Assembly (NCBI GenBank): GCA_007116635.1
Contig: SKIB01000017.1
Span: 1-37,800 of the forward strand
DNA: 37,800 nucleotides
Source of the DNA: Saccharospirillaceae bacterium
GTDB taxonomy: Bacteria > Pseudomonadota > Gammaproteobacteria > Pseudomonadales > Natronospirillaceae
Reading direction: 5' to 3'
Positions 1-37,800 of this stretch are shown here, piece by piece (the stretch's first letter is position 1; every line of letters begins with the position of its first letter). The notes under the pieces are model-generated. The model did not search any database. It was not told the DNA's origin and saw only the letters and a program-made list of their open reading frames with translations. The position numbers and the translations under genes were made by a program.

Positions 1-1
1 A

Positions 2-352
2 TCCAGTAGCGCTGCTGCACAGTCATCAGCCATAGAGCCTGCCCCCTTACAGCCAGAAGCCATGCAACCCGCAGCCCACCATCAGGCCAAAGATGCACTG
101 GTCTCAACTTGGCGCCAGCAAAGCTCAAAGCTCATGCAGGCTTGGCAGCAAAGGCAATTGAGTCGTTTGATCCTAGCCCTGCTGTTAGCCCTAGGCAGCG
201 AACTCTTGCATTATTTTGTTCAGGGTCTAACTACCCGCCTCAACCTAGAACTAGCCAGCCTGCTGATGGCGCTCTCGGCTCTGGCCTTACTGGGCCCTAG
301 CACCCTCATCAAGGGGTTACGCAGCTGGCGCTTTGGGCGAATGGCTAAGTAG
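2..352 (+). pseudogene. N-terminal fragment of a heavy-metal P1B-type ATPase (truncated; 5' end outside window)
   Basis: The frame is open from base 2, so the gene begins before the window; the first ATG at 62 is probably internal. The translation is an Ala/Gln/Pro-rich linker followed by two hydrophobic segments (starting LILALLLALGSELLHYF and LELASLLMALSALALLG) and then a G-x-x-x-L-x-K-G-L-R basic stretch. This is the usual arrangement of the first two transmembrane helices of ZntA/CadA-type metal pumps. The frame stops at 350-352, where a normal pump would go on to the actuator domain and the Cys-Pro-Cys helix. The C-terminal part of the same kind of protein lies at 411-1001 in a different frame. 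I infer one ancestral gene with its middle lost. Assignment of this half alone is moderate, because it rests on hydrophobic pattern and on the neighbour. Confidence 0.6.
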
Positions 353-366
353 CCTTCTGGCCAGTA

Positions 367-410
367 AGCCTAGCATGGCATGGCATGGCTAGGCTAGGCT
401 AGGCTCAGCA
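367..410 (+). repeat. Pentanucleotide repeat patch (ATGGC)3(TAGGC)3 with an inverted repeat
   Basis: Bases 375-389 are three copies of ATGGC and 390-404 three copies of TAGGC. The patch is also an inverted repeat: AGCCTAGC (367-374) pairs with GCTAGGCT (388-395) across 13 nt. It lies exactly at the junction between the two P-type ATPase fragments, which suggests it is the scar of the deletion, or a slippage-prone sequence that caused it. Confidence 0.85.
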
Positions 411-1001
411 ATGGCCAACTCATCCCAGCGACTGTGCGCTGGTGCAAGTCTGGCTTGGCTGCAACAACAGGGCATTAGCTGCCATATCCTTAGTGGCGAC
501 CACCCTCAAGCGGTCAAATCAGTGGCCGACCGGTTGCAGCTCAGCAGCTGGCAAGGGCATTGCCAACCTGAGGACAAACACAGGCGCATTAGTGAATTGC
601 AGCAACAGGATCACAGGGTCATCATGATGGGCGATGGCATTAACGACGCCCCTGCTCTGGCTCAGGCAGACGTCAGTGTCGCCATGGGCCAGCTAGGGAG
701 CGATTTGGCACGCAGCAGCGCCGACATCAACCTGATGCAGGACTCGCTCTGGCAATTCTGTGAGCTGCTGGCACTCAGCAAGCGTACCCTGACCTTGGTT
801 CGGCTCAACATCGCCTTAGCGCTTGGCATCAAGCTGCTCTTTGTGCTCCTAACTCTTATGGGCTTGGGTCAACTGTGGATGGCGGTGTTAGCCGATGTAG
901 GGGCCAGTTTACTGGTGATCAGCCTTGGTTTATCCCTGGTGCGCTGGTCTGGCTTGCCACGGCCAGCTGGCCTGCCTACACTAGCCGACCCAAGACCATG
1001 A
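411..1001 (+). pseudogene. C-terminal fragment of a heavy-metal P1B-type ATPase
   Basis: 196 codons. The fragment starts inside the phosphorylation domain: ILSGDHPQAV is the TGD-type nucleotide motif, followed by PEDK and the hinge motif GDGINDAPALAQADVSVAMG, which are diagnostic of P-type ATPases. Two hydrophobic helices follow (around NIALALGIKLLFVLLTLMGL and MAVLADVGASLLVISLGLSL), as in the last two helices of ZntA/CadA/CopA pumps. The catalytic DKTGT aspartate, the nucleotide-binding domain, the actuator domain and the CPC metal helix are all absent, so the product cannot be a working pump. The frame has a TAG at 390-392, so it is not fused to the upstream fragment. The ATG at 411 has no convincing ribosome site. 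I call it a pseudogene remnant. A collapsed assembly is the main alternative. Confidence 0.8.
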
Positions 1002-1036
1002 ACACCGGCCTAACCCTAGATGAATCCTGAGGACAG

Positions 1037-2386
1037 ATGCTAACTAAACTAGCCTATCAAAGCGACCTTAGCCCTTGGTTGGCGCACTTTGCCGCCCACT
1101 TTGGCCAGCCCTTGCTGCTCCTCGACAGCAACCAACCCAATGCCCTTGGTCCGGCGCGGCGCTTTGATCTGCTGTTTTTTGCTGCCCTTAAGGCTTGGCG
1201 CATCAGCAGTGATGGCCAGCTGTGGCAGCAAGACGCGGGTCAAACCTGGCAGCCTGTGGCTCAAGGCATTGAAGATTGGTTAGCCAAGCTGGCACCCGAA
1301 CCCTGGCCCGACCCTGTTGAGCTGGCACCGGAATTACCAAGACCTGGTCTTGCGGGTGCCCTAAGTTACGATCTAGGGCTAAGACTGCAAGGCCTGACCT
1401 CAGAACATAGCCAGCAAGCACCCTTGTTGGATCTGGCCAGCTTTGGTGCGCTGTTGGTCATGGATCATCAGCAGCAACAGGGCTACCTATGGCACCAAGA
1501 CCCTGCTCTGCTGCAGCGGGTGCAAGAGCTGTTGGGCCAGCCGCCCAGCTCAATTCAAAGCGTACAATTGGCGCTGACGCCCGAAATCAATCAACAGCAG
1601 TACGATCAAGCCTACCAAGGGGTGCAGCAGTATTTGCGCGCCGGTGACTGTTACCAGATCAACCTGACCTACCGTTATCAGGGGCGGTGGCATGGCTGCC
1701 CTTATAGCGCCTTTCGCCTTGGGCGGCAACAGGTAGCAGGCCCCTTTGCGGCCCTGTGGCAACAGCAGGATCTAAGCCTGATCAGCATGTCGCCGGAACG
1801 CTTCATCGCCATCGATCAAGGCCGCATTGAGAGCCGGCCAATCAAGGGCACTGTGCCCCGTGGCCAAACCCCAGAGCAAGACCGTGCCCTGCAACAACAA
1901 CTGGCCAACAGCAGCAAGGATCAGGCGGAAAATGTCATGATCGTGGACCTACTGCGCAATGACCTAGGCAAACTGGCTCTGGCTGGCACGGTTGAGGTGC
2001 CGGAGCTCTTTGTCGTGGAAAGCTACGCCAATGTGCACCATCTGGTCAGCGCCATCCGCGCCCAGCTGCGACCCGAAATCACTCCCTTGCAAGCCCTGAT
2101 CAGCTGCTCACCAGGCGGTTCCATCACCGGTGCGCCTAAAAGACGCGCCATGCAGATCATTGATCAATTGGAACTCAGCAGCCGTGGTCATTATTGTGGT
2201 AGCCTGTTTTATTGGGACAGCCTCAATCGGCTCGACAGCAGCATTCTGATCCGCACATTGGAAGTCTGGCAGCAAGAGTGCCGCCTTGGCACGGGCGGTG
2301 GAGTGACCCTAGGCTCCACGGCCGAGGGCGAATATCAAGAAAGCCAACTCAAGGTGGCCAGATTCATTCAGGCCCTTCAGGGCTGA
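1037..2386 (+). CDS. pabB: Aminodeoxychorismate synthase component I
   Basis: 449 aa, typical length. PabB makes 4-amino-4-deoxychorismate from chorismate using ammonia supplied by the PabA glutaminase, the first step of the p-aminobenzoate branch of folate synthesis; it is cytosolic. The chorismate-binding domain fills the C-terminal two thirds: SRPIKGTVPRG at about 266-276, DLLRNDLGK at about 304-312, SPGGSITGAPK at about 358-368, and LGTGGGVTLGS near 417-427. Lys270 in PIKGT is the residue that separates PabB (Lys) from anthranilate synthase TrpE (usually Ala in PIAGT), so this is PabB rather than TrpE. The ATG at 1037 follows GAGGA at 1029-1033. No pabA or pabC lies next to it. The gene follows the broken ATPase and is convergent with the EamA transporter. 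Confidence 0.95.
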   Translation: MLTKLAYQSDLSPWLAHFAAHFGQPLLLLDSNQPNALGPARRFDLLFFAALKAWRISSDGQLWQQDAGQTWQPVAQGIEDWLAKLAPEPWPDPVELAPELPRPGLAGALSYDLGLRLQGLTSEHSQQAPLLDLASFGALLVMDHQQQQGYLWHQDPALLQRVQELLGQPPSSIQSVQLALTPEINQQQYDQAYQGVQQYLRAGDCYQINLTYRYQGRWHGCPYSAFRLGRQQVAGPFAALWQQQDLSLISMSPERFIAIDQGRIESRPIKGTVPRGQTPEQDRALQQQLANSSKDQAENVMIVDLLRNDLGKLALAGTVEVPELFVVESYANVHHLVSAIRAQLRPEITPLQALISCSPGGSITGAPKRRAMQIIDQLELSSRGHYCGSLFYWDSLNRLDSSILIRTLEVWQQECRLGTGGGVTLGSTAEGEYQESQLKVARFIQALQG

Positions 2387-2413
2387 TCCGCTCTGACTTA
2401 TATCCTGGCATTA

Positions 2414-2428
2414 TCGGGCATTGCCCGA
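2414..2428. terminator. Short palindrome between convergent pabB and EamA genes
   Basis: TCGGGCA and TGCCCGA form a perfect 7-bp stem around one base, in the 76-nt gap between the two stop codons. There is no T-tract on either side, so intrinsic termination is only a possibility. Confidence 0.3.
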
Positions 2429-2462
2429 GCAATGAACTGAGCAGCCGGACGAATCGGCGGCG

Positions 2463-3335
2463 CTAGGCACGCATCCGCCTTTGACTCTCGTAAAAGGCCG
2501 CCAGCACAATGCAGCCCGCCCCCATCAGGCTTAGCAACGACATCGACTGCCCCAGCAGCAGCCAGCCCCAGGTGATGGCATAGGCGGGCTGAATGCAGCT
2601 GATCATACCCGCCGTGGTGGCAGGAATGCGCGCCAAGGCGGTGAGGATCAGCGCATGCGGTAAGGCCGTCACCACTGCTGCCAACAGCAGCATTAAACCC
2701 CAATCCACGAGCGCGATACTGGCCGGGCTCTGGCTGATGAAGGGCAACAATAGCAGCATTGCAACCCACATTTGCCAAGCCACGGAGGTAAAGCTGTTAA
2801 TGCCCGTTAGGTGCTTGCCGACCAAAATATTGCGCACCGACCACACCAATGCGGAAAGCAAGCCGCTCAGCAGCCCCCAAAAGACCTGCGATTGCGCCGC
2901 ACCCTGCCAACCCAGATGCCAAGGCAGCAGCATCAGCACCCCAGCAAAGCAGAGCAGCACCAGCAGCCAATCTTTGCCGGCAAGGCGACCCTGCTGTTTG
3001 ATCCAGGGTTCGAGCATCGCCGTCATCACTGGAAAGGTAAAGAGCGCCAAAGTACCCAGCCCCCAGCCTGCCCACTGCATGGCTTGGAAGTAAGTCACCC
3101 AATGAATGCCGGTCAGCAGGCCACAAAGCCCTAACCAGCCCCACTGCCCCTTGACCGCCAGCCAGTGCTTAGGCCGATGCAAGAGCACAAAGATCAAGCC
3201 AGCAGCAAAGAGGCAGCGCCAAAAAATTATGTCAAGCGCAGGCAAATTAATGGTACTGGCAAAATAGCCAGTGAAGGACAGAATCAGGGCGGCAGCATGT
3301 ATGGCGTACACACCCTGTCGACTGGAATGACTCAT
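2463..3335 (-). CDS. EamA/DMT-family inner-membrane transporter
   Basis: 290 aa from the chosen start. The protein is almost entirely hydrophobic, with about ten predicted helices in two EamA repeats, the fold of the drug/metabolite transporter superfamily (RhaT/YdcZ/RarD relatives). The substrate cannot be read from the sequence; family members export amino acids or other metabolites. I start it at the ATG at 3335 (MSHSSRQGVYAIHAAAL) rather than at the upstream ATG at 3386, because the extra 17 codons run through the thrH terminator hairpin (3379-3405) and give an atypical leader (MRRFYYQLHTCIQFEYC). No strong Shine-Dalgarno is visible at either start. The gene lies 131 nt downstream of thrH on the same strand but is separated from it by that terminator. 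Confidence 0.85.
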   Translation of the reverse strand: MSHSSRQGVYAIHAAALILSFTGYFASTINLPALDIIFWRCLFAAGLIFVLLHRPKHWLAVKGQWGWLGLCGLLTGIHWVTYFQAMQWAGWGLGTLALFTFPVMTAMLEPWIKQQGRLAGKDWLLVLLCFAGVLMLLPWHLGWQGAAQSQVFWGLLSGLLSALVWSVRNILVGKHLTGINSFTSVAWQMWVAMLLLLPFISQSPASIALVDWGLMLLLAAVVTALPHALILTALARIPATTAGMISCIQPAYAITWGWLLLGQSMSLLSLMGAGCIVLAAFYESQRRMRA

Positions 3336-3370
3336 GCAGTACTCAAATTGGATGCAGGTATGCAATTGAT

Positions 3371-3405
3371 AATAAAAACGCCGCATTAATCAGATTAATA
3401 CGGCG
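3371..3405 (-). terminator. Rho-independent terminator of thrH
   Basis: On the minus strand CGCCGTATTAAT, loop CTG, ATTAATGCGGCG form a 12-bp stem with one internal mismatch, followed by TTTTTATT (3378-3371). It sits 62 nt after the thrH stop. It also fixes the start of the downstream EamA gene, since an earlier start would lie within the hairpin. Confidence 0.85.
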
Positions 3406-3466
3406 CCAAGCTAGGCGTAACTCTGCCTAGACAATCAAATCACAATGCTCAGACAAATCACAGTGC

Positions 3467-4084
3467 TCAGAGCGTCAAAGGGCGATTGCTGGCCTTGATA
3501 AACTCTTGCTTTAGCTCATCAAAGCTATGCACCGCAGGGAACTGCGGAAACTCTGCAATCACATTGTCAGGCGCATGGAACAGAATACCAGCTTCGGCCT
3601 CAGCCAGCATGGTGGTGTCGTTGTAAGAATCACCAGCAGCAATGCAACGGTAGTTCAGGCTGTGAAAGGCTTTGATCGACTGACGCTTTGGGTCTTTTTG
3701 ACGCAGAATGTAGTCGGTCACTCGGCCATTGTCGTCCACGGCCAGTTTGTGGCACAGCAGGGTTGGGTAGCCCAGTTGCTTCATCAGGGGCGCAGCAAAC
3801 TCATAGAAGGTGTCCGACAGGATCACCACTTGAAAGCGCTCACGCAGCCAGTTAACAAACTCCACTGCGCCCGGCAAGGGCTCAAGAGTGGCAATGACTT
3901 CTTGGATTTCTTTCAAACCCAGACCGTGCTGGTCCAGAATGGCCAAACGCTGCTTCATCAGCACGTCGTAATCAGGAATGTCACGGGTGGTGGCCTTGAG
4001 TTCTTCAATTCCGGTCTTTTCGGCAAATTTGATCCAAATCTCAGGTACCAATACCCCTTCCAGATCTAAGCATGCTAATTCCAC
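3467..4084 (-). CDS. thrH: ThrH: phosphoserine phosphatase / homoserine phosphotransferase (HAD family)
   Basis: 205 aa from a GTG start, the length I recall for Pseudomonas ThrH. The HAD nucleophile motif is C-L-D-L-E-G-V-L-V-P-E (Asp7 and Glu9, the DxE variant typical of ThrH rather than the DxD of SerB), followed by ILSDTFYEF (motif II), RQKDPKRQS with the conserved lysine, and AAGDSYNDTTML (motif III). ThrH dephosphorylates phosphoserine and can transfer the phosphate to homoserine, linking serine and threonine synthesis. Start choice: GAGGAG lies 7 nt before the GTG at 4084, whereas the ATG at 4090 has the same GAGGAG only one or two bases away and the ORF-initial ATG at 4150 has none. 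The GTG start gives MELACLDLEG, matching the family N-terminus. The gene is divergent from cysH across 150 nt. Confidence 0.95.
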   Translation of the reverse strand: MELACLDLEGVLVPEIWIKFAEKTGIEELKATTRDIPDYDVLMKQRLAILDQHGLGLKEIQEVIATLEPLPGAVEFVNWLRERFQVVILSDTFYEFAAPLMKQLGYPTLLCHKLAVDDNGRVTDYILRQKDPKRQSIKAFHSLNYRCIAAGDSYNDTTMLAEAEAGILFHAPDNVIAEFPQFPAVHSFDELKQEFIKASNRPLTL

Positions 4085-4234
4085 GACCATTCTCCTCAGC
4101 GAGTTGTTATCATTGGCGGCAACTCTAGCCTGCTTTTGCTTGAGCTGCAATTATCCGTCTCTAAAATTAGACAAATTTAGTATTTCACAATCCCATTGCA
4201 GGCTGATACCTTGGCCGCAATTGAGGAGAAGAAC

Positions 4235-4972
4235 ATGCATAGCACAGCAATTGAACAACAAAACCAAGAATGGCAAAGCAGCCACCCCAAGGCCATTCTT
4301 AAACAGGCGCTCAGCGACCATCAGGCCATTGCCATCTCATTCAGCGGTGCTGAAGATGTGGTGCTGATTGACCTGGCTTTGAAGGTGGTGACAGACAAAA
4401 GCCAACTGCAGGTCTTTAGCCTTGACACTGGCCGTCTGCACCCTGAAACCCTGGCCTTCATAGACCAGGTGCGCCAGCACTATCAGATCGACATTCATGT
4501 GCTCTACCCCCAGCATCAGGCCGTGGAGCAATTGGTGCGCGAAAAGGGTTTATTCAGCTTTTATCAGGACGGGCATAAGGAATGCTGCTCGGTGCGCAAG
4601 ATCGAGCCCTTGAGGCGCAAACTGAGCGAACTGGACGCTTGGATCACCGGCCAACGCAAGGACCAAAGCCCCTCGACCCGCTCGCAGGTGGCCATCATCG
4701 AACAGGACTCAGCCTTTACTGGCCGCAACGGCCCCTTGGTCAAGTACAACCCGCTGGCCAACTGGAGCAGCGCTGATGTATGGCAATACATTCGTATGTT
4801 CGATGTGCCCTTTAACCCGCTGCATCAGCAAGGCTTCATCAGCATCGGTTGCCAACCCTGCACTCGTGCGGTGCTGCCCAACCAGCACGAACGCGAAGGC
4901 CGCTGGTGGTGGGAAGAAGGCACACAAAAAGAATGCGGTCTGCATTCGGGCAATGTTATCGCCCAAGGCTAG
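4235..4972 (+). CDS. cysH: CysH: assimilatory adenylyl-sulfate (APS) reductase, 4Fe-4S type
   Basis: 245 aa. It reduces activated sulfate to sulfite with thioredoxin in cytosolic sulfate assimilation. The PP-loop motif [10 protein letters not shown] is at about 35-44. Two cysteine pairs, Cys117-Cys118 (KECCSVRK) and Cys206/Cys209 (GCQPCTR), are the 4Fe-4S ligands that mark APS reductases; E. coli-type PAPS reductases lack them. The nucleophilic Cys234 is in the C-terminal KECGLH. The ATG at 4235 is preceded by GAGGAG at 4223-4228, which is why I reject the upstream in-frame ATG at 4196. The gene is convergent with cysB, the regulator of this pathway, with a REP-like cluster between them. Confidence 0.95.
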
Positions 4973-4993
4973 GTCCTTAGCAAGCACAGGTAA

Positions 4994-5013
4994 TCCTGCG
5001 TGCAGTCGTAGGA
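4994..5013. repeat. REP-like palindrome, degenerate copy
   Basis: TCCTGCG and CGTAGGA flank a 6-nt centre; one arm has a T where the family has C. It is the first of three copies between cysH and cysB. Confidence 0.6.
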
Positions 5014-5023
5014 TATAGCCCAA

Positions 5024-5049
5024 GTCATCCTGCGCATAGTCGCAGGATC
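5024..5049. repeat. REP-like palindrome
   Basis: ATCCTGCG and CGCAGGAT arms around a 5-6 nt centre, with the family's outer GTC at the left end. It forms one end of the composite repeat 5024-5096. Confidence 0.85.
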
Positions 5050-5096
5050 TCCTTGGGTTGTTCGGGACTAACGTTTCCCGCCCAGACACTGGCTGG
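5024..5096 (-). repeat. Composite REP-containing repeat, copy 1 (pairs with 36393-36466)
   Basis: On the minus strand this 73-nt stretch aligns with 36393-36466 on the plus strand with about seven substitutions and one single-base gap (about 89% identity). It has two modules: a CCAG...CTGG palindrome followed by GGCGGGAA, and, after the shared AGTCCCGAACAACCC, the REP-like palindrome at 5024-5049 (GTCATCCTGCG arm, CGCAGGATC arm). It lies between convergent cysH and cysB. Confidence 0.85.
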
Positions 5097-5109
5097 TTTT
5101 GTGGTTGGC

Positions 5110-5131
5110 GTCATCCTGCGCGCAGGGTGAC
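5110..5131. repeat. REP-like palindrome, loopless variant
   Basis: GTCATCCTGCG followed directly by CGCAGGGTGAC, a 22-nt palindrome with a single mismatched pair. It lies about 30 nt downstream of the cysB stop and may serve as a bidirectional stop or mRNA end for cysH and cysB, although there is no T-tract. Confidence 0.75.
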
Positions 5132-5162
5132 AGCGAGTGACCCTGTGGTTGACTAAGTGCAA

Positions 5163-6155
<993 letters not shown>

Positions 6156-6229
6156 TTATTAGAAACAACTCTATTATTACTCTTTCTCCAACAACTTGCC
6201 TAGCCTTAGATCAAGAAAACAGGACCTTA

Positions 6230-6823
6230 TTACAAAAATCCAGCATCACGCGCCCTAAGTGCCGCCTCAATGCGATTATTGGCCTGCATTTTTTGGATCG
6301 CTGAACTCAGACAATTACGCACCCAGCCCGGTGAGCGGTGAATACTGAGGGCAATCTGTTGCGTGCTCTTGCCCTGCTCGGCCAGAATCAACACCTGCCG
6401 TTCGCGCTCAGAAAGCGGATTATTAGGCTGCATCAGACTCTGCAGGGGGCGAGCAAAACATTGCTGACCGCTCAGCACCAGTCGCAACTGCTGCGCAAGC
6501 TGCTCAGCTGGCATGTCTTTGAGCAGATAACCGCCAAGGTTCAATGCCTTGGCTCGAGCCAGATAACCAGGCCGAGCAAAGGTAGAGAGCAACACCATGG
6601 GCACCACCACGCCCTGTTGTTGCAACCATTGAGCAAAATCCAGTGCTGTGCCATCGCCTAACTCAATGTCAGCAAGAATCAAATCCACCTGCTGCGGCCA
6701 TGCGGCCTTGGCCTTGGCTAGACTGGAGCACTGACAGACCACCTCTATGTCAGGCTCCAAGGCCAACAGGCTGGCCAAGGCACCCATGATTAGGCTTTGG
6801 TCTTCAAGCATCATTAGGCGCAT
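6230..6823 (-). CDS. NarL/DesR-type response regulator
   Basis: 197 aa. The receiver domain occupies about 1-118 with Glu7-Asp8, phospho-acceptor Asp52 (LILADIELGDG), Ser80 and Lys102 (YLLKDM), so it looks functional. The C-terminal LuxR-type helix-turn-helix (about 136-195) has NPLSERERQVLILAEQGKS followed by a recognition helix around SPGWVRNCLS. The start at 6823 overlaps the end of the histidine kinase gene by 20 nt and has a GGGAGGG ribosome site; the upstream ATG at 6922 only adds 33 codons inside the kinase gene. The pair resembles DesK/DesR of Bacillus, but no fatty-acid desaturase gene is nearby, so the signal and targets are unknown. Confidence 0.9.
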   Translation of the reverse strand: MRLMMLEDQSLIMGALASLLALEPDIEVVCQCSSLAKAKAAWPQQVDLILADIELGDGTALDFAQWLQQQGVVVPMVLLSTFARPGYLARAKALNLGGYLLKDMPAEQLAQQLRLVLSGQQCFARPLQSLMQPNNPLSERERQVLILAEQGKSTQQIALSIHRSPGWVRNCLSSAIQKMQANNRIEAALRARDAGFL

Positions 6824-7967
6824 GGTCGCCCTCCCTCGACAATAACTGATCCATGGATTTAGGCAGCCAAATTTGCAGCACAAAGTCCCTGTCCTGCTGT
6901 TCGGCCTGCAACAGACCAGCAAAGGATTGCAGGCGCAGCCTTAGATTCTCCAGACCGCGACCCGAAGGCTGCTCTGGCTTGGCGCGTTGGCAACCATCGT
7001 TTTGTAAACGAAAATAGCAGTAGGAGCCCTGTTCACTGAGCGACAAACTGGCATGTTGCGGCTGAGCATGTTTGAGCATGTTAGTGATGCCCTCGCGCAA
7101 AGCCAGAGCCAAGAGCGAACGCAGCCCTTTGTCTGGCTCAATATCGATCTCAGCCCGCCAATCAATGCCCTGCGAACTGAGTAATTGTTCCGCACTGTGC
7201 AATTCAAATTGCCACTGGCCTTGGTAATAGCCAGCAATGAGGCGACGCATGTCTTGCAAACTGCTCACCGATAATTGTTGTATCTGCGCCAACTCAGCGC
7301 GCCAAGGCTCGGCCATGTCCGCTTGGCGCAAAAGCAATTGTGATTTTAAATTAATGGCCACCAACTGCTGACTGAGCACATCGTGCAGATCACGGGCAAT
7401 GCGTTCACGCTCCGCCACCCTGGCCAGTTCTTCGTCCTCGGTTTTACGCGCCAGGCTGTCGATCTGCTGGCGCAGATAACGCAAGAAAAAATCGTCGCCT
7501 TCCATGTTAAAAATGGCAATCACCGCCACAATGATCAGTACCAGCAGCGGAATGTCCAGCAGGTAGCCATGCCAAAGAGTGAGGGCCAAGAGCAACAGGC
7601 GCCAACAGTAGTTGAAAAATGTATTTTGCTGGCGCAGATAGTAAATGCCACACAGCAGCAACAGTACCAGGCCGGTCATGTGCAGCAACATGGCCAGGTT
7701 GGTTAAGAGCGTGAACATCAGCAACCACAGGCCATCAGGAACTTTGCTAGGCCAAAGCGAAAGCACAAACAGCCCTGAACTCACCAGCAACAGCGGCAAC
7801 CACTGCCACCAAAGCAGTAACAGAGTGCCATCGAACAACAGACCCAACAAAAAAATGGCTGCCACCGAACCGATAATGTAGGGCACCATCCAATCGAGAA
7901 TCAACACATGTTGTTTGGGTAGGTAGGCACGATAATGCCACCAGGCAAAGGGCTTGGCGTTGGGCAT
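6804..7967 (-). CDS. DesK-like membrane sensor histidine kinase (HisKA_3 class)
   Basis: 387 aa. The N-terminal half (about 27-155) is a bundle of hydrophobic helices with no large periplasmic domain, suggesting a membrane-embedded sensor. A charged linker (about 160-190) leads to the dimerisation/phosphorylation motif ERERIARDLHDVLSQQ with His195. The ATPase domain has the N-box REGITNMLKHAQ (about 291-302), a short QNDG (about 322-325) and GRGLENLRLRL (about 337-347). All these are HisKA_3/HATPase features that pair with NarL-type regulators such as the overlapping downstream gene. The ATG at 7967 has only a weak ribosome site. The stimulus cannot be inferred. Confidence 0.9.
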   Translation of the reverse strand: MPNAKPFAWWHYRAYLPKQHVLILDWMVPYIIGSVAAIFLLGLLFDGTLLLLWWQWLPLLLVSSGLFVLSLWPSKVPDGLWLLMFTLLTNLAMLLHMTGLVLLLLCGIYYLRQQNTFFNYCWRLLLLALTLWHGYLLDIPLLVLIIVAVIAIFNMEGDDFFLRYLRQQIDSLARKTEDEELARVAERERIARDLHDVLSQQLVAINLKSQLLLRQADMAEPWRAELAQIQQLSVSSLQDMRRLIAGYYQGQWQFELHSAEQLLSSQGIDWRAEIDIEPDKGLRSLLALALREGITNMLKHAQPQHASLSLSEQGSYCYFRLQNDGCQRAKPEQPSGRGLENLRLRLQSFAGLLQAEQQDRDFVLQIWLPKSMDQLLSREGDHAPNDA

Positions 7968-8057
7968 GGCTCAACTCATAATTAAAAAAATCAGCATGCC
8001 AAAAATTCGTTCATGGCACTAGTGAGCATTGTCACTCTTGGTATAGAAAAATGATCA

Positions 8058-8516
8058 CTACTGGAAAAAATTGAAGCCCGAACCGATATTGCGCGCCCGA
8101 TAGTGCATGATGCTGCCATCACCGGCATGCACATAGCAGATCACATAGGGATCACGGTGGCGCAGGTTCGGGTTGGTCATCTGTAGATCAAAGAACAGAT
8201 GATACTGGTTAAGACTTTCAACATAGCGACTGGAGCGCTGGTCAAAGGTGATCTGTTGCACACTGTCTGCCAGGCGGCGGCGAGCATGCTGCTCACAGAT
8301 CTGCACTCCTTGCTGCAAGCTTAACAAACGCTCGGTAGGCCTAGGCTCCGACAAGGAACGCAGCTGCAACCCACGAATGACTGGGCTAGTAAATAATACA
8401 GCCAGAAGTAACAGTGTTAGAGCAAAGGCCATAAACCCAAGCAGCCAACCGAGCCGTCGCTTAAGCTTGGTTAAACGCTGTTGCTGCTCCAAGGGGGTGA
8501 GTGTTTTTTTGGCCAA
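8058..8516 (-). CDS. Hypothetical single-span membrane protein
   Basis: About 152 aa; I do not recognise the family. A basic N-terminus (KKTLTPLEQQQRLTKLKRR) is followed by one strong transmembrane helix (about 23-45) and a roughly 105-residue C-terminal domain, probably periplasmic by the positive-inside rule, containing two cysteines. Start: GGAG lies 8 nt before a TTG at 8516 that gives M-AKKTLTPLEQ. The frame stays open to a TTG at 8579, but that start has no ribosome site. The gene sits 90 nt upstream of the histidine kinase on the same strand, so it could be transcribed with the two-component system, though nothing proves a shared function. Confidence 0.6.
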   Translation of the reverse strand: MAKKTLTPLEQQQRLTKLKRRLGWLLGFMAFALTLLLLAVLFTSPVIRGLQLRSLSEPRPTERLLSLQQGVQICEQHARRRLADSVQQITFDQRSSRYVESLNQYHLFFDLQMTNPNLRHRDPYVICYVHAGDGSIMHYRARNIGSGFNFFQ

Positions 8517-8762
8517 TCTCAAATCTCCAGAGACAACTAGGATAATCTTGCTAGCAAGCTTGGTGCAGGCAATGTCCAATTCTGTGACATCAGTTTAGTT
8601 TAGTTTTCTCTGCTCTACCCTGACTAAAACCAATAACAGCCCAGAGTAAGGCAAAAAATGTAAATTAAGCCACACAAAGCCCCATACTCAGTTGCCGTAT
8701 CTTGAAATTTACGGTAAGTTGCCATGCAAATTACAAGCTGTACTTTATTTTTGGAAGCAAAG

Positions 8763-9833
8763 ATGTCAAAGCCTTTAGAAAATGTAAACATCCTCTCAAA
8801 CGAGGTTTTGGTCACTCCTGCGCAGATCAAGCAGGACATCCCTCTGACCGAAAAAGCCAGCCAAACCATCGAAAAGGGCCGTCAGGCGGTCAAGGGCATT
8901 CTTGATCGCAAAGACAACCGCATTTTTGTGGTCATTGGCCCCTGCTCCATCCATGATGTTGACGCTGCCAAAGACTATGCTCAGCGTTTGTTAAAACTAG
9001 CCGACGAAGTCAAAGACAGCATGCAAATCATCATGCGCGTGTACTTTGAAAAACCACGCACCACCGTGGGCTGGAAGGGCTTGATCAACGATCCTTACCT
9101 CAATGATTCGTTCAAAATTCAAGATGGCCTGCACATTGGTCGCCAGTTGCTGCTCGACATCGCCGAGATGGGCATGCCAACCGCCACCGAGGCCTTGGAC
9201 CCAATTTCACCTCAGTACTTGCAAGACCTAATCAGCTGGTCAGCCATTGGTGCGCGCACCACTGAGTCACAAACCCACCGCGAAATGGCCTCGGGCCTAT
9301 CCTCACCTGTGGGCTTCAAAAACGGCACCGACGGCAGCCTGGGCGTGGCAATCAACGCTCTGCAGTCCACCAGCCATGGGCATCGCTTCTTGGGCATTGA
9401 TCAAAATGGTCAAGTGAGCGTAGTCACCACCGCAGGTAACCCCTATGGCCATGTGGTGTTGCGCGGCGGTAACGGTAAGCCTAATTACGATTCGGTTTCG
9501 GTCTCCATCTGCGAAAAAGAACTGCAAAAAGCCGGCCTGGTGCCTAACATCATGGTCGATTGCTCGCACGCCAACTCCAACAAAGACGCCAGCCTGCAGC
9601 CCCTGGTGGCTGAAAATGTGGCCAACCAAATTTTGGAGGGCAACCAGTCCATCGTTGGCCTAATGATCGAAAGCAACATTGGCTTTGGTAACCAAAACAT
9701 CCCTGCGGATCTGAGTCAGTTGCAGTATGGTGTGTCGGTGACCGATGCCTGCATCGATTGGGCCACCACTGAGCAACTGTTGCGCTCCATGCACGAAAAG
9801 CTGATCAAGGTTTTGCCTAACCGTTTTGCCTAA
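8763..9833 (+). CDS. aroF: 3-deoxy-7-phosphoheptulonate (DAHP) synthase, AroF-like (Tyr-sensitive type)
   Basis: 356 aa. It condenses phosphoenolpyruvate and erythrose 4-phosphate, the first step of the shikimate pathway, in the cytosol. Class I motifs are present: IGPCSIHD with metal ligand Cys61, RVYFEKPRTTVGWKGL (about 92-107), GARTTESQTHREMASGLS (about 163-180), PVGFKNGTDGSL, and metal ligand His268 in VDCSHANSNKD. The text follows E. coli AroF more closely than AroG or AroH (TEALDPISPQYL, SWSAIGARTTESQTHREM, GLMIESN). Asn7 and Pro147 align with residues I recall as needed for tyrosine inhibition of AroF (Asn8, Pro148), so feedback control is probably kept. The ATG at 8763 has GGAAG five bases upstream; the ATG at 8724 has no ribosome site. 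A 13-nt tandem duplication overlaps the stop codon. Confidence 0.93.
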   Translation: MSKPLENVNILSNEVLVTPAQIKQDIPLTEKASQTIEKGRQAVKGILDRKDNRIFVVIGPCSIHDVDAAKDYAQRLLKLADEVKDSMQIIMRVYFEKPRTTVGWKGLINDPYLNDSFKIQDGLHIGRQLLLDIAEMGMPTATEALDPISPQYLQDLISWSAIGARTTESQTHREMASGLSSPVGFKNGTDGSLGVAINALQSTSHGHRFLGIDQNGQVSVVTTAGNPYGHVVLRGGNGKPNYDSVSVSICEKELQKAGLVPNIMVDCSHANSNKDASLQPLVAENVANQILEGNQSIVGLMIESNIGFGNQNIPADLSQLQYGVSVTDACIDWATTEQLLRSMHEKLIKVLPNRFA

Positions 9834-9849
9834 CCGTTTTGGCTAGGGG
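9811..9849 (+). repeat. 13-nt tandem repeat across the aroF stop codon
   Basis: TTTTGCCTAACCG occurs at 9811-9823 and exactly again at 9824-9836, followed by a diverged unit TTTTGGCTAGGGG at 9837-9849. The in-frame TAA of aroF lies in the second unit. Because 13 is not a multiple of 3, the duplication changed where the gene ends. Confidence 0.85.
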
Positions 9850-9905
9850 TTTTAGCTGTCGGTTCATAACTGCCAGTCATTGTTAGACAAGTACATCTAC
9901 AAATA

Positions 9906-9930
9906 AATGGGGCGCAAGCCCTATTTTTTT
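9906..9930 (+). terminator. Rho-independent terminator of aroF
   Basis: AATGGGGC, a GCAA tetraloop and GCCCTATT form an 8-bp stem (one G-T pair), followed by a T-run ending at 9930. It lies 73 nt after the aroF stop. The T-run merges directly into the -35 element of the lexA promoter. Confidence 0.85.
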
Positions 9931-9957
9931 GCCAAGCTGTAAAATAGTGTATATAAT
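9929..9957 (+). promoter_or_regulatory. lexA promoter (sigma-70 type)
   Basis: TTGCCA (9929-9934) and a perfect TATAAT (9952-9957) are separated by 17 nt, the ideal spacing. The -10 element lies inside the LexA operator, so binding of LexA would block transcription. Confidence 0.8.
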
Positions 9958-9962
9958 TTCAG
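9947..9962 (+). promoter_or_regulatory. LexA operator (SOS box), autoregulatory
   Basis: The 16-nt site GTGTATATAATTTCAG is the gammaproteobacterial CTG-N10-CAG consensus with one end base changed (GTG for CTG) and an AT-rich centre. It covers the lexA -10 box. Immediately adjacent, 9962-9977 reads GTG-N10-CAC and could be a weaker second site, as E. coli lexA also carries two. Confidence 0.8.
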
Positions 9963-9989
9963 TGATTATATAACCACTTAGGGGCCACT

Positions 9990-10649
9990 ATGAAGCTCAC
10001 CACGCGGCAACAGCAAATTCTCGACTGGATTCGCCAGCATCAAGAACAACATGGCTACCCCCCTACTCGGGCTGAAATCGCCCAGCACTTTGGTTTTAAG
10101 TCGGCCAATGCCGCCGAAGCGCATTTACGAGCCCTGGAAAAGAAGGGCGCCATTGACATCATCGCCAATGCCTCACGCGGCATTCGCCTCAACTGGCAGG
10201 TTGCCGAAGAAACACCAGTAAGCTATCAGGCTCATCCCCAAGCCAGCAATGACGAACTCAACGGTCAGGCGAACGACTTACCCGTCCTTGGCCGAGTGGC
10301 TGCTGGTGGGCCCATCTTCAGTGAGCAGCACATTGATCAACGCTTGCAGATCCCACCCAGCCTCTTTTCCCCTGCTGCGCATTATCTTCTGCGCGTCCAG
10401 GGTTTAAGCATGAAGGACGCAGGCATACTGGAAGACGACATGATCGCCGTGCACCGCACCAGCAAAGCCCGTTCAGGGGACATCGTTATTGCACGGCTAG
10501 ACGATGAGGTCACGGTGAAGCGCTTACAGCAACAGGGCAAGCAGATTCTGCTGCTACCGGAAAACGCCGAGCTTAGCCCAATTGAGATTAAACCCGGGCA
10601 AGACTTTGTCATTGAGGGTGTGTGCGTCGGGGTGATTCGCCGCCACTAG
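9990..10649 (+). CDS. lexA: LexA: SOS response repressor/autoprotease
   Basis: 219 aa, slightly longer than the 202 aa of E. coli because of a longer linker. The N-terminal winged helix starts MKLTTRQQQILDWIRQHQ and contains PPTRAEIAQHFGFKSANAAE (about 24-43), the DNA-reading part. The S24 peptidase domain shows the self-cleavage site Ala105-Gly106 in GRVAAGGPI, catalytic Ser140 (VQGLSMKD) and Lys177 (DDEVTVKRL). RecA filaments trigger cleavage and release of SOS genes. A LexA box overlaps its promoter, so it is autoregulated. No sulA, recA or dinB gene is adjacent; the next gene is convergent rlmL. Confidence 0.97.
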   Translation: MKLTTRQQQILDWIRQHQEQHGYPPTRAEIAQHFGFKSANAAEAHLRALEKKGAIDIIANASRGIRLNWQVAEETPVSYQAHPQASNDELNGQANDLPVLGRVAAGGPIFSEQHIDQRLQIPPSLFSPAAHYLLRVQGLSMKDAGILEDDMIAVHRTSKARSGDIVIARLDDEVTVKRLQQQGKQILLLPENAELSPIEIKPGQDFVIEGVCVGVIRRH

Positions 10650-10705
10650 CCCGCACGAATGCAACGGGCTGGCGTGAGGTTTCGCTTGCAGTCAATGGTG
10701 CATTA

Positions 10706-10731
10706 GATCCTGCGACTACGCGCAGGATGAC
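10706..10731. repeat. REP-like palindrome
   Basis: GATCCTGCG and CGCAGGATGAC arms around ACTACG, in the 124-nt gap between convergent lexA and rlmL. A half copy (TGCGCAGGATGAC) follows at 10741-10753. Confidence 0.85.
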
Positions 10732-10773
10732 TAAGTAAGGTGCGCAGGATGACAGAGCAAGAGATATTAGCCC

Positions 10774-12885
10774 CTACTTAGCCAACAAATGCCAGCACTG
10801 GTGGATTTTTGGATTGCGCTTGAAGTCAAAATCCTTGCTCTTATCCGCCATAAAATGCACCTGATAGCGTTCTTCCAACTCCGGCGCCAGCTTAAAGCGC
10901 CGATAGTTGTTGCTGAACACCAAGCGCCCGCCCGGCAATAAATGGCGCATGGCCTTATCGACTAGCTGAGCATGATCGCGCTGCACATCGAACACCTCCT
11001 CCATACGCTTGGAATTGGAAAAGGTAGGCGGATCCAGAAATATCAGATCAAAACGCTCGCTGAGTGGCAACTCCATCAACCATTGCAGCACATCGGCCTG
11101 AATGAACTCATGGGCTTCGAGTGGCAGTTGATTAAGGTGGAAGTTGCGTTTTGCCCATTGCAGGTAGGTAGCCGAGAGATCCACACTGGTGGTGCGCGCA
11201 CCGGCAAAGGCGGCGTGCAAACTGGCGGTGGCGGTGTAGGCAAAGAGGTTCAAAAAGGTTTTTGGTCGCTGTTTGGCCATCCACAGCCGAGTGCTGCGAT
11301 GATCCAAAAACAAGCCGGTATCCAGGTAATCACTGAGGTTGCAGATGATCTGCACCGGACCTTCTTGCACCAGCACTTCCACGCGCTTGTCGTCTTGGCG
11401 CTGATACTGCTCTTTGCCCTTTTGCCGCTGGCGTCTTTTGATGTGAATGTCATCGGCGCGCAATTGCAATACTTCGGCAATGCGATTCACCGCCGCGCTG
11501 AAGCGCTGCTCGGCCTTGATGGGGTCAATGCTCTTTGGGGCCGCGTATTCCTGCACATGCACCTGACCTGCGTAATAGTCCACCGCCAGAGCATAGTCGG
11601 GTAAGTCGGCATCATACACCCGCCAGGCCGTGGTCGGCACGCGCTTAGCGTCTTTCTGCCCTTTTTGCCAGTTCTTACGCAGGCGATTGGCAAAGTCTTC
11701 AGCGCCAACAGGTGCATGACTAGGGGTTCGCAAGGCTTTGCTTAGATCGTAATGCTGCAACAAGACCTCAAGCGCGCCGTTACGCAGGCGGTGTTGTTTG
11801 CCCGGTGCACAGGGAATTTGCTTGAGCAATTGCAAATCGGAGCTGAGCACCACCAAGCGGCCATCTGCAGCTTGACGATGTGCCGCCTCACCCAACTGCT
11901 GATACACAGGCACCAGCTCTGGCTGCTGACCCAAACGCTCACCATAGGGCGGATTGGTCACTACCAAGCAAGGCGCAAGCATGGGCTGCTGCCAGTCGGC
12001 CACTTCGCCCTGCTCTAGCATGGGCTCTTTGATACCAATGGCTTGCAGATGCCTTTTGCTGGCGATCACCGCACCCAGATTCTGGTCACGGCCATACAGT
12101 TTTGGCAACTGCTGCATGCCTTGCTCGCGTCTGGCTCTGGCTTGCTGTTGCAAATCGGCCCACAGGTCCACATCGTGCTGCAACCAGGCATTGATGCCCC
12201 AGTAATGACGAAACAATCCTGGGGCGCTGTCGGTGGCCATCAGGGCCGCTTCGGTCAGCAGGGTACCGGAACCACAGAAAGGGTCCATCAGTGACCAGCC
12301 TTCGGCCGCCAAGCTTGGCCATTGGGCACGCAGCAGTAAGGCAGCGGCAAGGGTTTCTTTCAAGGGCGCGGGGCCACCGGAAATTCGATAGCCACGGCGG
12401 TGCAAACCTTCTCCGGCCATGTCGAGACCAAAGTAAAGATGCTCACCCCGCACTCGGGCATCGATCAGAATGTCGGGCGCGTCCTTGACTACCGATGGGC
12501 GCTCACCGGAACGATCACGAAAATGATCAGCAATGGCATCCTTTACCCGCAAGGTGGCAAAGCGGGCATCGTCCAAGCCAGCCAACTGGCCACTGAAGCG
12601 CACCTTAAAGCTGCAATTGGGGCGCATGTGCTCGTGCCAAGGCACCTGCCGGCAAAGGTCATACAGCTGGTCCAGATGTGTAATGCGGCTTTGTTGCAGT
12701 TGCAAAATGAGGGTGCTGGCGACACGGCTCCAAAGCAACAAATGATAGAGCTGCGCTAAATTGCCCTCCACCTGGACCACGGAACCCTTTTGTTGCAGCA
12801 CGCTTAGGCCTGCCTGATCGATTTCTTGGCGCACAAGGTCGTCAATGAATTCCGCACCCACAACCCAAGCCAAATAGTTATTCAT
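10774..12885 (-). CDS. rlmL: RlmKL: bifunctional 23S rRNA m2G2445 / m7G2069 methyltransferase
   Basis: 703 aa from the chosen start, against 702 in E. coli as I recall. The N-terminal part carries a THUMP-type RNA-binding region (about 45-155), then the RlmL methyltransferase with PFCGSGTLLTEAALMA and VTNPPYGERLG, which makes m2G2445. The C-terminal RlmK methyltransferase has NLFAYTATASLHAAFAGA and FLDPPTFSNSKRM, making m7G2069. Both act on the peptidyl-transferase-centre region of 23S rRNA during 50S assembly and use S-adenosylmethionine. I start at the ATG at 12885 (MNNYLAWVVGAEFIDDL), which matches the family N-terminus; the open frame up to 12963 adds 26 residues without similarity. It is divergent from rmf, another ribosome-related gene. 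Confidence 0.95.
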   Translation of the reverse strand: MNNYLAWVVGAEFIDDLVRQEIDQAGLSVLQQKGSVVQVEGNLAQLYHLLLWSRVASTLILQLQQSRITHLDQLYDLCRQVPWHEHMRPNCSFKVRFSGQLAGLDDARFATLRVKDAIADHFRDRSGERPSVVKDAPDILIDARVRGEHLYFGLDMAGEGLHRRGYRISGGPAPLKETLAAALLLRAQWPSLAAEGWSLMDPFCGSGTLLTEAALMATDSAPGLFRHYWGINAWLQHDVDLWADLQQQARARREQGMQQLPKLYGRDQNLGAVIASKRHLQAIGIKEPMLEQGEVADWQQPMLAPCLVVTNPPYGERLGQQPELVPVYQQLGEAAHRQAADGRLVVLSSDLQLLKQIPCAPGKQHRLRNGALEVLLQHYDLSKALRTPSHAPVGAEDFANRLRKNWQKGQKDAKRVPTTAWRVYDADLPDYALAVDYYAGQVHVQEYAAPKSIDPIKAEQRFSAAVNRIAEVLQLRADDIHIKRRQRQKGKEQYQRQDDKRVEVLVQEGPVQIICNLSDYLDTGLFLDHRSTRLWMAKQRPKTFLNLFAYTATASLHAAFAGARTTSVDLSATYLQWAKRNFHLNQLPLEAHEFIQADVLQWLMELPLSERFDLIFLDPPTFSNSKRMEEVFDVQRDHAQLVDKAMRHLLPGGRLVFSNNYRRFKLAPELEERYQVHFMADKSKDFDFKRNPKIHQCWHLLAK

Positions 12886-13009
12886 ATACCAAATCACTCT
12901 AAAAATAGTATTACTAGCGCTAAAAACTCTTAGACGCCTAGTCCGAGCCACCACCAATGACATAAAAAAGTCATAAATATAAGCAAGTTAGCGCAGCCTG
13001 CCGCTTATT

Positions 13010-13024
13010 ATCACACTTTGTGAT
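13010..13024. promoter_or_regulatory. Operator-like inverted repeat upstream of rmf
   Basis: ATCACA-CTT-TGTGAT is a perfect 6-bp inverted repeat with a 3-nt centre in the AT-rich 270-nt gap between divergent rlmL and rmf. The half-sites resemble CRP-like TGTGA but the spacing is not that of a CRP site. The regulator is unknown. Confidence 0.4.
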
Positions 13025-13092
13025 TAAAAAATAACCTTTTATGCCAAATAAATAGTCGACCAATCACCTAATTGCTGCCAAAACTGTAAAGG

Positions 13093-13114
13093 CATTGATC
13101 AGCAACAATCAATG
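13093..13114. promoter_or_regulatory. Inverted repeat in the rmf leader region
   Basis: CATTGAT (13093-13099) and ATCAATG (13108-13114) form a 7-bp inverted repeat ending about 40 nt before the rmf start. It could be an operator or a 5' mRNA hairpin; no match to a known site is claimed. Confidence 0.4.
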
Positions 13115-13155
13115 AGGATCATTGCAATAAACACTCACAACGAGGTGATTGATCT

Positions 13156-13383
13156 ATGAAGAGACAAAAACGCGATCCAATTGAACGTGCCTTCGAGCGC
13201 GGCTACCAAATTGGTTTAGCCGGCAAGTCAAAAAGTCTTTGCCCAACCGAAACTGGCCCCAGCCATCAAGAATGGCTTAATGGCTGGCGTCAGGGTCGTG
13301 ACGATTATTGGGGCGGCATGAAACCCATGTCGGCCAGCTCATTGGCCAGCGTTAACCGCGTTATTATCCACCATCAACACTAA
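13156..13383 (+). CDS. rmf: RMF: ribosome modulation factor
   Basis: 75 aa. The N-terminus MKRQKRDPIERAFERGYQIG and the following AGKSKSLCP and WLNGWRQGRDDYW follow the E. coli RMF pattern closely. RMF binds 30S subunits in stationary phase and drives formation of inactive 100S ribosome dimers. E. coli RMF has 55 residues; here about 20 extra residues (MSASSLASVNRVIIHHQH-like tail) follow the conserved core. GAGGTG lies 8 nt before the ATG. A hairpin downstream (13395-13415) probably ends the transcript. It is a single-gene unit, divergent from rlmL. Confidence 0.95.
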   Translation: MKRQKRDPIERAFERGYQIGLAGKSKSLCPTETGPSHQEWLNGWRQGRDDYWGGMKPMSASSLASVNRVIIHHQH

Positions 13384-13394
13384 TTCACCCGGCC

Positions 13395-13418
13395 TGACCC
13401 TAGAGACTAGGGTCAGTT
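13395..13418 (+). terminator. Probable terminator of rmf
   Basis: TGACCCTA, loop GAGAC, TAGGGTCA form a perfect 8-bp stem 12 nt after the rmf stop; only a weak T-tract (GTTTC) follows. Confidence 0.6.
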
Positions 13419-13481
13419 TCAAATCTCGGCTGTAGCAAGCTCTTTCCTTCCGCTCACCAGCGCCTCACCCAAGCCCTTGTT

Positions 13482-13511
13482 AAAGAAAAACTCTAGGCTG
13501 GGTATAGCCAG
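13482..13511 (-). terminator. Probable terminator of pyrD
   Basis: On the minus strand, right after the pyrD stop, CTGGCT pairs with AGCCTAG (one bulged base) and is followed by AGTTTTTCTTT. Confidence 0.5.
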
Positions 13512-13513
13512 GA

Positions 13514-14554
13514 TCAGCTGCTCGCCGCACTCTTGGCAACAAAGCCATTCGTGGCCTGCACCGCTTGCTTGATTAACTCCGGCCCTTGATAAATAAAGCC
13601 GCTGTAGATTTGCACAAGATTGGCACCCAGGCGTAGCTTTTCCAGAGCGTCCTCTGCCTTGGTGACCCCGCCCACGGCAATGACCGGCAAACGGCCATTG
13701 GCAGCCTTGACGATCACTTCCAGCTTATCATTGGCCAGAGCCAAGAGTGGCGCACCACTTAGGCCACCGGCCTGCTCGGCCAAGGGATTCCCGGCCACTG
13801 GCTCGCGGCTCACGGTGGTGTTGGTGGCAATGATACCGTCCATGCCATGAGCAATCAGCTGCTCCACCACCTGCTCTAGGTCTTGGTCGCTCATGTCAGG
13901 CGCCAGCTTAACGGCAATGGGCACCACTTTGTCATGCTGGGCTTGCAACTGGCGACGACGATCATCGATGCCCTGCAACAACACTTTAAGCGGCTCGCCA
14001 AACTGCAAATCACGCAGGCCTGGGGTGTTGGGTGACGACAGGTTAATGGTGATGTAATCCGCCACTTCCCATGCTTTGTCCATGCAATACTGATAATCGG
14101 CCAGGGCTTGGTCATCAGGGGTGTCTTTGTTCTTGCCAATGTTGATGCCGATGACACCAGCAAACTCGGCGGCGCGCACGCGCTCGACCAAATAGTCCAC
14201 GCCCTTGTTGTTGAAGCCCATTCGGTTGATGATGGCCTGATCTTCAATCAAGCGGAACAGCCGAGGCTTGGGGTTACCTGCTTGTGGCCTAGGGGTCACG
14301 GTACCCAACTCCAGATGACCAAAACCCATACGGCCAAGGGCATCAATGGCATCGCCATTTTTGTCCAACCCTGCGGCCAGGCCAATGCTGTTGGCAAAGG
14401 TCAAACCCATGAGCTCCACTGGCTGTTGATCCAGAGGCTTGTACACCAAAGGCAGGATTTTCAAGCGCTCGGCCATGGCTAACCCATCGATGCTTAGGTC
14501 ATGGGCCGTTTCGGCAGAGAGTTTAAACAGCAGGGATCGTGCAAGTGAGTACAT
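13514..14554 (-). CDS. pyrD: Dihydroorotate dehydrogenase, class 2 (quinone-dependent)
   Basis: 346 aa. It oxidises dihydroorotate to orotate in pyrimidine synthesis and passes electrons to membrane quinone. The N-terminal amphipathic helix region (MYSLARSLLFKLSAETAHDL) is the membrane-binding part that marks class 2. Key motifs are GLAAGLDKNGDAIDALGRMGFG (about 58-79), GTVTPRPQ, INRMGFNNKGVD, GINIGKNKDTP, and NLSSPNTPGLR with the catalytic base Ser174 (Ser175 in E. coli). FMN-phosphate binding is provided by AVGGVTKAEDA and VQIYSGFIYQGP near the C-terminus. The ATG at 14554 has GGAGG seven bases upstream; the TTG at 14560 is not needed. It lies 143 nt downstream of the DUF2835 gene on the same strand. 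Confidence 0.97.
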   Translation of the reverse strand: MYSLARSLLFKLSAETAHDLSIDGLAMAERLKILPLVYKPLDQQPVELMGLTFANSIGLAAGLDKNGDAIDALGRMGFGHLELGTVTPRPQAGNPKPRLFRLIEDQAIINRMGFNNKGVDYLVERVRAAEFAGVIGINIGKNKDTPDDQALADYQYCMDKAWEVADYITINLSSPNTPGLRDLQFGEPLKVLLQGIDDRRRQLQAQHDKVVPIAVKLAPDMSDQDLEQVVEQLIAHGMDGIIATNTTVSREPVAGNPLAEQAGGLSGAPLLALANDKLEVIVKAANGRLPVIAVGGVTKAEDALEKLRLGANLVQIYSGFIYQGPELIKQAVQATNGFVAKSAASS

Positions 14555-14697
14555 AGGCAAACCTCCAAAATTTGTCCTAGTATATTAGCATCCACCCGGA
14601 GGGTATAGGGCTGGAGCAACTGTTAGCCACTTCCAATATAACAGGAGCACTGGTCAGCTAAGGTCGATACTGACATGAATCAAGGACCGGATTGACC

Positions 14698-14937
14698 TCA
14701 GGCCAAACGCTGCACCTCGACATAGCGCATTTGCTCATTAAAAAATAAGCGGAAATGGCCAATTAGGCCTTGGTGCAACACATAGGGCTGCATGACATTG
14801 GCAGGGAATCGTACCCTCTTACCGTTATCGGCAGTGGCAATGATGGCGTCAACCTCACCGCGATAGAGCACCAGCCATTCGTCTGGCGCAATGTTCAGCC
14901 TAACATCAAAATAATAGAGCTCAGCTTCAGGACTCAT
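14698..14937 (-). CDS. DUF2835 family protein
   Basis: 79 aa. The pattern Y-F-D-V-R-L-N-I ... EWLVLYRGEVDAIIATADNG-KRVRFPANVMQPYV-x-H-x-G-L-x-G-H-F matches my knowledge of DUF2835, a small soluble family common in Pseudomonas and relatives. Its function is unknown. The ATG at 14937 overlaps the end of gdhB by 11 nt, so the two are probably translated from one message. Confidence 0.85.
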   Translation of the reverse strand: MSPEAELYYFDVRLNIAPDEWLVLYRGEVDAIIATADNGKRVRFPANVMQPYVLHQGLIGHFRLFFNEQMRYVEVQRLA

Positions 14938-17900
14938 ACAGGGCCACCAACTCGGATAATTGGCGCAATGCTACACTGAAGAGGGCTAATTCCAAAGAAG
15001 TGCTCTGTTCTATTTCTTGCAGTAGGGATTGCCAACTCACCAAGGGCGCTGACTCGTTGTTGTCCAATAGACTGCTATGGGTCTGTTGCGTTTCATCCTG
15101 AGCTTTGTTTTGGGTAGCGTAACCCTGTTCCAACAAAGCTAAAGTAAATTGGCTATGCAAACGCTGTAAATCGTCACGCATGCTTTCACGCGCAAGCATC
15201 TGCCACTGACTGTCCACCTGCAATTGATTCATTAACTGACGGAGTAAAGACAACGACAGCTCTTTATCAATCTGATGATAGAGCTGCACCACCTTAGACA
15301 GAGGCGCGCCACTTTGCTCACTAAGGCTAATCATATCCAAGCCATTTACAAAATAGTCGACACTGGCCAGGGTCAAGCACAGGGGCTCAGGCACAGCCTG
15401 TGCTTGCCATTGGTCAAAGCGGCTTTGCCACTGTGGGTATCGGGGCATATAGGATGGCAGTAACACTAACAGTTGCTCTAAGCCCTGACGATAAAGTGAG
15501 ATCCATTTATCATCGCTAAGGTGCAGTCGATGGCGACGCAGATACCAACGACAACTATGACGCAACCAGCGCAATAGCTGCAGCCCCATCTCTGTCTGCA
15601 CTTGAAAATCAACCTTATGGTCCAGTTCAGCAATGGCGTACCAGTGTTGACGAAGCTGCACTATTTGCTCACAGGCTACATAGGCCAATACTGACTCTTC
15701 TAGGTTACATCCCGTAGACAATAACAGCCTTTCTACCAGGGTTAACCCGCCCAGATTCACAAGCTCATTAGCTAACTCCGTAGCCACCAATTCGTCAATT
15801 AGAGGGTGGCTAGCAATGGCTGCCTGATAGCCTTGACCGATGCGCGCCGGAAAGGCATGTTTGGCATAGCGCAATAACTGTGGTTCACGCGACAATTTAA
15901 GGGCAATGAATTGCTCCTTCAGCTCACCCTTAACCAGAGACAACAACAGGGCAACTTCAGGAGCCGTGAAACCGCTGTATTGCTGCTGACGTTGATTCAG
16001 CTCATGATCATCGGGGAGACTATCAAGCTGGCGCGATAAACGGCCACGATTTTCCAGTTTGAGTAATAGACGATGATACTCATCAAATTTAGTGGCCGAC
16101 TCAACACGGCTAAGACTAATGATCCTGGCCTGTAAGTAATTACTCTCTAGTACTAAATCTGCAATATCCTCAGTCATGGACAGCAGTAATTGGTTACGCT
16201 GCTTGGCAGTAAGGTCACCTTGACGCTGTACTTGGTCAAGCAGGATTTTGACATTGACTTCATGGTCAGAACAATCAACCCCTGCGGCATTGTCAATAAA
16301 GTCTGTAAAACATCTCCCACCCTGCAAGCAGTACTCAACCCTTGCCAACTGAGTAAGACCTAGATTACCACCCTCACCTATCACCCGCGCACCAAGCTGT
16401 TGAGCATTGATGCGCAGACCGTCATTGGCTTTATCACCCACGTCTTGGTGTTGCTCGCTACTGGCTTTAACATAGGTGCCAATACCACCGTTCCAAAGTA
16501 GGTCGACTTTAGCTCGTAAAATAGCACTGAGAATCTCATTTGCGGTATAGGCCTGATCAGGCTGCAAGGTGAGCAAGGCAGCAGCAGATTTTGAAAGCTT
16601 GATCGACTTACTGCTGCGTGAGTATATACCGCCACCCGTGGAAATCAGGGTTTGATTGTAGTCTTCCCAGCTGGAACGAGGCAGCAAAAACAGTCTCTGG
16701 CGCTCATGAAAACTAAGCTCAGGATCTGGGTCTGGGTCAATGAAGATATGTTGATGGTTAAAGGCAGCCACTAACTTGATTTGCTTTGATAACAGCAGGC
16801 CATTACCAAATACATCACCAGCCATATCGCCGATGCCGACCACACGAATGGGTTGCTGCTGCACATCAAGGCCAAGGGATTGGAAGTGATGCTGTACACT
16901 TCGCCATGCACCACGTGCAGTGATGCCCATCTTCTTGTGGTCATACCCTTGGCTGCCACCTGAGGCAAAGGCATCCCCTAGCCAAAAATTAAAGTCCGCG
17001 GCCACGGCATTGGCCAGATCGGAGAAGGTGGCTGTGCCCTTATCGGCCGCAACGACAAGATAGGGGTCAGCCTGATCTTGAATCCGACAGTGGGGCGGCG
17101 AAAGCAACTGTTGATCTTGCAAATTATCCGTTAAACAGAGTAACCCGGAGATAAACAAGCGATAACAATCCTGCGCCTCTTGCAGTTGCTGCTGTCGGTC
17201 GTGCAACTGTGGGCAATGCTTGGCAACAAATCCTCCCTTAGCGCCAACAGGAACAATGACAGAGTTTTTTACTTGCTGCGCCTTTACCAATCCCAAGACC
17301 TCGGTGCGGTAGTCTTCAAAACGGTCACTCCAGCGCAAGCCGCCTCTGGCAACCATACCAAAGCGGAAGTGCACCCCCTCGACCCTTGGCGAATAAACAA
17401 AGATCTCAAACTTTGGATGTGGCTTAGGTGCAGCTGGAATCTGGGCAGGCTGAATTTTTAAGCTCAACAGCGGCAGCTCAGGCCCTGAGCCAAGGTATTG
17501 GTAATAGTTAGTGCGTACTGTGACCATAATGATGGCTTGGTATTGCCGAAGCAGGCGATCATCAGTTAAAGAACTAACTTGCTGATACGAATCCTCTAAC
17601 TCGGTTAAAATGGCATTGACTGACTCGTCAGTGGAAGACTCAAGTTTTGCAGGGTCGAAACGCTCAGCAAACAATTGCAATAACAGTAAGGATGTTTGCC
17701 CATGCTGACGTAGCGCTTCAGAAATGTATTGCTCGGACAAACCGAAACGCAACTGCTTAAGATACTTAGCAAGGGTGCGTAGCAAATGAACCTGACGCCA
17801 GTTAAGAGCCAAAGGCAGGAGCAAACGATTAAACCCATCGTTGTCGGCCAGATTATACCAGGTGGCATTCAGGGCCTGCACAAACTCCGGCCCTGCCTTT

Positions 17901-19603
17901 TTAAGCGCTAAACCGGACAAATCCAGAGCACTAATATTAAGATCATAAATCCAAGCGGTTGGACAATGCTCCGCACGCACTTCATAAGGGTATTCGTCCA
18001 GCACTCGCAAACCAAAGTTTTCCAGTACCGGAATTAAATCGGATAATGCCAGCTGCTGACTGCTGAAGAGCTTCATCTTCAAATCATGACTGCTGTCATC
18101 GACGTCATAAAATCGTACCAACAAAGAACCCTGTTTGAGTTCTTTTAGAGCAATGATATCGGCCACTGCCACCTGTGCTGAAAAGTATTCACGATAAGCA
18201 AAGGGAAAAGCATGCTGGTATTGTAAAAACCACTCTTGACCTTGTTGGTCACCCTGACTTTCCAATAAGGCCTGCTGGAAGTCTTCTAGCCAGGGTTTAG
18301 CCAACAACCGCAAACGATATTCAATGGCTGGTAAATCAAGGCTCTTGGCTTGATTGGGCTGTAAACGCAGTACAAAATATGCTCTAGCTAAAATTGACTC
18401 GCTAAAGCGAGTCTCAAAATCGTGATCTTCATAGGGTAAATACTGCGCAAGCAAGGCTAAAAATTGCTTTCTTAAGCGAGTGTCATACAGGTCACGAGGT
18501 ACCAGTATGATCAAACTGGCAAACAAGGCCTGAGGATCTTGGCGTAAATACAGTCGAATTTGACGACGCTCCTGCAGTTGCACCATCGACAAAGCCATGT
18601 CTAATAAACGAAGCGGCTCAGAAAGTAATAGTTCATCCAGGGGCAAAGAAACTAAGGTTTGCCACAACTCTTTGTAGTAATGGCTTGTGCTAGGCAGTTT
18701 GCTCAGTTGCATAACCTGGTCAAGTGCAGGGGCTAAAAGCGGCATGCTTTGCGCAGCCCCCTGATACACACTGGAGGTGTAAAGGCCTCGCAGGACCAGA
18801 GCCTGTTTACCATCATCGGAACGCAACAAAATGAGGTCAGGCCATGATGGGCGATGAACCCGCGAACGCACCACATCCTTAGCAAAGACCTGCTCTTTTG
18901 CCAATAAACTCAGCCGTAATTGCTGCTGAGTTGTTGTTAAACTCTGTTGCTCACCTAGAGAGCGCAAGACTTGCCACTCTGATCCTTGCTGCTGATAAAA
19001 GTCTAACGAAAGCAGGGTCATATGGTTATCAAGCAGCCAAGAAATCAGCTTTGCTCCTTGTTGGCTCTGCAAGCCAAAGTCAATCAAGGCTTGCTTCATG
19101 GGCTCAAAATCCTGTACTACCTGCTGTACGGAGGCCAGTAAGGATTCAAGCTCTTTAAGCAGATATTGGAGCTGTGCTTCAGACTGACGGTCAATTTCAA
19201 CAAATACCAGCAGTTGATCCTCTGTTTTGCCATTAAAATGGGCATGAAAAAACAGGTGACTATTAAGCTCCTGCCTGGTCAACCAAAGGCGCAGACTATC
19301 AATTAAAAAGGGCTGATTATCTGTTTTGATGATTAGAATACTGTGCCTTGAATGCCAGTCATGGGTACTGGCCTCAGGGTTAAACAGCAAGACACTTTGA
19401 TTTTGGGCTTGGCAATACTGTTGCCAGAGCACTCTTAACATGGCTTGTAGATAAGCATCACTCAAGGCATTGCAATCATCCTGGTCTAGGTAGGCCAACA
19501 TTTGTAAACCAAACTGACGAAACCGATCAAACTGCTGGTTTTCTAACCACTGTGCAGCCTGATTATCAATTAAAGCGCCAATACGTTCATCTTTATCAAT
19601 CAT
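14927..19603 (-). CDS. gdhB: NAD-specific glutamate dehydrogenase, large (180-kDa class) type
   Basis: 1558 aa, in the range of the 1500-1650-aa bacterial NAD-GDH family (Pseudomonas GdhB). It deaminates glutamate to 2-oxoglutarate and ammonium with NAD, mainly a catabolic, cytosolic role. The long N-terminal part (about 1-700) carries ACT-like regulatory modules that in this family mediate allosteric control. The catalytic core shows RGGLRWSDRFEDYRTEVLG and KNSVIVPVGAKGGFV (about 755-795), GDAFASGGSQGYDHKKMGIT (about 885-905) and the Rossmann motif VVGIGDMAGDVFGNG (about 915-930). EGGNLGLTQLARVEYC follows near 1075. No frameshift is visible. The gene is transcribed away from an exported-protein gene and overlaps the DUF2835 gene. 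Confidence 0.96.
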   Translation of the reverse strand: MIDKDERIGALIDNQAAQWLENQQFDRFRQFGLQMLAYLDQDDCNALSDAYLQAMLRVLWQQYCQAQNQSVLLFNPEASTHDWHSRHSILIIKTDNQPFLIDSLRLWLTRQELNSHLFFHAHFNGKTEDQLLVFVEIDRQSEAQLQYLLKELESLLASVQQVVQDFEPMKQALIDFGLQSQQGAKLISWLLDNHMTLLSLDFYQQQGSEWQVLRSLGEQQSLTTTQQQLRLSLLAKEQVFAKDVVRSRVHRPSWPDLILLRSDDGKQALVLRGLYTSSVYQGAAQSMPLLAPALDQVMQLSKLPSTSHYYKELWQTLVSLPLDELLLSEPLRLLDMALSMVQLQERRQIRLYLRQDPQALFASLIILVPRDLYDTRLRKQFLALLAQYLPYEDHDFETRFSESILARAYFVLRLQPNQAKSLDLPAIEYRLRLLAKPWLEDFQQALLESQGDQQGQEWFLQYQHAFPFAYREYFSAQVAVADIIALKELKQGSLLVRFYDVDDSSHDLKMKLFSSQQLALSDLIPVLENFGLRVLDEYPYEVRAEHCPTAWIYDLNISALDLSGLALKKAGPEFVQALNATWYNLADNDGFNRLLLPLALNWRQVHLLRTLAKYLKQLRFGLSEQYISEALRQHGQTSLLLLQLFAERFDPAKLESSTDESVNAILTELEDSYQQVSSLTDDRLLRQYQAIIMVTVRTNYYQYLGSGPELPLLSLKIQPAQIPAAPKPHPKFEIFVYSPRVEGVHFRFGMVARGGLRWSDRFEDYRTEVLGLVKAQQVKNSVIVPVGAKGGFVAKHCPQLHDRQQQLQEAQDCYRLFISGLLCLTDNLQDQQLLSPPHCRIQDQADPYLVVAADKGTATFSDLANAVAADFNFWLGDAFASGGSQGYDHKKMGITARGAWRSVQHHFQSLGLDVQQQPIRVVGIGDMAGDVFGNGLLLSKQIKLVAAFNHQHIFIDPDPDPELSFHERQRLFLLPRSSWEDYNQTLISTGGGIYSRSSKSIKLSKSAAALLTLQPDQAYTANEILSAILRAKVDLLWNGGIGTYVKASSEQHQDVGDKANDGLRINAQQLGARVIGEGGNLGLTQLARVEYCLQGGRCFTDFIDNAAGVDCSDHEVNVKILLDQVQRQGDLTAKQRNQLLLSMTEDIADLVLESNYLQARIISLSRVESATKFDEYHRLLLKLENRGRLSRQLDSLPDDHELNQRQQQYSGFTAPEVALLLSLVKGELKEQFIALKLSREPQLLRYAKHAFPARIGQGYQAAIASHPLIDELVATELANELVNLGGLTLVERLLLSTGCNLEESVLAYVACEQIVQLRQHWYAIAELDHKVDFQVQTEMGLQLLRWLRHSCRWYLRRHRLHLSDDKWISLYRQGLEQLLVLLPSYMPRYPQWQSRFDQWQAQAVPEPLCLTLASVDYFVNGLDMISLSEQSGAPLSKVVQLYHQIDKELSLSLLRQLMNQLQVDSQWQMLARESMRDDLQRLHSQFTLALLEQGYATQNKAQDETQQTHSSLLDNNESAPLVSWQSLLQEIEQSTSLELALFSVALRQLSELVALYES

Positions 19604-19694
19604 AGGTGCTACTCTGCTGAGGTTGCTTTTATTAAAGAGTAGTCGCTAACAAGCCTTTGTGCGTACATTAAAGGCTACCATCAGAGCCGCCATT

Positions 19695-20360
19695 ATGAAA
19701 TCACTAGTCTTAATCCTGCTATTGTTTACCACCCTAGTTAAAGCCAATGAGTATCGGCACTTACCCATTCCAGTGGTTAATGCCCTAAGAGCAGCAGAGC
19801 AAGGCCTAGCTGACCAATATGGCCGTGAATTCGAGGTACGCTATCATCGGCAAGAACCTGATCAAGTGCCCATCTCTTGGCTATTGCAACATCAACCCAA
19901 CCAAGAAAAGCGCTGGCAACTAATCATGGGCAATGATGGCAAACCCAGTGATGCAGAACTAAGAGAGGCCGACCGTCGCTGGAACCGTCGTCGTGGCAGT
20001 AATGAAGATGGACAAATCGAACTGGATCTTAGTAATACCGAGATTGTAGAGCGAGCTGAACTATGGCAAATCAAGCTCGGGCTTAGACTGATACGCAATG
20101 GTCGGGTTGAGGAGCGTTTGTCTGACGCCATTGAGGCCTATGCTTGGTTTGATCCAAGCCAACAGATGATTACCAGGCTACAGGCTCAAAGCATTGAACC
20201 TTTTCGCATTTATGTACTGTCGGTGCAACATTTTGAGTTGGAAATGAGCTTTAAACGCCATGACAATAACATTGTCACTGCACATCTGGATCAGGAAGTT
20301 CAGGCCAGGGCCCTACTATGGAGTTGGAACCAACGCACCAGTTATGAGTATCTGTATTAA
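19695..20360 (+). CDS. Predicted exported protein of unknown function
   Basis: 221 aa; family not recognised. The ATG at 19695 gives a clear Sec signal peptide (MKSLVLILLLFTTLVKA, cleavage likely after VKA at 17). The mature part is hydrophilic and charged, with repeated short acidic/basic stretches (SDAELREADRRWNRRRGSNED) and LDLSNTEIVERAELWQIKLG, and has no cysteines, so it is probably a periplasmic soluble protein. An earlier in-frame GTG at 19659 would bury the signal peptide. The gene is divergent from gdhB across 91 nt and ends at a bidirectional terminator shared with nfuA. Confidence 0.75.
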   Translation: MKSLVLILLLFTTLVKANEYRHLPIPVVNALRAAEQGLADQYGREFEVRYHRQEPDQVPISWLLQHQPNQEKRWQLIMGNDGKPSDAELREADRRWNRRRGSNEDGQIELDLSNTEIVERAELWQIKLGLRLIRNGRVEERLSDAIEAYAWFDPSQQMITRLQAQSIEPFRIYVLSVQHFELEMSFKRHDNNIVTAHLDQEVQARALLWSWNQRTSYEYLY

Positions 20361-20363
20361 TAA

Positions 20364-20385
20364 AAAAGGGCATGAGTGCCCTTTT
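20364..20385. terminator. Bidirectional intrinsic terminator
   Basis: AAAAGGGCA, loop TGAG, TGCCCTTTT is a perfect 9-bp stem with A-rich and T-rich flanks on both sides, placed between the stops of the exported-protein gene (+) and nfuA (-). It can end both transcripts. Confidence 0.88.
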
Positions 20386-20411
20386 CAGATTGAGCCAATG
20401 ATGACTATGTC

Positions 20412-21005
20412 TTATGCCTTGTAATAGGCGTTCTCAGTGACACTGTGATCAGTCACATCACGGATACCACGAATTTGTGGCACCTTCTCCATTAAAACCT
20501 TCTCAACGCCTTCTTTCAAAGTGAGGTCAACGGCACTACAGCCTTGGCAACCACCACCAAACTTCAGTACCGCAACCTGGTCTTCCGTCCACTCAACCAG
20601 GCTTACTTCACCACCATGCGAAGCCAGTCCTGGATTGATTTCTGTGTAGAGAATGTAACGAATCTGATCTTCAACTGGACTGTCGTCCGTCACCTTTGGC
20701 AATTTGGCATTGGGAGCCTTGATGGTCAACTGACCACCAACCTGTGACTTCTGATAGTCCACCTCTGCTTCATCCAAAAAGGGCAAGCTGTTACGCTCTA
20801 GGTACACTCGAAGAGCCGGAAAGGTCAGCAATTCGTCATCTACTTTTTCCTCACCTGGGCGACAGTAGGCTAAGCATGTTTCGGCATACTTTGTACCCGG
20901 TTGAGTAACGAACATGCGCACAGCCATGTTCTCTGTGGGTTGTTTGCTGAGCAATTCGCCAAGATATTCTTGAGCGGTTTCACTAATGTTAATGCTTATG
21001 TCCAT
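20412..21005 (-). CDS. nfuA: NfuA: Fe-S cluster carrier protein
   Basis: 197 aa. It has two domains: an N-terminal degenerate A-type scaffold (about 1-100, with [14 protein letters not shown] and [16 protein letters not shown]) and a C-terminal Nfu domain containing [14 protein letters not shown] and [20 protein letters not shown]. The CxxC pair Cys153/Cys156 holds a 4Fe-4S cluster that NfuA delivers to target enzymes, especially under oxidative stress or iron limitation. I start at the ATG at 21005 ([15 protein letters not shown]), which matches E. coli NfuA; the open frame to 21065 adds 20 residues across the predicted -10 region. It lies just downstream of gorA on the same strand, but has its own likely promoter. 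Confidence 0.95.
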
Positions 21006-21041
21006 GACGACCACTGTGTTACTGGTTGGATTATGCTGCGC

Positions 21042-21070
21042 ATTATAGAGTAAAACGCAGCGCAACTAAA
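21042..21070 (-). promoter_or_regulatory. Predicted nfuA promoter
   Basis: On the minus strand a perfect TATAAT (21047-21042) lies 17 nt after TTTAGT (21070-21065), a weak -35. Start of transcription would be about 30 nt upstream of the ATG at 21005. Confidence 0.55.
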
Positions 21071-21082
21071 TACCTGAGTACC

Positions 21083-21103
21083 ATACTAGGTTTTTATACT
21101 AGG
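21083..21103 (-). repeat. Direct repeat upstream of the nfuA promoter
   Basis: CCTAGTAT occurs twice on the minus strand (ATACTAGG at 21083-21090 and 21096-21103 on the plus strand), spaced 13 nt start to start, just upstream of the predicted -35. This is a plausible activator site; I do not recognise the regulator. Confidence 0.45.
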
Positions 21104-21196
21104 CATTCATCACTTTGGATCAGCATAGGCAACCTAGCAAAGACAGCCAGTCAGTAGTTACAGAGTCACAATATCAGATGCAAACCAAGCCTGGCT

Positions 21197-22561
21197 TTAC
21201 TGGCGCTTAGTACGCATGGTCACCATTTCTTCGGCAGCGCTTGGATGAATACCGATGGTGGCGTCAAAGTCGGCTTTAGTCGCCCCCATGTTCATGGCCA
21301 CGGCAAAGCCCTGCATCATTTCCGCCGCATGCTCACCCAACACCATGGCCCCCACTACCCTTTGGCTGACAGCATCGACCACCAGCTTCATGTAGCAGCG
21401 CTCGTCCGAGCCACCCAAGGAGTGCAGCATGGGTTTGAATTCCGACTGATAAATATCCAGCTCTGGGTATTGCTCCAGCGCTTGCTCTTCCGTTAGGCCG
21501 CAAACCGCCAGCTCAGGCTGACTAAAGACCGCCGAAGGAATGAAGTCATAGGACAATTTTTGTTCTTGACCGGCAAAGAGTTGGCGCGCAACCAACATGC
21601 CTTCGGCCAGTGCCACCGGAGTCAAGGTCACCCGCTCCAGCACATCGCCCACGGCATAGACATTGGTAGCCGTGGTTTGGTAACGCTCATCGACCTTGAT
21701 GGCACCGCGGTCGTCAAGCTCAACCCCTGCTTGTTCAAGGCCTAGATCCTGGGTATAGGGCATCCTGCCCGTGGCACAAAGCACTAAATCGAACTCCTGA
21801 TCGGCCAGTTCAGAATTGTTGAAACTGGCAACCAGGCCAGAGTCGGATTTGACAATGCTTTGCAGCTGAGTCTGGGTATTTACCCTGATGCCACGGGCCT
21901 GCATGCTTTGCTGCAAACGCTGGCGTACATCCAGATCAAATCCCCGCAACAGGTAGTCGCCCCGATGAATCAGGGTCGTCTCACAACCCAAGCCATTGAG
22001 AATGCCAGCGAACTCCACCGCGATGTAACCACCGCCTACCACCAGCGCCCGTTTCGGGAACTGCGGCAGATAAAACATTTGATCACTATTGGTCAAATGC
22101 TCACGACCTAGCAAATCATCGGGCAGCCAAGGCTTGCCTCCTACCGCAATCAGGATGTGTTTGGCACGTATACGCTGGCCGGTACTGAGTTCGACCTCTT
22201 GATTGGACAACAACTGGGCGCGAGCATTAAAGCAATCCACGCCGGAGTTGCGCAGCAGATTTTGGTAAATGCCGTTTAGGCGCTCCACCTCTTGGGTTTT
22301 GCGATCTCGCAAGCTGGCCCAGTCAAACTCTGGCTTAGCAAACTGTAAACCAAAGCCCGCTGCCAACTGCGCCTGATGTGGGAACTGCGAGGCATAAACA
22401 AACAATTTTTTAGGCACACAGCCAACATTAACGCAGGTACCGCCATAATGTTTTTCTTCAGCAATTCCGACCTTGGCACCCAAGGCTGCAGCGGTTCTGG
22501 CGGCGCGCACGCCACCGGAGCCAGCACCAATAACAAAAAAATCGTAATCAAAAGAACTCAT
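21197..22561 (-). CDS. gorA: Glutathione reductase (NADPH)
   Basis: 454 aa. It reduces glutathione disulfide in the cytosol using NADPH and FAD. The FAD site is IGAGSGGVRAARTAA (about 11-25), the redox-active disulfide is Cys43/Cys48 in GGTCVNVGCVPKK, the NADPH site is VVGGGYIAVEFAGI followed by IHRGDYLLRGFD, and the C-terminal catalytic pair is His439/Glu444 in GIHPSAAEE. Length and the TxVNVGCVPKK form favour glutathione reductase over dihydrolipoamide or mercuric reductase. Its ATG overlaps the stop of the GNAT gene (ATGA), which puts it at the end of the type II secretion operon. It lies 192 nt upstream of nfuA. Confidence 0.95.
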   Translation of the reverse strand: MSSFDYDFFVIGAGSGGVRAARTAAALGAKVGIAEEKHYGGTCVNVGCVPKKLFVYASQFPHQAQLAAGFGLQFAKPEFDWASLRDRKTQEVERLNGIYQNLLRNSGVDCFNARAQLLSNQEVELSTGQRIRAKHILIAVGGKPWLPDDLLGREHLTNSDQMFYLPQFPKRALVVGGGYIAVEFAGILNGLGCETTLIHRGDYLLRGFDLDVRQRLQQSMQARGIRVNTQTQLQSIVKSDSGLVASFNNSELADQEFDLVLCATGRMPYTQDLGLEQAGVELDDRGAIKVDERYQTTATNVYAVGDVLERVTLTPVALAEGMLVARQLFAGQEQKLSYDFIPSAVFSQPELAVCGLTEEQALEQYPELDIYQSEFKPMLHSLGGSDERCYMKLVVDAVSQRVVGAMVLGEHAAEMMQGFAVAMNMGATKADFDATIGIHPSAAEEMVTMRTKRQ

Positions 22562-23190
22562 GCTTTGGCCTCTAAAATGGAAGGGCGCTTTAAGATCACT
22601 GGACTCAGCTCAGCAAAGTGCAACTTAGCATAGGGCTCAAAGCCCTGCTGCTGATAAAACTCAAGATACCTGCCCGGGCCGGTATCGACAAAGAGCCCGG
22701 CGTTGTCATGATCTTGATCGGCATACTGCTCCAAGCCCTGCAGCAAGGCCAAACCATAGCCCTGAGCGCGATGTTCGGGCAGCACACCTAGGCTGGTGAT
22801 CACACGGCACTGCTGCTTGGGCAAATGCGATGCCACGATCTTGAAGTATTGAATGAAGTTTTGCGTCGCCATGGGGCCTGCAGTGAGCATCATCTTGATG
22901 CGCCACAGCCAATGATGCTGCATCTCAAGGCGTAAGAACAACGAACTCATGGATGCCACACCCACCAGCTCCTGCTGCGCATTACGGCATAGCAGCACCG
23001 GACTTTGACTATCAAGATGCAGTTGCAACAGATGGCGAAAGGACGCCCTTAAACGACTACGATAACCGGGTCGACCGGCATGGAGCAGCAATTGGTAGGT
23101 TTGGTTGTCGGCATAGGCCTTGGTCAAGCAAGAGACAGCCAAACCCAGTAATTGCGAATTTAGAGTTTGCAGATGACAATCAGGGTTCAT
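22558..23190 (-). CDS. GNAT-family N-acetyltransferase
   Basis: 210 aa. The acetyl-CoA-binding motif A is SLGVLPEHRAQGYGLALLQ (about 133-151), followed by a YLEFYQQQGFEPYAKL strand typical of the GNAT C-terminus. The substrate is unknown. An ATG at 23202 overlaps the gspM stop by one base, but the ATG at 23190 (MNPDCHLQ) has GGAG six bases upstream and is the better start. Its stop overlaps the gorA ATG. It therefore bridges the secretion genes and gorA in one transcript, in the place where some gsp operons carry gspN. Confidence 0.85.
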   Translation of the reverse strand: MNPDCHLQTLNSQLLGLAVSCLTKAYADNQTYQLLLHAGRPGYRSRLRASFRHLLQLHLDSQSPVLLCRNAQQELVGVASMSSLFLRLEMQHHWLWRIKMMLTAGPMATQNFIQYFKIVASHLPKQQCRVITSLGVLPEHRAQGYGLALLQGLEQYADQDHDNAGLFVDTGPGRYLEFYQQQGFEPYAKLHFAELSPVILKRPSILEAKA

Positions 23191-23201
23191 GGCGTGCTCC
23201 A

Positions 23202-23720
23202 TTAATCGGTTCGTACTAAGTTTAGTACAATGTCTGCTCTGCCTTGACTGTTAGGGTTGGTCGCTTGAACCTGAGCGACGCGAATACCATACTGTAAAGA
23301 CAGCTCCCCCAACCAAAGCACCACCTGATTGAACTCAGCATTGTTCAGGGTCACTCGTACGCCGGGATCGTTACTGCCGCCTGTTGTTTCCAAACGAGTA
23401 ATTCCCAGGCCAAACTCTCTAGAGCTATTACTAATCAGACTGCTAAGATTTTGTGGACTATCCCCCTTATCTGCATTGATTTGCTGCAAGGCTTGTAGGG
23501 CTGGCGCTTGACTCAAAAGCCATTGATACTGTTGTTCAGCTTGGTTAGCTTGACTCTGCTGCAACGCACGCTGATTGTTTAAAGGTGTAATAATAACAAA
23601 CCAAATCAATGCTAGCGTCAGGCTAACCAATAGTAACAGCAGCATACGTTGATCCCTGCTACTTTGCGCCTGATAAAAATGCTCAACGGGCTTAATAAGT
23701 GCAGTCATTTTATTGAGCAT
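23202..23720 (-). CDS. gspM: Type II secretion protein M
   Basis: 172 aa. It has a short cytoplasmic N-terminus, one transmembrane helix (about 26-46, MLLLLLVSLTLALIWFVIIT) and a periplasmic domain with a coiled-coil stretch (about 50-82) before a ferredoxin-like fold. GspM stabilises GspL and GspE in the inner-membrane platform. The ATG at 23720 shares one base with the gspL stop (TAATG), implying coupled translation. Sequence conservation in this family is low; position after gspL and topology support the call. Confidence 0.88.
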   Translation of the reverse strand: MLNKMTALIKPVEHFYQAQSSRDQRMLLLLLVSLTLALIWFVIITPLNNQRALQQSQANQAEQQYQWLLSQAPALQALQQINADKGDSPQNLSSLISNSSREFGLGITRLETTGGSNDPGVRVTLNNAEFNQVVLWLGELSLQYGIRVAQVQATNPNSQGRADIVLNLVRTD

Positions 23721-24913
23721 TATCGGTCTCCTCTAATGATATAGCTGCCTATAGAGCTCTGCTGGTCTTGAACCAAAGAAAACTCAACCTCGATGCCACG
23801 CATTTGCAATCCTTGTTGCGCTTGCTCGAGAGCAGCAATGTTCTGGCTACGCAAACTAATGCTGAGTTCGTCGCGTTGATCACTGTAGCGAATGGACTCG
23901 ATCTGCCCCTCAGTTAATGGCAACTGCTCACTGGCTAGTGCCAGCAAGGGTAAAAAGCCACTGTTACCGCCCTGCCCAGCTTGGCGAAGCATGTTCTCTA
24001 GGTCTTGGCGGAAACGAGCACGGACAAAGCGAGTGTCAGGGAACAGCTGCTCAAATAGCACCTGTGTTGCCTGCTCATAGGCTCGAGCCTGCTGTTGTAA
24101 TTGCATGCTGGTAGCCAGACTCCAGAGGCTAAAAACGGCCAATAACAAAGCACAGGCCCCACTTAATGCCTTAATGGGCAATTGTGACCAAATGGACTGG
24201 TGCTGCTGTTGGCCATAGGCGCCGGTCAACAGGTTTCCAACACTGGACTTAGCATGCTGTCGCAGTAAACTCAGTAGCCCTTGGACCTCTTGTTGCTCAT
24301 AAACAATGGCCATTTGATCAAGCTCAGCTAAAAGCTCCGCAGACAAGGAGTGGTCAGCCTGCAAGCGCCAGCTTTGCTCGCTGGCAGACAACTGAGCCAT
24401 GAGCATCATCTGGGTATCTAGGTCACCACAGCTGCGCAACTCTGGGTGTAATAAGTAGGCCTGCTGCCCCTGGACATAGAGTTGTGGGCTTGCAATGCGT
24501 GCAAGGGCACAGAGATCCAGCTCAATTTGCTGCCAGCGTAAATTAAGAGGCGCAAAACTCTCAAGAAGATTTTCAAACTGCTTTTTATCAACTACCTGCA
24601 CCCAGAGTTCACCCTGCTCTAGACGGCTGGCTGGCACATAGTGCACCTGCTCTAAGTCAGAAGCCAAATACTCCTCCAAAGCAAAGGGCAGAATGCGATT
24701 GAGTTGCCTTGATTGAGCCTGAGGGATACGTACTGGTAATAAGGAGGCGCTCTGACCTGGCCACCACAGATAGGCATTACAGTCGCTAAACTGAGGTTGC
24801 TCAATTAGCTCGTTTAAACTGCAGCGACCCTGGCTAAGCTCCAAGCCTTGTTGCAGCTGCCAATCCACCTGCTGTAAGTCTGGGCTAAGGTGCATATAAA
24901 GAGTTGCGGCCAT
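23720..24913 (-). CDS. gspL: Type II secretion protein L
   Basis: 397 aa. A long cytoplasmic actin-like domain (about 1-245, with LLPVRIPQAQSRQLNRILPFALEE near 58-82, the best-conserved part of the family) is followed by one transmembrane helix (about 252-270) and a periplasmic ferredoxin-like domain. GspL recruits the ATPase GspE to the membrane and binds GspM. The ATG at 24913 has AGGAG seven bases upstream and shares one base with the gspK stop; the TTG just before it is not needed. Confidence 0.93.
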   Translation of the reverse strand: MAATLYMHLSPDLQQVDWQLQQGLELSQGRCSLNELIEQPQFSDCNAYLWWPGQSASLLPVRIPQAQSRQLNRILPFALEEYLASDLEQVHYVPASRLEQGELWVQVVDKKQFENLLESFAPLNLRWQQIELDLCALARIASPQLYVQGQQAYLLHPELRSCGDLDTQMMLMAQLSASEQSWRLQADHSLSAELLAELDQMAIVYEQQEVQGLLSLLRQHAKSSVGNLLTGAYGQQQHQSIWSQLPIKALSGACALLLAVFSLWSLATSMQLQQQARAYEQATQVLFEQLFPDTRFVRARFRQDLENMLRQAGQGGNSGFLPLLALASEQLPLTEGQIESIRYSDQRDELSISLRSQNIAALEQAQQGLQMRGIEVEFSLVQDQQSSIGSYIIRGDR

Positions 24914-25848
24914 CAAAAGGCTCCTTGTTGTAATTCTCGTTCAGGCAAGGGCTCATCAGGCTGCTGCGAACGACGAATCACAATGGGATTGTCAGGCTGC
25001 AACAGCTCAATAATACTGGTAAGCACATGCTCACGCTCGTCTTCGACTATCATAACCACCAAGCGTACGTATTGTCGTTGATCGGTTAACAAATACTGCG
25101 GAATCTCTCGTGCAATGTTGCGTACATCTTCATGGAGAATCAAGTCAGCCAATTGACGACTACCTGGCTCACCAATCTGATTCAGGAGTTCATAAGGTAT
25201 TCTAGGCATCATGGCTGCCCACAGATCGGGCTCAACAGCATTAATATTTAACTGACTGGTGCTTGGCAGAAACGAAATATGCGGCGTAATCTCTGGCATT
25301 AATAATCGACCAACACCCTCAACTAAGCGCAATTCCGAGGCATCATTAAAAGCTGAGCCAGCATGACTGAAAGGTGGATCGTAACGCTCATAAATGAAGC
25401 CAGCACTACTATTAGGGTCCAACCAGTCTGGGATGTCCCTTAATAAATTGGCTTCGCCTGTTTCAACCTGATTGGTGATGGCTTCAAGACCTGCTTTAGC
25501 GGCATCAAAGTTTGGATGCTCAGGGATTAACCAATTAAGGTTTAGGCGACCACTGAGATCACTAAAGAGCAAATAAATCTCTCCTTGTGACTCAAGGGAC
25601 TGATAAGCTTCAAGCTCAAACGGACCAAACCACTGATCAAAGCCATCAAAGTCAGCATTGGTCAAAGCAGCTAAGCCCAGCTGTTCACCACTCAATAACC
25701 ATGCTTGGCGCTGCGACCAGTCTTCAAGTGCCAACGTACGGCCAAATAGGGTTGCCTGACGATACAAAAGCGAACTGGCAATAATGGCCACTAATGCAAA
25801 AATCAACAGCACCTGAATGAGTACTAAGCCAGACTGACGAAGCTTCAT
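24913..25848 (-). CDS. gspK: Type II secretion minor pseudopilin K
   Basis: 311 aa, the largest pseudopilin as expected. The prepilin leader is short: MKLRQSG, then LVLIQVLLIFALVAIIASSLLY. The fifth mature residue is Gln instead of the conserved Glu, which agrees with GspK, the tip pseudopilin that normally lacks Glu5. The rest is the large globular alpha domain, with FEAYQ-type and LNLNWLIP segments near 85-110. Its ATG overlaps the gspJ stop by four bases (ATGA). Confidence 0.94.
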   Translation of the reverse strand: MKLRQSGLVLIQVLLIFALVAIIASSLLYRQATLFGRTLALEDWSQRQAWLLSGEQLGLAALTNADFDGFDQWFGPFELEAYQSLESQGEIYLLFSDLSGRLNLNWLIPEHPNFDAAKAGLEAITNQVETGEANLLRDIPDWLDPNSSAGFIYERYDPPFSHAGSAFNDASELRLVEGVGRLLMPEITPHISFLPSTSQLNINAVEPDLWAAMMPRIPYELLNQIGEPGSRQLADLILHEDVRNIAREIPQYLLTDQRQYVRLVVMIVEDEREHVLTSIIELLQPDNPIVIRRSQQPDEPLPERELQQGAF

Positions 25849-26687
25849 CGCACCATCTCCCCTGGCAATGTATGGCCACGGCCGATTAGGGCCTGAGATA
25901 CTGAGTCAGGTGACCAAAGCTCAGCATTATAGGTTAACAATCCAATGGTACGATCAAGCCGGCCCAGCAATTGATGGTCAAATTCCAAGCGAACGGCTGC
26001 TGCCTTGGCATCCTGACCACTGACTGGCCAACGGTCAACCCACTGCCCCCCACGGTCATCAATGCTCAACACACTAAAGTTAACATCTTCCAAGCCTATG
26101 ATTAAAGGCTGAGTGACGACATTGGGCTGACGCACAACAGCATCCAACCCATCTAACAGATGGCGTAACAAGCAGCCAGTTGCAAGATCCTCAGGGTAAT
26201 CAGGCACTACAGTGCGACAATCTGGGTGAAACTGATATTGGACCCGTCTTAGGTTAGAACGTTTGCCTGCAAAGTTCGGCGGCAAGTAACTACCAGATCG
26301 AGTAAACTCCAATCGTTGCTCTTCTAGGATGAGAGGTGGCAATAACTCATAAATGGTACGGTTAAAATCATTGGCTAATAAGGTAACGTACTCAGGTTCA
26401 AACAAACCTGCCATATCTACCGCTGTTGATCGACGCACAGGACGCCCAGGAAGGTGAAACTGCAAATCCTCTTGCAATAAGCGAAAGCCTAGATCAAAAC
26501 CATTGATTGCTTGCTCCCGTGTTTCAAGTTGTCCCTGGCTGGCGACAATGTTTTGTAAAAAAACCGTGGCGGCACCAGCAACAAAAGCCATAATGGTTAA
26601 TGCCAATAACAACTCAATCAAAGTAAAGCCCTTGGACTTGCAAGCCTTGGTCGAAAGCTTGAGGTCGTTATTGAAAACTAAGCGCAC
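25845..26687 (-). CDS. gspJ: Type II secretion minor pseudopilin J
   Basis: 280 aa. The prepilin peptidase site is SKG-FTLIELLLALTIMAF after a 19-residue basic leader. The GspJ body contains LLQEDLQFHLPGRPVR near 71-86, the usual place of the D-L motif. GspJ joins GspI and GspK in the tip complex of the pseudopilus. It starts with GTG at 26687, preceded by GGAGG six bases upstream and directly after the gspI stop. Confidence 0.93.
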   Translation of the reverse strand: MRLVFNNDLKLSTKACKSKGFTLIELLLALTIMAFVAGAATVFLQNIVASQGQLETREQAINGFDLGFRLLQEDLQFHLPGRPVRRSTAVDMAGLFEPEYVTLLANDFNRTIYELLPPLILEEQRLEFTRSGSYLPPNFAGKRSNLRRVQYQFHPDCRTVVPDYPEDLATGCLLRHLLDGLDAVVRQPNVVTQPLIIGLEDVNFSVLSIDDRGGQWVDRWPVSGQDAKAAAVRLEFDHQLLGRLDRTIGLLTYNAELWSPDSVSQALIGRGHTLPGEMVR

Positions 26688-27149
26688 CTAGGGCCTCCGC
26701 ATCAAAAATGAGAGCACAAAATTGGGTTCGTCTTCAGTGCCTTCTAAGCGTTCAAGATCAGTAATCAGCAAGTCATAACGATTAATGTTTTGCGCTAAAT
26801 CGTTATCAGGTACAGCGCTTTCAATAATCTGTAGATCCCATTCAAGACCAGCAAAAGAAAGGCGCTCTTGGCTGCTGCCTTGGCGCTCACCCAATAGCAA
26901 CTGCTGACGAGTTTCTTCAGCAAGCCAGCGAGCAATTTGAGCGCGCTCTAGTGCATCAGCATTAATGACTACTTGACGAACGCTACTACTAATAGCAACC
27001 GACACCAGCGCGAAGACCGTTAAAGCAACCAGCACTTCAATGAGGGTAAAACCTAAATTTTGTTGCTTAGTTTGACGCATGTTCAGACTCATAGCACCAG
27101 CACTCAATGAACTAAAAACTAGTTTCTCATGAGTTATGGGTTTAATCAT
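26688..27149 (-). CDS. gspI: Type II secretion minor pseudopilin I
   Basis: 153 aa from the chosen start. The cleavage site is NLG-FTLIEVLVALTVFALVSVAI. The body has ARWLAEETRQQLLLG, the A-E/N-x-x-x-x-x-L element of GspI. The ATG at 27149 overlaps the gspH stop (ATGA) and has GGAG six bases upstream, so it is preferred to the ATG at 27161. The leader before the cleavage site is still long (about 31 residues); an internal Met (MSLNMRQTKQQNLG) could be the true start. Confidence 0.93.
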   Translation of the reverse strand: MIKPITHEKLVFSSLSAGAMSLNMRQTKQQNLGFTLIEVLVALTVFALVSVAISSSVRQVVINADALERAQIARWLAEETRQQLLLGERQGSSQERLSFAGLEWDLQIIESAVPDNDLAQNINRYDLLITDLERLEGTEDEPNFVLSFLMRRP

Positions 27150-27634
27150 GGTTGACTCCATGAGAAGCGAGGACGATTAACACCATCGGCTTTTAATTGC
27201 GCTTGCTGATCTTCAAGCTGAAAAGCTATTTGAAACTCCGGCAAATAAAGACCATCAGCAAAGATCAAGCTTAATGGTTGTTGATCTTGCGCACCCTGTA
27301 CAACAAAGCCTTCTGCAATTGAAAAACGCCTCTCTGGGTCGGTGAAAACTGGCTGTTGCTGGCCGGCATCATCTTCCTGCCATTCAGTGACCTGAGCAAA
27401 GTAGTATTGATCCTGATAAAAAAAGAAACCAATTTCGGTATTCAGGGCCTGCGCTCGAACCTGAGTGGCGGCAAAACGGTCAGCCAGCAAGCGCATTTCT
27501 TGTTCGACCTCTAAACGTTGATTACCACCGCCCACGCTCAGCACAATGGCACCGCCAGCAAGGGCAATGATGGTCAGCACCAGGATCAACTCGACCAGGG
27601 TAAAACCCTGATGCTGCATGCGCAGGTTTGGCAT
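27146..27634 (-). CDS. gspH: Type II secretion minor pseudopilin H
   Basis: 162 aa. The prepilin site is HQG-FTLVELILVLTIIALAGG with a short basic leader, followed by the GspH/FimT-like domain: EMRLLADRFAATQVRAQALNTEIGFFF near 56-82 and FADGLYLPEFQIAF near the end. It is a minor pseudopilin of the T2SS. The ATG shares one base with the gspG stop. Confidence 0.93.
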   Translation of the reverse strand: MPNLRMQHQGFTLVELILVLTIIALAGGAIVLSVGGGNQRLEVEQEMRLLADRFAATQVRAQALNTEIGFFFYQDQYYFAQVTEWQEDDAGQQQPVFTDPERRFSIAEGFVVQGAQDQQPLSLIFADGLYLPEFQIAFQLEDQQAQLKADGVNRPRFSWSQP

Positions 27635-28023
27635 CAGCGATCTGTTGAGCGAATTTCCCTAGCCTCGCCCTCACCTCCGGCCTGGCCGTCGGTGCCGTAG
27701 GAAATGATTACATAGGTATTACCCGTAATGTCATAATCATAGGGGTTACCCCATGGATCGGTAGGCAAGCGTTGAATGAACTTAGGCACTAAAGCCTCGA
27801 GCCCCTCATCTCTTGTAGGATAACGCCGATTCTCTAAGCGATAACGCTCCAGAGCGGTTTCAATGGTGCGAAAGTCAGCCTGTACCACCTTTACGGCAGC
27901 ATCGTAATCCTGACCGCGAAAGTTCTGGACCACAACACCGGTAATGATGGCTAGGATGACCAAAACCACCAACAGTTCAATCAGCGTGAAGCCGCGTTGA
28001 TGTTTATTATGTTGTTGCTGCAT
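27634..28023 (-). CDS. gspG: Type II secretion major pseudopilin G
   Basis: 129 aa. The cleavage site is QRG-FTLIELLVVLVILAII, with Glu5. The conserved GspG body includes RYRLENRRYPTRDEGLEALV, the LPTDPWGNPYDYD loop and the calcium-binding YGTDGQAGGEGEAREI at the C-terminus. This is the main subunit of the pseudopilus. The ATG has AGG six bases upstream. It is separated from gspF by 23 nt, the largest gap in the gsp run. Confidence 0.97.
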   Translation of the reverse strand: MQQQHNKHQRGFTLIELLVVLVILAIITGVVVQNFRGQDYDAAVKVVQADFRTIETALERYRLENRRYPTRDEGLEALVPKFIQRLPTDPWGNPYDYDITGNTYVIISYGTDGQAGGEGEAREIRSTDR

Positions 28024-28046
28024 AGGTTACCTATTGGTTAACGAAA

Positions 28047-29258
28047 TTAAAAAGTGCTGTTTTGTGTCATCGGCAGCACCACCGACAATACAATAAACAA
28101 TACCACTGAGCCGAGAATAAGCAAAATTAAGGGTTCGAATAATGTCACAATGGTAGTAACCAAGTCCTTTACGGTTCGTTCTTGCGCCGCAGCTGAACGC
28201 TCCAGCATTTGATCCAGCTCTCCGCTCTTTTCACCGGAGGCGATCATGTGCACCATCATGGGCGGAAAAAATCGTGATTCTTTTAACGATAGGCTGAGAC
28301 TACCGCCCTCCTTCACCTGTTTCATTGCTCGTTCAAGGGCATAGCTCATGGGCAGAACGGACACCACCTGAGCGGCGATCTGCATGGCATCCACCAAGGG
28401 TACGCCACTGCGGGTCAAAATGGCCAAGGTGCTGGTGTAACGCCCAACATTAAAGCCACGCAAAATTTTACCCACCAGAGGCAACCTGAGCAACAAAGCA
28501 TGGGTTTTGGCGCGTCTGGGCTCGGCTTGATTCCATTGGCGCAAGGCCAAAACAAGAAAAGCGATGCACAGTAAGATCAGCCACCACCAGGCCTGCAAGC
28601 CCTCAGACAAGCCCAACAAAAACAGGGTTGGTGCGGGTAGCTCTTGGCCACTGGCCATCATGCTGTCGATCAGACCAGGCATGACCTGCACCAGAAGCAG
28701 CACCACCACACCAATGGCCACCAGCAACAAAATTGCAGGATAGGTTGCGGCCTGAGTAATTCGAGAGCGTGTTTCTTGCTGGCTTTCGACATAGTCTGCC
28801 AAGCGTTCGAGCACAGCATCCAAATTGCCGGACTTTTCACCAGCCGAGACAGTGGCTCGATAAAGAGGAGGAAATGCACGTTTAAATGAACCCAAGGATT
28901 CAGCCAAACCATAGCCTTCCAACACCTTAGAACGCACGGCCATAATAATGCTACGGATGCGCTTCTTTTCACTCTGATCGGCCAACGCACGCAAACACTC
29001 TTCTAGTGGTAAGCCTGAGGCTACCAGGGTGGCAAGTTGGCGAGTAATAAGCGACAAATCCGCCACAGACATACTGGGCGACAAAAAACTAAAGCCCGAA
29101 GCCGAAGACTGACTTTGCTCACTGGCTTGATCCACCTCAATAGGTAGCAGGCCTTGGTCACGTAATTGCTGCCGGGCCTGTTTAGCACTGTCGGACTCGA
29201 GCACTCCCTTAAGCTTTTTACCCTTGGCATTCACTGCCTGATAGTTAAAGGCCGCCAT
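28047..29258 (-). CDS. gspF: Type II secretion inner-membrane platform protein F
   Basis: 403 aa. It starts MAAFNYQAVNAKGKKLKGVLE and contains two cytoplasmic GspF domains (about 65-190 and 270-390; LITRQLATLVASGLPLEECL, and a second repeat around STLAILTRSGVPLVDAMQ) with three transmembrane helices (about 172-194, 222-240 and 375-398). It is the polytopic core of the inner-membrane assembly platform. It begins one base after the gspE stop with an AGGGGG ribosome site. Confidence 0.96.
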   Translation of the reverse strand: MAAFNYQAVNAKGKKLKGVLESDSAKQARQQLRDQGLLPIEVDQASEQSQSSASGFSFLSPSMSVADLSLITRQLATLVASGLPLEECLRALADQSEKKRIRSIIMAVRSKVLEGYGLAESLGSFKRAFPPLYRATVSAGEKSGNLDAVLERLADYVESQQETRSRITQAATYPAILLLVAIGVVVLLLVQVMPGLIDSMMASGQELPAPTLFLLGLSEGLQAWWWLILLCIAFLVLALRQWNQAEPRRAKTHALLLRLPLVGKILRGFNVGRYTSTLAILTRSGVPLVDAMQIAAQVVSVLPMSYALERAMKQVKEGGSLSLSLKESRFFPPMMVHMIASGEKSGELDQMLERSAAAQERTVKDLVTTIVTLFEPLILLILGSVVLFIVLSVVLPMTQNSTF

Positions 29259-29259
29259 A

Positions 29260-30750
29260 CTACCCCCTTGCTACTCGCAAAACTTCTTCAAGGGTTGTAT
29301 CACCAGCAAGAACCACCTCATAGCCATATTGAACAATGGACTCACTTTGCTTGCGCGCAGTCTTTTCCAATTCAATTTCACTGGCACGATCATGGATCTG
29401 CTGACGTAAAGACTCATCAATGCTAATCAATTCATATAAGCCTGTTCGACCCTTGTATCCAGTCTGGTTGCAAGAACTGCAGCCAACCGCATGGTAAAGC
29501 ATGGCTTTGTCTTTCTTCTTTAAACCCATGATATCGCGCTCGGCCTCTGAAGCAGGCTTGGCCTCTTTACAATCAGGGCATAGCCTTCGCACCAAACGCT
29601 GTGCTAGTACACCAATCAAACTGGAAGACAGCAAAAATGGTTCCACGCCCATATCATTCAAACGAGTAATGGCACCCACCGCACTATTGGTGTGCAAGGT
29701 CGAGAGCACTAAGTGGCCAGTTAAAGAGGCTTGGACTGCTATTTCTACCGTCTCGTAATCACGAATCTCACCAATCATTACTACGTCTGGATCTTGGCGC
29801 AAAATGGCGCGCAAACCTCGAGCAAAGGTCATGTCAGCCTTGGTATTAACCTGAGTCTGACCAACACCAGGCAAGCTGTATTCAATGGGGTCTTCTACCG
29901 TTAAGATATTGCGACTGCGGTCATTTAGGGCCTGCAAAGCAGCGTATAGAGTAGTGGTTTTACCCGAGCCAGTGGGGCCTGTAACCAGAATAATGCCATG
30001 TGGGCGGTTAATCAGTTTGCGCAGACGCAGCAAGGTTTCTTCACGCATACCAAGGTGACTGAGGTCTAACCTACCAGCTTGTTTATCCAGCAAACGCATT
30101 ACCACCCGTTCTCCATGATTGGATGGCAGTGTAGACACCCGCACATCCACCTCACGGCCAGCCAAGCGCAGGGCTATGCGACCGTCCTGTGGCACTCGCT
30201 TTTCTGCAATGTCGAGTTTGGCCATGACCTTGATGCGCGAGGTAAGCAAGGGAGCTAGAGCGCGCCTTGGGCGCAGCACCTCACGCAGCACACCATCAAC
30301 ACGAAAGCGAACAATTAGATGCTTCTCGTAGGTTTCAATATGAATATCAGAAGCATTCTCTTTCACTGCTTCGGACATAATGGCGTTAATCAAACGAATG
30401 ATGGGCGCATCGTCCTGCTGCTCAAGCAGGTCTTCTGTCTGCGGCAGAGCCTCAGCCAATGAGCCCAGGTCTAGATCAGTGCCGATTGCTTCAGCCGCTT
30501 GCATACTTTGCGAACCACTGGCTGCGTATAAATCATTAAGGCTCTGATTAAAAGAGTCTTCACTAACTCGCTGCAACTTAACCGGGCGGCCAAGCAAGCG
30601 CTGTGCTTCGACAATGGCTAGCGCAGAGGTCTGCTCTTGGCATAGCAATAGCACCTTTCCCTGATCATCCAAGCCCTGAGCCAGAACTTGATTTCGCCTC
30701 GCAAAGGCAAAAGGCAAAGGTGCAATCATTTCAGTTGGTTGTTGGCTCAT
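29260..30750 (-). CDS. gspE: Type II secretion ATPase E
   Basis: 496 aa. The cytoplasmic motor that drives pseudopilus assembly. The N-terminal N1/N2 domains lead to the ATPase core: Walker [11 protein letters not shown] (about 258-267), the Asp box around [17 protein letters not shown], Walker [13 protein letters not shown] (about 321-332) and the His box [13 protein letters not shown]. The zinc-binding four-cysteine element (CPDC, later CSSC, about 395-430) marks GspE/PilB-type secretion ATPases. The ATG at 30750 is preceded by AGG seven bases upstream; the TTG at 30756 lies just outside. It starts 9 nt after the stop of the kinase-like gene. Confidence 0.97.
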
Positions 30751-30759
30751 GGACAAACC

Positions 30760-32532
30760 TTATTGTTGTTCATTGTTGCTTTCAAAGCGGGTTAGTGACT
30801 CTAGAAATACTTGATGCAACTCTGCGCGTGAAACCGGCTTAGGAACCACTAACAAACCTGCTAGATCTTCTTTTAGGCTTTGTTGATGAGGATACGAGCA
30901 ATAGATCATCAACTGCGCCTGAGTTGTCAAACAGTAATCTTTAAGCTGCTGAATATACAAACTCGCTTGATCATCGTTCAAGCTTACAGGTAGATTGGCA
31001 AAAATAATGTTGGCTGGTTCATGCTCTAGATCGCTAAGCTGTTGAAAACATTGTGCCTTTATCTTCCAAGATTGCAACTCAGCCAACAAAGCCTTACCTC
31101 CCTTGACAGGCATACCTAACAAATTAACGCTTAATCCTGCCAACCGTCGCTCTGGATTAAATTGACGCTGTTGTTGGCTGGCCACCTCCAAGGGAACCAT
31201 GATCAACAGTTCAAAACTGTCGTCTTGACGAAAGCGATGCGTAATCTGCCCCTTCATCAATTTCAACAACTTTAGGCTGATTGCAAGGGGTAGATTACGT
31301 AGCAACAAATCTTCACTAGGTAAAGACTCATTAATCATTTTGTAGCCTTCTTCAAGATCGTTCACTAGATCCTGACCACTTCCTAAATGAGTACGCATTT
31401 GCCAGCGGAGCCAGTGAAAATTATCTTTCTCTAAACATGAAAGCTTAAAGCTAAGCTCACCTGGACGACTGGAGGCAATACAAAGAGTCAGTAAATTGGT
31501 TAGAACAGTAATGACATGAGGGCCATCTGCCACTACCCGCTCAGGGACATCAAAATTCTCCAAATAGCTCAGCTCTACATCCTTTTCATGAGCAATGGGA
31601 CCGCAGGTGTCCATAACCTGATCCGCCAGGCGACCAAGACTTTGAGTACTACGATCAATGAAAAACTGCTTATTGCGCAGAGCCGAATAGGCCTGCACAT
31701 CTGCAAGCATTCGGCCAATACTGTCACAGGTTCGCATCGCCAGTTTGATGCTTTGACGCTGATCATCGTTAGCCTGCAGTTGTTTTAGCGGCTCAAGGAA
31801 GTGATTCAATCGCTTTACTGGCTCATCAAGCATGGAAGCCATATTAGCGATCAGCAGGTGATTGATGTTTTGTTTAAAACCTTCACGAGCAGCTTTGGAA
31901 TTCTTATCACCCACCTGGTGTTGCAACTGAAAGATTTGATTACTTTGCGCCCAAAACACATCACTGATCTTGTTTTGTTCAATTTGTAGGTAAAGCATCA
32001 ACAGAGTTAAGCCAAGACTCACCACTACAAAAGACTGATAATCCACCAACAACAAACACAGGGCGGCCGGAAGCAATAACAACAACAGGTAAATTCGGCC
32101 AAACTGCTTAAATGGGGCATAAAGCATGGCTGATCCTGCGGCCATAGCGGTTTGAAAAATAAGCAACAGAGTCAATGCCAGATTAAATTCAGCCTTATAA
32201 AGTACCCAGAAACCCAAAAGATTCCAAAGTATTATGTTCGCAAGGGTGATGATAAAGAAGCGATCCCGCCAATAGGTAGCGCCTCGACCATGTAGACTGT
32301 CAAACCGCCAAACCCAATACAGGCGCAAAGGCACCATCAACAAAACAGCCACCATATTGAGTAGCAGCAAGTGATTGTCTAGCTGGTCACGCAAGAGGAA
32401 TGCCAGCATAAAGAGCATCACTAAAAAACTGAAAATACCAGTTCGGGAGCGCATGGCCATATCTCGGTCAAGTTGCTCTACCCAATTGCGATGCCTGGTA
32501 ATGTGATGATCAACAGTAAAAAACAAGGCCAC
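30760..32532 (-). CDS. Membrane hybrid histidine-kinase-like protein with degenerate kinase and receiver domains (pseudokinase)
   Basis: 590 aa. Six transmembrane helices (about 33-48, 56-72, 93-111, 117-135, 147-163, 166-183) with short loops are followed by a coiled linker and a HisKA-like region: HLLIANMASMLDEPVKRL (about 225-242) lines up with the usual ANMSHELRTPL, but the phospho-accepting His is replaced. The ATPase-like region (about 336-450) keeps the outline (VVADGPHVITVLTNLLTL; LPLAISLKLLKLMKGQI, like LAISKRLVELMGGxI) but lacks the N-box Asn pair and the DxGxG box. The last 120 residues look like a receiver domain: the KP dipeptide is kept (VVPKPVS, about 562-568), but the acidic pair and the phospho-Asp are gone (IIFANLPVS). 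I infer a catalytically inactive sensor or scaffold. It starts with GTG at 32532 and a strong GGAGG seven bases upstream, and it heads the gsp operon. Confidence 0.8.
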   Translation of the reverse strand: MALFFTVDHHITRHRNWVEQLDRDMAMRSRTGIFSFLVMLFMLAFLLRDQLDNHLLLLNMVAVLLMVPLRLYWVWRFDSLHGRGATYWRDRFFIITLANIILWNLLGFWVLYKAEFNLALTLLLIFQTAMAAGSAMLYAPFKQFGRIYLLLLLLPAALCLLLVDYQSFVVVSLGLTLLMLYLQIEQNKISDVFWAQSNQIFQLQHQVGDKNSKAAREGFKQNINHLLIANMASMLDEPVKRLNHFLEPLKQLQANDDQRQSIKLAMRTCDSIGRMLADVQAYSALRNKQFFIDRSTQSLGRLADQVMDTCGPIAHEKDVELSYLENFDVPERVVADGPHVITVLTNLLTLCIASSRPGELSFKLSCLEKDNFHWLRWQMRTHLGSGQDLVNDLEEGYKMINESLPSEDLLLRNLPLAISLKLLKLMKGQITHRFRQDDSFELLIMVPLEVASQQQRQFNPERRLAGLSVNLLGMPVKGGKALLAELQSWKIKAQCFQQLSDLEHEPANIIFANLPVSLNDDQASLYIQQLKDYCLTTQAQLMIYCSYPHQQSLKEDLAGLLVVPKPVSRAELHQVFLESLTRFESNNEQQ

Positions 32533-32599
32533 TAAAAAACCTCCGAACTCTAGCTGCGCCTAAACTAACAGGATAGTCCAGAAAAAGCAGCCTGAGCAC

Positions 32600-32611
32600 C
32601 TAAATATTTAG
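32600..32611. repeat. Perfect 12-nt palindrome upstream of the T2SS operon
   Basis: CTAAATATTTAG lies in the 101-nt gap between etfA and the first gene of the secretion operon. It could be a protein-binding site for this operon; no confident -10/-35 pair was found next to it. Confidence 0.4.
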
Positions 32612-32633
32612 CGGCCAATTTGTGGATTCTGGC

Positions 32634-33563
32634 TTATTTTGCCAGAGCCTTCATTAATTCAGGCACAGCAGTAAATAGATCAGCCTCTAATGCAAAGTCA
32701 GCCATCTGCATTATTGGTGCTTCTGGGTCCTTGTTAATCGCAACAATTAATTTGCTCTCTTTCATACCTGCCAGATGTTGAATAGCACCACTAATACCCA
32801 CCGCGACATAAAGCTCAGGGGCCACAATCTTACCTGTTTGCCCAACCTGATGATCATTGCTGATGAAACCGGCATCCACCGCTGCACGCGAGGCACCCAC
32901 AGCCGCACCCAGAGCATCGGCTAATTGTTCGACCAGCACAAACTGCTCCTTGCTACCCAAACCTCGACCACCACTGACCACGAGTTTCGCACTGCCCAAC
33001 TCAGGACGATCACTTTTGACCTGTTCACGGCTGACCAAACAACTTTGACTGGTCAATTTAGGCAGGGCAATGGGTTCAATGGCACAACTGGCTTGCTGGC
33101 CACAGGCAGCAAAGGCACTGGTGCGCACCGTGGCCACCACCCTACCCTCAACCTGCATTCTGGCTTGCAGGTTGCCGGCATAGATGGGACGCACAAAGAC
33201 CGAAGGGCCCTCAACAGCAATGATGTCAGACAACATCTCAAGGTCCAGCAGGGCGGCTGTGCGCGGCAAAAAGTCTTTGCCCGTGGTGCTGGCTGCGGCC
33301 AGGATCACCTGATAATCCTTGGCCAAATGGGTTGCTAACTGACTAATGGGCTCGGCAAGACCATATCCCAGTATAGGATCTTCAGCGACCAGTACTCGGT
33401 TAACACCCTCAAGCACACAGGCCTGCTGCGCCGCCTCATCGAGCGACTCACCAGCCAACAAAACATCCAGTTCGCCGCCCAACTGATTGGCACAGCCCAC
33501 CAGAGCAGGTAAATTGGCAGCTAATTGACCCTGCTGCAGGTCGGCGATCACTAATATTCGCAT
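32634..33563 (-). CDS. etfA: Electron transfer flavoprotein alpha subunit
   Basis: 309 aa, the normal length. With EtfB it forms the soluble FAD/AMP protein that collects electrons from acyl-CoA and other dehydrogenases. The FAD-binding C-terminal domain is clear: VVSGGRGLGSKEQF (about 195-208), GASRAAVDAGFISNDHQVGQTGKIVAPELYVAVGISGAIQHLAGM, and IVAINKDPEAPIMQMADFALEADLF near the end. The ATG shares one base with the etfB stop. Confidence 0.97.
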   Translation of the reverse strand: MRILVIADLQQGQLAANLPALVGCANQLGGELDVLLAGESLDEAAQQACVLEGVNRVLVAEDPILGYGLAEPISQLATHLAKDYQVILAAASTTGKDFLPRTAALLDLEMLSDIIAVEGPSVFVRPIYAGNLQARMQVEGRVVATVRTSAFAACGQQASCAIEPIALPKLTSQSCLVSREQVKSDRPELGSAKLVVSGGRGLGSKEQFVLVEQLADALGAAVGASRAAVDAGFISNDHQVGQTGKIVAPELYVAVGISGAIQHLAGMKESKLIVAINKDPEAPIMQMADFALEADLFTAVPELMKALAK

Positions 33564-34309
33564 CAGATTACCCTCGCTTGCTTTAATTTTTCGATCAACT
33601 CAGCCACATCAGCAACTTTTTGTCCTCCTTTGCGCTCTTGAGGTAATGCCACAGACAAGATTTGATGCTTGCTGAGCGCGAGACTGATGTGTTCACTCAG
33701 AGCAGACTTTTCCAATGGTTTTTGTTTGGCCTTCATAATGTCTGGCAACTTGGCAAATCGGGGCGTGTTTAGTCTTAGGTCACTGGAGATCACCATGGGC
33801 AGTTTGGCGGCAATGACCTCCAAACCCTGATCGGTCTCACGAGTCACCCGTACATTGTCTGCCTCCACTTCGACCTTAGAGGCAAAGGTGGCCTGCGGCC
33901 AACCCAACAAGGCCGCCAGCATTTGCGAGCTTTGATTGCTATCAGAATCAATGGCTTGCTTACCCATGAGCACCAAATTGGGCTTTTCTTCTTTGACCAC
34001 GGCCACAAGGGCTTTGGCCACCTGCAATGAACTAAGGGCCTGATCATGCCGCAACAAAATGGCACGATCCGCACCCAAGGCCAGAGCTTGGCGTAATTGT
34101 TCTTCGCATTTATCAGGGCCAATGCTGACCACCACCACCTCAGATGCCTTGCCTTGCTCCTTCAAACGAATGGCCTCTTCCAAGGCAATTTCACAAAAAG
34201 GGTTGATGGCCATTTTCAGATTACTGAGATCAACATCCGAACCGTCGGCGCGCACCCTAGGTTTGAGGCTGTAATCCAATGAGCGTTTGATACTGACTAA
34301 AATTTTCAT
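33563..34309 (-). CDS. etfB: Electron transfer flavoprotein beta subunit
   Basis: 248 aa. EtfB binds AMP and docks the partner dehydrogenases. Family text includes [19 protein letters not shown] (about 33-51), [41 protein letters not shown] (about 115-143) and [22 protein letters not shown] (about 177-198, carrying the recognition-loop region). The ATG at 34309 has GGAGG eight bases upstream. It is first in an etfB-etfA operon, divergent from ETF-QO. Confidence 0.97.
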
Positions 34310-34477
34310 GCCGAGTTCCTCCCAATGTCACAATGAGTATAGGCAAGAATTCGCTCTTTGGTTGTGGCCAAAAGGCAAAGATTACCCAAAAATAAGGAAA
34401 CAATAACCCTGTTTTGTTGAAAAATTGTCAGCACTGTGCCTGACTATAGGGTAAATGGTTAGCACTAAGGGTGACCA

Positions 34478-36100
34478 ATGGACGAACAAAGCATGAGTTT
34501 TGATCTCTTGGTGGTGGGTGCAGGCCCAGCGGGCTTGGCCACTGCCATTCGCATGGCTCAGCTGGCGCAACAAGCACAGCAAGAGGTTAGCATCGCGGTG
34601 TTGGAAAAGTCCGCCGCCATAGGCGGGCACATTCTTTCTGGCGCGGTGATGGACCCCAAGGCCTTACATGAGTTGTTTCCCGACCTAGAGCAACGCCAGC
34701 CCGATTGGGGCCTTGAAGTGAGCAGCGACGACTTGTTATGGCTCAGGCCGCAGGGTTCCATCAGCATCCCTAGCCTGCTGCGCCCCGCCAGCCTGGATAG
34801 CCATGGCTGTCGCGTGCTTAGCCTTGGTAATCTTTGCCGCTGGTTAGCGGCACAGGCCGAAGCCATGGGCATCAATGTGTTTCCCGGCTTCAGTGCCAGC
34901 GAGCTGATTTACCAACAAGAACGGGTCATCGGAGTGCGCACCGGCGCTCTAGGCCTTGACCGCGAAGGACAAGCCAAGAGCAACTATCAAGAACCCATGG
35001 TCATTTATGCCAAATCCGTGGTATTGGCCGAGGGCGCGCGCGGCCACCTAGGCAAAGAAGTCATTACCCGCTTTGGCCTGGATCAGGGCAAAGATCCGCA
35101 GCACTATGCCCTAGGCTTTAAAGAGCTATGGGACATCCCAAGCGAACTTCATCAGCCCGGCAAGGTGGTGCACACCCTTGGCTGGCCATTAAGCGAGCAG
35201 CAGAGCACGGGTGGTGGCTTTATTTATCATCAGCAGGATCAACAGTTGGCGATCGGCTTGATCGTGGATCTCAACTATCAGCATCCGGACTTCAATCCCT
35301 TTTTGGAGTTCCAGCGCTTTAAGTCCCATCCCGAGGTGGCCAAATTAATCGCCAAAGGCAAGCTGGTGAGCTATGGTGCACGGGCCATTGCCAAGGGCGG
35401 CTGGCAATCTCTGGTCAAAATGGATTTTCCCGGTGGTCTGCTGGTGGGCTGCGATGCTGGTACCCTTAACCCAGCACGCATCAAAGGCAGCCACAGCGCC
35501 ATCAAAAGTGGCAGCCTAGCCGCCGAGGCTATTTGGCAACAATGGCAAAGCCAGGCCTCCAGCACTGACCTTGAGCTTAGGGTGCAACAAAGCTGGCTGG
35601 GAGATGAACTGTACCGTGCGCGCAATGTGGCTCCGGCCATGCATCGCCTGCCCTTTGTGCTGGCTGGTGCCCTTATTACCTTGGAGCAAAAGATTTTAGC
35701 CGGCAAGGCGCCCTGGACCCTGTCGGATCCAATTCCTGACCACCTCAGAATGAAGAAACGTGACCAGCTACCCAAGCTGGGTAGCCCAGTGTTTGCCACC
35801 GACCGTTTGCAGTCCATCTATCATGCCAACCTGCAGCACGACGAAAACCAGCCCCAGCATTTACTGGTCGCTGACCCCAGCCTTGCCGTTGGTCGTCATT
35901 GGCAGGATTATGGTGAGCCCGCCACCCGCTACTGCCCTGCTGGGGTCTATGAAGTGGTGGAGCATCAGGGCGAACTGAGGTTTCAGGTAAATGGCCAAAA
36001 CTGTCTGCATTGTAAAACCTGCGACATCAAGGACCCAAGCGGCAACATCAACTGGCGCCCACCTGAGGGCGGCAGTGGGCCAAACTATCCCAATATGTGA
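34478..36100 (+). CDS. Electron transfer flavoprotein-ubiquinone oxidoreductase (ETF-QO)
   Basis: 540 aa. A membrane-surface flavo/Fe-S protein that moves electrons from reduced ETF to the quinone pool. The N-terminal FAD motif is LLVVGAGPAGLATAIRMAQL (about 10-29); VLEKSAAIGGHILSGAVMDP follows. The substrate-binding middle contains SPGKV-like and GGWQSLVKMDFPGGLLVGCDAGTLNPARIKGSHSA text (about 308-345), typical of ETF-QO. The C-terminal 4Fe-4S ligands are Cys486 and the cluster Cys509, Cys512 and Cys515 in NCLHCKTCDIKDP. It is divergent from etfBA across 168 nt, so all three parts of the ETF system are together. The symbol varies between organisms, so none is given. Confidence 0.96.
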   Translation: MDEQSMSFDLLVVGAGPAGLATAIRMAQLAQQAQQEVSIAVLEKSAAIGGHILSGAVMDPKALHELFPDLEQRQPDWGLEVSSDDLLWLRPQGSISIPSLLRPASLDSHGCRVLSLGNLCRWLAAQAEAMGINVFPGFSASELIYQQERVIGVRTGALGLDREGQAKSNYQEPMVIYAKSVVLAEGARGHLGKEVITRFGLDQGKDPQHYALGFKELWDIPSELHQPGKVVHTLGWPLSEQQSTGGGFIYHQQDQQLAIGLIVDLNYQHPDFNPFLEFQRFKSHPEVAKLIAKGKLVSYGARAIAKGGWQSLVKMDFPGGLLVGCDAGTLNPARIKGSHSAIKSGSLAAEAIWQQWQSQASSTDLELRVQQSWLGDELYRARNVAPAMHRLPFVLAGALITLEQKILAGKAPWTLSDPIPDHLRMKKRDQLPKLGSPVFATDRLQSIYHANLQHDENQPQHLLVADPSLAVGRHWQDYGEPATRYCPAGVYEVVEHQGELRFQVNGQNCLHCKTCDIKDPSGNINWRPPEGGSGPNYPNM

Positions 36101-36116
36101 TGAGCTGCTTCTTATA

Positions 36117-36142
36117 GTCACCCTGCACACAGTCGCAGGATC
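36117..36142. repeat. REP-like palindrome, diverged
   Basis: GTCACCCTGC and GTCGCAGGATC arms around a variable centre, 17 nt after the ETF-QO stop. Confidence 0.7.
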
Positions 36143-36233
36143 TACTCACTTAATTCACAGGCTGCGCCAGCCCTGCTGCGGCTGCTGCCTTGTGGCCTCT
36201 GGCGAGCATTCGCTGCGCGCTGCTTCATTTATG

Positions 36234-36259
36234 GACCCTGCGACTTCGCGCAGGGTGAC
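36234..36259. repeat. REP-like palindrome
   Basis: GACCCTGCG and CGCAGGGTGAC arms around ACTTCG. Both arms carry the compensating change T to C and A to G relative to the other copies, so the stem is preserved. Confidence 0.85.
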
Positions 36260-36343
36260 AAGGGGCATAGTAACAAATCACTAAACCAGCCCAAGGAGCG
36301 GTCTGGGAGCTGGGATCGAGGGGTGTCGGCGGCCATGGATGGA

Positions 36344-36367
36344 CGCCGTCAAGCGGCTAGGACGGCG
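36344..36367. repeat. Hairpin-forming inverted repeat
   Basis: CGCCGTC (36344-36350) and GACGGCG (36361-36367) form a 7-bp GC-rich stem with a 10-nt loop, flanked by GGA and a later TCC. Confidence 0.6.
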
Positions 36368-36392
36368 AATAGCGTCCCCGAGAGCGCAGTTG

Positions 36393-36466
36393 CCAGGCCA
36401 GTGACTGGGCGGGGAACGGTAGTCCCGAACAACCCATAGAGATCCTGCGACTTCGCGCAGGATGAC
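36393..36466 (+). repeat. Composite REP-containing repeat, copy 2 (pairs with 5024-5096)
   Basis: About 89% identical, in inverted orientation, to 5024-5096. The left module has the palindrome CCAGTGACTGG, then GGCGGGGAACG, the shared AGTCCCGAACAACCC and the REP-like palindrome. Like copy 1 it lies between convergent genes. Confidence 0.85.
36441..36466. repeat. REP-like palindrome
   Basis: GATCCTGCG and CGCAGGATGAC arms around ACTTCG; the cleanest copy in the window and the right module of the composite repeat. Confidence 0.88.
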
Positions 36467-36487
36467 TGGGCTTTGGCGCAAGATGAA

Positions 36488-36520
36488 AGAACCTAAAACC
36501 TCACAAAAAAGGTGTTAGGC
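36488..36520 (-). terminator. Possible terminator hairpin downstream of murB
   Basis: GAGCCTAACACC and GGTTTTAGGTTC (minus strand) form a 12-bp stem with one mismatch and one G-T pair, loop TTTTTTGTGA, 9 nt after the murB stop. The T-run is in the loop and not after the stem, so intrinsic termination is uncertain. Confidence 0.4.
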
Positions 36521-36528
36521 TCAGGCTA

Positions 36529-37554
36529 TCATTGCTGACCCATGATTCTTGGTTCAATCTGCAAATGGACACCAAAGAGATCCAGCACCCGCTCCTGAAC
36601 CTCCAGGGCAAAGTTAAGCACAGCCCGCAGCGGCTGTCGGCTAGGGTTTATCAACACCAAAGCGTGCTTATCATAGATGGCCACACCCGTACTGGCCGCC
36701 TTGCCCTTGTAGCCAGCAGCCTCAATCAACCAGCCAGCACTGAGCTTGACCGTACTGGACTGAGCAGGACTGCTGGCCGGGAATTGCGGCATGTTGGGAT
36801 AGGCCTGACGCAAGGATTCGGCCTTGCTTAGGCTCACGCTTGGGTTATGAAAAAAACTGCCGGCATTTGGAATCTGCCTGGGATTGGGTAATTTTTCCCC
36901 GCGGATAGAAGTAATAAGCGCAGCAACCTCTTGCGGGCTTAGCTTTTGGTCTTTGTAGCCTTGCAGCGGGCCATAGTCCAAACGAGCCTGCCCCTGCTTA
37001 GCAAGGCGCAACACCAAGGACTCAATGATCCACTGGTCCTGATGTTCAGCCTGCTTGAAGACACTTTGGCGATAGCTGAACTGACAGTCCGACATGCTGA
37101 ATTCACGCACCTGACCGCTCAGCCTATGCCTAGCACTTAAGCCATGCATCAACTGCGACAGTTCCACCCCATAGGCACCAATGTTCTGTACCGGCGCGGC
37201 TCCGACAGTGCCGGGAATGGCGGCGAGATTCTCCAGCCCCCACCAGCCCTGATCGCAGCAGTGCTCCACAAGGCTCGGCCAATCAGTGCCGGCCGACACC
37301 TGAATCCAAAGGTGCTCGGCATCCTCGCGAATGACATCAAGTCGCTGCTCCGTTAGGCGCAGCACTAAGCCCTGAATCTTGGGTGCCAGCAAAAGATTAC
37401 TGCCGCCGCCCAAAAGGTGCACAGGCAACTGCTCTGCTCTGGCCTGAGTCAGAAGTTCAAGCAGCTGTTGCTGATTCGCAGCTTCAGCATAAAATTCGGC
37501 CTTGGCAGGAATGGCAAGGGTATTTAGGGCATCAAGAGAAACATTGGCTTGCAT
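36529..37554 (-). CDS. murB: UDP-N-acetylenolpyruvoylglucosamine reductase (type I MurB)
   Basis: 341 aa, as in the E. coli-type (type I) enzyme. It reduces UDP-GlcNAc-enolpyruvate to UDP-MurNAc with NADPH and FAD, the second committed step of peptidoglycan precursor synthesis. FAD-binding motifs are HLLGGGSNLLLAP (about 46-58) and GLENLAAIPGTVGAAPVQNIGAYG (about 106-129). Catalytic residues are Arg162 (SYRQSVFK), Ser233 (NAGSFFHNP) and Glu334 (IEPRI). The DYGPLQ and YPNMPQFP segments belong to the type I loop. Its ATG directly follows the TAA of the upstream phosphatase gene (no gap), so both are in one operon. Confidence 0.97.
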   Translation of the reverse strand: MQANVSLDALNTLAIPAKAEFYAEAANQQQLLELLTQARAEQLPVHLLGGGSNLLLAPKIQGLVLRLTEQRLDVIREDAEHLWIQVSAGTDWPSLVEHCCDQGWWGLENLAAIPGTVGAAPVQNIGAYGVELSQLMHGLSARHRLSGQVREFSMSDCQFSYRQSVFKQAEHQDQWIIESLVLRLAKQGQARLDYGPLQGYKDQKLSPQEVAALITSIRGEKLPNPRQIPNAGSFFHNPSVSLSKAESLRQAYPNMPQFPASSPAQSSTVKLSAGWLIEAAGYKGKAASTGVAIYDKHALVLINPSRQPLRAVLNFALEVQERVLDLFGVHLQIEPRIMGQQ

Positions 37555-37800
37555 TTAAGACTCACTGTTAAGGGTTGCCAAGAGCCCGGCACAGGCCTGC
37601 TCCACCAAGTCCAACACCTGCTCAAATCCCTGATCCCCACCATAGTAAGGATCTGGCACATTAAGGCTTTGCGCCTCGGGCAAAAATGAGAGCAAGGGTA
37701 AAAGCTTGACTGGCGCATCCTTTGGGCATCTGGCCTGCGCATCGGCGAGATTGCTGTCATCCATGGCTAGAATGTAGTCGAATTGGTAAAAATCCTGCTC
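37555..37800 (-). CDS. Low-molecular-weight protein tyrosine phosphatase (partial, 5' end outside window)
   Basis: Only the C-terminal 81 codons are in the window; the frame is open to its edge (EQDFYQFDYILAMDDSNLAD). The motifs FDYILAMD and VPDPYYGGDQGFEQVLDLVE are diagnostic of the LMW-PTP family; the Asp in DPYY is the general acid. The CxxxxxR(S/T) nucleophile loop lies in the missing N-terminal part. These enzymes dephosphorylate tyrosine residues, in bacteria often on Wzc-type kinases or arginine-phosphorylated proteins; the substrate here is unknown. It runs without a gap into murB. Confidence 0.93.
   Translation of the reverse strand, partial: EQDFYQFDYILAMDDSNLADAQARCPKDAPVKLLPLLSFLPEAQSLNVPDPYYGGDQGFEQVLDLVEQACAGLLATLNSES

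What the first reader, a model, noticed from the sequence alone, without database searches (positions are those of the whole stretch)
5024..5096. Longer composite element shared by two distant loci in inverted orientation
5024-5096 (minus) and 36393-36466 (plus) match at about 89% over roughly 74 nt: a CCAG/CTGG palindrome, a fixed spacer with AGTCCCGAACAACCC, and the REP-like palindrome. Two different palindromes with a fixed spacer look like a BIME-type or small non-autonomous mobile unit. The inverted pair 31 kb apart could also recombine.
Basis: seen in the sequence. Interest (0 to 1): 0.55.

Follow-up and report, generated by a model that had tools for sequence, protein, structure and literature searches.

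The report
Dispersed hairpin repeat with CsrA-type loops
The two matching sequences are the tail of a larger hairpin repeat scattered through this bacterial genome, and its loops look like landing sites for the global RNA-binding regulator CsrA, so the repeats may soak up or redirect that regulator, though this has not been tested.

Summary
The match is real: 66 of 74 nt identical, inverted, in two convergent intergenic regions. It is not a stand-alone unit but the 3' arm of a ~185-nt repeat: 40 core matches in the 2.5-Mb genome, 21 matches of at least 60 nt to the tail. The copy at 36283-36466 is intact; that at 5024-5106 lost ~110 internal nt.

Across relatives the main stem changes by compensatory substitution while the GGA loops hold. 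A few relatives match Rfam TwoAYGGAY, already predicted in print to bind CsrA; this genome's copies do not. The cap occurs in 44 of 274 sampled genomes of the class and 16 of 22 of the family, up to 147 matches in one. In a distant genome it is cargo of a 234-bp MITE with 9-bp target duplications.

Here it usually ends in a REP palindrome; no mobiliser or target duplication was found. CsrA binding is inferred, and the caps tested in other genomes show no sense-strand bias, which counts against a simple transcript-level role.

The parts
36283..36466 (+). Intact copy of the dispersed element (long stem + cap + 3' tail + REP), between convergent ETF-ubiquinone oxidoreductase gene (34478-36100, +) and murB-like gene (36529-37554, -)
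   Evidence: Core match 36283-36422, R1 match 36311-36391, 80.6 bits, REP at 36442-36466; neighbouring genes by Pfam
36286..36322 (+). Left arm of the long stem P1
   Evidence: Alignment of copies, folds of sister copies
36325..36348 (+). Hairpin 1 of the cap; loop CATGGATG (36334-36341) fits the Csr/Rsm pattern CANGGANG
   Evidence: Read from sequence; loop CANGGATG in 37 of 39 aligned copies of this genome; ANGGAX consensus from passages of PMC4005645
36355..36367 (+). Hairpin 2 of the cap; loop TAGGAC lacks the N of ANGGAN, as do 29 of 39 aligned copies of this genome
36374..36412 (+). Right arm of P1; includes the 'CCAG/CTGG palindrome' of the finding
36410..36427 (+). Small hairpin CGGGGAACGGTAGTCCCG
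   Evidence: Read from sequence
36428..36436 (+). Hypervariable 9-nt spacer (AACAACCCA here)
36441..36466 (+). REP-like palindrome that ends the element
5024..5106 (-). Internally deleted copy (left arm and cap missing; junction at a CCAG direct repeat about 5089-5096), between convergent PAPS-reductase gene (cysH-like, 4196-4972, +) and LysR-type regulator gene (5163-6137, -)
   Evidence: genes by Pfam
5024..5049 (-). REP-like palindrome ending the deleted copy
4993..5014 (+). Second, more diverged REP-like palindrome beside the deleted copy
36116..36260 (+). Neighbouring REP-bounded unit (inverted REP 36116-36146, inner unit also seen in L020/L021, REP 36233-36260)
10705..10732 (+). REP-like palindrome without the element

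Best explanation
The 74-nt unit is the 3' arm and tail of a ~185-nt dispersed repeat. Intact copies fold into a long stem capped by a three-way junction with two small hairpins whose loops match what the CsrA/RsmA/RsmE homodimer recognises. Shown by sequence: the repeat, its copy number, the covarying structure, the conserved loops, the relation of some more distant caps to TwoAYGGAY, and carriage of such a cap inside a MITE in another genome. Inferred: when a copy is transcribed, its paired GGA hairpins bind a CsrA dimer, so the many copies act together as low-grade CsrA decoys and individual copies tag the transcripts they sit in, while the terminal REP hairpin protects or ends the RNA. Also inferred: in this lineage the cap was captured by a REP-ended repeat and amplified by an unidentified mobiliser; the 5024 copy is a decayed copy that lost its cap and should not bind.
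For: Loops: in 30 aligned copies of this genome the N of CANGGATG is the freely varying base of loop 1 (G21 A5 T4), while A, G, G, A, T, G are 30 of 30 and C 29 of 30. Across relatives GGA is present in 73 of 73 retained model hits in both hairpins; A stands two before it in 71 (hairpin 1) and 73 (hairpin 2); N and the last loop base vary; the 47 hits without the scan pattern have 33 different pairs of flanking 8-mers at hairpin 1. In 54 caps from 40 further loci of two family genomes hairpin 2 has ANGGA in 54, hairpin 1 in 47, and 6 of the other 7 lack just the N (the 7 read from the rows). Passages of PMC4005645 give ANGGAX on a stem as the high-affinity site and N as a base that can be missing at a cost in affinity. 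Structure: covariation score 0.437 against 0.121 in shuffles, 0 of 500 as high, and 0.059-0.107 when slid; in this genome columns 72/80 change together in 30 of 30 copies. Family: one relative's cap scores 45.2 bits for RF01731 against a cut-off of 43; RF01731 matches in 12 of 18 cap-bearing genomes, over the cut-off in 5, 0 of 14 controls; passages of PMC4333381 predict that TwoAYGGAY binds CsrA. One csrA gene, 65 aa, here. Cargo: 234-bp MITE with 17-18-nt terminal repeats; of six cap-bearing complete copies 3 have exact 9-bp target duplications, 2 have 8 of 9, 1 (233 bp) none. Amplification.
Against: No sense-strand bias: single caps in relatives have the upstream gene on the same strand 14, opposite 16, unknown 3; 8:7 and 8:4 in two family genomes. 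Here the upstream gene is 13:13 with 2 unknown, and in 22 of 26 copies the next gene converges on the element, so many copies would be read as reverse complement. Loop 2 of 29 of 39 copies here lacks the N, which lowers affinity in RsmE. The copies here match no Rfam family, and of the relatives' loci scanned with Rfam RF01731 appeared in 2 of 20 and 0 of 14. Model hits were chosen partly by these loops, and hairpin 1 was fixed by the pattern in the 34 named stretches. No expression or binding data.
Confidence: 0.5

Rival explanations
1. A DNA-level mobile palindrome: the cap and long stem are structural parts of MITE-like elements, folded as single-stranded or cruciform DNA for mobilisation or maintenance; the loops have no CsrA role.
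For: Orientation independence; MITE termini and target duplications in G259; near-identical copies in G259 and G303 and equal-scoring groups in other genomes; divergent pairs, often ~190 bp apart, in Halieaceae and Microbulbifer, like inverted REP doublets.
Against: The three carriers compared (G259, G303, this genome) have different ends and stems around the same cap, so one transposase reading the ends does not explain it. It gives no reason why A(N)GGAN is kept while stems and N vary, or why losses fall on N. No RAYT and no target duplication found here.
Confidence: 0.22
2. An ordinary extragenic hairpin for transcript ends: a long stem plus REP that terminates, stabilises or is cut by RNase III, read in either direction; the cap loops are incidental.
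For: 0 of the 28 copies tested here lie inside an ORF; in 22 of 26 the downstream gene converges, 14 of those 22 with its end within 60 nt of the element's 3' end. Long near-perfect stems in most relatives folded.
Against: A terminator or RNase III stem would not need two conserved GGA loops on freely changing stems.
Confidence: 0.18
3. Plain REP/BIME family spread by a RAYT.
For: 107 REP-like palindromes; most copies end in one, often with another upstream.
Against: No RAYT: the single Y1_Tnp hit is a 90-aa truncated IS200/IS605-type gene beside a TnpB fragment. The REP is not the best-kept part: 15.4% non-consensus cells against 4.1% in the cap (the REP figure is inflated by copies that lost their tail).
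Confidence: 0.08

Closest known systems
TwoAYGGAY RNA (Rfam RF01731)
   Same: Outer stem carrying two hairpins with AYGGAY-type loops; some relatives of the window's cap pass or approach the Rfam cut-off; predicted CsrA binder in passages of PMC4333381.
   Different: Copies in this genome score nothing for the model, have mostly lost N in loop 2, are near-identical amplified repeats with an extra hairpin and usually a REP tail.
Csr/Rsm decoy RNAs (CsrB, CsrC, RsmX/Y/Z)
   Same: Several ANGGAN-type hairpin loops, in pairs that suit a homodimer (passages).
   Different: Those are sRNA genes with many sites each (recalled); here two sites per copy are dispersed over about 40 intergenic places with no promoter shown.
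Bacterial MITEs (Correia, ERIC, MITEAba12 and others; PMC10969869)
   Same: Short, non-coding, palindromic, dispersed; in G259 a MITE bears the cap. Regulatory cargo is known, such as IHF sites in Correia elements (passages).
   Different: No target duplication found for the copies in this genome and terminal repeats not established; CsrA and RsmA are not mentioned in that review.
REP/BIME with RAYT
   Same: REP-like palindromes, extragenic, composite arrangement.
   Different: No RAYT gene found; the cap, not the REP, is the best-kept part.

Membership tests
TwoAYGGAY (RF01731) | Covariance-model score at or above the gathering score of 43 | tested here: not met
   0 matches in the window's genome and none for 36270-36480. 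Met by some relatives: L128 45.2 bits; over the cut-off in 5 of 18 genomes.
TwoAYGGAY (RF01731) | Two terminal loops AYGGAY on a shared outer stem | tested here: inconclusive
   Architecture met; loop 1 AUGGAU in the window copy; loop 2 UAGGAC lacks one base. Relatives: GGA in both loops in 73 of 73 retained hits.
Csr/Rsm binding site | ANGGAX hexaloop directly on a stem (PMC4005645) | tested here: met
   Hairpin 1: CANGGATG in 37 of 39 aligned copies of this genome.
Csr/Rsm binding site | A second such site near enough for one dimer | tested here: inconclusive
   Second GGA about 24 nt away; N present in 6 of 39, absent in 29, not parsed in 4.
Csr/Rsm binding site | Actual binding of CsrA | not testable with these tools
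   Sequence analysis only.
MITE | Multiple dispersed non-coding copies | tested here: met
   40 core matches; 0 of the 28 copies tested inside ORFs.
MITE | Terminal inverted repeats with target-site duplication | tested here: not met
   18 of 26 copies with both ends set: no offset gave more direct repeats of 4-9 nt than shuffled partners. Ends are uncertain, so a duplication further out is not excluded. Met for G259 elements.
REP/BIME | Multi-copy extragenic palindrome | tested here: met
   107 places, control 0.
REP/BIME | Associated RAYT transposase | tested here: not met
   Single Y1_Tnp hit fits IS200/IS605 (89.2 bits, cut-off 55), not REP-associated tyrosine transposase (23.1, cut-off 80); assembly 97% complete.

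The most novel reading that the evidence does not exclude
A class of dispersed, partly transposon-borne elements across Gammaproteobacteria carries dual CsrA sites as cargo: with tens to over a hundred copies per genome they set the free CsrA pool, and their movement rewires the Csr/Rsm network. The same cap has been taken up by unrelated carriers (a MITE in G259, another palindromic element in G303, a REP-ended repeat here).
Probability: 0.3. Interest if true: 0.85.

Novelty: new variant of a known kind. Interest (0 to 1): 0.6.

Why it matters
PMC4333381 treats TwoAYGGAY as an RNA of unknown function, with CsrA binding only predicted (passages). Finding that its architecture is an abundant dispersed element in many Gammaproteobacteria, and cargo of at least one MITE, makes a direct test possible: whether mobile repeats serve as CsrA decoys. 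It would also bear on Csr/Rsm target prediction, where such intergenic sites would be a large hidden pool.

Tried and rejected
Searched Rfam with the window and own copies (nothing relevant) and with relatives (0 of 14 loci; TwoAYGGAY in 2 of 20 loci, plus many below-threshold chance hits such as Ysr224 and eukaryotic miRNA models, which I took for generic long-hairpin matches). An exact cap pattern in viral contigs and the own core in plasmids and phages gave no match. RAYT idea rejected. REP as terminal repeat: an inverted REP upstream and a REP downstream were both present in 10 of 28 copies, with no consistent distance or duplication. Target duplication: 18 of 26 copies testable, nothing above shuffled partners. 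Hypervariable spacer as a target duplication: a 7-mer of it recurs in the left flank in 2 of 26 copies, both from element sequence. Sense-transcript bias tested and not found; the naive-ORF count (22 '-' and 4 '+' downstream, 4 unknown, of 30) was redone with codon-trained gene calls (22 and 4, 2 unknown, of 28) and agreed; an intermediate run for the named stretches used high-GC loci and is not relied on. Autonomous partner of the G259 MITE: three single-terminus loci looked at by ORF listing alone, one of them cut by a contig end, no evident transposase. Paper search by oligonucleotide words was useless.

Rows dropped: from the 35 places, four were left out of alignment A2 (L102, L111 cut by contig ends; L110, L113 with arms from two different copies); 8 weak and 11 duplicate rows of 92; 9 of 39 rows (diverged subtype, truncated or contig-edge); 3 of the 8 G259 loci without two matched ends. 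Two pairs of contig-edge hits (C53/C47 and C90/C107) look like single copies counted twice (read).

Full report
Observation. The two sites match over 74 nt in inverted orientation, 66 of 74 identical, longest exact run 17 nt. Both lie between convergent genes: a PAPS reductase (cysH-like) and a LysR-type regulator for 5024-5106, an ETF-ubiquinone oxidoreductase and a MurB-like protein for 36283-36466 (genes by Pfam). The window is one contig of a 2.51-Mb, 146-contig, 97% complete genome; I did not identify the organism.

Anatomy. Searching the own genome with the unit gave 54 matches, 21 of them covering at least 60 nt. Lining up the flanks showed a longer shared sequence upstream, and a 141-nt core from one copy matched 40 places. 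The full element runs: left arm, cap, right arm, a small hairpin ending AGTCCCG, a 9-nt hypervariable spacer, then AAGAGATCC and, in most copies, the REP palindrome. The copy at 5024-5106 lacks left arm and cap, with a junction at a CCAG direct repeat; a second cap-less copy (L022) has a different junction, at ACTGGG.

Cap. In 30 aligned copies the cap is the best-kept part: 4.1% non-consensus cells against 4.8-9.7% in the arms and flanking hairpins and 15.4% in the REP, the last inflated by lost tails. Singletons are 11 of 1530 cells in the cap against 39 of 2697 in arms and flanking hairpins, Fisher p = 0.04; the regions were chosen after seeing the alignment, so this is weak. In hairpin 1 the sequence CANGGATG varies at N (G21, A5, T4) and otherwise at one C (29 of 30). 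Two columns of hairpin 2 change together in 30 of 30 copies (C-G 19, T-A 11), and a pair in the main stem mostly does (C-G 19, T-A 6, T-G 3, C-A 1, one gap).

Relatives. One scan of named genomes with GTCGGCGGCCANGGATGGNCGCCG found 34 stretches in Thioalkalivibrio, Haliea and other Halieaceae, Microbulbifer, Marinobacter, a Moraxellaceae MAG and others. They share the cap but sit on long stems, mostly near-perfect and mostly different in sequence from copy to copy. A 44-row alignment (31 of the 35 scan places, 2 family relatives, 11 own copies) gave a three-helix consensus with 11 of 21 pairs showing double changes and a covariation score of 0.437 against 0.121 shuffled, 0 of 500 shuffles reaching it. 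A covariance model found caps in 44 of 274 genomes of the class, own genome included (at most 16 candidates scored per genome), in 13 of 13 genomes chosen because they held a cap, and in 16 of 22 of the family, own included, with up to 147 in one genome of 150 candidates scored. Most class genomes (230 of 274) had none at E 0.001, so the model is not matching any hairpin. In 73 retained hits GGA is present in both loops of all; N and the last loop base vary. These hits were selected by a model that contains the loops, so the invariance is partly built in; the freedom of N and of the stems is not.

What the loops resemble. Passages of PMC4005645 define the high-affinity Csr/Rsm site as an ANGGAX hexaloop directly on a stem and say that omitting N lowers affinity. 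The repeats follow this pattern, including the absence of just N in loop 2 of 29 of 39 copies here and in loop 1 of 6 of 54 caps in two family genomes. The own genome has one csrA. Rfam TwoAYGGAY (RF01731) has the same plan; it matches one relative's cap above its cut-off and is found in 12 of 18 cap genomes, over the cut-off in 5, in none of 14 controls; several of these places coincide with R1 matches, for example G336:C16:60840-60961 and 60859-60945. Against this, RF01731 was found in 2 of 20 and 0 of 14 relatives' loci scanned. Passages of PMC4333381 propose CsrA binding for TwoAYGGAY; the table of PMC2864571 lists it as probably RNA, probably not cis-regulatory, from human gut, Gammaproteobacteria and Clostridiales (passage). 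The own copies do not match RF01731, so I call them TwoAYGGAY-like, not members.

Mobility. In G259 the cap is the centre of a 234-bp element with ends CACTGCTGTCCCGTTAA; that end word occurs 62 times at up to 2 mismatches against 0 for its control. Of seven distinct complete elements in the loci held, six carry the cap; among these three have exact 9-bp target duplications, two have 8 of 9, one none. The seventh (L198) has an exact 9-bp duplication, but its cap was not verified. In G303 another palindromic element with different ends carries it. In Halieaceae and Microbulbifer caps often come as divergent pairs, many about 190 bp apart, some 218-420. In the own genome no target duplication was seen in 18 testable copies, and the only Y1-transposase hit is a truncated IS200/IS605-type gene.

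Orientation. Outside this genome, single caps show no preference for the sense strand of the upstream gene: 14 sense, 16 antisense, 3 unknown; 8:7 and 8:4 in two family genomes. Here 22 of 26 copies have their 3' end facing a convergent neighbour (binomial p = 0.0005), with upstream genes 13:13. Gene calls were my own codon-trained ORF picks, not annotation. This is the main result against a transcript-level role: either both strands are transcribed often enough, or the function is at the DNA level, or many copies are idle.

Print. TwoAYGGAY appears in 7 records of the paper library and RF01731 in 4. Searches combining CsrA with repeat, MITE or REP terms showed no title or abstract describing this link in what they listed (5 of 5; 12 of 1,103; 2 of 2; 8 of 1,308). 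The MITE review PMC10969869 has no occurrence of CsrA or RsmA. Subscription papers were not searchable, so this is not proof of absence. What defines BIMEs, RAYTs and the Csr decoy sRNAs is largely recalled.

Noticed in passing
window 36428-36436; tails of L036-L065: A 9-nt hypervariable spacer sits between a conserved hairpin and the conserved AAGAGATCC-REP; origin unexplained.
   Followed up: partly
L020; parts in L036, L037, L044, L058: A second repeat in this genome, upstream of and divergent from the element in some copies, also has two CANGGATG hairpins (GCACAGGGATGTGC and GCCCATGGATGGCGC), seen together in L020.
   Followed up: no
L151/L165, L115, L148, L155, L163: Caps in Halieaceae, Microbulbifer and a Moraxellaceae MAG come as divergent pairs, often ~190 bp apart; in Haliea a pair sits at the same place in two species.
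   Followed up: partly
L110, L113: Two MAG loci have left and right stem arms that belong to different copies: recombination through the cap or assembly chimeras.
   Followed up: no
L182-L193 (G303): A second cap-bearing palindromic element with ends CTTAGGAACGAGCATGAAATAACTT and near-complement; ends and duplications not worked out, and a further flank type in some copies.
   Followed up: partly
L215-L229 (G016, same family): 147 model matches in one genome; the 15 copies looked at have largely different stems but share short motifs at the stem base (about CTAGC ... GCGGGTT).
   Followed up: no
L123:467-1227: Decayed IS200/IS605-type element: truncated TnpA and a TnpB C-terminal fragment on opposite strands.
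   Followed up: yes
window 36116-36260: A separate REP-bounded unit beside the intact element, with its inner part also present in L020/L021.
   Followed up: no
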